Origin: Thermoplasmata archaeon
GTDB lineage: Archaea > Thermoplasmatota > Thermoplasmata > Lutacidiplasmatales > UBA184
Assembly: GCA_021844945.1 (NCBI GenBank)
Contig: JAKBSJ010000001.1
Span: 1 to 64,000, forward strand
Length of the DNA: 64,000 nucleotides
Reading direction: 5' to 3'
In this document: piece after piece, positions 1-64,000 of the stretch
How positions within the stretch are numbered: the stretch's first letter is position 1
How the letters are laid out: each line of letters starts with the position of its first letter
Made by a program: the position numbers and the translations under genes
Notes under the pieces: generated by a model
Database searches by the model: none
What the model was told of the DNA's origin: nothing
The model's input: the letters and a program-made list of their open reading frames with translations, nothing else

Positions 1-552
1 TGACCCATTGGCCGACCAGAGGACCGCGGAACCGGTCTCGTTTCCGTATCCGAGGGAGAACGCGCCCGCCGAATTGGTCCGGGTCTGTACGGGACACGGA
101 GTGGAGCCGTTCGGCCAGACGAGAGGCCGACTCGAGGAGAAATCCGACCACGGCGAAAGGCAGACCGTGTCGTTGACCAGCGGGGGCTCGGCCCCACACC
201 CACCGGCACTAGCCGTGGGGGCGACGTTTAGGCAGACGTACCCCGCAATCACATTGCCGGGGCCGCTCGTGGCCGCTTGGAGCGGCGTAGGAACCCCGGC
301 CGACGTTCGTAGATCGGAAGCGGTGGGAGCGAGATGACCCCACGGAAGGGAAGCCAGGACGACCATCGCGATAACCCCGACCGCAACGGGTCCCGTCCCG
401 GTCCAGCGAAGGAGTGCGCGACGGCCTCTTCGATTCCGGGGGGCGACCCGTAGCGGTCCCGCGCTCTCCTCCGGGCCCGATGCGACCCTGTCGGGTCCAG
501 AGTTTCCGGACCCGGGTCGGTCGATCTCGCGCCTTCCGGTCTTCGTCGCCAT
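1..552 (-). CDS. Secreted or membrane-anchored hypothetical protein (N-terminal part, runs off the left edge)
   Basis: Reverse strand read by hand: ATG at 552 (MATKTGRREIDRPGSGNS...), hydrophobic segment VAVGVIAMVVLASLPWGHL, then an extracellular Thr/Ser/Gly-rich region. Open in frame to base 1, so it is absent from the ORF track. Confidence 0.6.
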   Translation of the reverse strand, partial: MATKTGRREIDRPGSGNSGPDRVASGPEESAGPLRVAPRNRRGRRALLRWTGTGPVAVGVIAMVVLASLPWGHLAPTASDLRTSAGVPTPLQAATSGPGNVIAGYVCLNVAPTASAGGCGAEPPLVNDTVCLSPWSDFSSSRPLVWPNGSTPCPVQTRTNSAGAFSLGYGNETGSAVLWSANGS

Positions 553-1392
553 CCCGGACCCGGCCGGTTCTCTTCGCTGGGAAACCGAAGGCCGGCCCGG
601 GTCGAACGGACGGTGGCTTAAGATACGTTCGCCCGTGGGCCGGTTCCCGCCCTCGACCGGTCTGCCTCGTAGGTTTGTCCCGGTCGTACCCGATGTCGGG
701 GTAGCGGGCGAAGCGCGGAAAGGTCGCGTTACGCCCTGCCTCGACCGGAGGCTACGACGCGCCCACCGGGGGAGCCGGGATCGAGACTCGCGGTACCTCT
801 GGCAATCTCTGAGCCGAGAGAGGTCCCCCTTCCCTTGAACGGGACTCGGGCGGTCCACGGATCGACTCGAGCGCACGCTGCTTCGCGGGAAAGACCATTG
901 GCCCGAGCCCGTGGACGCGTCTCGCTCACCCACCCTGCCCCGAACGTGACCGCAGAGCGAGATGACGACCTATCGAGTCTTAACGGGGGATGTCTCTGGC
1001 CCCGAGAGGACCTAGTCCGGATGACCCGGGATTCGGAGGTTGCCGCCGAGCCGCTCACCGGTAGGGCAGGTGGCGGAGAGCGGTTCTCCCGGGAGGAAGC
1101 GCGTGCCGGGGACGACAGAACCTCGGAGTTTGGTCCGCGTTCACGAATGGATCGGGGAACGCGGAGCGGCCGTCCGTGCTTCCGGGGTGAAGTATCGAGG
1201 GCCGACGCGCATGCGCCGATCCCCGCACCGACGACCTCGGTACCAGCGGAACGCGAGCGAACGCCCGAGCACGCGCGTCCGTCGGCCGTCGGAGCGCCGG
1301 AGCTCTCCGACCCGAACGTCGCGGGCGCGGTCGGCACCACGGTCCCGGCCGGTGCGAACCGAGCGCCGCCCGGATCTGGACCCGCCCCGGAT

Positions 1393-2616
1393 CCCTCGAG
1401 GATCCGTCGGCGCCTCCTCGTGCTGACGAGCATCGGACATTTCGTGAACGATGGCACGGTCTTCTTCGTGCCGGTGGTCGCCACGCTCCTCGCGAGCGGG
1501 CGAGCCGCCTCCCCGCTTGAGATCACCGCGATGCTGGTGGTGTACTACGCCGCCTCGTCGCTTCTCGGCCTCTACGTCGGGCACTGGGCGGATCGCTCGG
1601 GCCGGCCCTTGGAGCTCATGGCGCTCGGCCTGGCCATCCTCGGGCTCGGCATGGGAGGCTTCTACGTCGCCCTGGTCCTGGTGTCGGGTGCGGCCGGGTT
1701 CGCGGCCGCGATCATCGCCGCCTTGGTGGTGGGGTTCGGGAGCTCGTTCTACCACCCCCTCGGCGCGTCGCTGCTGCAGGCCGGCTTCGACCGTCGACAA
1801 CTCGGGACGGCGCTCGGAATCAACGGCGCGATCGGAAGCGTCGGCCGTGCGCTCTACCCCACGCTGTTCTTCCTCATCGGGCTTCTCATCACGGATAACT
1901 CGGCGGTGCTGGCGTTCGCCGCCCTTGGTGTCGCGGCCTCGGCGGTCGTCGCGTCTTCGGGGCCCGGCCGACGACCGGCGAACCCACCGTCGGCGGGAAC
2001 GCGGGGCGCACCGGCCGCTCGTCAGGCCTTCACCCTCGGCATCGTCACCTTGGCCGCCGTCGCGTTCGTGCGTTCCGCCGCCACCTTCGGCGTGGTGGCG
2101 TTCCTCCCGACGTACCTGCAGCTCGTTCGACCCCTGTGGCCCGGTGCGCCGCTCGGGGTCGAAGTGACGATCCTCTACCTCGGAGGAATCCTGGGCCAAC
2201 CGTTCTTCGGCGCGCTGGCGAGCCGGATCGACATCCGCCTGCTGCTCAGCGTGACCTCGCTCGGGTCGGCGTTGAGCACGCTGGGCTTCCTCGTCGTGGG
2301 AGGCGCGCCCGCCGTCGCCTTCCTGTTCCTCACCGGCTTCTTCACGTTCAGCGCGTTCCCGCTGCTGATGTCCCTCTCGGCCGAGTACGTGGATCCCCGC
2401 TCCACGAGCCTCGCGAACTCGTTGGTCTTCGGCCTCGGCAGCGGAGGCGGGATGGCGATCGGCCCATTGATCGTCGGGCTCATCATCGCGAACGAGTACG
2501 CCCACCTCCCGCTCGGCTTTGCCGCGATGATCGTGCTCGGCGTCGCGGCCGCCGTGGCGGTCCTGGTGATCCCGCGGTCCGGCACGCAGCGTTCCCGGAT
2601 GCCCCTGTTCGGCTAG
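1393..2616 (+). CDS. MFS transporter
   Basis: Within ORF 835..2616; RRRLLVLTSIGHFVNDGTVFFVPVVATLLASG... and GHWADRSGRPLELMALG (MFS loop motif), about 12 hydrophobic segments. True start uncertain; the first ~190 aa of the ORF look non-coding. Confidence 0.8.
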   Translation, partial: PSRIRRRLLVLTSIGHFVNDGTVFFVPVVATLLASGRAASPLEITAMLVVYYAASSLLGLYVGHWADRSGRPLELMALGLAILGLGMGGFYVALVLVSGAAGFAAAIIAALVVGFGSSFYHPLGASLLQAGFDRRQLGTALGINGAIGSVGRALYPTLFFLIGLLITDNSAVLAFAALGVAASAVVASSGPGRRPANPPSAGTRGAPAARQAFTLGIVTLAAVAFVRSAATFGVVAFLPTYLQLVRPLWPGAPLGVEVTILYLGGILGQPFFGALASRIDIRLLLSVTSLGSALSTLGFLVVGGAPAVAFLFLTGFFTFSAFPLLMSLSAEYVDPRSTSLANSLVFGLGSGGGMAIGPLIVGLIIANEYAHLPLGFAAMIVLGVAAAVAVLVIPRSGTQRSRMPLFG

Positions 2617-2710
2617 CGCTACCCCGTTGGGTCCCGCTTCCGACTCGCTCCGGACACCCCGCTCGCGCGGCCGCTCTCCCGGGGACAACGAGTCCCGGGT
2701 CGGGCATATC

Positions 2711-3565
2711 TTACGATTGGCGCGATCCCCTTTCGGCGCGGGCGAGCACGCTGAGCGCTTCCACGGTCGCCCATTGACTGGGCGCGTGTAGCGGCTCGAG
2801 CATCATCGGAAACACGGTTCGGCGAAAGGAGTAACCGGCCCCTTTCGGGTCGAGGTCGGGATGCGCGGCATCCAGCGCCCATGTTCCGTCGCGCGAACGC
2901 TTCTTTCGCAACCAATCGAGCGCCGGTCGTAAGCGAGGGTCGCGTCCGTAGCCGAGGCGCGTCAGTATCCGAAGGCCCACGAGCATATCGTAGTAGTAGT
3001 GGTTCGGGTAGTGGATCCTCTTCCAAGGCTCGTAGGGCACCGGGCCCTCGCGCCAGAGGTTACGTTCGAGATAGAACTCCGCCCCGCGTTCGATCGAGCG
3101 GGTCACCGCCTCGGTCCGTTGGGCCTCGGAGATCTCCGCGAGCGCGGCCAGTCCTTCCCATCCGTCCAGCGTCCCGACCCGGGACGGGAAGCAGTGCCAA
3201 CCGCCGTCCTTCTTCTGCGTTCGTACGATCCAGTCGATCGAACGACGGACCGCCGGATGGTCGAGATAACCGAAGCGGATCAACGTGCGCACGGCGTTGC
3301 CCGTCACGCAAATCTCTCCCGATCGGCCGCTCAGATCCCCCTTGGGGCCGCTCCAGCGGGAGATGATCAGACGGGCCGTTTTTCGGATCCTCGGATCCGA
3401 CGCGGGGACGCCGAGATCCGCGAGAACGATCGCGATCCAGTTCGTCGCGACGTACTTCGGAACGTACAGCTCCCACGGAGTCGAACCGGCGGTGGTCCAA
3501 TGGCCGTCGCGACCCTGGAACGAGAGCAGGTCGGCCGCCCAACCTCTCCGCCCGATCGCCCGCAT
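2711..3565 (-). CDS. Prenyltransferase/squalene-oxidase repeat (alpha-alpha toroid) protein, terpenoid cyclase-like
   Basis: WELYVPKYVATNWIAIVLADLGV, QKKDGGWHCFPSR, RDGTWALDAAHPDLDP: QW-like repeats typical of the squalene cyclase/prenyltransferase fold. Start may lie slightly upstream. Confidence 0.65.
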   Translation of the reverse strand: MRAIGRRGWAADLLSFQGRDGHWTTAGSTPWELYVPKYVATNWIAIVLADLGVPASDPRIRKTARLIISRWSGPKGDLSGRSGEICVTGNAVRTLIRFGYLDHPAVRRSIDWIVRTQKKDGGWHCFPSRVGTLDGWEGLAALAEISEAQRTEAVTRSIERGAEFYLERNLWREGPVPYEPWKRIHYPNHYYYDMLVGLRILTRLGYGRDPRLRPALDWLRKKRSRDGTWALDAAHPDLDPKGAGYSFRRTVFPMMLEPLHAPSQWATVEALSVLARAERGSRQS

Positions 3566-3718
3566 CGCGGACCTCGGGGCTCCCGGCCGAGCGTCCTTCG
3601 ACCTCGCGAAAAAAGCGCAGACGGACGCTCGGATCGGATCTTGGGCCCGTGAGGAACCGACGGACGCGGGCAGGCACGTGCACGAACCGGCCGTGGCTCC
3701 GGGAGGGATATCGTTGGC

Positions 3719-4336
3719 TCAACGGGGTATCTGGGCTCCGACGCGAGCGGGAGGAGTCGCGAGGGCCGCGTAGGAGGGGTGCGGCTCCTCCGCGATGGCC
3801 AGGGTGACGACCACGTGGTCGGTCCTCCGTTCGACCGCGCACGGGAACCCGCTCCCTCGGAACACGTCCAGCATCTTCAGATTCTCCGGAAGGATGATCG
3901 CCCGGAACCGTTGGATCCCCTGGTCGCGCGCGGATCGTGCGAGCCGGGTCAGGAGGATCGATGCGGCTCCCTTGCCCTGGTAGGCGTCGGCCACCAGAAA
4001 GGCGACCTCGGCGGAAGGGGAGCGGGGCCCATCCCGGGTGTACTCCCCCTGTCCGATCACCTCGGTCCGTTCCGGTAGCTCGCGATAGAGCAGGAGCGAT
4101 AGACGGTGGGTCACGTCGTCGGGTTGGAGTAGTTCGGCGACCGCGGATTCCCGTGCAATGGGGGAGAAATAACGCTCCTCGATCGACTCGGCGCTCAGTC
4201 GATGCACGAGGTCGTCGATCTGCGCCTTATCTTCCGGCCGTACCCTTCGAACGTAGACCGGGGTCTGATCCCGCAATCGGTCCGGTCCTTCGGTGCCGGG
4301 CGCGAGCGGAATGGGAGGAACCCATGAGAGGCTCAT
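3719..4336 (-). CDS. GNAT-family N-acetyltransferase
   Basis: VYVRRVRPEDKAQIDDLVHRLS... AEVAFLVADAYQGKGAASILLTRLARSARDQGIQRFRAIILPEN: GNAT acetyl-CoA motif region. Confidence 0.8.
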   Translation of the reverse strand: MSLSWVPPIPLAPGTEGPDRLRDQTPVYVRRVRPEDKAQIDDLVHRLSAESIEERYFSPIARESAVAELLQPDDVTHRLSLLLYRELPERTEVIGQGEYTRDGPRSPSAEVAFLVADAYQGKGAASILLTRLARSARDQGIQRFRAIILPENLKMLDVFRGSGFPCAVERRTDHVVVTLAIAEEPHPSYAALATPPARVGAQIPR

Positions 4337-4778
4337 GCGCGACCACCAAACTTCGTATGCCGAGCGGGCAGATGAACTCCTCGTCGAGCGGTTTGCACGC
4401 GCGAGGGGCGTACGCGAGGGGACTCATCGGATTCTTGAGGTCGGCGCCGGAACCGGAAGAATCTCGGAGCTGTTCGCGAAACGGGGCAGGGAGATTGCGG
4501 GCATCGACGCATCCCGCGGCTTGCTTGCCCGGGCGAGGACCGAAGGGCTTTCCCGGCGGCTGCTCGGTAGCGCGTACCGCCGGAAGCTGCCCATCCTCAA
4601 GGGGCGCTCAAGCGCACGATCACCCACGTTCGGAGCCGCGTGGGCGAACGCACGGTCGCGCACCACGGCTGGAGGCGTTCGCCTCCGGGCGGTCGTGAGC
4701 GCGAGCGGGCCGGGCCCAGTCCACCGACAACAAGGGAAAAGACCCGGGCACCGTTGGGGCAGCGGAGAGTTCGAATGA
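4332..4778 (+). pseudogene. Truncated class I SAM-dependent methyltransferase
   Basis: MRDHQTSYAERADELLVERFARARGVREGTHRILEVGAGTGRISELFAKRGREIAGIDASRGLLARAR matches MTase motifs I and II. The rest (Arg/Ser-rich) does not continue the fold in any frame. Confidence 0.5.
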
Positions 4779-6538
4779 GCGAATCATCCCTCCGAGCACG
4801 CCGCCGCCACGCTTGGGTCGCGGTCGCGCTCGGGCTCTCGATCCTCCTCGGGGGGATTTCGTTCGGCGCGACCGGGAACTCCTCGGCCTTCCCCCCGCCT
4901 GCCTTGCCGGCGACCACTCCGAACTTCCCCGCCAGCTCGACCACCGCCGGCCCGAACGCTTCCGTGGTCCTCGGGCAGACGAACTTCAACCGGACCGGCC
5001 CCGGTACCACGGCCGCTACCTTGTGCGGACCTCGCGACGCGGCGGTCGACGCGAACGGCGACCTTTGGGTCTCCGATTCATGCAACAACCGCGTGCTGGA
5101 GTTCGTTCCCCCGTTCTATCCTGGGCTCTCCGCGAGCCTCGTCCTCGGCCAGACGAGCTTCACCTCCGACGCGCCCTCGGGTGGGGCGACCGGACTCACC
5201 GACCCGGTCGCCCTTGCCTTCGATGCCCGTGGCGACCTTTGGGTGGCGGACTCCGGCAACAACCGGATCCTCGAGTTCGTGCCTCCGTTCCAAACCGGGA
5301 TGGCCGCGACCCTGGCGATCGGCCAGCCCAATCTGTCGGCCAACGGCTCGGGCACTTCGGCGACACAGCTGCGCGATCCCTCGGGTGTCGCGATCGCCCC
5401 GAACGGCGACCTCTGGGTCGCCGACACCGGGAACAATCGCCTCGTGGAGTTCGCGCCCCCGTTCTCGGCCGACGAGGCAGCGAGCCTCGTGCTCGGGCAG
5501 AAAACCTTCGCCGCCTCGATACCGGCGACTTCACCGTCCGGCCTGCGGAGCCCGGCCTCCATTGCGGTCGCCGCGAATGGAACGGTCTACGTCGCGGACA
5601 CGGGCAATGACCGCGTGCTTGCCTATCCGGCGCCGAGGGTTTCCGGAGAGGCGGCCATCGGGGTCCTCGGGCAGACGAACTTATACTCGGGAGGACCGGG
5701 CTCGGGTCCCTCGGGGTTCGACGATCCCGGCGGGATCGCCCTCGGCGCGGCCTCGACGATCTGGGTCGCCGACACGGCCAACAATCGCGTCGTTCGGTTC
5801 GGGCTGCCGATCGTCGACGGCGAGGCGGCGACGTACGTCGCCGGCCAGCCCACCCTCACTACGAACATCTCGGGTCCGGCCGGATCCGGCTCGCTGAACG
5901 GGACCGCCGGGGTCGCCTACGATCCGACGACGCTCGGCGTGTGGATGGCGGACACGCTCGACGCCCGGATGCTGGAACTCCCCGGCAACGCGCGCCTCGT
6001 CTCCAGCGTGACCGTGGTGCCCGCCAGCGGCGACGCCGCCGCGCTCAATCCGCTCACGCGCCTGAACGTGACGCTCTCCGGCGTCTCCGATGCCCCGCCC
6101 CTGCTCGTCGTGACCCAGGTGCTATCGGCCCCCCCGACCGACGCCTTCCCGACGCCGTTCGCGAACGCCTCGTACTTCAACGTCGCCGTGAGCCCTCCGG
6201 GGGCGGGCACCGCGCGGGCCTGCTTCACGGTCTCCGGAGTCGACAGCGCGTCCCCCCCCGAGTACTGGAGTGGCTCGGCGTGGAGGTCGGTGCCGACAGC
6301 CCTCTCGGGCCCGGGGACCGTGTGCGTGTCGGTCCCGCTCTTCCTCCTCCTCGGCACGACGTTCGCCGTGCGCCTCACAACGCCGCCCCCAGCCGGTACC
6401 GCCGGCACGAGCCTGCTCATCTTCGGGACGATCGCGTTCGTCCTCGCAGCGGCGGGGCTGGTGATCGTGTACAACCTGCGCCGGCGCCGCCGCGGACCCC
6501 CCGCGACGCCCGAGCCGCGGTACCGCTCGCCCTTGTGA
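4775..6538 (+). CDS. Surface-anchored NHL-repeat (beta-propeller) protein
   Basis: Signal-like N-terminus; repeated VLGQTxF.........GPRDAAVDANGDLWVSDSCNNRVLEF units; C-terminal TM LLIFGTIAFVLAAAGLVIVYNLRRRRR. Confidence 0.85.
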   Translation: MSESSLRARRRHAWVAVALGLSILLGGISFGATGNSSAFPPPALPATTPNFPASSTTAGPNASVVLGQTNFNRTGPGTTAATLCGPRDAAVDANGDLWVSDSCNNRVLEFVPPFYPGLSASLVLGQTSFTSDAPSGGATGLTDPVALAFDARGDLWVADSGNNRILEFVPPFQTGMAATLAIGQPNLSANGSGTSATQLRDPSGVAIAPNGDLWVADTGNNRLVEFAPPFSADEAASLVLGQKTFAASIPATSPSGLRSPASIAVAANGTVYVADTGNDRVLAYPAPRVSGEAAIGVLGQTNLYSGGPGSGPSGFDDPGGIALGAASTIWVADTANNRVVRFGLPIVDGEAATYVAGQPTLTTNISGPAGSGSLNGTAGVAYDPTTLGVWMADTLDARMLELPGNARLVSSVTVVPASGDAAALNPLTRLNVTLSGVSDAPPLLVVTQVLSAPPTDAFPTPFANASYFNVAVSPPGAGTARACFTVSGVDSASPPEYWSGSAWRSVPTALSGPGTVCVSVPLFLLLGTTFAVRLTTPPPAGTAGTSLLIFGTIAFVLAAAGLVIVYNLRRRRRGPPATPEPRYRSPL

Positions 6539-6562
6539 CCGGGGAGGGCCCTGTTCTCCGGC

Positions 6563-7267
6563 TCAGCGGGCGAACGCGTCCAGGAAGTGCCACCAGGCCC
6601 CGACCGTGCGCTCGGTCGCCCGGAGCGCGGCCCGACGCGCGGCGTTCGAGCGGGCGATCTCGGTGCGCAATACGGTCCGTTCCGCCGTGGAGTGCGCCAC
6701 ATCGGCCTCCGCGTGGACGCGGAAGAACTCGAGCGCGCGACGGGAGCGGACGCCGTAGTGCGTCGCGAGGCCGCGCGCCTTCTCCGCCGCGACCTCGGGA
6801 AAGATCGATTCGTAGGCATAGAGCGCGGCCAGCGCCTCGGGCGCGGTCGCGTCGAGCGCGAGCGACTCGTAGTTCGCGAGCAGCTGCTGCGTGCCGGCCG
6901 TCGGGCGCGCCGCGCGGACGCGCGAGCGTGGGACGTCGATCGCCTCGGCGAAGCGCAGCCACAGTTCGGGGTGCGTGGGATCCCGACCCTCCTCGTCCTG
7001 AAGGTTCTCTAGGAGCCTCCGGCGCGCTCCGGGGTCCGTCAGACGCGCGTAGGCGCCCGCGACGTAGCGCGGGAAGTTCCTCTCGAATTGGTAGTACTGG
7101 CCCGCGTATTCCTGGAGGGTCGAGCGCTCCACCTCGCCGCAGGACCAGGCGACGTAGAACGGATGCCGCAACAGATGGCGCTCGCGGATGACCGATTCGA
7201 TCTCCTTCATGGGGCCGAACCCAGGCACTGGGTACGGGGCTATCTTGGTTTGGGGCCGAGAACGCAA
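6563..7267 (-). CDS. CADD-like heme-oxygenase-fold protein (putative pABA synthase / TenA-PqqC superfamily)
   Basis: RHLLRHPFYVAWSCGEVERSTLQEYAGQYYQFERNFPRYVAGAYAR, DEEGRDPTHPELWLRFAEAI, LYAYESIFPEVAAEKARGLATHYGV, ALEFFRVHAEADVAHS: matches remembered CADD-family motifs. Confidence 0.75.
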   Translation of the reverse strand: MRSRPQTKIAPYPVPGFGPMKEIESVIRERHLLRHPFYVAWSCGEVERSTLQEYAGQYYQFERNFPRYVAGAYARLTDPGARRRLLENLQDEEGRDPTHPELWLRFAEAIDVPRSRVRAARPTAGTQQLLANYESLALDATAPEALAALYAYESIFPEVAAEKARGLATHYGVRSRRALEFFRVHAEADVAHSTAERTVLRTEIARSNAARRAALRATERTVGAWWHFLDAFAR

Positions 7268-7292
7268 TCGCGTTGCATCATCCGCACGCCCC

Positions 7293-9974
7293 TTAGCCGA
7301 CGTGGAAGCGTTCGCGCATCACGTACGGAAGGATTCCACCGGCCCGATAGTAGTCGAGCTCGATCGCGGAGCGGAGCTCGCAGCGGGTCTCGAACGTTCG
7401 CTCCCGGCCGTCCGGCGACATCGCGGTCACCCGGACGCGCGCTCCCGGACCGAGCTCGGTCCCGGGCCCGAGCCGAAGGGCGAACGTTTCCGCGCCGGTC
7501 AGGCCGAGCGAGGCCCAGCTCTCTCCTTCGACGAACGAGAGCGGCAGGACTCCCATGTCCACTAGGTTCGCGCGGTGGATCCGTTCGTAGGACTCCGCGA
7601 TGATGGCGCCGACCCCCAGAAGGCGCGGGCCCTTCGCCGCCCAGTCCCGCGAGCTCCCCTGGCCGTAGCTCTTCCCCGCGAGGACGAGGAGGGGGGTCTT
7701 CGTCGCGCGATAGCGTTCGGACGCTTCGAAGATCGTCATCGTCTCGCCGCTCGGGAAAAGACGCGTGTATCCACCCTCCTTCGGCGCGACGAGCTGGTTC
7801 TTCAATCGAACGTTCGCGAACGTCCCGCGGAGCATCACGTCGTGGTCGCCCCGACGCGTTCCGTACGTGTTGAACTCGGCGACCGCGATCCCGCGGCTCC
7901 GGAGGAACGCGCCGGCGGGAGAGCTCTCGGGGATCTCGCCGGCGGGGGAGATGTGGTCGGTCGTGATCTGATCGCCGAACAACGCGAGGACGCGGGCCCC
8001 CTCGGTCAGGACCCCATCCCGGGGCCAGAGCGGGGGCCCGAGCGTCAGGTACGGCGCTTCCTCGAGGTACGTGGACGAAGGGTCCCACGGGTAGATCTCG
8101 CTCTTTGGCGCATGGAGGGATTCCCAATGGACATCTCCGACCTCGATCTCCCGATACTTGGCGCGGAACATCGACGCATCGAGGTCGGCCTCGACGAGCC
8201 GCGCGATCTCCTCCCCGGTCGGCCAGAGGTCCTTCAGGTACACCGACGAGCCGTCGGCGCGCCGCGCGATCGGCTCACGGGTGAGGTCGACGTCCATCCG
8301 TCCCGCGAGCGCGTAGGCCACGACGAGCATCGGGCTCGCGAGGTAGTTCGCCCGGACCAGGTTGTGGATGCGGGCTTCGAAGTTGCGGTTCCCGCTCAGA
8401 ACGGCCGCGACGAACCTATCGTGGGTCACGATCTCCTTCGCGATCGGGTCCGGCAGCGGCCCGGAGTTGCCGATGCACGTGGTGCAGCCGTAGCCGACCA
8501 CGTCGAAGCCGAGCTTCTCCAGAGGGTCGAGCAGTCCGGCCCGCTCCAAGTAGGCGGTCACGACCTTCGAACCCGGCGCGAGGCTCGTCTTGACGTAGGG
8601 CGGCACCTTCAGGCCGAGCTCGACCGCCCTCTTCGCGATCAGGCCCGCGCCCATCATCACCGATGGGTTCGAGGTGTTCGTGCAGCTGGTGATCGCCGCG
8701 ATGACGACGTCGCCGTCGCGGACCGGGGGCTCCGCGTGACCGTTGGGAGGCGTCGGATGGCCCTGCCGGTAGGAGGCCAGCGCCTTCCCGAAGGACTGCG
8801 GCGCCTCGGCGAGGGGTACCGACTCGGCCGGGTTCTTCGGTCCGGCGACCGTCGGAACGATCTTCGAGAGATCGATCGTGAGCGTGTCATCGAAGTCGAG
8901 CTGGCCCTTCGTGTGCGTACCCCAGAGCCCCTGCAGCCGCGCGTAGGTCTCGACCGTATGGATGTGCGATTCGTCCCGGCCGGTGCCGCGCAGATAATTG
9001 GTCGTGGACTCGTCGATCGGGAAGATCGCCGCCGTGGCCCCGAACTCCGGACACATGTTCGCAATCGTGGCTCGGTCCGGTACCGAAAGCTCGCGGACCC
9101 CGGGCCCGAAGAACTCCACGAACATGTCGACGACCCCCCGCTCGCGGAGCCGGTGCGTGATCGTCAGGACGAGATCGGTGGCCGTGATCCCTTGGGCCAG
9201 GCGTCCGGTGAGCTCGACCCCGATCACCCGGGGCTCGCCGAGGAAGTACGGCTCGCCGAGCATGACCGCCTCGGCCTCGATCCCTCCGACCCCCCAACCC
9301 AGCACCGAGAGGCCGTTGACCATCGTGGTATGCGAGTCCGTCCCGATGAGCGTGTCCGGGTACGCGATCCGGTCCCCGTCTGACGCGACCGAGGTGACGA
9401 CCGAAGCGAGGAACTCGAGGTTGACCTGGTGGCAGATACCGTTCCCGGGCGGCACGATCCGCAGGTTCTGGTAGGCGCCCTTCGCCCACTGGAGGAATCG
9501 GTAGCGCTCTCCGTTCCGCTCGTACTCCTTGTCGAGATTGGTGGCGAGCGAGCGCAGCGAGCCGTAGCTGTCGACCTGGACCGAATGATCGACGATCAGG
9601 TCGACCGGCACGACGGGATTGATCTTCGTGGCCGCGACACCGGCCCGGTGGGCGGCACTGCGAAGGGTCGTGAGATCGACCAGAACCGGGATACCGGTGA
9701 AGTCTTGGAGCAGGATGCGGCCGGGATAGAACGGCATCTCGGCGTTCTCGGGCAGCGGCTCCCCTTGCGCGAGCGCGCGCACCAGCGCCGGGTCGGTGCG
9801 CTGGGGATCGAAGTGGCGGAGCAGATTCTCTAGGAGGATGCGGACCGTGAGCGGACGGGCGTGCAGCTTGAGAGGGTCGATGCCCGGGAGGCGGTCGAGA
9901 CGGTAGACGGTGGCGTCCTCGCGACCGAGCTCGACCTTTTCGGTGACGTGAAGGGGGTCGGGTAGGGAGTTCAT
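7293..9974 (-). CDS. acnA: Aconitate hydratase (AcnA type)
   Basis: Start MNSLPDPLHVTEKV; VLVDLTTLR, IGTDSHTTMVNGLSVLGWGVGGIEAEAVMLG, AAITSCTNTSNPSVMMGAGLIA, YGCTTCIGNSGPL, GKSYGQGSSRDWAAKGP. Confidence 0.95.
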   Translation of the reverse strand: MNSLPDPLHVTEKVELGREDATVYRLDRLPGIDPLKLHARPLTVRILLENLLRHFDPQRTDPALVRALAQGEPLPENAEMPFYPGRILLQDFTGIPVLVDLTTLRSAAHRAGVAATKINPVVPVDLIVDHSVQVDSYGSLRSLATNLDKEYERNGERYRFLQWAKGAYQNLRIVPPGNGICHQVNLEFLASVVTSVASDGDRIAYPDTLIGTDSHTTMVNGLSVLGWGVGGIEAEAVMLGEPYFLGEPRVIGVELTGRLAQGITATDLVLTITHRLRERGVVDMFVEFFGPGVRELSVPDRATIANMCPEFGATAAIFPIDESTTNYLRGTGRDESHIHTVETYARLQGLWGTHTKGQLDFDDTLTIDLSKIVPTVAGPKNPAESVPLAEAPQSFGKALASYRQGHPTPPNGHAEPPVRDGDVVIAAITSCTNTSNPSVMMGAGLIAKRAVELGLKVPPYVKTSLAPGSKVVTAYLERAGLLDPLEKLGFDVVGYGCTTCIGNSGPLPDPIAKEIVTHDRFVAAVLSGNRNFEARIHNLVRANYLASPMLVVAYALAGRMDVDLTREPIARRADGSSVYLKDLWPTGEEIARLVEADLDASMFRAKYREIEVGDVHWESLHAPKSEIYPWDPSSTYLEEAPYLTLGPPLWPRDGVLTEGARVLALFGDQITTDHISPAGEIPESSPAGAFLRSRGIAVAEFNTYGTRRGDHDVMLRGTFANVRLKNQLVAPKEGGYTRLFPSGETMTIFEASERYRATKTPLLVLAGKSYGQGSSRDWAAKGPRLLGVGAIIAESYERIHRANLVDMGVLPLSFVEGESWASLGLTGAETFALRLGPGTELGPGARVRVTAMSPDGRERTFETRCELRSAIELDYYRAGGILPYVMRERFHVG

Positions 9975-10411
9975 GAACGCGAGAGACACCGCACCTTCTT
10001 GGGGTCTGCGGGCCCGCTTTCCGGGTCGGGGTCGGCCCGAGAGGGCCGTCAGGACGTAGGCGCACGGCGCACCCACGCGCCCGAGGGACCCCGGAGCCTC
10101 GGTCCGGTCCGTCGATCTCCGTACGGATTCGGACCGATCCGTAACGAGATGTCCGTCGACCGATCGGGTCGTGCGCACCGATCGACCCCACCGAGTGTGG
10201 GAGAGGCGGAGTCCGGGGGTTTCCCCATCCCTTCCATCGGACATCTCCGCCCGATGGGGTGGGCTCCGAGATTCCGGAGAGGGTCGGAGGCCACCGGCTT
10301 ACGGGCCACCGAGCACCGGGCGCTCGGTACTGCACCCATCGTAGGGCGATCCGGTGCACACGGCGGCAAAGCGGCCCGCGTGGAACCCGAGGGAGGGTGG
10401 GGGCGACCCGC

Positions 10412-11377
10412 TCACTCCGAGGCCACTCGCCGGGTCTTCGTCCAGCGGACCCCAATGGTCGACCCCGCGACGGGCCAGAGATGATCGAGCGCTGCGCGGG
10501 CCTCGATCCGTTCGCCCGATTCTCCTCGGGCGATCCCTACCGATTCCCGTCCCACGGTCCCCGCCGCCAGCATCTGCGCGGAGAACCGATCCGGTGCCGC
10601 AGCGACGAATTCGGTGTCCGCCGGGTCGACCGCCACGACCCCACCTCCCTCGGGAAGGACGTTGAAGCCGAGGAACCGCGCCACCGCAGCGGAACGCGGG
10701 TCGGCGAGCAGCTCCGCCGGCGTCCCCAGCGAGCGGATCCGACCCTCGAGCATCACCGCTACGCGATCCCCCAGGAACAGCCCCTCTTCCCGATCGTGCG
10801 TGACGTGGATCGAACTGATCCCGCGGGACGCGAGCGCGCGGCGGAAGTCGCCGCGGAGCTCCCCACGAACCTCGGGATCGATCGCAGCGAAGGGCTCGTC
10901 CAGGAGGATCACGCGCGGGCGCGCGGCGATCGCTCGAGCGAGGGCGACTCGTTGTCGCTCCCCCATGCTCAGCGCGTACCCCGGTCGACCCTCGAACCCT
11001 TCCAGCCGAACCGCCGCCAACGCCTCCGCTGCGATCTGACGCGCTTCGGCCTCCGAACGACGTTGGACGAGCGGGGCGTAGGCCACGTTCTCGAGCACCG
11101 TGCGGTTCGGGAACAGCGCGGGCTCGGAAAGGAGCAGGCTGATGCCGCGGCGGTTCGCGGGAAGATCGGTGACGTCGCGGCCCTCGAGCACGATGCGCCC
11201 GGCCGACGGCCACTCGAGTCCCGCGATGCATCGCAACAGCGTCGTCTTACCGCTGCCGTTGGGACCCATCAGGGCGAGGAACTCCCCCTCGCCCAACTCG
11301 AGATCGATCCCATGGAGGACCGGCAGCCGGTCGACGACCGCCTCGAGCCGGTCGATGCGCAGCAGGACCTCAGGCAT
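10412..11377 (-). CDS. thiQ: ABC transporter ATP-binding protein (thiamine-type)
   Basis: LMGPNGSGKTTLLRCIAGL (Walker A), LSMGERQRVALARAIAARPRVILLDEPFAAID (signature, Walker B). Operon with ThiP/ThiB-like genes. Confidence 0.85.
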   Translation of the reverse strand: MPEVLLRIDRLEAVVDRLPVLHGIDLELGEGEFLALMGPNGSGKTTLLRCIAGLEWPSAGRIVLEGRDVTDLPANRRGISLLLSEPALFPNRTVLENVAYAPLVQRRSEAEARQIAAEALAAVRLEGFEGRPGYALSMGERQRVALARAIAARPRVILLDEPFAAIDPEVRGELRGDFRRALASRGISSIHVTHDREEGLFLGDRVAVMLEGRIRSLGTPAELLADPRSAAVARFLGFNVLPEGGGVVAVDPADTEFVAAAPDRFSAQMLAAGTVGRESVGIARGESGERIEARAALDHLWPVAGSTIGVRWTKTRRVASE

Positions 11378-13028
11378 ACGCTCGCTCCCGGGGTCTCGCC
11401 ATCCCTACGACGATCGCGAACACCGCCAAGCTCACGACCAGGAGGAGCGCGGCGGCCCCGGCGGTCGCGTCGCTGAACCGCTCCCGTTGGAGGGTGTAGA
11501 CGGCGACGCTCAGCGTCGTGAACGGAGGCGTGTAGAGGAAGTAGGTCGCGGTGAACTCGCCGAGGCCGATGGCGAACGCGAAGAGGCCCGCGGTCACGAT
11601 CCCGTTGCGGATCCGGGGAATATCTGCGTCCCAGAACGCGGTCCATCGGCTCGCGCCGAGGCTCCGGGCCGCCTCGGAAGGCGCCGCGGAGAGGCTCGAG
11701 AGAGGGACCTGCACGCTCTGCAGCGCGAACGGCAGGGCGAGGATCGCTTGCGACACTCCAATCAGGACCCAGACCGTCGATTCCCCTCCGAGGATAGGGC
11801 GCCAGAACTCGGCGAGGCTGAACGCGAGCAGGACGGGGGATACGAGCAGTGGGAGGAAGAGGTAGGTGCTGACGCTCCCCTCCCATCGCGGCCGGTTGCG
11901 CAGGGCGAAGGCCGCGAGCAGCACGAGGACGAACGTTGCCGCCGCGGCGAAGACGGCGAACCCGAACGTGTTGACGATCACGTTCCCGATCGGGATGCCC
12001 AAGGTGGCCGTGGTCCGGGACGAGACGAGATCGGACCAGCCCGCTCCGAACGCACCCCCGGACGCCGGCCAAATCGACCGCGCCAGGACCGTGAAGAGAA
12101 CGATCGCGATCCCGGCGAAGACCAGCGAGGCTTCGATCGCGAACGCCGGGCCGATCCAACCGGAGCGGGAGAGCTTCTGCGGGCGGATAGGGCCCCGAGA
12201 GCCCCGTTCCCTTAGACGGTTCGCGAGCAGTACGTAGACGACGATCGGTACGAGCAGGATCAGCACGGCCGCGAGCGCGAGGAGGCTCGCGGCCGTAGGC
12301 TCGAGAAACGTCGAACTGAGCGCGTACACTTGGGCCTCGAGGGTGTAGCATCGGGGCCCGCAGATCATGAGGGGAGAGGCGAACGCGAGGGCCGCGAAGA
12401 CGAACGTGAGCACGACGCCCACGGCCGCGCCGATCAACGAAGGTCCGGCCCAGACGTCCCGGTAGACCCGGGAGGGAGATGCGCCGAGCGTCCGGGAGGT
12501 CTCTTCTAGGTCGCCAGAGGCGCTCTCGCAGCCGAGCGCGGTGTACAGCACGACGAGGGGCACGTTGAAGACCAGATTGGCCAGCACAATCCCGGGCACT
12601 CCTTCCCCCAACCAAGCAAGGGTCGGGACCGCGCTCGAGATGGTCCCACCGGGTCCGAAGAGGTCGAGGATCCCGACGACCACGACCACGGTGGGGAGAA
12701 GGAAAGGAAGGAGCAGGAAGCTGCGGGCTGCGGTCCGGCCGGGGAAGGCATAGCGCGAGAGGAATATCCCGGCGGGATAGCCGACCCCGAACGCGACCAG
12801 CGCACTCAGCGCGCCCTGTTCCAGCGAGTTGTACAGCGACGCCCGGTTGGTCGCCTCACGCCAGACGGTGTCGTAGAGACCGGCCGCCCCGCCTCCGCTG
12901 ACCCATCCGTTTCCGAACAGGAGGGCGACCGGGACCAATGCGAAGAGGAGGACGAACAGGAGGATCGGGATCAGGAGGCCCGCTTCCCCGAAGCGCGGGC
13001 GCGCTACGCGCTCGCGAGCGATTCCCAT
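11370..13028 (-). CDS. thiP: ABC transporter permease, two fused membrane domains (ThiP-like)
   Basis: MGIARERVARPRFGEAGLLIPILLF...; about 12 TM segments; two copies of an EAA-like loop (ASGDLEETSRTLGASPSRVYRDV and APSEAARSLGASRWTAFWDADIPRI). Confidence 0.85.
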   Translation of the reverse strand: MGIARERVARPRFGEAGLLIPILLFVLLFALVPVALLFGNGWVSGGGAAGLYDTVWREATNRASLYNSLEQGALSALVAFGVGYPAGIFLSRYAFPGRTAARSFLLLPFLLPTVVVVVGILDLFGPGGTISSAVPTLAWLGEGVPGIVLANLVFNVPLVVLYTALGCESASGDLEETSRTLGASPSRVYRDVWAGPSLIGAAVGVVLTFVFAALAFASPLMICGPRCYTLEAQVYALSSTFLEPTAASLLALAAVLILLVPIVVYVLLANRLRERGSRGPIRPQKLSRSGWIGPAFAIEASLVFAGIAIVLFTVLARSIWPASGGAFGAGWSDLVSSRTTATLGIPIGNVIVNTFGFAVFAAAATFVLVLLAAFALRNRPRWEGSVSTYLFLPLLVSPVLLAFSLAEFWRPILGGESTVWVLIGVSQAILALPFALQSVQVPLSSLSAAPSEAARSLGASRWTAFWDADIPRIRNGIVTAGLFAFAIGLGEFTATYFLYTPPFTTLSVAVYTLQRERFSDATAGAAALLLVVSLAVFAIVVGMARPRERAYA

Positions 13029-14188
13029 GTGGACAGCCACCCGGTCATGTTGGTCGCGAGTTCGTTCGGCGTCAGCGCGGAGTTCAGCGCGTGGATCGAG
13101 GACGGAGGGATCAGATCGGCCTGCGCGTAGACGGGCGGGAGCACCACGGTCTCGTTGGCCGGGTACTCCCACTCGGTCAGCGGCAGCTGGCCCTGCACGC
13201 TCCCGCTGAGGAAGTAGTGGATGAACTCGTTGTCCAGCGCGACGTGGCCCGACCCCTTGACGATCCCGATCCCGTAGATCGTCTTCCAACCGTAGAGCGT
13301 CCCGTTATCGTTCGTGACGGTCGAGTTGAACGTGCCTCCCTGGCCGTAGTATGTCGCGTAGGCCGGATCGGTGGTATAGCTCACGACCATGGAGTAGGGA
13401 GCCCCGAACTCATCGAACGCCGTATTCCAGTCCGGGGCGGCGGTGGCGTAGGGGAGGACCTTCGACCAGAACGTGGTCCAGTTCTCGTGGAGGACGGACT
13501 CGTAATAGAGTACCTCCCAGGCGAGGAACTCCTCTCCGGTGATCGAGGTCGTCGGATCCTCGTACACGAGCTGGCGCGCCCACGATGAGTTCGCGGCGAA
13601 GTCGGCGAACGTGGAGTTCGCGATCGCGCCTCGCGTGGCGTTGTAGAACGCGTTCGTATAGTCGATCGCGAGGTACCCATACTCATACGGGATGACTTCC
13701 CCATCCGTGGAGATGGCCGCGACCAGAGAGGAGTTGATGTGCGCGAGGTCGGCCGGGTCGCTGTACGGTTGGAGGAGGCCGAGCGCCTCGGCCTGCGGCG
13801 CGGTGATTTCATCGAGGCCGATCACGAGGTCCGCGGCAGGATTGTTCCGCTGTTCGTACAGGGTGCTGACGAGGTTCCCGCTCAGGCAGTCGACCTGGAC
13901 TCGGGCGTGGTATTCGCTCGAGAAGTTCGAGAACACTCCGGCCGCCGGAGTCCCGCTGGTGCAGCACGGCCCGCCGAGGAGGCTCGAGTACGTGTAGATC
14001 GTGATCGTAGGTTCGCCAGGGTTCCCGCTCTCCCCCGTGCCCGCGCAGCCCCCCGCGTAGGAATAATAGAGCGCGAGGCTGGCGACGATAACGACCAGCG
14101 CGATGGCGACCGCGATCAGAGCGGTTCCCAATCGACCGGGACGGCGCAATCGCGCCCGACGAAGCGGCAGGGTCGCGCCCGACGTCAC
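13004..14188 (-). CDS. thiB: Thiamine ABC transporter substrate-binding protein (ThiB/TbpA-like)
   Basis: TM/lipobox-like N-terminus; EPTITIYTYSSLLGG...VDCLSGNLVSTLYEQRNNPAADLVIGLDEITAPQAEALGLLQPY resembles ThiB; overlaps the permease start; TPP riboswitch upstream. Confidence 0.8.
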   Translation of the reverse strand: MTSGATLPLRRARLRRPGRLGTALIAVAIALVVIVASLALYYSYAGGCAGTGESGNPGEPTITIYTYSSLLGGPCCTSGTPAAGVFSNFSSEYHARVQVDCLSGNLVSTLYEQRNNPAADLVIGLDEITAPQAEALGLLQPYSDPADLAHINSSLVAAISTDGEVIPYEYGYLAIDYTNAFYNATRGAIANSTFADFAANSSWARQLVYEDPTTSITGEEFLAWEVLYYESVLHENWTTFWSKVLPYATAAPDWNTAFDEFGAPYSMVVSYTTDPAYATYYGQGGTFNSTVTNDNGTLYGWKTIYGIGIVKGSGHVALDNEFIHYFLSGSVQGQLPLTEWEYPANETVVLPPVYAQADLIPPSSIHALNSALTPNELATNMTGWLSTWESLASA

Positions 14189-14235
14189 TCGCCCCGCCGG
14201 GAACCGGCGGAGAGTCGTCTTAGCCCGTGCATAGC

Positions 14236-14322
14236 GTTCCCTTCGCGGGCATTACCCCGTGCAGGTTCCAGGGGTCGACAGGCGATGCCCGTCCTCTCAG
14301 CCGGTTCACAGCTCCCCCTACC
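14236..14322 (-). ncRNA. TPP (THI element) riboswitch
   Basis: Reverse complement: UAGGGGGAGCUGUGAACCGGCUGAGAGGACGGGCAUCGCCUGUCGACCCCUGGAACCUGCACGGGGUAAUGCCCGCGAAGGGA. Contains GGGGAGC, GCUGAGAG, GACCC, GGAACCUG, GGGUAAUGCC and GCGAAGGGA in consensus order, about 50 nt upstream of thiB. Confidence 0.93.
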
Positions 14323-14479
14323 GATTCAGCTACCGAGAGCGGCCATTTGAGCTTGCGGGTTAGCCCTCCCTCCTCCCGGGGGAGTTCTCGGCCCTCACGC
14401 ATCGCGCCGAGCGGGGCCATCCTCCCTCTCGGATGTGCTCTTATACGCCCCATCGCTCGCTAGCTCTCGGGCGCTGAAA

Positions 14480-15424
14480 ATGGGCCAGCCGTCGATTGCG
14501 GAGCTCCGCGTGGGGAGCGAGCGACTCAAGCGCGGGTTCGCGCGGATGCAGCAGGGTGGGGTAATCATGGACGTCACGAACGCCCAGCAGGCCCGCATTG
14601 CCGAGGAGGCGGGCGCGGTCGCGGTCATGGCGCTCGAGAGGGTTCCGTCCGACATCCGCGCGGAGGGCGGAGTGGCGCGCATGGCCGACCCCGCGAAGAT
14701 CCGCGAGATTCAGAACCAGGTTTCGATCCCCGTGATGGCGAAGTGCCGGATCGGTCACACGGCCGAGGCTCGCATCCTCGAAGCGCTCGCCGTGGACATG
14801 ATCGACGAATCCGAGGTCCTCACCCCGGCCGACCCGTTCTACCACGTGGACAAGCACGCGTTCACCATCCCGTTCGTGTGCGGCTGCCGTAACCTAGGCG
14901 AAGCGCTCCGTCGCATCGACGAGGGAGCTGCGATGATCCGGACGAAAGGCGAGGCGGGCACCGGAAACGTCATCGAAGCCGTCCGCCACATACGCCAGGT
15001 CAACCTGGAGGTTGCCCAGGTCCGGAAAATGACCCGAGCCACCCTCGCACGGTGGGCGAAGCGCGAGCGCGTGGCCGTCGCGACCGTCGAGGAGGTTCGC
15101 CGGCTCGGACGCCTTCCCGTGGTCAACTTCGCCGCCGGCGGAATCGCGACGCCTGCGGACGCGGCGCTCTGCCGCTTGCTCGGAGTCGATGGGATCTTCG
15201 TCGGCAGCGGCATCTTCAAGTCCGAGCAGCCCGCCAAGATCGCTCGGGCCGTGGTGGAGGCATCGCTGCATTACGATCAACCCGAGGCTCTCGCACGGGT
15301 CTCCGAGGGACTCGGAGCGCCGATGCACGGCGTCGACGTGAGCCAGCTGCCGCCGAGCGAGCTACTCCAGGCGCGCGAGGCCCATCCTCCCGTTGCGCGC
15401 CGCCCCGGTACCGCCGAAGCCTAG
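14480..15424 (+). CDS. pdxS: Pyridoxal 5'-phosphate synthase PdxS subunit
   Basis: [46 protein letters not shown]...[28 protein letters not shown]. Confidence 0.96.
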
Positions 15425-15481
15425 GGCGAGGATCATGGGGATCGCCCGCCCCGCACGGGGTGTCGTCGGACCTCGCTCTCG

Positions 15482-16630
15482 ATGAAGATCGTCCAGGTCT
15501 GCCCCTTCTACGTTCCCCACCCGGGGGGGGTGGAATCCCACGTTCGCCGGCTCTCCACCGAGCTCGTCCGGGAAGGACATGAGGTCACCGTGCTGACCAG
15601 CCGTTACGATCCGGAACTTCCCGCCGCCGAGGTGCTCGACGGCGTCCACGTCGTGCGGGTGCCGGTCCGCGGCGTCCTGTTGAACACCCCGATCGACCCG
15701 CGGGTCGGAAAAGTACTGCGCACCCTTTCGGCCGACATCGTCCACCTGCACTACCCCCCGCCGCTCACGTCGTACTTTGCCGCGCGAGGATTACGGCCGG
15801 GGCATCCGCCGGTCGTCCTGACGTATCACTGCGATCTCTACCTTCCCGGCCCCTGGGGCCGGCTCCTCACGTCCACGTTCGAGCGGGTCATGCTCCCGCA
15901 AGTCCTACGCGTGGCCGATCGCGTCATCGTCCACACGAAGAGCTACGGGCAGACGTCCGCGACCTTGCGGAACCGCGCGATCGACGTCGTCCCCTCGCTC
16001 GTGGACGTCGAACTGTACCGCACTCCGGCCCACGTGGAGGAGCTCCGCCAGGAGCTCGGTCTCTCCGACCGGCGCGTCCTCGTCTTCACCGGTCGTCTCG
16101 TCCCGCACAAGGGATTCGACACCGGGATCCGAGCGCTGTCCCTCCTTCCCAAGGACGTCACCATGCTCGTCATCGGCTCCGGCCCGAACCTTCCGGCGCT
16201 CGTCTCGCTCGCTCGCCGGTTGCGGGTGGCCGGTCGCGTACGCTTCCTCACCCACGTCGGCGATGGCGAGCTTCCGCGCTACCTCGCCCTCGGGGACGTG
16301 TTCGTATATCCCTCGCAGAACCGGCTCGAAGGATTCGGACTCGCCATCGCGGAGGCGATGGCGGCCGGGCTCCCGGTGGTGATCGCGGACATGCCCGGCG
16401 TGCGCGAGGTCATCGAGGAGGGGCGAGAGGGGCTGCTCGCCCATCCGATGATCCCGGAGGACTTCGCGCGGCAGGTCCAGCGGCTGCTGGACGATCGCGA
16501 GGTCGCCCAGAGGATGGGCGCGGCCGGTCGTCTTCGCGCTCAGGAGCGCTACGGGGTCGCGACCATCACGCGGCAGATCGTCGCGCTGTACGAGTCGCTA
16601 CGGACCGCGCCGCCTCGATCTTCGAGTTGA
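15482..16630 (+). CDS. Glycosyltransferase family 4
   Basis: MKIVQVCPFYVPHPGGVESHVRRLS... VLVFTGRLVPHKGFDTGIRAL... VFVYPSQNRLEGFGLAIAEAMAAGLPVV (GT-B signature). Confidence 0.9.
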   Translation: MKIVQVCPFYVPHPGGVESHVRRLSTELVREGHEVTVLTSRYDPELPAAEVLDGVHVVRVPVRGVLLNTPIDPRVGKVLRTLSADIVHLHYPPPLTSYFAARGLRPGHPPVVLTYHCDLYLPGPWGRLLTSTFERVMLPQVLRVADRVIVHTKSYGQTSATLRNRAIDVVPSLVDVELYRTPAHVEELRQELGLSDRRVLVFTGRLVPHKGFDTGIRALSLLPKDVTMLVIGSGPNLPALVSLARRLRVAGRVRFLTHVGDGELPRYLALGDVFVYPSQNRLEGFGLAIAEAMAAGLPVVIADMPGVREVIEEGREGLLAHPMIPEDFARQVQRLLDDREVAQRMGAAGRLRAQERYGVATITRQIVALYESLRTAPPRSSS

Positions 16631-17462
16631 GACGTTCTGCCTCGATCGCGCAGGCGCGCGCCCACCCTTCGCCCCCGCTCGCGTAGAGGATGCTGCGGGA
16701 GGCGTTGATGAGGAGAGACCGTCGGCCCCGATCGATTCCCGCGCGCACGCATCGTTCGAGCGCTCCGCGCTGGGCCCCGACGCCCGGGACCAACAAGGGA
16801 ACCCCGTCGCCCAGGTGCCGGCGCGCCTCGGCTACGGCCGCGGGGTACGTCGCACCGACGACCGCGCCGACGTTGTGGGACCGACGCGCGAGCGCCCGAA
16901 CTCGGTTCAGGACTTCGATCCACGCCGGGGGGCCGGAGCTTCGCCGGCCCTGGAGGGCTCGCCATCCCGGGTTCGAGGAATGGGCCACGACGTAGACCCC
17001 ATGGGTGGGGTCGTCGGTGAACGGCCCGAGGCTGTCCCAACCGATCCATGGCGTTACGGTGATCGCGTCGAAGCCGAAACGATCGAAGATTCCGTCGTGG
17101 TACAGACGCATCGTGTTCGGGATATCGTTCGCTTTGAGGTCAAGGATCCGGATCCGGTCCGGTCCGATCGCTCGTACCGTCTCCTCGAGCACATCGAAAC
17201 CGTCGGCCCCGTAGGAGAAGTACGAAGCGAGCTGGAACTTGTAGGCGGACGCGAAGGGCCGGGTCGCGCCGACGACGCCGTCGAGAAACCGACGGAGCGT
17301 TCTCGCAGAAGCGCCGGGACCCACCGAACGCGGGATCCGCTCCGGATCCGGGTCGAGGCCCACGCACAACAGCGACCCGACCTCCGCCGGAATTCGGCGA
17401 GCGCGGTCGGAAAACGGCACGGACATCGGTTCGCGAGACGCTCGAGCGGATATACCTTCCAA
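16566..17462 (-). CDS. pyrF: Orotidine 5'-phosphate decarboxylase
   Basis: LLCVGLDPDPERIPR, DLKANDIPNTMRLYHDGIF, ITVTPWIGWDSLGPF, LVPGVGAQRG, SRSILYAS. Confidence 0.88.
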   Translation of the reverse strand: MEGISARASREPMSVPFSDRARRIPAEVGSLLCVGLDPDPERIPRSVGPGASARTLRRFLDGVVGATRPFASAYKFQLASYFSYGADGFDVLEETVRAIGPDRIRILDLKANDIPNTMRLYHDGIFDRFGFDAITVTPWIGWDSLGPFTDDPTHGVYVVAHSSNPGWRALQGRRSSGPPAWIEVLNRVRALARRSHNVGAVVGATYPAAVAEARRHLGDGVPLLVPGVGAQRGALERCVRAGIDRGRRSLLINASRSILYASGGEGWARACAIEAERLNSKIEAARSVATRTARRSAA

Positions 17463-17583
17463 GGGCGGCTAAAGCTCCCGTGGGTTCCCCGAGCGAGGAT
17501 TCGGGTCCTCCCCTCCGGCCGGCAGCCTCCTCGCGGGGGTGCCGGCTTTTATCGGGGACCCCATTTCGACCGGGGAGCCCACC

Positions 17584-18759
17584 GTGATCGAAGGACCCCC
17601 GTCGAGCGAGCCGGCCGAAGTTCGCCTCAAGGACCTGCGCGTCAGCGACGTCCCGGTCCAGATCGTCGCTCGCATCGTTTCGGTCGAACGCCGGGAGTAC
17701 TCGCGGCCGGCCGACGGCCGGCGACGGTCGTTTCTGACCGGACTTCTGAGCGACGGGACGGCCTCGGTCCGGTTCACCTGGTGGGAACCGCCGAACGACG
17801 AGGTCGACCGGGGGACGATCATCCGAGCCCAGAACGTCCAGGTACGAGAGTACCAAGGACGACCGGAGGTCAGCTTTTCGTTCCGCACGCGGGTCGCGCC
17901 CGCGGGGCCGGCCGACCTCCCGAAGGTGGACTCGGAGGAAGTGCCGTTCCGCACGATCTCCGAACTTCAGAGCCGCTCGGAAGGCTTCCGGCTCGAGGCA
18001 CGGGTGCTGCGCGTGGGCCCGAAGGTCGTCACTGTCGGCGCCGAACAACGACAGGTGTACGAGGGGATCCTAGGAGACGGAACGGGGTTGGTCGCGTTCA
18101 GCTCCTGGAGCGATTTCCATCTCGCCCCGAACGAGGCGATCCGGATCGCCGGAGCCTACGTGCGCACGTTCCGGGGCCGGCCTCAACTCGTTCTGGACGA
18201 GACATCGATCGTCGCGCGGATCGACCCGGGCCGGCTCCCCCCGATCGAGGCTCTTCTGCCTTCGGCTCCGCGATCGCTCGCGAGGCTCGAGGCGGCCGGA
18301 GGAAGCGAGTCGGCCGTCGTCGAGGGATTGGTGGTGGCTCTCCTTCCACCGAGCGGTCTCGTCTATCGGTGCCCCACGTGCCGTCGCCCGGTCTCGGGGG
18401 GTCTGTGTTCGCAGCACGGCGCCGTGAAGGGGGTCGCGGACCTTCGGGCCCGATTGGTCCTCGACGATGGCACTAGCACGGTCACGCTCAACATAGACCG
18501 CCCGATGACGGAATCCCTGTGGGGGGTCACGCTGGACGAAGCGCTCGAGCGCCTGCGCCGCTCGCCCGATCCGTCGTTGCTCGAGTCGAGCCTCGCGGAC
18601 GAGGTAGTGGGGCGGCGGCTGCGCGCCCGCGGCCGCGTGTTCCCCGACGACTTCGGTCTGAACCTATATCCGGAGTCCGTTGAGCCGGTGGGCGTCGAGC
18701 TCGACGAGCGAGCGAAGGAGCTCCGGAACCGATGGGAGGCTGCTCGTGGCGCTGCGTGA
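17584..18759 (+). CDS. Replication factor A (ssDNA-binding; OB folds plus zinc finger)
   Basis: Repeated OB-fold segments; zinc-finger-like YRCPTCRRPVSGGLCSQHG; paired with the COG3390-like gene. GTG start at 17584 chosen because a TATA-like ggcttttatc lies at ~17547. Confidence 0.85.
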   Translation: MIEGPPSSEPAEVRLKDLRVSDVPVQIVARIVSVERREYSRPADGRRRSFLTGLLSDGTASVRFTWWEPPNDEVDRGTIIRAQNVQVREYQGRPEVSFSFRTRVAPAGPADLPKVDSEEVPFRTISELQSRSEGFRLEARVLRVGPKVVTVGAEQRQVYEGILGDGTGLVAFSSWSDFHLAPNEAIRIAGAYVRTFRGRPQLVLDETSIVARIDPGRLPPIEALLPSAPRSLARLEAAGGSESAVVEGLVVALLPPSGLVYRCPTCRRPVSGGLCSQHGAVKGVADLRARLVLDDGTSTVTLNIDRPMTESLWGVTLDEALERLRRSPDPSLLESSLADEVVGRRLRARGRVFPDDFGLNLYPESVEPVGVELDERAKELRNRWEAARGAA

Positions 18760-19663
18760 GCCGGCGTGGCGCACGTTCGCGGCCGAGCTGAACGCCGCGA
18801 TGCAAGAGGAACGCGGCACCGGCGAGCGGGCCGCGACGTACCTCCTTTCCCCGTATGGCGCCCGGATGAACCGGGTCCTCCTCGCCGGCACTCTGAGCTC
18901 ACCCGAGACGATCGGCAAGGATCCCGCGCAGCCGTTCTGGCGTGCCCGCCTGGTCGACCCCACCGGAACGATCTCGGTCACGGCCGGGGCGTTCCAGCCC
19001 CGAGCCATGGCCCAGCTGCAATCGGTGCAGGGCCCCCGGACCGCGATGGTCGTAGGGAAGGTCCACCTGTACCGCGGGAACGACGGAACCGCCTACATCT
19101 CGGTGCGCGCGGAGAGCCTCCGCACGATCGACGAACTCACGTTGCGCGCCCTCTACGCCGATGCGCTTTCTCAATCGTTCGACCGGCTCGAGCTGGTGGG
19201 GCGGCTCGCGACCGACCCGAACCTCCCCGACGATCGGTTCGACGGCGCGCCGACGGCGTGGGTTCGGGCGGCTCGAGACTCCGTGCGAAGGTACCCTACG
19301 GTGGACCGGGCGGGCTATCGGGCCGCGCTCAAGGGCGTGCTCGAGGTCGTGGAAGGGACGCACGCCGTGCTCCCCCCGCCCGCTCCGACGCCGACCCACG
19401 TGAGGATCACGTCCTCCGAGCCTCCCGCCGCAGCCCCGCGCGCCGCCCCGTCCGCCGAAGAACGGGCCCATGAATCCGCGTTCTTGGATGTTCTGGATGA
19501 GCTGGTGGACAACTCGAGCGACGGCTACGCCGATCTCAAGGAGCTGGTCCAACGACTCGCGGAGCACGGACTCTCCGCAGAGATGGCGGAGGAATTGCTC
19601 GATCGACTCCAGGAGGACGGGGTCGTGGAAGAACCGATCGTCGGCCGACTCAGGCGCGCCTAG
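18746..19663 (+). CDS. RPA-associated protein (COG3390-like)
   Basis: REPAWRTFAAELNAAM...YLLSPYGARMNRVLLAGTLSSPE...WRARLVDPTGTISVTAGAFQPRAM; overlaps the rpa stop; C-terminal helical region. Confidence 0.8.
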   Translation: MALREPAWRTFAAELNAAMQEERGTGERAATYLLSPYGARMNRVLLAGTLSSPETIGKDPAQPFWRARLVDPTGTISVTAGAFQPRAMAQLQSVQGPRTAMVVGKVHLYRGNDGTAYISVRAESLRTIDELTLRALYADALSQSFDRLELVGRLATDPNLPDDRFDGAPTAWVRAARDSVRRYPTVDRAGYRAALKGVLEVVEGTHAVLPPPAPTPTHVRITSSEPPAAAPRAAPSAEERAHESAFLDVLDELVDNSSDGYADLKELVQRLAEHGLSAEMAEELLDRLQEDGVVEEPIVGRLRRA

Positions 19664-20153
19664 GTCCGGCACCCACGGTTTTGGCCATCAGCAGGTTCGT
19701 GGTCGTATAGCCGAGGCGCTGGTACAGTCGGATCGCGCCCGCGTTCGTGCCGAAGACGTGGAGCGCGAGCCGCTCCAGCCCCAGCTCCCGGACCTTCGCT
19801 TCGATCGCGCGCATCGCCGCTTCGGCATAGCCGTGGCGTCGATGCTGGGGGTATACGAGCAGGTCGTAGACGAACGCATACGGACGTCCCCCGGCGTCCT
19901 GCCGTCGAGCGAACCAGATCCGCCCCACGTCCTCGCCCTGCGCACGGATCGCGAAGAGGTAGTGGTCCGGGGTGTCGACTCCGTGGGGAAGAAGGCTTTC
20001 GACCTCGCTTCGAGCGCGGCCCTCGGCCTCCTCGGGGGTCCACGACCCGTCTTGCACGTGGTCCTGGGCGTATTCCGGGATGAGCCGGTTCAGGTAGGGT
20101 TGAAGCTCCTCCGTCCGCAGCCGTTCGATGCCAACCGCAAGACTTTCGGGCAT
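19650..20153 (-). CDS. GNAT-family N-acetyltransferase
   Basis: PYAFVYDLLVYPQHRRHGYAEAAMRAIEAKVRELGLERLALHVFGTNAGAIRLYQRLGYTTTN. Confidence 0.88.
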   Translation of the reverse strand: MPESLAVGIERLRTEELQPYLNRLIPEYAQDHVQDGSWTPEEAEGRARSEVESLLPHGVDTPDHYLFAIRAQGEDVGRIWFARRQDAGGRPYAFVYDLLVYPQHRRHGYAEAAMRAIEAKVRELGLERLALHVFGTNAGAIRLYQRLGYTTTNLLMAKTVGAGPRRA

Positions 20154-20310
20154 GGTTCGTCCGGGGGTGGGATAAGAACCCGGGGGTTGACCATGTACGC
20201 ATTTATATCAGTGCGCGGCTCGGCGGCGGGGGAATGATGAGCACCTGTCTCTCCGAATCCATGACGAGACCAGCGACGAACTGACCCCCGGAGTCCATCC
20301 CCCGGCACCC

Positions 20311-21246
20311 ATGGCAGCAAAACGATCCGTATGGCCCCTCGTGGTCCTCGTTGCCGTCCTCGTCATCGCCGCAGGCGGCGCGGCCGCGGTGGTTTCGGTC
20401 TACGTCCTCCCGACCCACACCCCGCACAGCGTGAAGACCGTGACCGAGGGCGACAACGTGACGGTGAACTACATCGGGATGTTCGCCTCGGGACCCCAGC
20501 AAGGAAAGGTCTTCGACACGTCGCTCTACTCGGTATATCGGAACAACGCGACGTATCCGAAGTCTCTCGAGTACGTTCCCCGTGGCAGCGAGAGCAACTA
20601 CACGGTGCTCCCCGTCCACGTTGGACCCACCGCACCGAGCGGCGGTTACGTGTTCGGGAACTACACGTTCAGCACGGTGATCACCGGTTTCTGGCAGGGG
20701 ATCCTCGGGATGACGGGGAACCAGACTCGGATCCTCACGATCCCGGTCAACCTCGCCTACGGGCCGGCGAATCCGTCCTGTTTCACCACGGAGCCGCTCG
20801 TGCTCACGGTCCCGATCGACTCCACCCTTCCACTCGGAACGTTCCGGGCCGACTACCCGAATGTGACCGCCACGGCGGGGACGACGTTCCCGAACCAGGT
20901 GTACGGTTGGACGGAGTACATCCTCAGCGCCAACTCGACCACGGTCAGCCTCCAGAGCCTCGTGAGCGTGGGCCAGCGCGTCACCGCGCTCGAGCTTCCG
21001 TACGTCGTGACCGCCATTTCCAACGGCAACATCACGCTGACCAGCACGCTCACCACCGGCCTGGCCGGGACCGTGCTCGGCCGGCTACCGGGCAACGCTC
21101 CGACGGTCTGCGGTTCGGGCGAGTTCATCGTTAGCTCAATCGACTGGACGACCGGGGTCATGACGTGGAACTTCAACAACGAGATCTACGGCGAGCCTCT
21201 CCGATTCTACATCACGGTCGTGGACATCTTCCCCGCCGGCGCCTAG
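20311..21246 (+). CDS. Membrane-anchored FKBP-type peptidyl-prolyl isomerase
   Basis: N-terminal TM; VTEGDNVTVNYIGMFASGPQQGKVFDTS is an FKBP motif; TVITGFWQGILGM; many N-x-S/T sites. Confidence 0.78.
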   Translation: MAAKRSVWPLVVLVAVLVIAAGGAAAVVSVYVLPTHTPHSVKTVTEGDNVTVNYIGMFASGPQQGKVFDTSLYSVYRNNATYPKSLEYVPRGSESNYTVLPVHVGPTAPSGGYVFGNYTFSTVITGFWQGILGMTGNQTRILTIPVNLAYGPANPSCFTTEPLVLTVPIDSTLPLGTFRADYPNVTATAGTTFPNQVYGWTEYILSANSTTVSLQSLVSVGQRVTALELPYVVTAISNGNITLTSTLTTGLAGTVLGRLPGNAPTVCGSGEFIVSSIDWTTGVMTWNFNNEIYGEPLRFYITVVDIFPAGA

Positions 21247-21271
21247 GCGGAACGCGACCGGCGCGCCGACC

Positions 21272-22192
21272 TCAGCTCAGCGTTATCTTACCGCGCTTGA
21301 GCAGTTCTTCGAGCTTCTGGTCGGTGCGATCCGGCGGGTGGGATCCTCCCGGCCGGGATCGCCCGGGACCGTAGGCGCGCGCCGCCGCACGCGCTTCCTG
21401 CTGGCGATCTCTTGAAGCGAGCCATAGCCGTCGTCCCTCGGATTCCAGTGCCGCCATCTCCCGTCCGAGGGCGTCGAGCTTCTGCATGACCTCCCTCCGA
21501 GCCGCGGCCTTTTCGCGGATCTGGGCGACCACCGAGCCCGCGCGGACCAGCTCGGAGCGGATCTCGTCCATCCTCCGGTCCCGCTCGGCCCGTGCCCTCT
21601 CGAGGTCTTGCGTCCGCTTCTCGACCTCCTCCCGCGCCGCTTTCACGGCGGCCTCGGCGTCCCGACGCTTGTTCTCGTGCTCGGCGATGACGGCCTCTCG
21701 GGCCTCCACCTCCTTGAGGAATTTGGTACGCTCGCGCAGGCGCACGATCAGGGCGTTCTCCTCGTCGATGCTGAGCGCGTTCGTCTGCTGGTGGGTCTCG
21801 AGGTCCGCGATCTCCTTGCGGATCCTCTCCGGGCGCACGCGCTCCGCCGGATTGATCTCCGCGCGGATCTCCCGCGCCCGGGCGACGGTTTCGTCCAGAC
21901 GCGAGCGGGCCCGGTCGCGTTCGGACTTGAGCTGGGCGAGGGCTCGGCCGAGCGCCCGGTGCTCCTCGTGCAGGCGTTCGACCTTCTCTTGGGGGACCTG
22001 GCGGGCGTCGAACAGGGCCTTTTGCTCCGCGCTCAGCTCTCGCACTCGATCGACGAGTGCGAGGCGGCGATCGCGGAGCAGGCGAATCTTTCCGTCGATC
22101 TCGCGGAGGCGGTCCCGGGTCTCCCGCTCCTCCTGGATCGCCTCTTCGGAGAGATACGCGCGGCTCGGCACGGCCCGCGGAAGGCTCCCCAC
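21272..22192 (-). CDS. Long coiled-coil protein (COG1340-like)
   Basis: Heptad-rich throughout; C-terminal DQKLEELLKRGKITLS. Confidence 0.7.
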   Translation of the reverse strand: MGSLPRAVPSRAYLSEEAIQEERETRDRLREIDGKIRLLRDRRLALVDRVRELSAEQKALFDARQVPQEKVERLHEEHRALGRALAQLKSERDRARSRLDETVARAREIRAEINPAERVRPERIRKEIADLETHQQTNALSIDEENALIVRLRERTKFLKEVEAREAVIAEHENKRRDAEAAVKAAREEVEKRTQDLERARAERDRRMDEIRSELVRAGSVVAQIREKAAARREVMQKLDALGREMAALESEGRRLWLASRDRQQEARAAARAYGPGRSRPGGSHPPDRTDQKLEELLKRGKITLS

Positions 22193-22235
22193 CTCTCAAA
22201 AGCCCTTGCACGGACCGAAGAGGCCGTCCGCGGAC

Positions 22236-23035
22236 CTACCTGCCGAAGGAGCCCCGCGCCCGGAAGGGGGCCCGGGAGCGCTGTCGGGCGACTCGGGCCG
22301 CCCACAGGGCGGCCGGAACGGCCGCGTCGATGTTCACGACCGCGATCGGCGCGCACGACTGAAGCATCGCGTTCAGCGCCGCCTCTCCCTGCCCTCCCCG
22401 CCCGTAGCCGACCGAGACCGGGACCCCGAGCACCGGGGCCGCCACGAGCCCCGATACGACCGTGGGCAGGGCCCCTTCCCTTCCCGCGAAGACGACGTAG
22501 GCCGCGGGCGACCGGCGTTCGAGAACCCGAAGGGCCCGCACGAGACGGTGCAGGCCGGCTACGCCGACGTCGTACGCGGTGACGCATCGAACGCCGAGCT
22601 CGACTAGGATCGCGTGCGACTCCTCGGCCAGAGGCACGTCGCTGGTGCCGGCCGCGACGAGCGCGACGGTCGCGTCGATCGGCTCGACCCCCAACGGGCC
22701 CGAGAGGCGTACGACCCGCTTCCCCGCGCTGGACCTCACGCGCAGCCCCTTACGCGCCTCACGCTCCAGGCGACGAAGCTGGCGCGGCGTGGGACGAGAG
22801 ACGAGAGCACCGAGTCCGCGACGCTGCAGCTCCCAGAGGATGCCGGCGAGGTGTTCGTCGCTCTTTCCCTCCGCTAAGACGATCTCCGGGACGCCGATGC
22901 GCCGTGCCCGGGCATGGTCGATCCGAGCGTAACGGTCCACCCGGATCTCGGCCGGAGGGCGCGACAGGGCCGCGCGGGACGGAGAACTTCGACGAAGTTC
23001 CGGCACGAGCTCGCGAGCGAAACGAGGGCTTAACA
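22236..23035 (-). CDS. larB: LarB-like (nickel pincer cofactor biosynthesis / PurE-like carboxylase)
   Basis: RRIGVPEIVLAEGKSDEHLAGIL, VALVAAGTSDVPLAEE, VGVAGLHRLV, VVFAGREGALPTVVSGLVAAPVLGVPVSVGYGRGGQGEAALNAMLQSCAPIAVVNID. Upstream start approximate. Confidence 0.85.
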
Positions 23036-23108
23036 CGTTTCGGCTCAGAACGGGACGGACCCGCGTGCGTGAAATAGGCTGGGTCGGTGGATGATGCGGT
23101 CCTCCACC

Positions 23109-24257
23109 ATGCCCGACTTTTCTTTGACGGCGGAGCAGGAGAGCCTCCGAGACGCCGCCCGCAAGTTCGCGCGCACCGAGATGGCCCCCAAAGCCGCCGA
23201 GTGCGACAAGAGCGCCCGGTTTCCTGAGGAGATCTATCGCAAGGCGTGGGAGCTCGGCCTGATGAATCTGAACGTCCCGACCGAGTACGGCGGCAGCGGT
23301 CTCGGTGCGCTGGAGCAGTGCCTGATCGTCGAGGAGCTCGCCTACGCCTGTGGCGGGATGACCACGTCGATCATCGCGAACTGTCTCGCGCTGGAGCCGA
23401 TCTTGCTCGGGGGGACCGCCGAGCAGAAGTCCCGTTGGTTGAATCCGTTCTGCGCCGAGTATCATCTGGCGTCGTTTTGTCTGACCGAACCGGGGGGCGG
23501 CTCCGACGCGGCCGGACTTCAGACCCGCGCGCGCAAGGACGGCGACGGGTATGTGCTGTCGGGGGAGAAGTGCTTCATCACCAACGGTCCGCACGCGTCG
23601 TTGTTCACGGTCTTCGCCACGCTCGATCCCAGCCTGCGTTCCAAGGGGATCGCTGCCTTCATCGTTCCGGGCGACGCCCCGGGGATCGTCCGAGGGAAGG
23701 ACGAGGACAAGATGGGCCATCGGGCGAGCTCGACCAGCACGATCCGGTTCGAGGGGGTGCGGATCCCCGGTGCGCAGCGATTGGGGGGTGAGCAGGACGG
23801 CTTCTCGATCGCGATGCGCACGCTCGACCAGACCCGGACACCGATCGGCGCTCTCGCGACCGGCATCGCCCAAGCGGCTCTCGACCACTCGGCGCGCTAC
23901 AGCCTCGAGCGCAAGTCCTTCGGCAAGGTGATCGCCGAGCATCAGGCGATCCAGATCAAGCTCGCGAACATGGCCCAGGCGGTGCACGCTGCGCGCCTGC
24001 TGACCTGGCACGCCGCGTGGAGCATCGATCACGGGCACCCCGGCACGCTCGAGAGCTCGATCGCGAAGTGCTTCGCCTCGGACGCCGCTCTGCGCGTCGC
24101 GGACGAGGCGATCCAGATCTTCGGCGGATACGGGTACATGCGCGATTACCCTGTGGAGAAGCTCATGCGCGACGCCAAGCTCACCCAGATCTACGAGGGC
24201 TCGAACGAGATCCAACGCATCGTGACCGCGCGCGAGCTCCTTCGGCAGTACGGTTAG
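23109..24257 (+). CDS. Acyl-CoA dehydrogenase
   Basis: [101 protein letters not shown]. Confidence 0.95.
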
Positions 24258-24272
24258 CGGAGGACGCGGGCC

Positions 24273-25064
24273 GTGGAGATCGTCGTCCTGATCAAGCCCA
24301 TCCCCGAGGCCGAGAGCCGATTGCGAGCGACCCCCGATGGCCGCGGGCTGGAGCCGGAAGGGGTCAAGTTCGTGCTGGCGGGGTACGACGAGTCCGCGGT
24401 CGAGCAGGCCCTCCTGCTGAAGGAGAGCCTCCCGGGCTCGAGGGTGCACGCGGTCTCGTTCGGCCCGGCTCGGTGCGAGGAGACCCTGCGCGCGGCGATC
24501 GCCCTCGGGGCGGACCGGGCGACCTGGGTCGAGGGGCCGCCCGAAGGTTCCGACGATCCGGTCCTCGCGGCCCGGGCGCTCGCCGCCGCGCTCCAAACGG
24601 TACCCCACGACCTTGTGCTCGGCGGAAAACAGGCCGGCGACGACGAGGAGGGGATCGTCCCGGGAGCGGTCGCGGAGCTGCTCGGTATCCCGAGCTTCGG
24701 ATATGTGACGGACCTCCGATCATCGGGCCCGTCGGGCCTTACGTTCCTACGTCCGACCGAAGCGGGCGTCGAACGGTGGGAGGCCCCGCTCCCCTGCGTG
24801 GTCGGGCTCCAGCAGGCATGGAACGACCCTCGTTCGGCGAAGCTGCCGAACATCCTCAAGTCCCGGAAAGCCCCGATCCTCAAGGTCGACTGGCCGACGA
24901 CCTCGAAGGCACTGGCTCTCGAGGCGAAGCCCCGTTCGATCGGTGAGAAGTTCGAGCTCCCCGCGCCGAGGACGGGAGCGAAGATGATCGAGTTCAAGAC
25001 GCCGGAGGAAGCGGCGGAAAAGCTCGTGCGGCTTCTGCGCGAGGAGGCGAAGGTCTTCCCATGA
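24273..25064 (+). CDS. etfB: Electron transfer flavoprotein subunit beta
   Basis: MEIVVLIKPIPEAESRL...EGVKFVLAGYDESAVEQALLLKE...DLVLGGKQAGDDEEGIVPGAVAELLGIP; GTG start. Confidence 0.92.
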   Translation: MEIVVLIKPIPEAESRLRATPDGRGLEPEGVKFVLAGYDESAVEQALLLKESLPGSRVHAVSFGPARCEETLRAAIALGADRATWVEGPPEGSDDPVLAARALAAALQTVPHDLVLGGKQAGDDEEGIVPGAVAELLGIPSFGYVTDLRSSGPSGLTFLRPTEAGVERWEAPLPCVVGLQQAWNDPRSAKLPNILKSRKAPILKVDWPTTSKALALEAKPRSIGEKFELPAPRTGAKMIEFKTPEEAAEKLVRLLREEAKVFP

Positions 25065-26050
25065 CGCCGACGGTCCTGGTCCTCGCGGAGGCGAGCGGCG
25101 GCCTCCTGACCGGCCCCACGAAGGAAGCGATCGGAGTCGCCCGGACCCTCGCGGGGCCCGACGGATCGCTCGCGGCAGTGACCATGGGCGGACCGTCCGC
25201 GCTCGAAGCGCTCGCCCCGTTCGGGCCGAAGGAGGTCTGGGTGGCCGACGTGCCGCCGGAGGCGGCGACGAGCGGCGCCGTAGCCGCCCTGGCCGCCCAC
25301 GCCGCGGACGAGAGCCGGGCCGCAATCGTCCTGCTCGGAGGAACGACGTTCGGTCGGGACGTCACCGGCCGGCTGGCCGTGCGCTGGGGAGCGGCCGCGG
25401 CGACCGGCGCGACGGAGGTCGCGATCGCGGGCCCCGAAGAGGTCCACGTCCGCCGACCGGTCTTCGGAGGACGAGCGACCGAGATGCGTCGGCTCGTCGG
25501 CCCGCGCACGGTCATTGCGCTGCGTCCGCACGCGTTCGCCGAGGCTGCGGCCTCGGCGGGGACCCCGACGGTGCACGTGCTCGATCGCTCCGTGATACCC
25601 GCGACGGAGGGGGCTGCGCGGCGACGGTCGCTAGATCCGGCGGAGCCGGGATCGGGTCCTTCGCTCTCCGACGCGACGATCGTCGTATCGGGAGGTCGCG
25701 GGATGCGCGCCGCGGAGAACTTCCACCTCATCGAGGAGCTTGCCCAATCGCTCGGAGCAGCCGTCGGAGCGTCGCGCGCGGTCACCGATGCCGGTTGGCG
25801 CCCGACCTCCTTCCAAATCGGACAGACCGGGCGCGCCGTCTCTCCCCAGCTCTACATCGCGGTCGGGATCTCCGGGGCGATCCAGCATGTCGTGGGGATG
25901 GTCAGCTCTCGCACGATCGTCGCGATCAACACCGATGCCAGCGCGCCGATCTTCAAGGTCGCGGACTACGGACTCGTCGGCGACGCGCTGACGATCCTGC
26001 CCGCGCTGACGCGCGAGGTCCGCAAAGTGCGGGGACTCCCGGCGAACTAG
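25061..26050 (+). CDS. etfA: Electron transfer flavoprotein subunit alpha
   Basis: [41 protein letters not shown]...[27 protein letters not shown] (FAD-binding motif). Confidence 0.95.
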
Positions 26051-27375
26051 AGGTAGCGGGCGACATCCGCTCCGTCGTGCAACAGCGTGGTCGTCGATAC
26101 GCCCGAGCGCTTGCGGACCTCCTGGAAGATCTTGCGCACGGTCCTCTTCGGCTGGGAGTCCTCGCTCATCATCGCGTGGAACAGCTCGACCGCCAACGCG
26201 GGGTAGGCGGTGTAGATCCGGGGATTCCACTTCACGCGGTCGATCCGAGCGAAGTCGCGGAAGTCTCCGAGGATGCCGCTCGCCTCGAGGCGCCGGTCGT
26301 ACTCCCGAAGGCGGGCCGCCGAAGCATCGTGGGCCGCGTCAGCGGCGAGGGCTGTTTCCGCGGCCTCGAGCCCGGAGCGGATCGCGTAGTTCATGCCCTG
26401 GATCACGATTCCGTTCGAGAACACGAAGCCGGCGGCGTCCCCCGCGATCATCCAACCCGCGCCCGAGAACGCCCTCGGGCGGCTCGCCCAACCGGAGCTG
26501 ATCAGCTTCGCTCCGTACTCGACGAGCTCTGCGCCGGCGAGACGGCTCTGGATCGCCGGATGGAGCTTGAACCGTTCGATCAGGTCGTGCGAGGCGGTGC
26601 GGTTCCCGAAGAGCGAACCGATGTTGACGATGAGCCCCAAGCTGAGAGTGTCGCGATTGGTGTAGAGGAAGCCTCCGGCCATGATCCCTTCGGGGAAGAT
26701 GCCGGCGACCCATTCCTCGGCGTGGCCCTCGTTGGGCCCGAGGTGGAACCGCTCCTCGATCGTTCGGCTCGAAAGAGCGTAGACCTCCTTGATCCCGAGC
26801 TCCGTCGCGGCCCCGTCGAGCCGCGCGTCCGGGCGGATCGGCGTGCCGAGGGAGAGCCGGGAGTTCGCACCGTCCGCGACGATCGTCACCGGGGCGCGCA
26901 TCTCCGCACCGTCCTGCACGATTCCGCGGACCGTGGTCCCCTCCCAGAGGAGCTTTTCGACCGGGACCCCCGAGACGACCGTCGCCCCCGCCGTCTCGGC
27001 CTCGTGCGCGAGCCAGGCATCGGTGCGCGCTCGAAGGACGGTGTGGGCCCCGTAGGGCGCCCGTCTCCACCGCTCGTCCTCGAGGTCGATGGAAACCGCC
27101 CCCTCCGCGGAGAGGAGGCCGAAGCGCTTGCGCACCACGTGCCGCTCGAGCGGCATCTCGTCCGTCCAGCGCGGGAGGATCCGGTCGAGGTCGTGGCCCC
27201 ATAGTACCCCTCCCGAGAGGTTCTTCGCACCCGCCTCGGGAGACCGTTCGACCAAGAGCACGTTCGCCCGGGCCTGAGCGAGCCGGATCGCGGCGGCCGA
27301 GCCGGCCATTCCGGCCCCGACCACGATCACATCGAAATCCTCTGGCATCAGCGCCCTTCCTCGGCACGGAAGCAT
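26047..27375 (-). CDS. FAD-dependent oxidoreductase, FixC / ETF-quinone oxidoreductase-like
   Basis: FDVIVVGAGMAGSAAAIRLAQARANVLLVERSPEAGAKNLSGGVLWGHDLDRI; GWMIAGDAAGFVFSNGIVIQGMNYAIRSG. Confidence 0.9.
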   Translation of the reverse strand: MLPCRGRALMPEDFDVIVVGAGMAGSAAAIRLAQARANVLLVERSPEAGAKNLSGGVLWGHDLDRILPRWTDEMPLERHVVRKRFGLLSAEGAVSIDLEDERWRRAPYGAHTVLRARTDAWLAHEAETAGATVVSGVPVEKLLWEGTTVRGIVQDGAEMRAPVTIVADGANSRLSLGTPIRPDARLDGAATELGIKEVYALSSRTIEERFHLGPNEGHAEEWVAGIFPEGIMAGGFLYTNRDTLSLGLIVNIGSLFGNRTASHDLIERFKLHPAIQSRLAGAELVEYGAKLISSGWASRPRAFSGAGWMIAGDAAGFVFSNGIVIQGMNYAIRSGLEAAETALAADAAHDASAARLREYDRRLEASGILGDFRDFARIDRVKWNPRIYTAYPALAVELFHAMMSEDSQPKRTVRKIFQEVRKRSGVSTTTLLHDGADVARYL

Positions 27376-27443
27376 CCAAATTAAGCGTGGGGTGGGGCGA
27401 TCGGAGCGGCGCCGCTATCAATCCTGCATCGTTGGGAGCCTCG

Positions 27444-28289
27444 ATGGGAGCGACAGATTGTCACGTGCACCTCAGCCCCCTGGACGGGATGCGGCCGGGA
27501 CCGCTCGCGATGCTGGGCGCGGGCACTCCCGAGCTCCGACGCGTGATCGAGCACCCGAAGGCGTTCCTCGAGATGCTGGATCGCGCGGGGGTCGAGCGGG
27601 CCGTCATCATCAACTATCTCAGCCCGAAGGTCATCGGCTACACCGAGCGGGTCAACGAGTTCTCCGCCCGCTATGCGCGCGCGGATCCGGCCCGTCTGAT
27701 CCCTTCCGGCGGCATCGAGGCGGATCATCCGGATCCGAAACGCGAGATCACGCGCCTGGTCCGCGAGATGGGCATCCGAGCGATCAAGCTGCATCCGCCG
27801 CATCAACTGTTCTATCCGAACGACTACCTCGAGGGTCGCCCCCATCCCCGCCTGCGCGAGATCTACGCGACGGCCGAGGAACTTCACATCCCCGTGATCT
27901 TCCATACGGGGACCTCCGTGTTCCCGCAGGCGCGCAACCGGTTCGGAGACCCTCTCCATCTCGACGACGTGGCCGTCGACTTCCCGCAGCTCACGATCGT
28001 GCTCGCCCACGCGGGCCGACCGATCTGGATGCAGCAAGCGCTCTTCCTCGCCCGGAGGTTCCCGAACGTCTGGCTCGAACTCTCGGGTATCCCTCCCGGC
28101 CGGCTACCGAGCTACCTGCCCCGCCTCGCCGAGTTCGCCTCCAAAGCGATTTTCGGCACCGATTGGCCGGGTCCCGGTGTCCGGGACCTGGGAGCGAACT
28201 TCGAGGCGTTCCGCGCGCTCGGCCTGCCGACCGATGTCCAGCGAGCGATCCTCGAAGAGAATCCGAAGAAGGTCTTTCGACCCGCGTAG
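27444..28289 (+). CDS. Amidohydrolase 2-family metal-dependent hydrolase
   Basis: MGATDCHVHLSP; GIRAIKLHPPHQLFYPND; IPVIFHTGTSVFP; AIFGTDWPGPG. Confidence 0.85.
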   Translation: MGATDCHVHLSPLDGMRPGPLAMLGAGTPELRRVIEHPKAFLEMLDRAGVERAVIINYLSPKVIGYTERVNEFSARYARADPARLIPSGGIEADHPDPKREITRLVREMGIRAIKLHPPHQLFYPNDYLEGRPHPRLREIYATAEELHIPVIFHTGTSVFPQARNRFGDPLHLDDVAVDFPQLTIVLAHAGRPIWMQQALFLARRFPNVWLELSGIPPGRLPSYLPRLAEFASKAIFGTDWPGPGVRDLGANFEAFRALGLPTDVQRAILEENPKKVFRPA

Positions 28290-28375
28290 CCCGTCGGTTC
28301 CGTCGGCCGGTGGGCGGATGCCGCAGCCGGTTTCCGGCGCCCCTTTGCTAAATAGGCCGCTCGACTCGGTGCTTT

Positions 28376-28807
28376 GTGGCCGAGAACCAGGGCGAACCCG
28401 AACCCCGCCCACCGGCGACGGAGGAGCCCACCGCCGCGCCATCCCCTACCGTCGAGGTCGTCGAAGGGGGGGAGGAGGTAGGCCGCCTTCCGCTCCCGCG
28501 ACGCAACCGCGGCGAAACGTTCGCGATCGCCCGCCAGCTCCTCGGGGCGGCGCGCATCCGTGTGATGTGCGAGGATTCCGTCTCCCGGATGGGCCGGATC
28601 ACCGGGAAGATGAAGAAGAAGATGTGGATCCGCGAGGGCGATCTGCTGATCGTTCGCCCTTGGGGCTTTCAGGAGGGAAAGGCCGACATCCTGTTCCGGT
28701 ACAGCCGGACCCAGTCGCAGTACCTTTCACGAAGGAAGCTCCTCCCGCCGACGATGGACATCTTCTCCCCGACGGAGAGCGAACCGAACCCACCCGTCGC
28801 GACCTGA
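28376..28807 (+). CDS. Translation initiation factor eIF-1A
   Basis: ETFAIARQLLGAARIRVMCEDSVSRMGRITGKMKKKMWIREGDLLIVRPWGFQEGKADILFRYSRTQSQYL; GTG start 20-30 nt after TATA-like ctaaata. Confidence 0.92.
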   Translation: MAENQGEPEPRPPATEEPTAAPSPTVEVVEGGEEVGRLPLPRRNRGETFAIARQLLGAARIRVMCEDSVSRMGRITGKMKKKMWIREGDLLIVRPWGFQEGKADILFRYSRTQSQYLSRRKLLPPTMDIFSPTESEPNPPVAT

Positions 28808-28811
28808 GCGT

Positions 28812-30299
28812 ATGGGGCCCACCGACCGCCGACCGCTCTCCGCCATCGAGAGCTCGGTCATCGAAGAGAATGCCGTCGCGCTCGGGGTCACGATCGACGG
28901 CCTGATGGAGAACGCCGGACGGGCGGTGGCCGAGGAGGCCGCGAAGCATCTCCCCCCCGCGCCGGCGCCGGTGGCGATCGTCGCCGGAACGGGGAACAAC
29001 GGAGGCGACGGCACTTCGGCGGCCTACTACCTCGCGCAATGGGGGTACGCTCCCGAGATATGGCTCGTCCGGCCGGCCTCGGAGATCCGTTCCCGCACGG
29101 CCCGCCGGTGCTTCGAACGCATCGAACGTCGCGCGCCGGTGCATCTCGGCGTCCCGACCCCGGAGGAGCTCCGCCGGTTCCCCTTGGTCGTCGACGCCCT
29201 GCTGGGGACTGGGCAGTCGGGGGCTCTTCGTGCCCCGTATGGTTCCGCGGTCACCGCGATCCAAGCGAGCGGGGTCCCGATCCTCTCCATCGACGAGCCG
29301 ACGGGACTCGGCGGTCCCGATGCGCTGAGGCCCCAGTGGACCGTCGCGCTCTCCGCCCTCAAAGAGGGGATGACCCCGGCCCGCTGCGGCGAACTCGTCC
29401 TCCGCGACATCGGGATTCCGGCGGAGGCATGGCTGCGCACCGGGCCCGGCGAGTTCGTCCTCTATCGGCCGGTCACCCTGCGCCGCGGACGCGGCCGCGC
29501 GGGCCGGATCCTCGTGATCGGTGGGGGTCCGTACTCGGGCGCTCCCGCGCTCGCCGCACTCTCTGCGCTGAGAACCGGGGCGGAGCGAGCTACCGTCCTC
29601 GCCCCCAAGGGCGCTGCGGAGCGGATCCAGGCGTTCAGCCCGAACCTCGTGGTTCGGGGGATCGGCACGGAGGCGTTCTCGCCGCACGACGTGGCGGAGA
29701 TCCTCTCCTTCGTGCGCGCCGCTCCTTCGAAGGCCATCGCGATCGGCATGGGCGCGGGCCGCTCCCCCGGGACACTTGCCGTGGTCGAGCAGCTCCTCCG
29801 TGAACTCCCGGCGCCGCTCCCCATCGTGGTCGACGCCGACGCGCTGGAGGTCGTCGGCCGAGGCGTGTGGACCGAGCGCTCGCTCGTCGCGACGCCCAAC
29901 GCGGGGGAATACGCGCGGGTATTCGGTGGGGACGCTGCGCGCCCCCTGTCCGAGCAGATCGATGGAGCGCAGCGCGTTGCGCGCGAGCGGGGCATCCTGC
30001 TCGTCGTGAAAGGAGAGCCCGACATCGTCACCGACGGGCACGTGGCGATCCAGAACTACCATCATCACATCGCCCAGACGGTTTCGGGCGTCGGGGACGT
30101 CCTCGCGGGGACGCTGGCGAGCCTGCTCGCACAGGGTCTTGCCCCATTGCACGCGGCCCGTCTCGGAACCTTCTGGGTGGGCGACGCGGGCATCCGAGCT
30201 GCGGGGCGGAAAAGCTTCGGCGTGATGGCGACCGATATCGTGGAAGAGCTCCCGTCCTCGCTGCTCGCCGGATTGGACCGGATCGCACGGAGCGGCTAG
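28812..30299 (+). CDS. nnr: Bifunctional NAD(P)H-hydrate epimerase / ADP- or ATP-dependent dehydratase
   Basis: MENAGRAVAEEAAKHL, VAGTGNNGGDGTSAAYYLAQWG (YjeF_N); VVDADALEVVGRG, ATPNAGEYARVFGG, VKGEPDIVTDG, VSGVGDVLAGTLASLLAQG (YjeF_C). Confidence 0.93.
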   Translation: MGPTDRRPLSAIESSVIEENAVALGVTIDGLMENAGRAVAEEAAKHLPPAPAPVAIVAGTGNNGGDGTSAAYYLAQWGYAPEIWLVRPASEIRSRTARRCFERIERRAPVHLGVPTPEELRRFPLVVDALLGTGQSGALRAPYGSAVTAIQASGVPILSIDEPTGLGGPDALRPQWTVALSALKEGMTPARCGELVLRDIGIPAEAWLRTGPGEFVLYRPVTLRRGRGRAGRILVIGGGPYSGAPALAALSALRTGAERATVLAPKGAAERIQAFSPNLVVRGIGTEAFSPHDVAEILSFVRAAPSKAIAIGMGAGRSPGTLAVVEQLLRELPAPLPIVVDADALEVVGRGVWTERSLVATPNAGEYARVFGGDAARPLSEQIDGAQRVARERGILLVVKGEPDIVTDGHVAIQNYHHHIAQTVSGVGDVLAGTLASLLAQGLAPLHAARLGTFWVGDAGIRAAGRKSFGVMATDIVEELPSSLLAGLDRIARSG

Positions 30300-30317
30300 G
30301 CCGGTCGTCGCTCCCGG

Positions 30318-30977
30318 TCAGACGTAGCGCATCCGCGCGCGGATCTCCCGCGCGCGCGCACGAACCTCGGTGTGGCTCGCGGGGTTCCCCTCCGCGTATC
30401 CGGCGAGGAACTTCTTCAGGAGCGCGTCGCCCTTCGGCGACAGCGCCCTCAGGTCCTCGTCCACCAGATGGAGGTCAATGCCCAGCTCCTCGACGCCGGC
30501 GTTACGCGTCCCCATCGAGAGATCGATCAGCGCGGCGGGGCCGTTCGGGCCCTCCGGGAACAGAACGTTGGAACTCGTGAGGTCCCCATGCGCGATCCCG
30601 CCCGCGTGGAGCCGACCGAGCGCGACCCCGAGCGAGCGAACCATGGTGCGAAGCGCGTCCGGGTCGAAGCCGGGATCCTCGAGACAGGCGCGCAGGGTCG
30701 AGCCCGGGAGCTCTTCCAAGATCAGACGGTGGCGGGCGAGATCGACGTCGTAGACGATCGGCGTTCGCACGCCGAGCCGGCGCGCTTCGACCAACAGCCG
30801 CACCTCGGCGCGGGTCCGCTCGGTGCGCAGTCGCTGGTCCAGCGCTTTCGGGCGATACCCCTTTGCATCCCGCTCCTTCGCGATGGCGGCGAGTCCCATC
30901 CACTCGACCCGTCGGAGCGAAGCCTCCGCTCCGCGGGATAGGGGGGTCTTACCTTCGCCCGGCTCTTCGTCCGCCAT
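30318..30977 (-). CDS. bud32: Kae1-associated kinase Bud32 (standalone)
   Basis: SRGAEASLRRVEW; KGYRPKALDQRLRTERTRAEVRLLVEARRLGVRTPIVYDVD; IAHGDLTSSNVLF; LIDLSMGTRNAGVEELGIDLHLVDED. Confidence 0.93.
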   Translation of the reverse strand: MADEEPGEGKTPLSRGAEASLRRVEWMGLAAIAKERDAKGYRPKALDQRLRTERTRAEVRLLVEARRLGVRTPIVYDVDLARHRLILEELPGSTLRACLEDPGFDPDALRTMVRSLGVALGRLHAGGIAHGDLTSSNVLFPEGPNGPAALIDLSMGTRNAGVEELGIDLHLVDEDLRALSPKGDALLKKFLAGYAEGNPASHTEVRARAREIRARMRYV

Positions 30978-31088
30978 ACGGTCCCTCTCGTGCCGAGGGC
31001 GAGCCCGGGCCTTTCAAAACCCTTGGCGAGGGACAGCGTCCAGCGGCTCGCTTAAGCCGCGGGGGCGCGTCCGCCCGTAGAGGCTCCC

Positions 31089-31874
31089 ATGGCACCCTCC
31101 GAACTGATCGGGCGCAAGACCGAAGAAGACGGGGTCGAGATCCTCGTGCTGAAGAACCCTCCCGTGAACGCGTTGAGCACGTCGCTCATCGCGGCGCTCG
31201 GCGAACAAGTGGCGGCGATCGGGTCCGACCGACGCTCCCGGGTCGTCATCGTGACGGGGGACGGCCAGTACTTCAGCGCCGGCGCTGACGTGAAGGAGAT
31301 GGCCGCGATGGACATGACTCAGGCGCCTCAGGTGGTTGCGAAGGGGCTCGAGACCTTCGCTCGATTGGAGAACCTTGCGACCCCCGTGATCGCGGCGATC
31401 AACGGCCTTGCGATCGGTGGGGGGCTCGAGCTCGCGCTCTCGTGCGATATGCGCATCGCCGGAGAGTCGGCCAAGCTGGGGGCTCCAGAGACCAAGCTGG
31501 GCCTGATACCGGCCTACGGAGGGACCCAACGATTGCCGCGGTTGGTCGGGGCCGCGAAGGCGAAAGAACTGGTGTTCACCGGCGCGATGATCGGCGCGGC
31601 CGACGCGCTGCGGATCGGTCTCGTGAACAAGACCGTCCCCGCCGGTCACGAGCTCCGAGCCGCGCGCGACCTCGCTCATACCATCGCACAGAACTCCCCG
31701 ATAGCGGTGCAGGCCGCCAAACGGGCGATTCGCGGCGGCCAGGACCGCCCCTTCGCCGAAGGGCTCGCGCTCGAGTCCGAGCTCTTCCGCACCGAGGTCC
31801 TTCCCGGGAAGGACCTTCCCGAGGGGCTCGCGGCGTTCGTGGAGCGCCGCCCGCCCAAGTTCCCGGGGGCCTAG
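31089..31874 (+). CDS. Enoyl-CoA hydratase/isomerase
   Basis: VNALSTSLIAALGEQV, YFSAGADVKEMA, VIAAINGLAIGGGLELALSCDMRIAGESAKLGAPETKLGLIPAYGGTQRLPRLVG. Confidence 0.95.
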   Translation: MAPSELIGRKTEEDGVEILVLKNPPVNALSTSLIAALGEQVAAIGSDRRSRVVIVTGDGQYFSAGADVKEMAAMDMTQAPQVVAKGLETFARLENLATPVIAAINGLAIGGGLELALSCDMRIAGESAKLGAPETKLGLIPAYGGTQRLPRLVGAAKAKELVFTGAMIGAADALRIGLVNKTVPAGHELRAARDLAHTIAQNSPIAVQAAKRAIRGGQDRPFAEGLALESELFRTEVLPGKDLPEGLAAFVERRPPKFPGA

Positions 31875-31878
31875 CGAT

Positions 31879-33072
31879 ATGCCGTTCGAGTTCTCGTTCA
31901 CCGCCGACCAGGAGGCGTTCCGGGACGCCGTGCGCACCTTCCTCCAGAAGGAGGTGGCGCCCATCGTGGGGGAGATGGACGAAAAGGAGGAGTTCCCCCG
32001 TGGGACCGTCCGTCGGATGCAGGAAGAGGGATACTTCGGAGTCCCGGTCCCCGAGGAGTACGGGGGACTCGGTCTTGGCAAGGTCGGCTACTGCATTCTT
32101 TTGGAGGAGCTCGGCAAGGTCGACGCGTCGCACGGAACGATCGTCGGGGCTCACACCTCGCTGGGAACGACGCCGTTGCTCTACTACGGAAGCGAGGCCC
32201 AGAAGAAGAAGTGGCTCGTTCCGGCCGCGAAGGGAGAGAAACTTCTGGCCTACAGCTTGACCGAGCCCGGCTCGGGATCCGACTCCGGTGCCGTCCACAC
32301 GACCGCCGAGCCGGACGGCGATGGCTGGGTGCTGAACGGAACGAAGCTCTACTGCACGAACGGCCGCGAGGCCGACACGGTCATCGTAATGGCGGCGAAC
32401 AACGTCAAGCTCGGTCCCAACGGAGGCGTCACCGCCTTCCTCGTCGATACGAACCTTCCCGGCTTCCGGGTCGGGCGCTGCGAGAAGAAGATGGGCCTCC
32501 ACGGCACCTCCACCGCGGAATTGATCCTCGATCACGTGCGCGTCGGAGCGGACGCGGTACTCGGAGAGGTCGGCAAGGGGTTCCACGTCGCGATGACCGC
32601 CCTGGACGTGGGTCGCGTTTCGCTCGGAGCTGCGTCCCTCGGCGGGATGCAGGCCGCGACGCGCGAGGCGATCGAGTTCTCCAAGAACCGGACCCAGTTC
32701 GGGCTCCCGATCAGCGAGTACGAGGTCATCCAGTTCAAGCTCGCCGATATGGCGATGAAGATTCACGCCCTCCGATTCATGGTCTACCATGCGGCGGCGC
32801 GTCAGGATGCTCTCGGCCACGATCCCACCCGGTGGTCGCGCCTGGAACGGCAGGACAAGACCCGCGAGGCCGCGATCGTCAAGTGCCTCGCATCCGAGTG
32901 GGCGAGCGAGGTCATCGACGAGGCACTCCAGATCCACGGCGGTCTGGGCTACATCCGGGGAACGCCGATCGAGCGCGCGTATCGCGATGCGAGGATCAGC
33001 GAGATCTTCGAGGGCACGAACGAGATCCAGCGCCTCGTGGTCTCGCGCGACCTGCTCGCGCGCGGGATTTAA
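31879..33072 (+). CDS. Acyl-CoA dehydrogenase
   Basis: FSFTADQEAFRDAVRTFLQKEVAP; YSLTEPGSGSDSGA; EVIDEALQIHGGLGYIRGTPIERAYRDARISEIFEGTNEIQRLV. Confidence 0.95.
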   Translation: MPFEFSFTADQEAFRDAVRTFLQKEVAPIVGEMDEKEEFPRGTVRRMQEEGYFGVPVPEEYGGLGLGKVGYCILLEELGKVDASHGTIVGAHTSLGTTPLLYYGSEAQKKKWLVPAAKGEKLLAYSLTEPGSGSDSGAVHTTAEPDGDGWVLNGTKLYCTNGREADTVIVMAANNVKLGPNGGVTAFLVDTNLPGFRVGRCEKKMGLHGTSTAELILDHVRVGADAVLGEVGKGFHVAMTALDVGRVSLGAASLGGMQAATREAIEFSKNRTQFGLPISEYEVIQFKLADMAMKIHALRFMVYHAAARQDALGHDPTRWSRLERQDKTREAAIVKCLASEWASEVIDEALQIHGGLGYIRGTPIERAYRDARISEIFEGTNEIQRLVVSRDLLARGI

Positions 33073-34796
33073 TCCGGTCGGGTCGGCGCCGGGCCGCTCG
33101 CCGGAGCCGGCGCGGTCGGAGCTCGCAGCACGCGACGCAGGACCTTTTGGACCCCTGTGCGCGGAAGCGCGTTGAGGAATTCCACCGATCTCGGCGCCTT
33201 GAAATGGGCCAGACGGGCGCGCACGAACGCGGTGAGGTCGGCGCCGGTCGCCGTCGCTCCCGGTTTCAGAACGACGTAGGCCTTCACCACCTCGCCGAGG
33301 TCCGGGTCCGGGGCGCCGACCACCGCGGCCTCCTGCACCGCCGGATGCTGGAAGAGGACCTCCTCCACTTCGCGCGGCCACACCTTCATCCCGCCGACGT
33401 TGATCATGTCCTTGATGCGGTCGACGATGTAGGCGAAACCATCGGCGTCCAGCCGCGCGACATCCCCCGTACGGAACCACCCGTTCTGGAGCACGAGCGC
33501 GGTCTCGCTCGGACGGCGGTAGTAGCCGAGCATGACCTGCGGTCCCCGAACGGCCAGCTCCCCTTCCTCGCCGATCGGGAGTTCGCGCGTTCCGGTCTCG
33601 AGGTCGACGATCTTCTCGTCCGTGTCCGGCAGCGGGAGACCGATGGACCCGGCCCGTCGATCTCCCTCGACCGGGTTCACGTGCGTTGCGGGGCTCGTCT
33701 CGCTGAGCCCGTACCCCTCGATGAGCGCCGCGCCGGTGAGCGCCTCGAACTGCTTCTGAACTTCGCCCGGGAGCGGCGCGGATCCACTCAGACAGAAACG
33801 GATCGAACGGAGATTGTACTGCTTGGTCCTCGGATCTCGCAAGAGGCCGCTGTAGAGGGCCGGCACCCCGGGGAACTGCGTCGGACGGTAGCGTCGGATG
33901 AGCGTGAGGAGCTCGGGGACATTGGGCTGGGTCTGGAGGACGACCGTGTCCCCCTCGGTCAGCCCGAGCAAGAGGCCCACCGTCAGACCGTAGATGTGGA
34001 AGAGGGGGATCGCGGTGAGGATGATCTCGTCCCCGGCTCGGCGGCGCACATTCCAGGTGTTGGCCTGGACCACGTTGGCGATGAGGTTCCGGTGGGAGAG
34101 CATCGCCGCCTTCGCGGTCCCGGTGGTCCCGCCCGTGTACTGCAGCACCGCGACCGCGGTAGCTGGATCCACGACGGCATCGGCGAAGGACCGGCCATCC
34201 CGCTGCCGAACGGTCGTCCACGGAACGACCTCCGGGTCGGTCGGAAAGTCGGTGGAGCGGCCGTGACGGCGGAGTACGCGATTGACGAACGGACGAGCGA
34301 ATCCGGGATAGAAATCGCGGAATCGCGCGACATAGGCCCTCGGGACGCGGTACTGCGCGCGCGACCGGGCGAGGTTGGGGTAGAGGATCTCGAGCGTGAC
34401 GATCGCCCACGGCTCGCTGTCCCGCAGGAGCGTCACCAGGTCGTCGCCCAAGTAGAGAGGAGAAATCTGGACGGCGATCGCGCCGGCGCGCAAGATCCCG
34501 AAAAGTGCGATCGGGTAGAGCGGCGAGTTCGGCAAGTACAACGCGACGCGATCTCCCGGTCGGATCCCGTCGGACCGAAGCTGCTCCGCGAACCGGCCGG
34601 CCTCGCGCCAGAACTCCTCGTAGGAGTAGCGCCGCCCGTAGTAGACGAGCGCGGTGTGGTCCGGATGCGCGCGGACGACCTGCGCCACGAGCCCGTGGAG
34701 GGAGACCTCCGGGATCGAGACGTGATGGGCGACGTTCGGAGGATAATGCGCCAGCCAGAACCGTTGGGCATCCGTCCATTCGGTTGCGTCGGCCAC
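33069..34796 (-). CDS. Long-chain fatty acid--CoA ligase (AMP-forming)
   Basis: VLQYTGGTTGTAKAAMLSHRNL (AMP-binding), IEGYGLSETSPATHVNP, GWFRTGDVARLDADGFAYIVDRIKDMINVGGMKVWPREVE. Confidence 0.95.
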   Translation of the reverse strand: MADATEWTDAQRFWLAHYPPNVAHHVSIPEVSLHGLVAQVVRAHPDHTALVYYGRRYSYEEFWREAGRFAEQLRSDGIRPGDRVALYLPNSPLYPIALFGILRAGAIAVQISPLYLGDDLVTLLRDSEPWAIVTLEILYPNLARSRAQYRVPRAYVARFRDFYPGFARPFVNRVLRRHGRSTDFPTDPEVVPWTTVRQRDGRSFADAVVDPATAVAVLQYTGGTTGTAKAAMLSHRNLIANVVQANTWNVRRRAGDEIILTAIPLFHIYGLTVGLLLGLTEGDTVVLQTQPNVPELLTLIRRYRPTQFPGVPALYSGLLRDPRTKQYNLRSIRFCLSGSAPLPGEVQKQFEALTGAALIEGYGLSETSPATHVNPVEGDRRAGSIGLPLPDTDEKIVDLETGTRELPIGEEGELAVRGPQVMLGYYRRPSETALVLQNGWFRTGDVARLDADGFAYIVDRIKDMINVGGMKVWPREVEEVLFQHPAVQEAAVVGAPDPDLGEVVKAYVVLKPGATATGADLTAFVRARLAHFKAPRSVEFLNALPRTGVQKVLRRVLRAPTAPAPASGPAPTRPD

Positions 34797-34807
34797 GATC
34801 GGATCTC

Positions 34808-35266
34808 CTACGTCCCGCCTTTCGCGAACTGGACCCCGGGCTTGTAGCTCGCGACGAAGTGCACGCGGTCGCCGATCGCGAGATCCTTCTCGGCCCGCAC
34901 CTCCGGCATCCAGCCGGTGATACGGCCCCCCTCGTCCAGGTCGACCACGACGTAGGCATACGGAGCCTCGTTCAGGAACTCGTCGCTCGGCACGGTCTGG
35001 ACCGTGTACGCCACCACCTTCCCCTTTCCCGAGAGGGCGACTTCGCTAAGGTCCTTCTCCCCGCACCGAGGGCAGCGCAACGACCATGTCGCGGTGACGA
35101 AACCGCACCTCTTCGACCGGAATCCCCGTAGAGTCCGGTCCTCCTCGTACCCATGGACGTACTCGGCGATGGAGTGCGTCGCGTGGGGCAGCTCTTCGGT
35201 CCTGGTGCCCCCCCCCTTCGAAACGTCCGCCCGGTCTAGCGACGGGAGAAGATGTGCACGGAGCAT
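34808..35266 (-). CDS. DUF35-type zinc-ribbon/OB-fold protein (thiolase/acyl-CoA-associated)
   Basis: FRSKRCGFVTATWSLRCPRCGEKDLSEVALSGKGKVVAYTVQTV... ; overlaps the thiolase gene. Confidence 0.82.
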   Translation of the reverse strand: MLRAHLLPSLDRADVSKGGGTRTEELPHATHSIAEYVHGYEEDRTLRGFRSKRCGFVTATWSLRCPRCGEKDLSEVALSGKGKVVAYTVQTVPSDEFLNEAPYAYVVVDLDEGGRITGWMPEVRAEKDLAIGDRVHFVASYKPGVQFAKGGT

Positions 35267-36390
35267 GATCCTCCCGTCGCTCCGACGTTGTGCGCGAGTG
35301 CGACCTCGGCGTGAGGCACGCTTCGCCCGCCCGCGAGGCCGTTGAACTGCTCGAAGATCTCGACGACCTGGGAGGCTCCGGTCGCGCTGACCGGATGCCC
35401 CTTCGCCTTCAGCCCGCCGGAGGGATTGACCGGGAACTTGCCGTCGCGCGCGGTAGCTCCGTCCAGCGACGCCCGGGCGGCCGCCCCCTTGGGAAAGATG
35501 CCCAGGTCCTCGAGCGCCAGGGCCTCGGCGATCGTGAAGCAGTCGTGGACCTCGGCGAAGTCGATGTCCTCGGGGCCCATCTTCGCCTGCCGGAATGCGG
35601 CAGCTCCGGCGGCCCGGGCGGCGGGCAGTCCGAGCAGGTCCGGCCGGTCGTGCATGTCCGCGATGGAGCCCGCCCGAGCGCTGGCCCGCACGACGAGCGG
35701 CTCTCGTACCGGGTGGGGAACGGCCTCCTTGGCCGCAACGACCACGGCGGCGGCGCCGTCGGAGAAGGGGCAGCAGTCGTACAGGCGTAGCGGGCTCGCG
35801 ATCATCGGCGAGCCGAGGTAGGTCTCCATCGTGATCGCCTTCTGAAAATGCGCGTGCGGATTGAGCGCCGCATTCGCATGGTTCTTCACCGCGATCGAGC
35901 CGAACATCTCGGGCGTCGTGCGGTAGGTATGCTGATAGACGTTGGCGAGCGTCGCATAGAGGCCCGGAAAGGTCGCCCCGTTCTTGGCCTCGAACGGATA
36001 GTCTGCGCCGATCGCGAAGTAGCTCGTGGCCGCGAGCGTATCGAGATGCGAGAGCTTCTCCGCCCCGACGACCAGAGCGAAGTCGCAGAAACCGCCGGCC
36101 ACGTGAACGTAGGCTTCGTGGAGCGCCGCGCTCGAGCTCGAGCAGGCCGACTCGATCGTGACCGACGGGACCTCCGGGATTCCCAGCCCCGTGTTGATGA
36201 GAGGCCCGACGTGCGCCTGGTGCTCGGCGACACCGAATGCGTTGGCGACGAACGTGTGGCCGATTTGCCGGGGCTCGATCCCCGCGCTCTCGATCGCCGC
36301 GAGCCCGACCTCAGTGGCCGCCTCGCGGCCGGACTCCTTCATCTTGCCGAAGCGGTTCGATGCCGCGCCGATCACCCAGGTCTCGCGCAC
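35236..36390 (-). CDS. Thiolase-family protein (acetyl-CoA acetyltransferase / SCP-x type)
   Basis: ETWVIGAASNRFGKMKESGREAA, VTIESACSSSSAALHEAYVHVAGG, FAEVHDCFTIAEALALEDLG, PVNPSGGLKAKGHPVSATGASQVVEIFEQ. GTG at 36390 is one possible start; the ORF opens at 36438. Confidence 0.9.
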   Translation of the reverse strand: MRETWVIGAASNRFGKMKESGREAATEVGLAAIESAGIEPRQIGHTFVANAFGVAEHQAHVGPLINTGLGIPEVPSVTIESACSSSSAALHEAYVHVAGGFCDFALVVGAEKLSHLDTLAATSYFAIGADYPFEAKNGATFPGLYATLANVYQHTYRTTPEMFGSIAVKNHANAALNPHAHFQKAITMETYLGSPMIASPLRLYDCCPFSDGAAAVVVAAKEAVPHPVREPLVVRASARAGSIADMHDRPDLLGLPAARAAGAAAFRQAKMGPEDIDFAEVHDCFTIAEALALEDLGIFPKGAAARASLDGATARDGKFPVNPSGGLKAKGHPVSATGASQVVEIFEQFNGLAGGRSVPHAEVALAHNVGATGGSCSVHIFSRR

Positions 36391-36447
36391 CCTCCTCGCC
36401 TCCGCTCGTACGAAATCCCGTCGGCCGCTTAAGCCCACGCTCGAGGG

Positions 36448-36744
36448 TTACGCGTGGGTGATGCGGCTCCAGAGGTCATCGACGCTTCGTTGGGCACGCT
36501 CGGCATCGAGCGTCTTAACGAGGATCCGTCCATCCTGACTCACGGTGACCTCGGGTTCGGTCCGAACGATCAGGATCACCCGCGCGTCCGTGACGTCCAG
36601 GCCGGAGGCGGAGAGCCGACGAGCGACCCGACCGAGGTCGAGACGCGTCGGTCGCTGCGGGATTGCCTCGAAGGCACCCTTCGTAGCGCAGAGCCGCACC
36701 GCATCGTAGGGCGGGCGCTCGAGCAGCGATCGCCCCGGCGTCAT
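36448..36744 (-). CDS. Conserved-looking small hypothetical protein
   Basis: MTPGRSLLERPPYDAVRLCATKGAFEAIPQRPTRLDLGRVARRLSASGLDVTDARVILIVRTEPEVTVSQDGRILVKTLDAERAQRSVDDLWSRITHA; ATG overlaps the stop of the upstream gene. Confidence 0.5.
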   Translation of the reverse strand: MTPGRSLLERPPYDAVRLCATKGAFEAIPQRPTRLDLGRVARRLSASGLDVTDARVILIVRTEPEVTVSQDGRILVKTLDAERAQRSVDDLWSRITHA

Positions 36745-37154
36745 GGCGCCGCCGGCTCTGTCGGGGGGTTCGCAGGGCGCTCCCAGGAAGGAGTCCACAC
36801 CAGCGCGGCAATGCCACCGACCATCGCGAGCACGAACCCCACGAACAACCCTCCCGCGGCGACGATCAGGCTGACGATGGCCAGAAGGATCAGGAGGCCC
36901 CCCCAGATCGCGTAGCGGTGAGGGCGGTAGCGGAGCGCCATTGAAAGAGCGACGATCGCCGCTCCGGTGGCGATGCCACCGGAGGCGAGACCCACTCCCA
37001 GCCACCCGGGGATCTGCGAAGCGAGGGGATCGACCGACGAGAACGCCGTGAGCTCCACCCCGCCGACCACCGCGACCAGGAGTCCCCCGGCCAGCGCGAG
37101 GGCCGAAGCGACCTTCGGATACTCCGGACCCGTCACCGCGATCGTTCCGCTCAC
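36741..37154 (-). CDS. Small multi-TM membrane protein
   Basis: Four hydrophobic segments: ALALAGGLLVAVVGGVEL, LGVGLASGGIATGAAIVAL, AIWGGLLILLAIVSLIVA, FVGFVLAMVGGIAALVW. Confidence 0.65.
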   Translation of the reverse strand: MSGTIAVTGPEYPKVASALALAGGLLVAVVGGVELTAFSSVDPLASQIPGWLGVGLASGGIATGAAIVALSMALRYRPHRYAIWGGLLILLAIVSLIVAAGGLFVGFVLAMVGGIAALVWTPSWERPANPPTEPAAP

Positions 37155-37197
37155 GGAGTTCGTCTATCGTCCGAACTAGTTGAGGTCCTCGAACGTC

Positions 37198-37584
37198 CTA
37201 CTCGGTCTTCTCGCTCGCGGTGACCATGGGGCTCAGTTTGCCGCTGATCGCGAGGATTCCCGAGACCAACGTCAGTAGGAATGCCACGACGAATCCACCG
37301 AACGCGAGCGAAAGGCTCAGCAGGGCGACCACCACGAGCAGGATCCCCCAAAAGAGAGCGAGCTCGGGTTGGCGGCGGAGCAGGATGGAAAAGACAATCG
37401 AGAGGACTCCGACGATCACGAGGCCCGCGACCGTGCCGAAGAGGGGCAGTGCCGACGGGACCCCCACCAAGACCGACACAGCACCGACGATGAAAACGAC
37501 CAGCGCCACCAAGAGGTAGACGATCCCTCCGAGAATTCCGAGGGATATCGCGGTCTTCAAGGACGGGGTTAGGGGCTCCGACAT
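37198..37584 (-). CDS. Small multi-TM membrane protein, similar topology to 36741..37154
   Basis: MSEPLTPSLKTAISLGILGGIVYLLVALVVFIVG...; four hydrophobic segments. Confidence 0.65.
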   Translation of the reverse strand: MSEPLTPSLKTAISLGILGGIVYLLVALVVFIVGAVSVLVGVPSALPLFGTVAGLVIVGVLSIVFSILLRRQPELALFWGILLVVVALLSLSLAFGGFVVAFLLTLVSGILAISGKLSPMVTASEKTE

Positions 37585-37654
37585 CGAGCCTCCGAGTCCG
37601 GGCCCCCTATTTGGAATTGGCTCCAACCCAGCGGCCGGGCGCCTGGAGCCCGTC

Positions 37655-38281
37655 TCACATCACGACGGCGTTGCGGATGCAATCATCGAGGATCGCGTCG
37701 ACGTCGATCCGGCGCTCTTCCCGCCCAATCTGGATGAGGTTGCTGCGGGTAGCCGGCCGGTCGGGGACGGCCTGACAGCAGACCCCGGGCCGGATCGAGA
37801 TCTCATAGGTGCCGATCTCGCGGGCTACGGTCTCCACTTCGGCCTTGTCAAAACCGATCAGCGGGCGGACGATCGGAAGCTGGACGGCCGCGGTCGCGGT
37901 CCGCATGTTGCTCAGCGTTTGGGAGGCGACCTGCCCGAGCGCTTCGCCCGTGGCGATAAAGGATGCGTTCTCCTTGACCGCGATCCGCTCCGCGGACCGC
38001 CACATGAACCGTCGGCACATCACGCAGCCCACGTGTCGGTCGGTCTGCCGCATGAGCGTGATCTGGGTCGGGCCGTGCGGAACGACGTAGAGCGGAAGGG
38101 ACTGACCGGAACGTTCGCGCAGGACCTTGAGGTGATCGACGATCTTCTCCAGCGGAGAATCGTCCGTGAACGGGCGATTGTCCATGTGAACGCAGAGCAT
38201 CTCGTGACCTTGGCGCAGGAGGTAGTACAGCGAAACCGGCGAGTCGATCCCGCCGCTCATGAGCATCACCCCGCGCGCCAT
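37655..38281 (-). CDS. ThiI-like PP-loop tRNA sulfurtransferase domain (no THUMP domain)
   Basis: GVMLMSGGIDSPVSLYYLLRQGHEMLCVHMDNRPF (PP-loop SGGxDS), CVMCRRFMWRSAERIAVKENASFIATGEALGQVASQTLSNM, RPLIGFDKAEVETVAREIGTYEIS. Confidence 0.88.
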   Translation of the reverse strand: MARGVMLMSGGIDSPVSLYYLLRQGHEMLCVHMDNRPFTDDSPLEKIVDHLKVLRERSGQSLPLYVVPHGPTQITLMRQTDRHVGCVMCRRFMWRSAERIAVKENASFIATGEALGQVASQTLSNMRTATAAVQLPIVRPLIGFDKAEVETVAREIGTYEISIRPGVCCQAVPDRPATRSNLIQIGREERRIDVDAILDDCIRNAVVM

Positions 38282-38373
38282 CGTAGGGGGAGTTCTGTTC
38301 CCTCTATTTAGCGGAGCGGCTGGTCCAGGGTGCCGCACCAAGTCGGTAAATATCGCACCTCGGTCCCTCGGAC

Positions 38374-39201
38374 GTGGCCGCGAACCACCCCGCCCCGGCC
38401 GAACTGTTCGCTCGGGAGAGCGGAAACGGACCGACCGTGCTCCTGCTCCACGGGTTGGGTGGTGACCACTCGATTTGGGCGGAAGTCATCGAACGACTGA
38501 GCCCCGATCTCCACGTCATCGCTCCCGACCTACGCGGCCATGGACGCTCGCCGATGCCACCGAACTCCACGTTCTCGACTGAGGAGATGGAGTCCGACCT
38601 CGTTCGACTCATCATGGAGCGGACCGAACGGGCTCCCCATCCCGTGCACGTCGTCGGGCTCAGCGCCGGCGCCTTCCTCGCCCTGCGCCTCGCCCATGAC
38701 CATCCGGGCCGCGTCAAGAGCCTCGTGCTCGTGAACGGAGCGGCCTACTGTGACCCTCACACGAAGGAGATCATCCAGAGCTGGCAGACCGCGTTCCGCG
38801 AGGGAGGAGATGAGGGTCTGATGCTGCGACTCATCAAGGACCTCTACGACCGGGACTGGGCCGAGGCCCACTTCGAAATCGTCGATCGGATGCATCGGCA
38901 GTTCACCGAGCCGAAGGTCGGGGTCGTGGTCCGATGGGCCGACCAGCTCACGCGCTTCGACATGCGCGGTCAGCTCGCGCGCCTCCGGGTCCCGACGTTG
39001 ATTCTGCAGGGAATGAGCGACGTCGTCATCGATCCGTCGCATGGACGGTTCCTCCGGCAGTCGATTCCCGGTTCCGAACTGCGCCTGTATCGCGACACGG
39101 GCCACATGATGCCCATCGAGAAGCCTCAGGAGACGTCGGACGCCATCCGGGAGCAGGTCGGGAAGGTCGAACGGGAGAGCCCGCCCCCACCGAGCGCGTA
39201 G
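38374..39201 (+). CDS. Alpha/beta hydrolase
   Basis: PTVLLLHGLGGDHSIWAEVIERL, VVGLSAGAFLALRLAHDHP (GxSxG), LILQGMSDVVIDPSHG, DTGHMMPIEKP; GTG start ~25 nt after TATA-like ggtaaatatc. Confidence 0.9.
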   Translation: MAANHPAPAELFARESGNGPTVLLLHGLGGDHSIWAEVIERLSPDLHVIAPDLRGHGRSPMPPNSTFSTEEMESDLVRLIMERTERAPHPVHVVGLSAGAFLALRLAHDHPGRVKSLVLVNGAAYCDPHTKEIIQSWQTAFREGGDEGLMLRLIKDLYDRDWAEAHFEIVDRMHRQFTEPKVGVVVRWADQLTRFDMRGQLARLRVPTLILQGMSDVVIDPSHGRFLRQSIPGSELRLYRDTGHMMPIEKPQETSDAIREQVGKVERESPPPPSA

Positions 39202-39237
39202 GGAACGATTATCTCCCGCTACCCCCGTGCACTACCG

Positions 39238-39414
39238 ATGGCTGCTGACGTCCGGACGAAACCTCTCGAGGACCGGGTCCGGGAGCTCGAGGCGCAGGTC
39301 GCGACCCTCCGAGAGCATGTGGCGAAGCTGGAGCGCTGGGTCGAGAACCAACCCGAGCATAGTGTCGACCAACGCCTGACACGATCGAAGGTCGCCTACG
39401 ACTGGCAGCAGTGA
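39238..39414 (+). CDS. Small coiled-coil protein (58 aa)
   Basis: Read directly: MAADVRTKPLEDRVRELEAQVATLREHVAKLERWVENQPEHSVDQRLTRSKVAYDWQQ*; stop overlaps the GTG of the NUDIX gene. Below the ORF-track cutoff. Confidence 0.6.
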   Translation: MAADVRTKPLEDRVRELEAQVATLREHVAKLERWVENQPEHSVDQRLTRSKVAYDWQQ

Positions 39415-39983
39415 GCTCACCGTCGCCGACGGCCGCCGTCCTCGCGCGCTATCCGGTCGGGGGGCCCATCCCTCCGGACATCGCACGCGCGGCGGTGCTC
39501 GCCGTTCTCCGGGATCGCGGCGATGAGCCCGAGGTTCTGCTCATCCGGCGAACGGAACGCGTCGGTGACCGAGCCTCGGGCCAGATCGGGTTACCAGGGG
39601 GAGGATACGATCCGGCCGACACCGGACTCGAGGAGACCGCCGTGCGCGAATGCCAGGAGGAGGTCGGGCTGGGGCCTGAAGATTTCGCGTCTCCTCCCCG
39701 GTTCGTTCGGATCGGCTGGGCATTCGCGAGCCGCCTTCCCATCGCGATCTTCGCGGCTCCCCTTTCCGCGACGGCTCGAGCTCCCCGCATTGCCAGCCCG
39801 GCGGAGATCGCGGGGATCTTCTGGATGCCCCGCTCGGTCCTAGCCCGGGTGGAACGGGTGCCCGAGCGGACGGAAGCCGGCGTGCGCGACGTCGATGCTA
39901 CGGTGTACGAGGGGCACGTCGTGTGGGGATTCACTCGGAACGCGCTACTAGACCTCTTCGCGTTGCGACCGGGAACGGGATAG
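39411..39983 (+). CDS. NUDIX hydrolase (CoA-pyrophosphatase-like)
   Basis: GQIGLPGGGYDPADTGLEETAVRECQEEVGLGPEDF matches the Nudix box GX5EX7REUXEEXGU. Confidence 0.9.
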   Translation: MSSPSPTAAVLARYPVGGPIPPDIARAAVLAVLRDRGDEPEVLLIRRTERVGDRASGQIGLPGGGYDPADTGLEETAVRECQEEVGLGPEDFASPPRFVRIGWAFASRLPIAIFAAPLSATARAPRIASPAEIAGIFWMPRSVLARVERVPERTEAGVRDVDATVYEGHVVWGFTRNALLDLFALRPGTG

Positions 39984-40345
39984 CAGCATGGACCGGGTCG
40001 AACCCCGCGGCCCTCTCGGTCCGTGGGTCGGGCCCGTGCTGGGACCTTGGGGCTCGAATACCTTCGGCCGTTTCCATCCCACGGACCCCCCGGCGGCGCT
40101 CGGTGCTCGGTGGTCCCGCTCGACGGCCACCGCTGGATGATGAGGGACGTGCGTTTCGCCTACCTTTCCGCAGACTGCCTCCGCCCCTCTCGCGTGCTCG
40201 TCCAGCTCGGCCGCGGCCCGGCTCGGGCGGGTCCATTTCACTCCCGCACCGGGATGTTGGCTTCGCCCGGCGCACGTCGCGGGGATCCCGCGCTCGTGGC
40301 GGTCGCCGCGGGGGGAAGGGCCGGGGTCGCACGCACCTCGGTCGG

Positions 40346-40379
40346 CTTTAAAAAGGCTTAAGTATGCGCTTAAATACCT
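40346..40379 (+). promoter_or_regulatory. tbp promoter: three stacked CTTTAA/CTTAAG/CTTAAA TATA-like boxes
   Basis: ggCTTTAAaaaggCTTAAGtatgcgCTTAAAtacc; box starts at 40346, 40357 and 40369, all within ~50 nt of the tbp ATG at 40398. Confidence 0.55.
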
Positions 40380-40397
40380 CGCGCGAGAGGTTCGATC

Positions 40398-40943
40398 GTG
40401 AAGATCCGAATCGAGAACGTCGTAGCCTCTACCTCCCTCGGAGACGAACTGGACCTACAGTCCATCGCGCTCGGGCTGGACGGAGCCGAGTACGAACCGG
40501 AGCAATTCCCCGGTCTGATCTACCGTTTGAAGCAGCCGAAGACCGCGATCCTACTGTTCCGCTCGGGAAAGGTCGTTTGCACCGGGGCGAAGAGCATGAA
40601 AGAGGTCGAGGACTCGATCGCCACGGTCTCTCAGCAGATCCGCAAGGGCGGGCAGAAGATCAACATGCACCCGAAGATCGAGGTGCAGAACATCGTCGCG
40701 AGCTCGGACCTCGAGAGCGAGATCAACCTCAACGCGATCGCCGTCACCCTCGGACTCGACCGCGTCGAGTACGAGCCCGAGCAGTTCCCGGGGCTGGTCT
40801 GCCGTATCGACGAGCCCCGCGTCGTCGTGCTGTTGTTCGGTAGCGGTAAGCTCGTTTGCACCGGCGCGCGCAAGCCCTCGGACGTCGAGGTCGCGGTCAA
40901 GAAGATCACCAAAGAGCTCCAGGGCGCCGGGCTCCTCCGGTAA
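40398..40943 (+). CDS. tbp: TATA-box-binding protein (TBP)
   Basis: Two-fold repeat: KIRIENVVASTSL...QFPGLIYRLKQPKTAILLFRSGKVVCTGAKS and KIEVQNIVASSDL...QFPGLVCRIDEPRVVVLLFGSGKLVCTGARK. Confidence 0.98.
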   Translation: MKIRIENVVASTSLGDELDLQSIALGLDGAEYEPEQFPGLIYRLKQPKTAILLFRSGKVVCTGAKSMKEVEDSIATVSQQIRKGGQKINMHPKIEVQNIVASSDLESEINLNAIAVTLGLDRVEYEPEQFPGLVCRIDEPRVVVLLFGSGKLVCTGARKPSDVEVAVKKITKELQGAGLLR

Positions 40944-40966
40944 GGTGGACGCGCACGGGCGCGGGA

Positions 40967-41842
40967 ATGCCGCTACCCGTCGACCTTCCGATCGTCGATC
41001 ATCACTGCCACCTTTCGCCGCACGGGGAGGGAGTCCGGGCGGCGGCCCGCTTCCGCTCGGCGGGGGGCACTCACCTCTTCCTCGCGACCCAGAACTATGT
41101 CCCCGACGTTCCGCTCGATCTGGAGGCCTATCGGCACCAGTTCGAAATGACGGAGTCGCTGGCCCACCGGATCCGCGCCGATACGGGGGTCGTGGTCTAC
41201 TGCGTCGTGGCTCCGTACCCGGTCGACCTGATCCGAGCCGCCGAACGGATCGGGCTGCCTGCGGCGATAGCATTGCACACCGCCGCCCTCGAGCTCGCCG
41301 GCCGCTGGGTGCGCGAGCGCCGAGCCGTGGCGATCGGAGAGGTCGGTCGCCCCCATTTCGACGTGGCCGACCCCCGGGTCCGTAGCGCGAGCGAGGACCT
41401 CTTCGACCTCGCGCTCTCGGTCGCCCGGGACGCGGATTGCCCAGCGATCGTTCATTGCGAAGAGCTCTCGATCGAAGAGATTGCCCGCCTCGGGCGTCGC
41501 GCGCGCGCCGCGGGTCTCCCTCCGGTCCGCCTCGTGAAGCACTACGCGCGGGCACGGTTTCCGGTACCGTCTCCCGAGCGGATCAGTGCGTCCTACCTCG
41601 CGAAGCGAGAGCTGGTGGGGCAGGTTCTGCTCGATCCGGGTCCGTGGTTCCTCGAGACGGATTTCCTAGACGATCCGAAGCGACCGGGAGCGGTCCTCGA
41701 CCTCGCGACGGTACCTCGCCGCGCACGGTGGGTCGCCGAGACACGGCCGGATCAGGTCGAGCGATTGCGTATCCCCTTTGAGGAAGCAATCCGTGCGGTG
41801 TATGGATGGAGCCCCGAACGGGACGAGCGAAGCGGCGCCTGA
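40967..41842 (+). CDS. TatD-related metal-dependent hydrolase
   Basis: LPIVDHHCHLSPHGEGV; AIGEVGRPHFDV; CPAIVHCEELS; FLETDFLDDPKRPGAVL. Confidence 0.85.
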   Translation: MPLPVDLPIVDHHCHLSPHGEGVRAAARFRSAGGTHLFLATQNYVPDVPLDLEAYRHQFEMTESLAHRIRADTGVVVYCVVAPYPVDLIRAAERIGLPAAIALHTAALELAGRWVRERRAVAIGEVGRPHFDVADPRVRSASEDLFDLALSVARDADCPAIVHCEELSIEEIARLGRRARAAGLPPVRLVKHYARARFPVPSPERISASYLAKRELVGQVLLDPGPWFLETDFLDDPKRPGAVLDLATVPRRARWVAETRPDQVERLRIPFEEAIRAVYGWSPERDERSGA

Positions 41843-42459
41843 CCGCGCGCGGTCGCGCGCTCTATGTCGCGCTCGAAGGGATCGACGGAGCGGGGAAGTC
41901 GACGGTCCAGCGGCGGGTCGCCCGGCTCCTCAGACGGGAAGGTTGGCGGGTGCGGACTCGCTGCGAGCCGTCGGACCGGGCGCTCGGACGTTACGCCCAA
42001 TCGGCCGGGGCGGCCGCGCCGTGGACGGGCGCCATTTTCTTCACGATCGATCGATACCTCGCCCTTCCGACGCTCCGTGAGGACCTGAAGAAGTGCGATC
42101 TGGTGCTTGGCGACCGGTCGTTCTGGTCGACGATGGCCTACCAGGGGAGCGCGCTCCCCCGGGCGGATCGTCGGCGCTTGCTCGCCCTCCAGCGGGACTC
42201 GACGGTCGCACCGGACCTCGTCGTCTGGCTCGATCTTCCCGTCTCCGCGGCCCTCGCCCGCCTGGGCCGCCGACGCACCCGGGCTCCGCTCGAGCGAAGA
42301 CGGACTCTCCGTCGGGTCGCATTGGCGTACCGTTCCCTAGCGGGGCAGTCGAACTGGCGCCGCTTCGAGGCCCGCCAACCGGCACGTGCCCTCGCCGAAG
42401 AGATCGCTCGGACCATCCGGCGGGCGGGCTCGTTCCGCGTTACCGGGCCGCGAGGTTGA
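41806..42459 (+). CDS. tmk: Thymidylate kinase-like
   Basis: LYVALEGIDGAGKSTVQRRVARLLRREGWRV (P-loop), DLVLGDRSFWSTMAYQG, DLVVWLDLPVSAALARL. Confidence 0.88.
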   Translation: MEPRTGRAKRRLTARGRALYVALEGIDGAGKSTVQRRVARLLRREGWRVRTRCEPSDRALGRYAQSAGAAAPWTGAIFFTIDRYLALPTLREDLKKCDLVLGDRSFWSTMAYQGSALPRADRRRLLALQRDSTVAPDLVVWLDLPVSAALARLGRRRTRAPLERRRTLRRVALAYRSLAGQSNWRRFEARQPARALAEEIARTIRRAGSFRVTGPRG

Positions 42460-42474
42460 TATCCCGTACCTCGG

Positions 42475-43647
42475 TTGCGGGCGCACGAGGATCCGAACGT
42501 GAGCCGCATCCTGCTGCACGAGGAGACCCTCGATCCGAACTTCCTCCCACCGAAGCTCGTCCACCGCAGCGCGGAGCTCCAGCGGCTGACCCGCCGGTAC
42601 GGGGAGTCCCTGTCGCACGGCGTCCCTTTCCACCTGCAGATCAACGGCGGGATCGGCAGCGGGAAGACCGCGCTCGCCCGGCGCCTCGGAAGCGACCTAG
42701 AGCGCCAGGGTCGGATCGGGCCGGCGCCCGTGAAGACGGTGTACATCAATGCGTGGCGGCGGGCCAGCGATCGGACGGTCGCGCTCGACCTGCTTCGGGC
42801 AGTCGACGTCCACCTGCCCGACCGTGGCTACAGCCTATCGGAGATGCTGGATGTCTTCGAGCAGGGCGTGCGGCGCCACCCGCGCCACTATCTCGTCGTG
42901 CTCGACGAGGCCGGAGCGCTCGTTCGTCAAGAGACCAAGATCGTCTATCTCCTCAGCCGCGCCGCCGAGGTCGGCCTGGGCTCGATCTCGCTGATCCTCA
43001 TCGCGCCGGACGACCTCTTCCCGTACCTCGACCCGGCCAGCCGTTCGAGCTTCGGCCCGACCCACCGAATCGCTCTCGCGCCCTACACCCGCGATCAGCT
43101 GACCGACATCCTGAGCGTCCGAGCCGAGCTTGCGTTGCGCCCCGGCAGCTACGATCCCTCGGTGCTGGGCCAGATCGCGCGGATCGCCGCGCCGAACGGG
43201 GACGCACGCTTCGCCCTCGAGCTGCTCGGCGGCGCCGCCCATTCGGCCGAGGAGGCCGGACGCGAGACCATCGCGTCCGAAGACGTCCGGGCCGCGAAGG
43301 GATCGATCTATCCGACCGTGTCCGAAAGCCAGCTCGAAGGGCTGTCGACGCAGGGCCTTACCGTGCTCTTGGCGCTCGCGCGCTCCCTGCGACGCAAGGG
43401 CGCGACGATCTCGAGCCAGAAGCTCCGCGAGACCCATGCGGGGCTGCTGGAGGAGTTCCAGGAAAAGACCGTGAGCCGCACGACGTTCTGGCGAACGTTG
43501 AAGGAGCTCGATCGTGCGGGCCTGATTGGCCTCGAGGTCGGGCCGAGCGGTACGGCCGCCGAGGTGAGCATGGACGAGATGCCCGCAAGCTATTTGGCGA
43601 CGCTCATCGAAGAGCGTCTCGGGCACGGACCCGCCACCCGCCGTTGA
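42475..43647 (+). CDS. Orc1/Cdc6-type AAA+ replication initiator
   Basis: LPPKLVHRSAELQRLTRRYG, INGGIGSGKTALARRLG, YLVVLDEAGALVRQ, RFALELLGGAAHSAEEAGRETIASEDVRAA, C-terminal winged-helix-like region. TTG start at 42475 or GTG at 42499. Confidence 0.88.
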   Translation: MRAHEDPNVSRILLHEETLDPNFLPPKLVHRSAELQRLTRRYGESLSHGVPFHLQINGGIGSGKTALARRLGSDLERQGRIGPAPVKTVYINAWRRASDRTVALDLLRAVDVHLPDRGYSLSEMLDVFEQGVRRHPRHYLVVLDEAGALVRQETKIVYLLSRAAEVGLGSISLILIAPDDLFPYLDPASRSSFGPTHRIALAPYTRDQLTDILSVRAELALRPGSYDPSVLGQIARIAAPNGDARFALELLGGAAHSAEEAGRETIASEDVRAAKGSIYPTVSESQLEGLSTQGLTVLLALARSLRRKGATISSQKLRETHAGLLEEFQEKTVSRTTFWRTLKELDRAGLIGLEVGPSGTAAEVSMDEMPASYLATLIEERLGHGPATRR

Positions 43648-43696
43648 AGGACCGGCCGTCGGCAAAGCATAAACGGGCCACCCCGGTCGAGCGGCC

Positions 43697-44617
43697 GTGG
43701 CCGCAACGCCGATGGAGGGGGCTCCGGTCGTTCCCGACCGGCCCACGCTTCCGCGCTGGATTCGCACGCAGCCGCCAAGTGGCCCTCGCTACACGGACCT
43801 CCGGTCGACGCTCGACCGGCTGCATCTCGGCACCGTCTGCCGGGAGGCGCGTTGCCCGAACCTCGCCGAGTGCTGGTCCGCCGGCACGGCGACGATCATG
43901 CTACTGGGCACCGAGTGCACCCGTCGCTGCGGCTTCTGCGCGGTGGAGACTCGTTGGCCCCGGGGGGTCGTCGATCGCGAGGAGCCGGCGCGGGTGGCCG
44001 AGGCGGTCGCGCACAGTGGCCTGCGCTACGTCGTCCTCACGCAGGTCTGCCGGGATGATCTCCCCGACGGGGGTGCGACGCACATGGCTCGCACCATTCG
44101 TGAACTGCGCGAGCGGGCTCCGGGGATCCGGGTCGAGCTATTGATCGGGGACCTCGGGGGATCCGCATCCGCGCTCCGCACCGTCCTACGGGACCCCCCC
44201 GAGGTCCTCGCGCACAACATCGAGACCGTTCGATCGCTGAGCGGTCGAGCGCGCGATCGGCGCGCCGCGTACGACCGCAGCCTCGAGGTTCTCGCGCGAG
44301 CGAAGGAACTTGGTCCCCGCGAGCTCGTGACCAAGAGCTCGATCATGCTCGGCCTGGGGGAATCCGATGCCGAGGTCGGCACCACTCTGGACGACCTTCG
44401 GAGCTCCCGGGTGGACCTGGTGACCTTTGGTCAGTACCTGCGCCCCACCGTGGCGCACCTTCCGGTCGCGCGCTTCGTGCCCCCCGAGGAGTTTGATCGC
44501 TGGGCGGAGGAGGCTCGGCACCGGGGGTTCGTCGGGGTGGCATCCGGTCCGCTCGTGCGCAGTTCCTATCGGGCCGATGAGCTTTTTGAGCGTGCCCATC
44601 TCGGTCGGGATCGCTGA
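43697..44617 (+). CDS. lipA: Lipoyl synthase
   Basis: VCREARCPNLAECWSAGTATIMLLGTECTRRCGFCAVET (N-terminal cluster plus radical SAM CX3CX2C), AHNIETVRSL, KSSIMLGLGE, FGQYLRPT. Confidence 0.95.
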   Translation: MAATPMEGAPVVPDRPTLPRWIRTQPPSGPRYTDLRSTLDRLHLGTVCREARCPNLAECWSAGTATIMLLGTECTRRCGFCAVETRWPRGVVDREEPARVAEAVAHSGLRYVVLTQVCRDDLPDGGATHMARTIRELRERAPGIRVELLIGDLGGSASALRTVLRDPPEVLAHNIETVRSLSGRARDRRAAYDRSLEVLARAKELGPRELVTKSSIMLGLGESDAEVGTTLDDLRSSRVDLVTFGQYLRPTVAHLPVARFVPPEEFDRWAEEARHRGFVGVASGPLVRSSYRADELFERAHLGRDR

Positions 44618-44622
44618 ACCCC

Positions 44623-44991
44623 ATGGCGAAGAAGGTACGGCCCAAGTCGGCCGATGAAACCCCGGCCGAGCCATCGTTCCAGTTCCCGGTGTTCGACGAG
44701 AAGGCGTTCGTCCTGAAGGAATACGAAGTCACGCTTGGGATGGTCGTGGCGGGCCTTCTCGCGGTCGTGCTGGGCATCGCGGCATGGGCGGTCACGGCAG
44801 CCTCGCTACCCTGGGAGGTCGGAGTGGTGATCGGCTTCGCAGGGCTGATCGGGGTCTATCCCCTCGTGAACGCGCTCCACCCGAGGTCGCACGTCTACAC
44901 CCGCGGCGACTGGGCCGGACTGATGGCGGTGGTCTTCTTCGGATGGCTCGCGATCTGGTTCATGCTCAGCGACATTGTCGCGCACTTCTGA
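44623..44991 (+). CDS. Small three-TM membrane protein, unknown function
   Basis: Three hydrophobic segments: VTLGMVVAGLLAVVLGIAAWAV, VGVVIGFAGLIGVYPLV, LMAVVFFGWLAIWFML. Confidence 0.65.
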   Translation: MAKKVRPKSADETPAEPSFQFPVFDEKAFVLKEYEVTLGMVVAGLLAVVLGIAAWAVTAASLPWEVGVVIGFAGLIGVYPLVNALHPRSHVYTRGDWAGLMAVVFFGWLAIWFMLSDIVAHF

Positions 44992-45000
44992 GCGGGATGC

Positions 45001-46401
45001 TCAGCGCCGACGCCAGGGCAGGTGTTTACCGAACAGCTCGGTGAGCGCATGATCGAGCTCCGGCGAGTCCGGTTGGTCCGCCAGCGGGCGGACGGGAGGA
45101 AGAGTGTGCACGCCGGGCGTGAGGTTCTTCCCAAGCGACAGGCGCGGGAGCAGCTCTTGGATGGTCGGTACGATCTCGCGCTCGGGTCGCCGCGTTTCGA
45201 CGGCCAGCCGGCCGTCCTCGTCCACGTAGGGCCCCTGGAGCACCCGCGCGCCGGAGTGGGTCCACTTTTCGAGAAAGCTTCCGACGCGGTCGAGCCCGAC
45301 AGGAGGCCCGTCTTGGAGGCGGACCGCCGGGAGCGTTCCGCTCGCGACCTCCAGGGCCACGAGCACGCCCTTCACTCCCGCCCCGCTGGCCGAGCCGAGC
45401 ACGGTGAATCCCGCGCGACCGACCTCCTCCGCCAGAGTGCGTTGGGCTTTGCGGATCTGGGGATAGAGGGTATCGTCGACGAGCGAAGGCCGCGGGAGTT
45501 CGACGACCACGACCGCGGTGCCGCGCTCGGCCACCCGAACCAAGGCATCCGCGCGCGTGAGCACGTGGCTCGCGGGAGCTCGGAACCAGTTCTCGGAAGG
45601 ATCGGCGAGGTAGGCGTCGGCGGCGAGAACGAAAAGGGCCAAGTTCCGGCGCGACAGGGCGCTCGCGACGTTGCGATGCGGGTCCACCGGGTCTGCGAGG
45701 ATCAGGGCGACCTCTTCGGGTAGACGCGGAGGGTCCTCGGCGGCCGGGCGGATGCGCGCGGGGATCCGCCAGGTCCGCGCGCTCTCGACAAGCGCGTGAA
45801 AACCACCGAACTGAAGTACCAGCAGCTCGACCAGGTAGCCGGAAAAGCCTTGCGTCCGGGCTTCGGATCCGTAGACTCCGAGCCCACGGAGGAACTGCTT
45901 CGCAACACGTACGTCCGCGACCATCGCGGCGGTTTCGTGCGCCTTCAGGTACTCATCGTGAAATGGGGTGCGATCAACCGGCGAGAGAGGATGCGAGGGA
46001 TCCGTCACCGCGTAGCCGGGCACGGCGTCGACCGTGAATCCCTGGAAGGACCCTCGCAGGTAGGGATGATCCGCGTACCGGCGTTCGGGCGCGGTCAGGA
46101 CCGCCTCCGCAAGCCCGAGTCCGTGGTGGCTGAGCTCCTCCCGGGAGAGGGTCGGAGGAAAGAGCATGAAGAGGTCGACATCGAGACGATCCTTGAGGAA
46201 TGTTCCGCGCGCTGCGCTTCCCGCGATCAGGGCGCGCGAGAGGGGGCTCTTCCGCTCTCGCGCCGCCTGACCCACCGCTCGAACGAGATCGGCCCGTACC
46301 TCCGCCAGACGGGCAAGGAGTTCCGGCTCCGGCTCGAGCCGTGCGCGGATGCGCGCTTCCACTCGCTCCGCGTCGGCGGCGGGCGACGGGGGTCCGGGCA
46401 T
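45001..46401 (-). CDS. cca: CCA tRNA nucleotidyltransferase (archaeal class I)
   Basis: LIAGSAARGTFLKDRLDVDLFMLFPP (class I GSxxRGT...D.D), RVAKQFLRGLGVYGSEARTQGFSGYLVELLVLQFGGF. Confidence 0.94.
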   Translation of the reverse strand: MPGPPSPAADAERVEARIRARLEPEPELLARLAEVRADLVRAVGQAARERKSPLSRALIAGSAARGTFLKDRLDVDLFMLFPPTLSREELSHHGLGLAEAVLTAPERRYADHPYLRGSFQGFTVDAVPGYAVTDPSHPLSPVDRTPFHDEYLKAHETAAMVADVRVAKQFLRGLGVYGSEARTQGFSGYLVELLVLQFGGFHALVESARTWRIPARIRPAAEDPPRLPEEVALILADPVDPHRNVASALSRRNLALFVLAADAYLADPSENWFRAPASHVLTRADALVRVAERGTAVVVVELPRPSLVDDTLYPQIRKAQRTLAEEVGRAGFTVLGSASGAGVKGVLVALEVASGTLPAVRLQDGPPVGLDRVGSFLEKWTHSGARVLQGPYVDEDGRLAVETRRPEREIVPTIQELLPRLSLGKNLTPGVHTLPPVRPLADQPDSPELDHALTELFGKHLPWRRR

Positions 46402-46494
46402 GTCGGTCCGGGAGGCAACCCGCAACATCAACCCTTGGACGCACCCGCGCGGGCGAGCGCGAGCTTATGTCGCGGGCCGGACCTTGATTCCGGG

Positions 46495-47592
46495 ATGAGC
46501 GCCGCGGGACACCCGGCCACCCTGTTCGAACCGTTGCCCGGCGGCAAGGTCCGCTGCACCGCATGCGCTCGGTACTGCGTTATCCCGGAGGGCTCGCACG
46601 GTTTCTGTTTTGTTCGCAAGAACCACCACGGGCGGCTCGAGCTCCTCACCTACGGGAAGGCCGCGGCGGTCCAGGTCGACCCCATCGAGAAGAAGCCGCT
46701 CTCCCACTTTCACCCGGGAAGCCGCGTGTACTCGATCGGAACCGTCGGTTGCAACTGGCGGTGCCAATACTGTCAGAACGCGGAGATCTCCCAAGAGCGC
46801 GATATCGTCGGGAGGTCCCTGTCCCCGCAACGGGCCGTCGACGAAGCCGTGAGCTACGGCTGTCACGGCGTCACGTTCACGTACAACGAACCGACGATCT
46901 TCATCGAGTACGCCCGGGATGTGATGAAGGAGGCCCGCCGGCGGGGACTCTTCGCGAACTTCGTTACGAACGGCTACATGACACCGGAGGCCGTCTCCGC
47001 GCTTTCCGGACGCCTGGACGCCGTGAGCGTCGATTTCAAGGGAAGCGGCGAGGCCGGCTTCCTGCGGAAATACATTGCGGCGAAGGACGACGTTCCGATC
47101 CTCCGTACGATGGAGGGGCTGAAGCAAGGGGGGGTCCACGTCGAGGTGACGAACCTCATCGTCCCTCGGGTCGGCGACTCGATCGAGGCGCTCCGAGTGC
47201 TGGCGGGCGAGGTCCGGGACCGACTCGGCCGGGACACGCCGTTCCATCTTTTGCGCTGGCATCCCGATTACAAGATGATGGACCTGCCCATGACGCCCAT
47301 CGAAACCCTCGAACGGCTTCACGCGGCGGCGCGCGCCGAGGGGCTTCGCTACGTCTACCTCGGGAACGTCTGGGGCCATCCGCTCGAGCATACGTATTGC
47401 GCGGAGTGCGGGGCGTTGGGGGTCCGGCGCTACGGCTTCACGATCCAAGGATGGTACCTCGACTCGGAGAATCGCTGCATGGCCTGTGGAGCGCGAGTAC
47501 CGATCGTGGGACGCCTCTCCGAGTCCTACCTTCCGATGCGGGCGACGCCGGTCGATGGGTCGTTGGCAAAACCTCCGGACTCGCAAGCGTGA
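46495..47592 (+). CDS. Radical SAM enzyme, AmmeMemoRadiSam/PflA-like (COG1180)
   Basis: RCTACARYCVIPEGSHGFCFVRKN, YSIGTVGCNWRCQYCQNAEISQE, VTFTYNEPTIFIEYARDV, C-terminal CAECGALGVRR...CMACGARVP zinc-ribbon-like cysteines. Confidence 0.92.
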   Translation: MSAAGHPATLFEPLPGGKVRCTACARYCVIPEGSHGFCFVRKNHHGRLELLTYGKAAAVQVDPIEKKPLSHFHPGSRVYSIGTVGCNWRCQYCQNAEISQERDIVGRSLSPQRAVDEAVSYGCHGVTFTYNEPTIFIEYARDVMKEARRRGLFANFVTNGYMTPEAVSALSGRLDAVSVDFKGSGEAGFLRKYIAAKDDVPILRTMEGLKQGGVHVEVTNLIVPRVGDSIEALRVLAGEVRDRLGRDTPFHLLRWHPDYKMMDLPMTPIETLERLHAAARAEGLRYVYLGNVWGHPLEHTYCAECGALGVRRYGFTIQGWYLDSENRCMACGARVPIVGRLSESYLPMRATPVDGSLAKPPDSQA

Positions 47593-48389
47593 AGCGCGAG
47601 GTTTCTCCTCCCACGTCGATGTCCGAGGAAGTGGAATTCGACCGGATCGCCCCGATCTACGACGAGACCCGCCCCCGACCTTCTGAAGGAGAGCTCGCGG
47701 CCCTGACCGCACTCTTCTCGGGGTGCCGGACCGTGCTCGACGCGGGGGTGGGCACGGGCCGGTTCGCCGCGCCGCTGCGCTCGCACGGGTTCGAGGTCAT
47801 CGGGGTCGACCTCTCTCTCGGCATGATGCGACGGGCGCGCGCGAAGGGGGTCCCCCAGCTGGTTCGGGCGACCCTGTTCCAGCTTCCGCTCGCCGACCGG
47901 TCGGTGGACGCAGCGTTTATGTCCCACGTCCTCCAGCTCCTCCCGGATGCCTCCCGAGCGCTCCGGGAGCTGGGCCGCGTGGCCCGTCGCCAAGTGGTGG
48001 TGCAACTCCCCGAGTGGTTCGAGCGCAGCCCCCCGGAGGCGTGGCGTCTGCGGCGCGCCCGCTACGTAGAGCTGGCGGCGGAAATGGGATATCCAGTACC
48101 GGAGCGCGGCCAGCGCTACCGGTATACGTTGGAGGACCTCTCCGCGGTAGCCTCTCCCGCAGCCGTACATGTGGTCCCCTTGTCCAGGGCTCCGGGGGAG
48201 AACACGGACGAGCGACTCTCCCGATGGGCCATGGAGATGCTCGGAGGGGGTCACATACCACCCGAAGTGCACGGCGAGATCCTCCGACGCCTCCGGGCGG
48301 AGTTCCCGGCGGACCCCCCCGGGACGGACCGGCCTCGCACGACGAGGTTTATCGCATGGGATCCGGTACGCCTGCGGGCGGGAACGTAA
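47589..48389 (+). CDS. Class I SAM-dependent methyltransferase
   Basis: FDRIAPIYDETRPRPSEGE...TVLDAGVGTGRFAAPLRSHGFEVIGVDLSLGMMRRARAKG...SVDAAFMSHVLQLLPDASRALRELGRV; GTG overlaps the preceding TGA. Confidence 0.88.
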   Translation: MKREVSPPTSMSEEVEFDRIAPIYDETRPRPSEGELAALTALFSGCRTVLDAGVGTGRFAAPLRSHGFEVIGVDLSLGMMRRARAKGVPQLVRATLFQLPLADRSVDAAFMSHVLQLLPDASRALRELGRVARRQVVVQLPEWFERSPPEAWRLRRARYVELAAEMGYPVPERGQRYRYTLEDLSAVASPAAVHVVPLSRAPGENTDERLSRWAMEMLGGGHIPPEVHGEILRRLRAEFPADPPGTDRPRTTRFIAWDPVRLRAGT

Positions 48390-48564
48390 CGGACCCGACT
48401 GTTCGGTAGCCCGATCGGGATCGAAGTCCCGGCGCCCTCCGCGGCGCTGCAGGGCCGTCATATGGGAGACGCTGCCGGCCGCATCGAGGTCTGGCCCCTC
48501 CCCATCGGTCTCGACGGCCCCGCTTCTGAGCGGTCGGGGGGGCGGACCTACCGACGTTCGCGAA

Positions 48565-48596
48565 GTGCCGGGGCCACGCATGGCCGAAAAGTTCGA
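48565..48596 (+). repeat. Imperfect direct repeat copy 1 (tRNA-Leu 3'-end-like)
   Basis: GTGCCGGGGCCACGCATGGCCGAAAAGTTCGA; 25/32 gapless identities with 49195..49226; bases 48566-48576 equal TGCCGGGGCCA at 49992-50002. Confidence 0.6.
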
Positions 48597-48700
48597 GCCT
48601 CGGCCCGGATCGTCGCAGCCAATGGGTCTTGGCTCCAGCATCTCGTGGACTCCGACTCCCATCGCGAACGTTAAGAACGTGGATACCATGGAATACATTG

Positions 48701-48910
48701 ATGGCGATCTCCCTCACCACGGTGCCAGTGAAGGGAGACACCCTCCGTCGCTTGAGGAGTTACAAGACGGGAGGGGCAACGTACGATGATGTGCTGAACG
48801 AGATGATGGACGAGATCCCCCCCGATTCCTTCATCCAGGAGCATCTTCGGCGGCTCCGGGAGGAGGACACGGTCTCCTGGGATGCCGTCCGAAGCCGGCG
48901 CAAGCTCTGA
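48701..48910 (+). CDS. Antitoxin (RelB-like, DUF7557-like)
   Basis: MAISLTTVPVKGDTLRRLRSYKTGGATYDDVLNEMMDEIPPDSFIQEHLRRLREEDTVSWDAVRSRRKL; immediately followed by a RelE-like ORF. Confidence 0.8.
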   Translation: MAISLTTVPVKGDTLRRLRSYKTGGATYDDVLNEMMDEIPPDSFIQEHLRRLREEDTVSWDAVRSRRKL

Positions 48911-48913
48911 GCC

Positions 48914-49177
48914 GTGAGTGATTTCGAAATTCGTCTCTCGAAGAGCGCGGTGAGGGAGTTCGACAGGCTCGACCGGGAAACCCAGCGACGATTCGCCGAG
49001 GCCATTGCCTTACTCCAGGAAACCCCCGGCCGCACCCGTCCCGGCTTGGACATCCGTCCTCTGAGAGGCTTGAAGGGCATGTGGAGATTGCGTGTCGGCG
49101 AGTTTCGGGGAATCTACCAGCGCGAGGGGTCGAGGATCATCTTCACTCGGTTCGCGCATCGTTCGAGCGTCTACTAG
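48914..49177 (+). CDS. RelE/ParE-family toxin
   Basis: MSDFEIRLSKSAVREFDRLDRETQRRFAEAIALLQETPGRTRPGLDIRPLRGLKGMWRLRVGEFRGIYQREGSRIIFTRFAHRSSVY. Confidence 0.9.
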   Translation: MSDFEIRLSKSAVREFDRLDRETQRRFAEAIALLQETPGRTRPGLDIRPLRGLKGMWRLRVGEFRGIYQREGSRIIFTRFAHRSSVY

Positions 49178-49194
49178 GACACGGGCTTGGCAGG

Positions 49195-49226
49195 GTGCCG
49201 GGACCACGCAACGGACGAAAGTTCGA
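49195..49226 (+). repeat. Imperfect direct repeat copy 2 (tRNA-Leu 3'-end-like)
   Basis: GTGCCGGGACCACGCAACGGACGAAAGTTCGA. Confidence 0.6.
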
Positions 49227-49383
49227 TGCCGAGACATCGGAGGGGTCTTTCAACCCCGTCTCCCCCGAGGAGATCGTCCGCCCGGCTCGTGCGATCCCTC
49301 GACGGCAGGCGTTTGGGCCGTCCAACGCCTCGTTCGAGAGGGTCCATCTTGTATTCTCGAGATACTTCAAGATATTCGAAGCT

Positions 49384-49620
49384 ATGCCGAAGGCGGTCGT
49401 CGACCTGTCGGAGCACGCCAACCGGATCGTGAACGTCGTCAAGGCCCGAGACGGCCTTCGCGGGAAGAACGAGGCCATCGAAGCCATCGTGGCGGCCTAT
49501 GAGGAAAGGATTCTGGACCCGGCCCTTCGGCCCATGTTCGTGGAGAGTCTCCAACGAGTTCGGCGGGGACCGTTCCGAAAGGTTCGGTCACCCGCGGAAC
49601 TGCTGGAGGATCCGAAGTGA
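49384..49620 (+). CDS. Antitoxin (DUF2683-like)
   Basis: MPKAVVDLSEHANRIVNVVKARDGLRGKNEAIEAIVAAYEERILDPALRPMFVESLQRVRRGPFRKVRSPAELLEDPK; overlaps the RelE-like ORF start. Confidence 0.82.
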   Translation: MPKAVVDLSEHANRIVNVVKARDGLRGKNEAIEAIVAAYEERILDPALRPMFVESLQRVRRGPFRKVRSPAELLEDPK

Positions 49621-49886
49621 GCTGGTCCCTCGAGGTTTCGACCGAGTTCGAGCAGGATTACCAGAAGTTGTGCGGCCGGAACGTCGGCCTGCGACGCGCG
49701 GTCGACGCCAAGATCGCGCAGCTCCGCGAAGCCCCGCTGCACCACCAACCCCTGCAGGCCCCACTCCAAGGCGTCCGTCGTGGCCACGTCGGTGGCTCGT
49801 TCGTGCTCATCTTCGAGCCCGACGTCGGGCACAGCACGGTGAGATTGCTGCGTCTCGCGCACCACGACGAAGCGTACGGAATCTGA
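49617..49886 (+). CDS. RelE/YafQ-family toxin
   Basis: MSWSLEVSTEFEQDYQKLCGRNVGLRRAVDAKIAQLREAPLHHQPLQAPLQGVRRGHVGGSFVLIFEPDVGHSTVRLLRLAHHDEAYGI. Confidence 0.88.
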   Translation: MSWSLEVSTEFEQDYQKLCGRNVGLRRAVDAKIAQLREAPLHHQPLQAPLQGVRRGHVGGSFVLIFEPDVGHSTVRLLRLAHHDEAYGI

Positions 49887-49991
49887 TCCGGAGCACCCAG
49901 CGGGCCAAGGGAGGCGCGAACCGTCCCGGCTCTTCGCGGAGTTACCGCAGGATGCGCTTCTCCCCGCCGGTGCCTCGACCGGTCGGAGGCC

Positions 49992-50074
49992 TGCCGGGGC
50001 CAGGATTTGAACCTGGGAACTCCTGCGAGAGCAGATCTTGAGTCTGCCGCCTTTGGCCGCTCGGCCACCCCGGC
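49992..50074 (-). tRNA. tRNA-Leu (anticodon CAA)
   Basis: Reverse complement GCCGGGGUGGCCGAGCGGCCAAAGGCGGCAGACUCAAGAUCUGCUCUCGCAGGAGUUCCCAGGUUCAAAUCCUGGCCCCGGCA: acceptor GCCGGGG/CCCCGGC, anticodon loop CUCAAGA, extended variable arm, T-loop GGUUCAAAUCC. CCA not encoded. Confidence 0.95.
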
Positions 50075-50100
50075 TCGTCCGTAGGGGGAACGGCCCCGGG

Positions 50101-50550
50101 TTAAGGTCGTTCTGGGCGCCGCTCGTCCTCATCGCCTCCGACGAGGATTGCGCCTTGGAAGGCTGCGGGGGCTCGCCGCTCAAGGGCGGACTCTGCGGTC
50201 ATCGCCGGCACCCGCCGAATTCGGCTCCGCCGCGCGCGGCCGCACCGCAGGCAGGTGCGGACCCGGTGGCCCGGGCGCAGCCGCGTGCGGACGGTCCGGC
50301 CCTCGACCCAGTACGTTGAACAGCCCCGGCAGTACATCTCTCGATACTCCGGGAGCAGTCGAACGTTGTAGCGAGCGCCGATCTCCCGGGCGAGCACGAC
50401 GTATCGGTGGGCCAGCTCCAGCTCCCCGCGCTGGGACTCCTGCTCCGCGAGGCCGAACAGGTCGTCGATCCGCTCTCGGGCGATCCGGACCATCGCGGCG
50501 GTCCGTCGCCCGCGACGGCCCGATCTCACACGGTCTGAGGGCTTTGGCAT
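50101..50550 (-). CDS. rnp4: Ribonuclease P protein component 4 (Rpp21 family)
   Basis: RIARERIDDLFGLAEQESQRGELELAHRYVVLAREIGARYNVRLLPEYREMYCRGCSTYWVEGRTVRTRLRPGHRVRTCLRCGRARRSRIRR. Confidence 0.88.
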   Translation of the reverse strand: MPKPSDRVRSGRRGRRTAAMVRIARERIDDLFGLAEQESQRGELELAHRYVVLAREIGARYNVRLLPEYREMYCRGCSTYWVEGRTVRTRLRPGHRVRTCLRCGRARRSRIRRVPAMTAESALERRAPAAFQGAILVGGDEDERRPERP

Positions 50551-50852
50551 ACGGGGCAGTAGACCGCTCCGGGCGCAATGAGGGTTCCGCAGCGGATGCA
50601 GGGAGTGGGAGGAGGACCGGCGTAGACGCTCGAATAGGTGGGCGTCGGCCCTGAACCTCGCGGGGGTGCCGCGTAGTACACGGGAGCGGAGCCGGGACCC
50701 GGAGGGGCCGGCGGAGGAAGAGAAGACGGCCCGGCCGAGGGCGGCCGCGCGGGCGCCGCAGCGGTCCCGGTCTGCGGCAGCGTGTATCCGCACTTCGTGC
50801 AGAACAGAGCCCCCGGTTCTCCCAGAGTTCCGCAGTGAAGGCAGACCGTCAC
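50526..50852 (-). CDS. Double zinc-ribbon protein with Pro-rich linker
   Basis: CLHCGTLGEPGALFCTKCG ... CIRCGTLIAPGAVYCPVCQ. Confidence 0.75.
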   Translation of the reverse strand: MTVCLHCGTLGEPGALFCTKCGYTLPQTGTAAAPARPPSAGPSSLPPPAPPGPGSAPVYYAAPPRGSGPTPTYSSVYAGPPPTPCIRCGTLIAPGAVYCPVCQSPQTV

Positions 50853-50862
50853 GACGAGGAAG

Positions 50863-51720
50863 TTGCGCGCAAAGTATATGGCCGTTGTTCCGGTTTACCG
50901 GCCGTTGGCTCCTCGTTGCGTGGCACTGGTCACCCGCGACTCCTCGCTCTACAGCGAGATCGCGGGAGCGCTGCGGGAGCGCAAGATCCCCTGCGTGAGC
51001 CTGCTTCCGGGCGATCGGATCCCGGACCGGGTGGCGGTGGTCATCACGACCCCGCGCGAGGCCCAGCTCGTCGGTCACGTGCGAGTGCTGCCCGTGCCCG
51101 AGGGAGGGGATCGTCACGCCCTCTGGGCCGCGGTGGGGGACGCGCTTATAGCACCGGCGGGCGCACCGGAGCTGATCGTGGGCGTCGATCCTGGCCCGCG
51201 CCCAGGATACGCGGTGATGAGCGGGAACGCCTTCGTCGGGGAAGGCGTGCTGGAGTCACCCGAGGCGAGCGTACGCTTTGCGGATCACCTGCGTCACCGC
51301 TTCCCCTCTCGTTCCATCCGGTACCGCGTGGGCTCCGGCGACCCGCCCTCGCGCAACCGTATCGTGAACGGGCTTCTCGAGCGACGGCGTCGTGTGGAGC
51401 TTGTCGACGAGCAGGGGACTACCCCGCGGGGCCACCGCCGGCCGCGTGACATGCTCGCGGCCCGACGGATCGCGATGACCGAGGGCCGGGATGTCTGCGC
51501 CCCGATCCCGACGACGGTCACGGAGGGGGAGGTCGCCAACCTCCAGCGACTGAGTCGCATCGGGAGTGGCGGCCGGATCACGATCCCTCGCTCGGTGGCC
51601 CACCGCGTCCTCCGGGGAGAACTGACCCTTTCGGAAGCGCTGGCCGCCTCCACCCGGAGTGACCGGCCCGCTTCGCCACCCCCCCGGGGAGAGATGTCCT
51701 CCCCGCGCGAACTCCTTTAA
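50863..51720 (+). CDS. Predicted RNase H/RuvC-fold archaeal protein
   Basis: LIVGVDPGPRPGYAVMSGNAFV resembles the RuvC GIDPGxxxtGyav strand; ...RIVNGLLERRRRVELVDEQGTTP...RPRDMLAARRIAM. Confidence 0.55.
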   Translation: MRAKYMAVVPVYRPLAPRCVALVTRDSSLYSEIAGALRERKIPCVSLLPGDRIPDRVAVVITTPREAQLVGHVRVLPVPEGGDRHALWAAVGDALIAPAGAPELIVGVDPGPRPGYAVMSGNAFVGEGVLESPEASVRFADHLRHRFPSRSIRYRVGSGDPPSRNRIVNGLLERRRRVELVDEQGTTPRGHRRPRDMLAARRIAMTEGRDVCAPIPTTVTEGEVANLQRLSRIGSGGRITIPRSVAHRVLRGELTLSEALAASTRSDRPASPPPRGEMSSPRELL

Positions 51721-51743
51721 CGCCTCGCCGCTGGTTGGTTCTC

Positions 51744-53477
51744 GTGCCGATTCCCCCGGAGGTACGGACCCGGCTACGTCGGATCGCGCTCGAGAACGCC
51801 ATCGAGCACGGCGACCTTCCGCGCTCGGGCCCGGTGGTGGCGCGCCTGCTCAGCCAGGATGCATCGCTGAGATCGAGCGCGAGCGAGGTTCGCGCGGAGG
51901 CGGATAGGGTCGTCGCCGAGATCGGGGCGCTGGACGCGCGCGCCCGTGCCGATGCTCTGGCCGCGCTCGGAGGACCCGAGGCTCGCGCGCCTCGCGCGGC
52001 ATCGGCGGATCACGGCGCGGAGTTTCCGGACCTGCCGGGTGCCCGCTCCGGGGAGGTGGTGCTCCGTCTTGCCCCCTTCCCGAGCGGTGCGCTTCACATC
52101 GGACACGCCCGGATGATCTACGCGAACGATCACTATCGGAAGCAGTACGCGGGCCGGCTTCTCCTGGTCTTCGACGACACCCCTGGTTCCGAAGAGAAGA
52201 AGGTGGAGTCCGAGTTCTACGACATCATCCGTGGGGACCTCGACCTCGCCCAAGTCCGCCCGGATGCGGTCTACTACAAGTCCGATCGAGTGGGTGCGTT
52301 CTATCCGTGGGCCCTGAGGACGATCGAGGCCGGGGGAGCGTATGTCTGCCATTGTCCGGCCGACCTCCTTCGAGCGAATCGCGCGGCGGGTCGCGCCTGC
52401 GCAGAGCGTGACCAGGCCGTCCAAGAAACGATGCGGGAGTGGAACCGGATGCTCGCCGGCGAGTATGCGGTCGGGTCGGCGGTCCTGCGTCTGCGCACGG
52501 ACATGCAGGACCCCGACCCGGCGTTCCGCGACCGGATCCTCTTCCGGCTCAGCAACCTCGACCACCCGCGCGTGGGCCACCGCTACCGCGTCTGGCCGAT
52601 GCTGGAATTCTCCTGGGCCGTAGACGACCTCGAGCTCGGCATCACTCACGTGCTCCGCGGCAAGGATCTCGTCATCGAGGACCGGATGGAGAGGTTCCTG
52701 TGGGACCTGTGGAAGGTGAAGGGTCCGGAGTTCGTGCACTGGGGCATCCTTCGGATCCGCGAGGCCAAGGTCGCCAAGAGCAAGGCCTACCGCGAGGTGA
52801 AGAGCGGCGTCTTCGACGGATGGGACGACCCGAGGACATGGTCCCTGCGCTCGCTCGATCGCCGCGGGATCACGTCCGAGGCCGTCCGGGCCTTCATCCT
52901 GTCCTTCGGGATGTCACTCTCCGACATCGAGGTCCCTGCCGAGTCCCTCTACTCCGAGAACCGCAAGCTGATCGACGCGACGACGATGCGCCGCTCGTTC
53001 GTCGCGGATCCGGTCGAGGTCACCGTGAGCGGGTGGCCCGCCGGAATCGAGAGCGCCGAACTACCCAACCATCCGGACCGTCCGGAGCTCGGTACACGGA
53101 CCGTGCCCGCCGGTCCCCGCTTCTACCTCGCACGTAAGGACGTCGGAGCGCATGCCGGCGAGGAGGTTCGATTGAAGGATCTCGCTAACATCCGGCTCCC
53201 GCCGGATATTCCCGAGTCGTCCGGTCGGCTCTCCGCCGAGTTCACGTCCCGGGAGAACAAGCGCATTCCCCGGCTGCAGTGGGTCGGGGCGACGAACGCG
53301 GTCCCCGTCGACCTCCTCGGAATCGAGGGTGAGCATACGAGGGGAATGGGCGAAGCGGCCCTCCGGTCCGCCACCCCACGCCAGCGCTTCCAGTTCGAGC
53401 GCGTTGGGTTCGTCCGGCTCGACCGGGGGTATGCCCCCCCCGATTTGCCGGTCCGCGTGGTCTACGGCCATCCGTAG
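51744..53477 (+). CDS. gltX: Glutamyl-tRNA synthetase (archaeal)
   Basis: VVLRLAPFPSGALHIGHARMIYANDHYRKQYAGRLLLVFDDT (HIGH), AKVAKSKAYREV (KMSKS-like), ITHVLRGKDLVIEDRMERFLW. GTG start. Confidence 0.92.
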   Translation: MPIPPEVRTRLRRIALENAIEHGDLPRSGPVVARLLSQDASLRSSASEVRAEADRVVAEIGALDARARADALAALGGPEARAPRAASADHGAEFPDLPGARSGEVVLRLAPFPSGALHIGHARMIYANDHYRKQYAGRLLLVFDDTPGSEEKKVESEFYDIIRGDLDLAQVRPDAVYYKSDRVGAFYPWALRTIEAGGAYVCHCPADLLRANRAAGRACAERDQAVQETMREWNRMLAGEYAVGSAVLRLRTDMQDPDPAFRDRILFRLSNLDHPRVGHRYRVWPMLEFSWAVDDLELGITHVLRGKDLVIEDRMERFLWDLWKVKGPEFVHWGILRIREAKVAKSKAYREVKSGVFDGWDDPRTWSLRSLDRRGITSEAVRAFILSFGMSLSDIEVPAESLYSENRKLIDATTMRRSFVADPVEVTVSGWPAGIESAELPNHPDRPELGTRTVPAGPRFYLARKDVGAHAGEEVRLKDLANIRLPPDIPESSGRLSAEFTSRENKRIPRLQWVGATNAVPVDLLGIEGEHTRGMGEAALRSATPRQRFQFERVGFVRLDRGYAPPDLPVRVVYGHP

Positions 53478-53524
53478 GGGACTCCGCAGTTCTAATGGAG
53501 GACCGACCGTCTACCGCCAACACG

Positions 53525-53914
53525 ATGCGCTATTCCCACACGTCGATCACGGTTCGCTCGATCGACGATAGCCTCCGGTTCTACACCGAGGTTCTGGGGC
53601 TCGAGCCCGCGGGACGCCGCCGGATCGAGGAAAACCGCGCGGAGATCGCGTTCGTGCGCGATCCTTCGACCGGCGCACGGATCGAGCTCACGCACTGGGA
53701 CGGGAAGGACCGCATCGAACCGGGGGAGCAGCTCGACCACATCGCCTTCGAGGTCCAGGATCTCGATGCGGTTCTCGCTCGCGCGAAAGAACGGGGTGCC
53801 CGGGTGGGCAAGGAACCGTACCGTCTCCAGGGACGGACGAGCCGGATCGCATTCCTGATCGACCCGGATGAGGTGTGGATCGAGCTGATCGAGCCCGCCC
53901 ACGCCCCGGCGTAG
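53525..53914 (+). CDS. VOC-family glyoxalase / lactoylglutathione lyase-like
   Basis: MRYSHTSITVRSIDDSLRFYTEVLGLEPAGRRRI...EQLDHIAFEVQDLDAVLARAKERGARV...RIAFLIDPDEVWIELIEP. Confidence 0.88.
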   Translation: MRYSHTSITVRSIDDSLRFYTEVLGLEPAGRRRIEENRAEIAFVRDPSTGARIELTHWDGKDRIEPGEQLDHIAFEVQDLDAVLARAKERGARVGKEPYRLQGRTSRIAFLIDPDEVWIELIEPAHAPA

Positions 53915-53915
53915 C

Positions 53916-55175
53916 GTGACCGTGGCCGAGGCAGCGAGGACCGCACCCCCCGAGGTGTCAGCCGTTCTCGGGGCGACGTTCTTCGTTCGATTCGCCTTCG
54001 GGATCACGACGGCGGTCTTCGCGAGCTATCTCGCGGGCTACGATACGGGACTCCAACCGACCGAGATCGGGGTCATCGGTCTTGTCACGGCCCTGGCGAG
54101 CGTCGCGGAGTTCTCCACCGTCGTCTTCTCGGGGTTGGCGGCCGACCGCTGGGGGCGGTGGCCGGTCCTTGGGATCGGTATGGTCGTTGCCGCTGCGACG
54201 ACCTTGGGGTTCACGGTGACGCGCTCGCCGATCGCGCTCGGTGCGCTCAACTTCGGTTTCGGCGTCGCGAGCGGTGCGATCCTCGCGGCGAGCCTCGCGG
54301 TCGTCGCCGACGACGCTCCCCGGCACCGGCGCGGCCACGAGATGGGGCGCTTTGACGCGGTCAACCTCGCCGGGTGGATCGTAGGCTTCGCGGTGGGGTT
54401 TGCCGCTCTCGGCCTCCTTCCGAACCCGCAGCTCTTTTGGGTCTTCCCGATCGGAACGGGGCTCCTCGTCGTCGCGATCGTGTTCGCCGCGCTCCGGCTG
54501 CATACCGCCCCGTGGCGCGCGCGATCCGGAACCAGCCCGGGCCCCTGGAAAGATGTGGGTGTGTTCTTCGCGAACTCGGACGTAAGCGCCGCCCGGATCC
54601 GGCGGCAGATCGCCGTCGTGATCGCGCCGTGGTTGGTGATCTATATGCTCATCGGGACCGTACTCGTATTCCTCGCGAGTTCGGCCGGGAGCGTCGGGAT
54701 CTCTCCGCTCTATCTGGCGGTGGGGATCGCGGCCGGAGGGCTCGCCCTGACCGTGACCCAACCAGCGTTCGGGACGCTCGCGGATCGATTTGGGACAACC
54801 CGCCTGATGGTGGTCGGCACCGCCGGCTTCGTCGCCGTCCTGGCCGGCGCGGGGGTGATCACGACGTATGGCCTGTCCGCCCTCGGGATCGCGGTGACCG
54901 CGGTAGGCGCCATCCTGGCGCTCGGGTACGGCCCGGCGGCTCTGGCAGCGCTCGCCGAGCTGACCCGGGCGACATCCCGGGCCACCACGATGGCGGTCTA
55001 CACGCTTGCCATCTCGCTCGGAATGACCATCGGGCTGGTCGCCTCGACCCAGCTCTACAGCGCCTTCGGCGCGCACGGGCTCGACGTGTTCTTCGCTTTG
55101 CTCGCGGCCGCGCTCATCGCTCTCGTGGTGGCGCGCGGGCTCGAGGCTTCGGCCCCTACGACTCGGGCTCTATGA
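53916..55175 (+). CDS. MFS transporter
   Basis: 12 hydrophobic segments; GLAADRWGRWPVLGIGMVV; GTLADRFGTTRLMVVGT. Confidence 0.88.
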   Translation: MTVAEAARTAPPEVSAVLGATFFVRFAFGITTAVFASYLAGYDTGLQPTEIGVIGLVTALASVAEFSTVVFSGLAADRWGRWPVLGIGMVVAAATTLGFTVTRSPIALGALNFGFGVASGAILAASLAVVADDAPRHRRGHEMGRFDAVNLAGWIVGFAVGFAALGLLPNPQLFWVFPIGTGLLVVAIVFAALRLHTAPWRARSGTSPGPWKDVGVFFANSDVSAARIRRQIAVVIAPWLVIYMLIGTVLVFLASSAGSVGISPLYLAVGIAAGGLALTVTQPAFGTLADRFGTTRLMVVGTAGFVAVLAGAGVITTYGLSALGIAVTAVGAILALGYGPAALAALAELTRATSRATTMAVYTLAISLGMTIGLVASTQLYSAFGAHGLDVFFALLAAALIALVVARGLEASAPTTRAL

Positions 55176-56040
55176 TGATGTGGCGGATCGCCGGGAACTC
55201 GGCGCGCAATGCCGCCGAGATCATGTCGATCTCTCTCTCGACTTGATCGGTCGTAAGTCCGTCGATGAAGTTGACCCTCAGCGCGATCAGCGCGTCGTCG
55301 GGCCCGAGCATCATCGACTGAAGGGAGCGTACCCCACGGAGACGCGGATCTCGCTCGACGAATCCGAGGATCCGTCGGGCGATCTGCGGTGGGATCGACT
55401 TGCCGATCAGGAGCTCCCGGCTCTCGGCGCTGATCACGAAGCCACCGGCAATGAGAAGGCCGCCGACCACACAGGCCGCGATGCCGTCGGCGATGTTCAC
55501 GTGCCATATCGCGACGAGGCCGATCCCGGCAAACGCGACCGTGCTCGCGCCGATCGACACGATGTCCTGGAAGAAGATCGTCTTGACGCCCAAGTGAGCG
55601 CTCTCCATGAGGCTCTGGACGGTTTCCCGGGCCTGCCGTAGCTCGTAGAGCGCGACCACGATGCCGCCGACGCTGGCCGCGAGAGAGATCCCGACGACCA
55701 CGACGCCGCCGAACGGATCGGATATCGCCGTTGGGTTGTAGACGCGCTCGAGTCCGGTCACGAGCACGACCAAGCCCGCAATGGTGAACGCGATGAACGA
55801 CGCCATGAACGCCCAGAAGAAGCGTTCCTTCCCGAAACCGAACGGATGGTCCGCGGTCGGCGCCCGCTGGGAGGCGTAGAACCCCCAAAGAATGAGGCAC
55901 GCACCGATGAGGTCGGTAATCGAGTAGATCGCCTGGGACAGTACCGCCCGGCTCCCACTCGGAACCGCCACCAGGATGTTGATCGCGAACAGCACGGCGT
56001 TGATCGCCATGGTCGCGACGATGACGACCTGTGGACGCAT
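55156..56040 (-). CDS. Cation diffusion facilitator (CDF) transporter
   Basis: NAVLFAINILVAVPSGSRAVLSQAIYSITDLIGACLILWGFYASQRAPTADHPFGFGKERFFWAFMASF; CDF HP-[YF]G motif. Confidence 0.9.
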   Translation of the reverse strand: MRPQVVIVATMAINAVLFAINILVAVPSGSRAVLSQAIYSITDLIGACLILWGFYASQRAPTADHPFGFGKERFFWAFMASFIAFTIAGLVVLVTGLERVYNPTAISDPFGGVVVVGISLAASVGGIVVALYELRQARETVQSLMESAHLGVKTIFFQDIVSIGASTVAFAGIGLVAIWHVNIADGIAACVVGGLLIAGGFVISAESRELLIGKSIPPQIARRILGFVERDPRLRGVRSLQSMMLGPDDALIALRVNFIDGLTTDQVEREIDMISAALRAEFPAIRHIIIEPES

Positions 56041-56205
56041 CTGGGGACGAAGTCACCTCGAGAGCGTGAAACGAGAACACGTGCCGTGCCTTAGATGCTT
56101 GCCCGAGCCCCTTCTCCGCCCGGCCCGGGTCCCTCGCCCGGCCCCCGGTCGGAGGAGGGACTAACCGTTAAATCGCGGCTCCGGCTTCGATAAGCTGGTT
56201 CTCTC

Positions 56206-57180
56206 ATGTCCGAAAGTTCCTCTTCGACCCACACTAGTCCGCACCCGGCCGCACCCCCCGCGAAGACCCCTCCGCGCGCTCCTCTGCGCCCTCGCTTGTC
56301 GGAGATGGGGCTCTCGCTGGGGAAGTACGCCCGGCTCAAGCGCATGCTCTATACGCACGGTCCGGGCGGGGGCACCCTGCTCGCGTTGCCGATCGATCAA
56401 GGGCTTGAGCATGGTCCGGTCGACTTTTTTGACAACCCCGCGGCGCAAGATCCGAACTACCAGTTCGAGCTTGCGCGCGACGGCCGATTCAGCGCGATTG
56501 CGTTGCACGTCGGGCTCGCCGAGAAGTACTTCGGGGAGTACGCCGGTGAGGTTCCGCTCATTCTGAAGATCAACGGGAAGACGAGCATCCCGCCGGATGC
56601 GGAAGCGTTCAGCCCGCTCACGGGAACCGTCGAGGACGCCGTCCGCCTTGGCGCGGACGCGGTGGGCTACACCGTCTACGTCGGATCGCCCGCGCAGGAC
56701 CGAGACTTTCGGCAATTCCAGGAGGTGCGCGCCGAGGCCGACCGCCTCGGGATGCCGATGATCGTCTGGGCCTATCCTCGGGGCGAGTTCGTCGCGAAAA
56801 AGGGGGGCAAGGAGAGCCTCTACGCCGTCGACTACGCCGCTCGGGTCGCCCTCGAGCTCGGCGCGGACGTCGTGAAGGTGAACTACCCGGTCCGTTCCGA
56901 GAAGGACGTCGATTCGCCGCCGCCCTACAACCACCTCGACCTTACCCCCGACCAAGCCTTCCACAAAGTCGTCCAGAGCGCGGGTCGAGCGATGGTGCTC
57001 GTTTCGGGCGGGGCGAAGATCTCGGATGCCGATCTCTTGCACAAGGTCCGCTCCTCGCTGGACGCCGGCGCGACCGGGATCATCTTCGGTCGCAACATGT
57101 GGCAGCGACCCCGCAACGAAGCGCTCGTCCTCGCCCGTGAGCTCCATGCGATCTTCCGGGACTACGCTCAACCCCCGTAG
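56206..57180 (+). CDS. Class I fructose-bisphosphate aldolase (archaeal, DhnA type)
   Basis: LLALPIDQGLEHGPVDFFDNPAAQDPNYQFELARDGRFSAIALHVGLAEKYF...PLILKINGKTS...VKVNYPVRSE...MVLVSGGAKISDADLL...GATGIIFGRNMWQRP. Confidence 0.95.
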   Translation: MSESSSSTHTSPHPAAPPAKTPPRAPLRPRLSEMGLSLGKYARLKRMLYTHGPGGGTLLALPIDQGLEHGPVDFFDNPAAQDPNYQFELARDGRFSAIALHVGLAEKYFGEYAGEVPLILKINGKTSIPPDAEAFSPLTGTVEDAVRLGADAVGYTVYVGSPAQDRDFRQFQEVRAEADRLGMPMIVWAYPRGEFVAKKGGKESLYAVDYAARVALELGADVVKVNYPVRSEKDVDSPPPYNHLDLTPDQAFHKVVQSAGRAMVLVSGGAKISDADLLHKVRSSLDAGATGIIFGRNMWQRPRNEALVLARELHAIFRDYAQPP

Positions 57181-57202
57181 GGACCACTCGTTCCCACTGT
57201 GG

Positions 57203-57709
57203 GTGGAGATCCGCGGGGACGATCACCCGAAGGCGTGCACGGGTCGCCGACTTCTGGCTCGTGGGATCGTCCGGCGATCACCCCCCCCTCCTCCCGGTCC
57301 TCCCCTCGTTCTCGATCCGTACGCGCCCATCGTGCTCTCGGCCCAGGACCGGCGGTACGCAGAACGGCACGGGTTCCTAGTCGTGGACTGTTCGTGGAAC
57401 CGACTGTCGGACCGAGGATCGCTTGGTGGGACCACGATTCCGCCGGGCCTCCACCGCCGGCTACCTTTTCTATTGGCCACGAACCCTCAGCACTTCGGAC
57501 ATGTCGGGCAACTGAACACGGCGGAGGCCTTCGCTGCCGCTTTGGCCGTGTCCGGCCAGGAAGCAGAGGCTCGGAAATTGCTGGACGCGTTCCACGGGAG
57601 CACGGCGTTCTTCCACGTGAATGAGTCTCGTCTTCGACGCTATCGCGGCGCGAAGACGTCCCGCGAGATGCTCGCGGCCGAGAGAGCCGAGTTCTCAACC
57701 GTAGGCTAA
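57203..57709 (+). CDS. Tsr3-like rRNA aminocarboxypropyltransferase (DUF367)
   Basis: DDHPKACTGRRLLARGIV...LVLDPYAPIVLSAQDRRYAERHGFLVVDCSWNRL...RRLPFLLATNPQHFGHVGQLNTAEAFAAAL; GTG start at 57203. Confidence 0.88.
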   Translation: MEIRGDDHPKACTGRRLLARGIVRRSPPPPPGPPLVLDPYAPIVLSAQDRRYAERHGFLVVDCSWNRLSDRGSLGGTTIPPGLHRRLPFLLATNPQHFGHVGQLNTAEAFAAALAVSGQEAEARKLLDAFHGSTAFFHVNESRLRRYRGAKTSREMLAAERAEFSTVG

Positions 57710-57756
57710 CCTACCCCCGAAACGCCCGGCGCGAGAGGGGCACCGGCGTACATTGG

Positions 57757-57824
57757 GATATAGGCCTATTGCTCACACTATATTAGTTAGGGGTAAACTA
57801 TATTCTTTATTCAATTACTATAAA
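57757..57824 (+). promoter_or_regulatory. Four-copy 20-bp-periodic TATA/ACTATA array, putative pst promoter/operator
   Basis: GATATAGG (57757), ACTATATT (57777), ACTATATT (57797), ACTATAAA (57817): TATA at 57759, 57779, 57799 and 57819. AT-rich island in a GC-rich window; last copy ~30 nt before the phoU ATG. Confidence 0.75.
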
Positions 57825-57849
57825 TTTGCTTGATCGGTCGCCATGGGCG

Positions 57850-58824
57850 ATGATGGCAGCGCAAGGACCGGGTCGAGTCTCGGGGGGAGTGCGGGATCGC
57901 AATCTGCCTCGTAGACGGTCCGTTTCTCCCCGGCTGATCCGGCTGGACTCGGACACACCCGCAGAACATGTTTTCCGGGAGTTGGTCGCAGCGTACGTCT
58001 CGGCCGCCCCAAGGATCGTCATTCGCCAAGAGGGAGGGATCCGAAGCAGCATCCGAGACGTGGTCTCGTCCTTCCGGGAGCGGTTCGGAGCCCGGACCCG
58101 GCTCGATGATGAGCACGGCGACCTCGTGCTCTATGGTCTCGACCCGGAGAGCCCGCCACGCCTGCCCCAACTCAGCTTCCGCCTGGGCGAATGCGTGCTC
58201 GAACTCCTGCGGGATGCCGGGCTCGGGACCGCTTCGACCGCCCGGGAAGAAGACTGGGACGAGCGCGACAACGTCGTGGACGCTCTTGCCTGGGAGGTGC
58301 AGCGGAGGGTCACTCAGGCTTGGCGGAATCCTCGAGAATATGGTCATCGCGAAAGGATCAACCCGATCCGATGGCTCGAAGCGTCGCGGGCTCTCGAGCG
58401 GATCGGGGACCATGCGGTGCTCATCGCGATCCACGGCGCCCGCTGGAGAGAGACCGAACCCGCCGAAGCGGAGCGCCGCCTCCTGACCGAATTCCATCAC
58501 CAGGCCTCGGACTACGTAGACGGCGCGTTGGTCCTGCTGGTCGATCCTCGAGTCGGTAGCGCAAACGCCGCGCTGGATCTCGGGGTCGCTCTGCGGGAGA
58601 CGGGACGAACACTAGTAGATCGCTTAATCGCAGCGCGGTCCGCCAACCCTCCGCCCCCCTTGGCGGCAGTCTCGCTGGGCTGGGTATTGCACTCTCTCGA
58701 TCGCATCGTGGCCTATGGCATGGACCTCGCCGAGATCGCTCTCGACTCCGCGCAACCTGCGCGCCCTTCATTGCACGGTCCTCCCAGCGAGGACGATACA
58801 GGAGGCAACGAAAGCCATGAGTGA
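57850..58824 (+). CDS. PhoU-domain protein lacking a recognisable N-terminal AbrB domain
   Basis: LIRLDSDTPAEHVFRELVAAYVSAAPRIVIRQEGGIRSSIRDVVSSF... then PhoU helical repeats (INPIRWLEASRALERIGDHAVLIA); head of the pst operon. Confidence 0.75.
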   Translation: MMAAQGPGRVSGGVRDRNLPRRRSVSPRLIRLDSDTPAEHVFRELVAAYVSAAPRIVIRQEGGIRSSIRDVVSSFRERFGARTRLDDEHGDLVLYGLDPESPPRLPQLSFRLGECVLELLRDAGLGTASTAREEDWDERDNVVDALAWEVQRRVTQAWRNPREYGHRERINPIRWLEASRALERIGDHAVLIAIHGARWRETEPAEAERRLLTEFHHQASDYVDGALVLLVDPRVGSANAALDLGVALRETGRTLVDRLIAARSANPPPPLAAVSLGWVLHSLDRIVAYGMDLAEIALDSAQPARPSLHGPPSEDDTGGNESHE

Positions 58825-60052
58825 GAGTTCGGGGAGCGCGACCATGACGAATGACAGTATTGTGCAAGGGGCACCGATGCGCCATCGAGGCGGTCGTAGG
58901 ATCGGCCTGGGCGTGACCATCGCGGTCGCGGTGATCCTGCTCGCGGCCGGGCTGGGAGGGGGCTACGTTCTCGGCGGTAGCCACGGCGCCTCTTCGGGAG
59001 CGACGAAGTACACCTTGTTGGAAACGGGGTCCACGCTGATCTTCCCCTACATGAACATACTCGGCCCCAAGTTTACGTCCCTCTACCCGAACATCCAGAT
59101 CTCCCCGCAAGCAACCGGTAGCGGTACCGGGATCAGTTCGGCCGAAGCGGGCACGGTCGACTTGGGTGGAACGGACGCGTATCTGCTCCCCAGTGTCGCG
59201 GCCAACTACAGTTTGATCAACGTACCTATCGCGATATCGGCCCAGCTGGCGGTCTACAACATCCCGGGGATCACGACCCACTTGAACCTCAACGGGACGG
59301 TCCTTTCAATGATCTACTCGGAGAAGATCACGAAGTGGAATGACCCTCTGATCCAAGCCGCGAACCCCGGCGTCGCTCTCCCGGACCAGACGATCGTGCC
59401 TCTCCACCGTTCCGACGGAAGCGGGGACACGTTCATGTGGACCAGCATGATGTACATGTCTTGGTCGGGTTGGACCGGCGGCTATGGGACCACGTACTCG
59501 TGGATGGCCAACCAGAAGGGGTACGAGGGAAACGCCGGCATGGTTTCCGGGCTAGAATCGACCCCGTACGGTCTCGCCTACATTGGTATCAGCTACCTCT
59601 CGGAAATCCAAGCGGACTCGAGCCTTCAGTACGCAGCGTTGGGTGACGAAGCGGCGATCGTAAACGGTACCAACCCCGCGAACTACGTCCTACCCTCGGC
59701 CCAGAACATCAGCGAGGACGCGAACCTGGCTCTGAAGAACCTCCAGCCTCCCAGCGTAGCGATCAGCCTCATACTCGGCGGAGTCCCGGGTGCGACCGAC
59801 CTCAAGCTCGGCGCCGGCGGAACACTACCGACCGCCCAGTATCCGACGCCCTACCCCGACACCAACCTCGAGTACATCCTGATCTCGACGCACCCCGCGA
59901 ACCCCAGCAAGCAAACCTGGGTGGTCAACTTCTTGGAGTGGGCCATGACGTTCGGGGCATCCTACGCGACCCAGGTGAACTTCCTTCCGTTGACACCGAC
60001 CGTGGTGGGCTACAACATCCAGGCCCTCGGCGGGGTGAACGTCAGCGCGTAG
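58817..60052 (+). CDS. pstS: Phosphate ABC transporter substrate-binding protein
   Basis: N-terminal TM; LLETGSTLIFPYMNILGPKFTSLYPNIQISPQATGSGTGISSAEAGTVDLGGTDAYL; VPLHRSDGSGDTFMWTSMM. Confidence 0.93.
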   Translation: MSESSGSATMTNDSIVQGAPMRHRGGRRIGLGVTIAVAVILLAAGLGGGYVLGGSHGASSGATKYTLLETGSTLIFPYMNILGPKFTSLYPNIQISPQATGSGTGISSAEAGTVDLGGTDAYLLPSVAANYSLINVPIAISAQLAVYNIPGITTHLNLNGTVLSMIYSEKITKWNDPLIQAANPGVALPDQTIVPLHRSDGSGDTFMWTSMMYMSWSGWTGGYGTTYSWMANQKGYEGNAGMVSGLESTPYGLAYIGISYLSEIQADSSLQYAALGDEAAIVNGTNPANYVLPSAQNISEDANLALKNLQPPSVAISLILGGVPGATDLKLGAGGTLPTAQYPTPYPDTNLEYILISTHPANPSKQTWVVNFLEWAMTFGASYATQVNFLPLTPTVVGYNIQALGGVNVSA

Positions 60053-60067
60053 GGGAGGCCTCGACCC

Positions 60068-61078
60068 TTGGACCCGCCGACCGGAGATCAACCTGTTCCC
60101 GGCGGAGAGGGCGCGAGCGCCGCGCCCTTCTCCGCTCTTCCCACTCCCCGCTCCATCACGTGGCGGGCCTGGCTGGGAAGCCCGATTGCTCTGCTTCCGC
60201 TCGCTCTCGTTGCGGCGATCGTGATTGTTCTCCTCTACGCTTCGGAACTGAAGAACTTCGGTTGGTCGTTCTGGAGCTTCAACTACCTCTTCGACCCGCT
60301 CACCGACTCGGGGTCGTTCGGGGTCGGGATTTTCGCAGCCGGAAGCGCGATCACCGCCACCCTGGCATTGATCCTTGCGGGCCTGCTCAGCCTCGCCATC
60401 GCGATCTCCCTGACCGTCTATCTTCCCCCGATTGCGAGCCGCCCGCTGACCATTCTCACCAATCTGCTCGCGGGAATCCCCAGCGTGGTCTACGGCATCT
60501 GGGGGTACGTCATCTTGGCGCCGTACTTCGGATCCACCCTCGAGCCCACGCTCCAGAACGTCATCGGATTCATCCCGGGGTTCGGCGGAACCCGAGTGGA
60601 TACCGCCGGCGGAACGGGGCTCCTACTTGCCATCTTCATCCTGACGATCATGGTGATCCCTCTGACCACCGCGATCATGCGGGAGTCGCTTCGCAACGTT
60701 CCTAGGGACTTGGTCGAAGCGGGCCTGGCCCTGGGTGCCACTCAGTGGGAAGTGACCCGCCAAGTTCGTCTGAAGGTTGCGCGCGGCGGGCTCTGGGGGG
60801 CTCTGTTCCTCGGGTTCGGTCGGGCCATCGGAGAGGCGGTCGCGGTCGCGATGGTCATCGGGGCCTCGATCCAAATCCCATCGACCATCTATGGGGGATC
60901 CACAACGATTGCCTCCTTCATTTTTTATCAGCTCGATAGCGCGTTCACCTATCCGTCGCTTCTCCAGGCACTCGTCGAGTACGCCCTAATCCTCCTCGCC
61001 ATCGCGGTGATCGTGAACGTCGTGGGGCAGCGAGCGACCCACTCCGACACGATCGCTGCGGCCACGGGAGGGGTCTGA
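60068..61078 (+). CDS. pstC: Phosphate ABC transporter permease PstC
   Basis: LLAGIPSVVYGIWGYVIL; RESLRNVPRDLVEAGLALGATQWEVTRQVRLKVARGGLWGALFLGFGRAIGEAVAVAMVIG. Confidence 0.93.
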   Translation: MDPPTGDQPVPGGEGASAAPFSALPTPRSITWRAWLGSPIALLPLALVAAIVIVLLYASELKNFGWSFWSFNYLFDPLTDSGSFGVGIFAAGSAITATLALILAGLLSLAIAISLTVYLPPIASRPLTILTNLLAGIPSVVYGIWGYVILAPYFGSTLEPTLQNVIGFIPGFGGTRVDTAGGTGLLLAIFILTIMVIPLTTAIMRESLRNVPRDLVEAGLALGATQWEVTRQVRLKVARGGLWGALFLGFGRAIGEAVAVAMVIGASIQIPSTIYGGSTTIASFIFYQLDSAFTYPSLLQALVEYALILLAIAVIVNVVGQRATHSDTIAAATGGV

Positions 61079-61083
61079 ACCCA

Positions 61084-61983
61084 ATGGTCGCTGCTCCCGA
61101 CGCGGACCATTCGTTGCTGAACCCAACGGGGCACGTGCGCCGCCGCCTCGCGCTCGACCGCGCGGTGCGCTGGCTCCTCCTCCTCGCCTTTGCAGCCGTT
61201 CTCTTCCCTCTCCTCGACATGGTCTACTGGATCTCCGCGCGGGCGGTCCCGGCATTCACTTGGGGGACTTTCACCGAGAATCAGGTGGGCTTGGGCGGAG
61301 GCCTGCATGCGATGATCATCGGAACGCTGTTCCTCATCGGGATCGCGACCGCCTTTGCGGTGGGTATCGGGGTCGTTTCAGGGATGTACACGGCGGAGTA
61401 CGCGCCTCCGGCGGTGGCCCACTCGGCCCGGGTCATCGGCAACGTCCTGGCCGGAGTTCCGGCGATCGTGATCGGATACTTCGGGTACTACGCTCTCGTG
61501 CTTTACACCCACTGGGGGTACAACTCGCTCGCCGGAGGGATCGCCCTCGGCGTGTTCATGGTTCCGTTCGTCTTCCGGACGACGGACATCGGTTTCGCCG
61601 CCGTTCCCCGGGCCCAACGCGAAGCGACGCTGGCTCTCGGAGCGCGGCGGTCCCAGTACTTGGCGCGGGTAGCGTTTCCGATCGCGTTGCCCACCATGCT
61701 GTCCGGCGTTTTCCTGGCGATGGCGATCGGCCTGGGCGAGACCGCTCCGCTGATCTATACGGCCGGCTGGAGCTCCTCCACGGTCACCGGCCTTCTCCAG
61801 CCGACCAGCTACCTGACCGGGGCCATCTGGAACTTCTACGACTTCCCCAGCACCGAGGGCTCGTTCCTGACCCTCGCGTTCCAGGCCGCCTTCCTGCTGA
61901 TCGTGATTTCGCTCACGGTCAACATCGCCATTCAGGTCATCGCGGACCGTTACCGCCGCCGCTTGAGGGGGTTGTTCCAGTGA
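61084..61983 (+). CDS. pstA: Phosphate ABC transporter permease PstA
   Basis: NVLAGVPAIVIGYFGYYAL; AVPRAQREATLALGARRSQYLARVAFPIALPTMLSGVFLAMAIGLGETAPLIYTA. Confidence 0.93.
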   Translation: MVAAPDADHSLLNPTGHVRRRLALDRAVRWLLLLAFAAVLFPLLDMVYWISARAVPAFTWGTFTENQVGLGGGLHAMIIGTLFLIGIATAFAVGIGVVSGMYTAEYAPPAVAHSARVIGNVLAGVPAIVIGYFGYYALVLYTHWGYNSLAGGIALGVFMVPFVFRTTDIGFAAVPRAQREATLALGARRSQYLARVAFPIALPTMLSGVFLAMAIGLGETAPLIYTAGWSSSTVTGLLQPTSYLTGAIWNFYDFPSTEGSFLTLAFQAAFLLIVISLTVNIAIQVIADRYRRRLRGLFQ

Positions 61984-62753
61984 CCGATACGGTACCGGTG
62001 GGGCCCCCCATCATCGAAGTGCGGAACTTGAAGGTCGGGGCGTCCGAGCGCACCATCTTGGACGACGTTACGCTCGATGTGTTCGACCGTCAGGTGACGG
62101 CGGTCATTGGGCCTTCGGGTTCCGGCAAGACGACCTTCATACGCACGCTCAACCGAATGGTCGAGACGACCCCGGGCCTGCGCGTGGAAGGATCTATCCG
62201 CTATCAGGGGCAGGACATCCACGATCCGCGCGTGAACCCCGTGCTCCTGCGCCAACGCATCGGGATGGTGTTCCAGCGGCCGGCCGTGTTTCCTATGTCC
62301 ATCTACAACAACGTCGTGTTCGGTCTGCGCCTCAACGGTACTGACCCGAGCGAGTTCGATCGAATCGTCGGCCATTCCCTAGAGCGGGCGGGGCTGCTCA
62401 AGGAACTTCAGGGAAACCTCGATCGCCCAGCGTTCGAACTTTCGGGGGGGCAGCAGCAGCGCCTATGTATCGCGCGCGCGCTCGCGGTCAAGCCCCGCGT
62501 CCTTTTGATGGACGAACCCACCGGTAGCCTCGACCCGATCTCGACGCAACGGGTCGAGGAGACCGTCGAGGAGCTCCGGCGTGAAATCGCCATCGTCATC
62601 GTGACCCATAGCATTGCCCAGGCGGCCCGTGTTTCCGACCGGACCGCATACTTCTACCAAGGCCGTCTTGTGGAAGTCGCCCCCACCGAAGTGCTGTTCG
62701 AGCGACCCACTCAGAAGCTCACCGAGGAGTACATCACCGGGAGATTTGGATGA
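61980..62753 (+). CDS. pstB: Phosphate ABC transporter ATP-binding protein PstB
   Basis: VIGPSGSGKTTFIRTLNRMVETTPGLRVEGSIRYQGQDIHDPRVNPVLLRQRIGMVFQRPAVFPMSIYNNVVFGLRLNG; LSGGQQQRLCIARALAVKPRVLLMDEPTGSLDP. GTG start. Confidence 0.96.
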   Translation: MTDTVPVGPPIIEVRNLKVGASERTILDDVTLDVFDRQVTAVIGPSGSGKTTFIRTLNRMVETTPGLRVEGSIRYQGQDIHDPRVNPVLLRQRIGMVFQRPAVFPMSIYNNVVFGLRLNGTDPSEFDRIVGHSLERAGLLKELQGNLDRPAFELSGGQQQRLCIARALAVKPRVLLMDEPTGSLDPISTQRVEETVEELRREIAIVIVTHSIAQAARVSDRTAYFYQGRLVEVAPTEVLFERPTQKLTEEYITGRFG

Positions 62754-63532
62754 GCGGAACACCACCGGCCAGCCGCGACGCCGCGCGAGGATACGACCGA
62801 GAGATCGGCCGGCTCAAGTCCGATGCCGTCGAGATGGGACACTGGGCACTGGCGATGGTCCACGATGGGTGGACCGCGTTCCAGCGGTCCGATCTGAAGC
62901 TGGCGCAAGCCGTGCTGGATCGGGATACGCGCCTATCCAAGTACGAGGAGGACATCGAGCACGAGACCATCTCGTTCCTTCTCCTCCGTAAACCGGCGGG
63001 AGGCGATCTGCGGACTGCGGTCGGCCTTCTCAAAGCGACGACGTACCTGGATCGCATCGGCCGACTCGGATTCGACATCGCGCGGATCACGACCCCCGAG
63101 GTCCGATCGGATCTCCCCGAGCTGAGAGACCACTTACAGAACATGGACATCCTCGCGGAGTCCCAAGTGGCTCTCGTTCTCGACGCGCTCGAGCACGACA
63201 AGATCGAAGTCGCCCGCTCGCTGTTCGACCGCGACGACGAGATCGACCGGATGCACCGTGAGACCAATCGCATTGCGGTCCGCCAGCTCCTGTTCGACCC
63301 TCTTTCGGGCCAGCGCACGAGCAACGAGATCCTGATCGCGCGGCACTTCGAGCGGATCGCGGACAACGCCTGCCGCATCGCCGAGAAGGTGATCTATGGC
63401 CTCACCGGACAACGGCCCAGCGAGTACCTGCCCCGCCACCCGTACCTTCCGTACGTGCTCGAGCCGCCTCCCGGGGACGGCGGCCGTGGGGAGGGGGGAT
63501 CGCCGCCGATGCCTCCCGATCGATCGGCTTAG
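62750..63532 (+). CDS. phoU: Phosphate signalling complex protein PhoU
   Basis: RGYDREIGRLKSDAVEMGHWALAMVHDGWTAFQRSDLKLAQAVLDRDTRLSKYEEDIEHETISFLLLRKPAGGDLRTAVGLLKATTYLDRIGRLGFDIARI. Confidence 0.93.
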   Translation: MSGTPPASRDAARGYDREIGRLKSDAVEMGHWALAMVHDGWTAFQRSDLKLAQAVLDRDTRLSKYEEDIEHETISFLLLRKPAGGDLRTAVGLLKATTYLDRIGRLGFDIARITTPEVRSDLPELRDHLQNMDILAESQVALVLDALEHDKIEVARSLFDRDDEIDRMHRETNRIAVRQLLFDPLSGQRTSNEILIARHFERIADNACRIAEKVIYGLTGQRPSEYLPRHPYLPYVLEPPPGDGGRGEGGSPPMPPDRSA

Positions 63533-64000
63533 GCGCGATCCCAGGGTGCGTTGTTGCGCGCGGACGGTTTCCCTACCGGCGCTGCCGGCACGTCCTCCAG
63601 GGCGAGATCCACGACCGACGAGACTGCGCGGTCGAGCGGGAGCCGAGCCAGGATCACCCCTCCATAGCGCTGGTAGTAGCGCGTGGTGTGAAGCGTGAGA
63701 CAGCGGCCATCGTAGATCGGGCGTCGCGTCAAGTCCGGGTCGTGTCCGCGAACCAACACCGTGAGGCCCGCCTTCGCGAGGAAGTCGAGGGTATCCGACT
63801 CATGGAAAGGGGGGGCCACTCCGCGGCGGTTGCGGCTCGCCGCGCAGTCCGCCCATGCGATCTCGGCGAGGCGAGCCCGATCCGTCGGGTCGATGGCCCT
63901 CGTCCAAGGCTCCGGCCAGGGAGGTCGCGGGAAGCCGGCGTGCGCGAGGTACGCGCCGGACCGGCTCGTGGCGGCGATCGGGCCTCGGTTCAGGAGACGG
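63529..64000 (-). CDS. PPP-family serine/threonine metallophosphatase (C-terminal part, runs off the right edge)
   Basis: Reading past the ORF track: RLLNRGPIAATSRSGAYLAHAGFPRPPW...LAEIAWADC...NRRGVAPPFHESDTLDFLAKAGLTVLVRGHDPDLTRRPIYDGRCLTLHTTRYYQRYGGVILARLPLD (HAG, WaDc, RGH motifs). Confidence 0.75.
   Translation of the reverse strand, partial: RLLNRGPIAATSRSGAYLAHAGFPRPPWPEPWTRAIDPTDRARLAEIAWADCAASRNRRGVAPPFHESDTLDFLAKAGLTVLVRGHDPDLTRRPIYDGRCLTLHTTRYYQRYGGVILARLPLDRAVSSVVDLALEDVPAAPVGKPSARNNAPWDRA

Follow-up and report, generated by a model that had tools for sequence, protein, structure and literature searches.

A putative self-sacrificing p-aminobenzoate synthase of the CADD type in an aerobic archaeal family

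The window analyzed here, a stretch of 64,000 nucleotides from a Thermoplasmata archaeon, encodes a 215-residue protein that, by every sequence and structure test applied, belongs to the family of self-sacrificing p-aminobenzoate (pABA) synthases. We consider it highly probable that the protein is an O2-dependent dimetal pABA synthase with the heme-oxygenase fold, of the type represented by CADD and NePabS, that feeds FolP and replaces PabABC; very probably, the normal route to the folate precursor has given way to this enzyme in the present aerobic archaeon and across most of its family. The present analysis establishes the protein's family and fold, the conservation of its residues, its genomic setting, the exclusion of PabB and the decay of the gene beside PabB; on the evolutionary evidence, pABA supply is the selected function of the archaeal protein. 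The suicide enzymes of this type described in PMC11965152 and PMC13108848 are from bacteria only, archaea not being mentioned, and no paper on archaeal CADD was found in our literature search; an archaeal clade with all the sacrificial residues would thus extend chorismate-independent pABA synthesis by a CADD-type enzyme to a second domain.

Results

The preliminary description of this DNA had placed a CADD-like gene at 6563-7267. The open reading frame was confirmed on the minus strand of the window, and all the motifs quoted for its product are present in the translation (HPFYVAW, QYYQFERNFPRY, EEGRDPTHPELW, YAYESIFPEVAAEK and FFRVHAEADVAHS); its start at TTG 7267, an alternative upstream start giving 234 residues, is probably 19 codons too early. 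ATG 7210 is preferred because the CADD profile and the homologues align from this codon and leave the additional 19 residues uncovered. The gene and its upstream neighbor are as follows.

6563..7210, minus strand: gene of the predicted CADD/PabS-family self-sacrificing pABA synthase (215 residues, ATG 7210; TIGR04305, PDB matches and Foldseek)
7293..10244, minus strand: aconitase gene (Pfam PF00330 and PF00694), upstream of the CADD gene; context, separate from the enzyme

Adjacency of the CADD and aconitase genes is limited to near relatives (synteny in L005, L007, L014, L028, L033 and L034), and a nearly identical gene (98%) occurs in Thermoplasmata archaeon isolate YS5.bin51. The synteny comparison revealed no folate gene cluster near the CADD gene, the neighbors of which vary widely among relatives. 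Upstream of the aconitase gene, also on the minus strand, lies an ABC transporter set (10412-14131) that adjoins a PdxS-like gene at 14480; its ATPase is assigned by Pfam, and its long permease and possible substrate-binding protein by reading only.

The CADD model of NCBIfam, TIGR04305, matches the protein with 210 bits (E=3e-62) against a curated cut-off of 200. The similarity is well outside what chance would produce, given this E value, that for 1RCW (below) and the 64 orthologues in relatives. The margin over the cut-off is small. Roughly one in three of the orthologues scores below it, many of them only just, so automatic annotation will miss those copies. The preliminary assignment to the CADD family, which was to be judged against TenA and PqqC, is borne out by the model comparison: the PqqC model TIGR02111 gives 51.7 bits against a cut-off of 240 (NCBIfam), ~158 bits below the CADD score, and the model for TenA thiaminase II, TIGR04306, gave no match at E 0.001 in the NCBIfam search. 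Pfam returns the fold-level families Haem_oxygenas_2 and TENA_THI-4, and the latter match (79 bits) might be read as indicating a TenA-type thiaminase or PqqC; it is, however, explained by the shared fold, and with both the family models and the structural comparison pointing to CADD we reject this identity. In a sequence search of solved structures, the first matches were 1rcw (E=2e-38) and 8va9, both Chlamydia CADD, and 9pj4, a 4-aminobenzoate synthase. An AlphaFold model of the 215-residue protein, built from a 38-row alignment (pLDDT 94.8), has the seven-helix heme-oxygenase-like fold of CADD; the top PDB matches from Foldseek were all CADD (TM 0.92-0.95, rmsd 1.3-1.4), with other heme-oxygenase-like enzymes (PqqC, BesC, UndA and TenA) scoring lower (TM up to ~0.85).

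Residues were assigned by alignment with CADD and NePabS, and are numbered according to the 215-residue protein with CADD equivalents in brackets. The metal ligands of CADD we take to be Glu81, His88, Glu142, His174, Asp178 and His181, a numbering in line with the conserved columns. NePabS is represented in the alignment by the 9pj4 chain, in which the NePabS peptides given in PMC11965152 are found. Functional roles are those given in PMC11965152 and PMC13108848.

7154..7156, minus strand: codon for Tyr19 (CADD Tyr27, NePabS Tyr25), equivalent of the sacrificial pABA scaffold (alignment; role, PMC11965152)
7106..7108, minus strand: codon for Tyr35 (CADD Tyr43, NePabS Tyr41), equivalent of an essential residue (alignment; essentiality, PMC11965152)
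7094..7096, minus strand: codon for Tyr39 (CADD Tyr47, NePabS Tyr45), on the proposed radical path (alignment)
6971..6994, minus strand: codons for the metal ligands Glu73 (6992-6994; CADD Glu81) and His80 (6971-6973; CADD His88) (alignment)
6959..6961, minus strand: codon for Trp84 (CADD Trp92, NePabS Trp99), on the proposed radical path (alignment)
6809..6814, minus strand: codons for Tyr133 (6812-6814; CADD Tyr141) and the metal ligand Glu134 (6809-6811; CADD Glu142) (alignment)
6779..6781, minus strand: codon for Lys144 (CADD Lys152, NePabS Lys159), equivalent of the amine donor (alignment; role, PMC11965152)
6725..6727, minus strand: codon for Phe162 (CADD Tyr170, NePabS Phe177), at the metal-selectivity position (alignment; role, PMC11965152)
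6692..6715, minus strand: codons for the metal ligands His166 (6713-6715; CADD His174), Asp170 (6701-6703; CADD Asp178) and His173 (6692-6694; CADD His181) (alignment)

The three-His, three-carboxylate dimetal site is thus complete (Glu73, His80, Glu134, His166, Asp170 and His173), and the expectation that the substrate Tyr, the Lys and the metal-ligand positions would be retained holds for Tyr19, Lys144 and all six ligands. Tyr19 and Lys144 are invariant in 62/62 full-length intact copies; Tyr35, Tyr39, Trp84 and the metal ligands are invariant in all intact relatives.

The same genome encodes a second protein of the superfamily.

Contig C3 146401-146955 (L002:1201-1944, minus strand): second HDO protein, with a heme-oxygenase-like domain

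This paralogue, which is retained in most family genomes, scores 73 bits on the CADD model and keeps the metal ligands, with Phe, Trp and Leu replacing the sacrificial Tyr, the essential Tyr and the donor Lys, respectively; lacking the sacrificial residues, it was rejected as a second pABA synthase.

The paralogue bears on the possibility that the archaeal protein is a CADD-fold dimetal oxidase acting on a separate small molecule, like PqqC, BesC or UndA, rather than on its own residues. The superfamily is chemically diverse, and the reaction cannot be read from its fold alone (reviewed in PMC13108848). Against such an oxidase, however, Tyr19, Tyr35 and Lys144 are invariant in the 62 full-length copies, whereas the paralogue in the same genome keeps the metal ligands but not the equivalents of these three residues; taken with the exclusion of PabB, and the loss of exactly these functions from one copy (see below), this makes a small-molecule substrate improbable.

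Of the two characterized enzymes, CADD (CT610) of Chlamydia trachomatis (1RCW/8VA9) is like the archaeal protein in fold at ~33% identity, and has in common with it the six metal ligands, the sacrificial Tyr and Lys, the essential Tyr43, Trp92 and Tyr141. The archaeal protein differs in having Phe at the metal-selectivity position, Tyr170, in that its gene is not beside folate genes, and in its archaeal host; the further role of Chlamydia CADD in host-cell death signaling is not expected for it. NePabS (NE1434) of Nitrosomonas europaea shares the HPFYxAW motif, the sacrificial Tyr25 and Lys159, the essential Tyr41 and Phe177 (CADD 170), whereas the archaeal protein has Tyr in place of Phe148 (CADD 141) and is without a ~9-residue insertion (alignment with 9PJ4). 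CADD homologues of Bacteroidota and Kapaibacteria (L036, L037 and L171-L189) have the same Tyr141/Phe170 pair and all the catalytic residues, with L036 and L037 being 43-44% identical to the archaeal protein; they form clades separate from the archaeal one, and their genomes are without any chorismate-binding enzyme.

When CADDs were counted as true at 140 bits or more, those in a sample of 400 genomes of the class were confined to the family of the window (65/95 family genomes), 64 orthologues being found in relatives. In the tree, the 63 full-length copies from the family group together as one clade (support 100/99) apart from the bacterial CADDs; this monophyletic archaeal clade joins the bacterial sequences at an open fork in the tree. 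The host genome is a 5-contig draft (1.26 Mb, 87% complete) and CADD has otherwise been described from bacteria, which raises the question of whether the gene might be foreign to the archaeon, through contamination or an artefact of binning. The window lies, however, within a 406-kb contig (C3), in which the gene sits between genes whose order is kept in the MAGs L033 and L034, and this, together with the single family clade separate from bacteria, leads us to dismiss a foreign origin of this kind.

The rest of the phylum sample yielded one more CADD, isolated and with all the catalytic residues (L165:1501-2139, 259 bits). It lies in a genome (G561) of another class, and the 80 genomes from that class contain no other; no chorismate-binding enzyme was found in G561, which is 74% complete. 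The gene represents either a separate transfer or a binning error. A search for plasmid-borne CADD relatives yielded only HDO proteins, 27-29% identical, in Cupriavidus and Caballeronia.

The preliminary description had called for a check of the genome for pabABC and for folate and methanopterin genes, and had raised the question of which pterin the enzyme serves. Gene calling on the whole draft genome and comparison with the folate genes of E. coli revealed a single chorismate-binding enzyme, the closest model for which is archaeal TrpE, beside TrpG and TrpD; PabB was not found in the 87%-complete draft, and the two class-IV aminotransferases found are both IlvE-type, neither being PabC. FolP (dihydropteroate synthase, 307 bits) is present, as are FolC, GcvT, FolD, serine hydroxymethyltransferase and MptA, the last where FolE has no match; E. 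coli FolE, FolB, FolK, FolA, MetF and ThyA had no match in the draft genome. The FolD is that at C3 85813, a candidate at C4 151680 being spurious. The genome thus needs pABA and is without PabB, although, with the MAG 87% complete, gene absences in the host genome alone are weak evidence. Across the family, FolP is above the cut-off in 83/103 genomes, and 35/36 high-quality genomes have a match at E <= 0.001.

Methanopterin use is frequent in archaea and both pterins have pABA as a precursor, so the pABA could be made for tetrahydromethanopterin, or for some other product, instead of folate. RFAP synthase catalyzes the first methanopterin-specific, committing step of that branch; this marker is, however, absent from the draft genome and from all 103 family genomes at its cut-off, and FolP and FolC are present. 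We therefore reject methanopterin and regard any destination other than folate as very improbable; on these gene contents, the pterin served would be folate.

The relationship of CADD to PabABC across the family provides evidence as to function. A second chorismate-binding enzyme occurs in 8 family genomes; the 5 tested all matched PabB models best, and in 8/8 genomes the gene is followed by PabA and a PabC-like gene, constituting PabABC operons. CADD is missing in 7 of these 8 genomes, and in the eighth (G050) it is decayed. PabB is found in 0/64 genomes with intact CADD and in 8/31 without it (Fisher p=6e-5, a test that ignores shared ancestry).

L158:4958-5596, minus strand: CADD orthologue of G050, an open frame in which the donor Lys, the essential Tyr and two of the six metal ligands are replaced

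The substitutions are Y35F, H80C, K144M and D170G, and the copy breaks 10 of the 53 columns showing no variation across the 62 remaining copies, whereas any other copy breaks at most 2. Its sister in the tree is the intact G157 copy, the G050 gene having a long branch (0.56 versus 0), and the two genes are at the same locus with common neighbors. The dN/dS between them is 0.37, compared with 0.12-0.23 for similarly close pairs. Selection on the G050 gene is relaxed, though its frame is still open, and the case provides independent evidence, from evolution, that what selection maintains in the CADD family is pABA synthesis.

CADD accounts for the missing PabB in the genomes that carry it. Neither CADD nor PabB was found in 23/95 family genomes, most of which do have FolP, or in 10/38 of those at least 90% complete; the ten with FolP at this completeness are G152, G248, G311, G057, G101, G181, G287, G021, G121 and G205. 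Retention of FolP in these ten implies another pABA source in the family, which could exist in the present archaeon too; pABA uptake or a third route may operate in such genomes.

In the Bacteroidota sample, no chorismate-binding enzyme (TrpE included) was found in ~20 CADD-positive genomes (L171-L189 among them), whereas 12/12 CADD-negative genomes tested have 1-3 each, a contrast that is probably confounded with clade and serves as supporting evidence at most.

Discussion

The chemistry itself, i.e. formation of pABA from the protein's own Tyr and Lys with O2, we infer from CADD and NePabS. By analogy with these enzymes, O2 would react at the reduced dimetal site, and a radical or hole would be relayed along aromatic residues as far as Tyr19. 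The side chain of this Tyr would be cut off, leaving Gly, and oxidized to the carboxylate, with Lys144 supplying the amino group. The yield would be at most one pABA per protein molecule, and the pABA would then be taken by FolP toward tetrahydrofolate. The genome encodes cytochrome oxidase subunit I, indicating that O2 is used and making such O2 chemistry plausible.

The open frame of the G050 gene after catalytic loss (dN/dS ~0.37) may reflect a second, non-catalytic role. A composite picture, in which an aerobic family ancestrally acquired a one-shot pABA enzyme with a cambialistic (Fe/Fe or Mn/Fe) Tyr141/Phe170 site, and in which the protein possibly also has a second, non-catalytic role beside PabABC, is offered tentatively, being in our judgment rather doubtful as a whole.

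The two characterized enzymes differ in metal use and in two residues close to the metals: CADD, a Mn/Fe enzyme, carries Tyr141 and Tyr170, whereas NePabS, an Fe/Fe enzyme, has Phe at both positions. The F148Y variant of NePabS showed similar activity with Fe/Fe and with Mn/Fe and was reported to be cambialistic (PMC11965152). All the archaeal family members and Bacteroidota homologues examined have Tyr141/Phe170 (CADD numbering), a pairing that differs from both characterized enzymes and is the same combination as in NePabS F148Y, from which a cambialistic natural enzyme is predicted. The pairing and the published mutants together suggest that the archaeal site would use Fe/Fe or either metal. 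Tyr141/Phe170 is an active-site combination not characterized in a natural enzyme in PMC11965152 or PMC13108848, and the archaeal copies offer naturally occurring variants with which metal choice can be tested.
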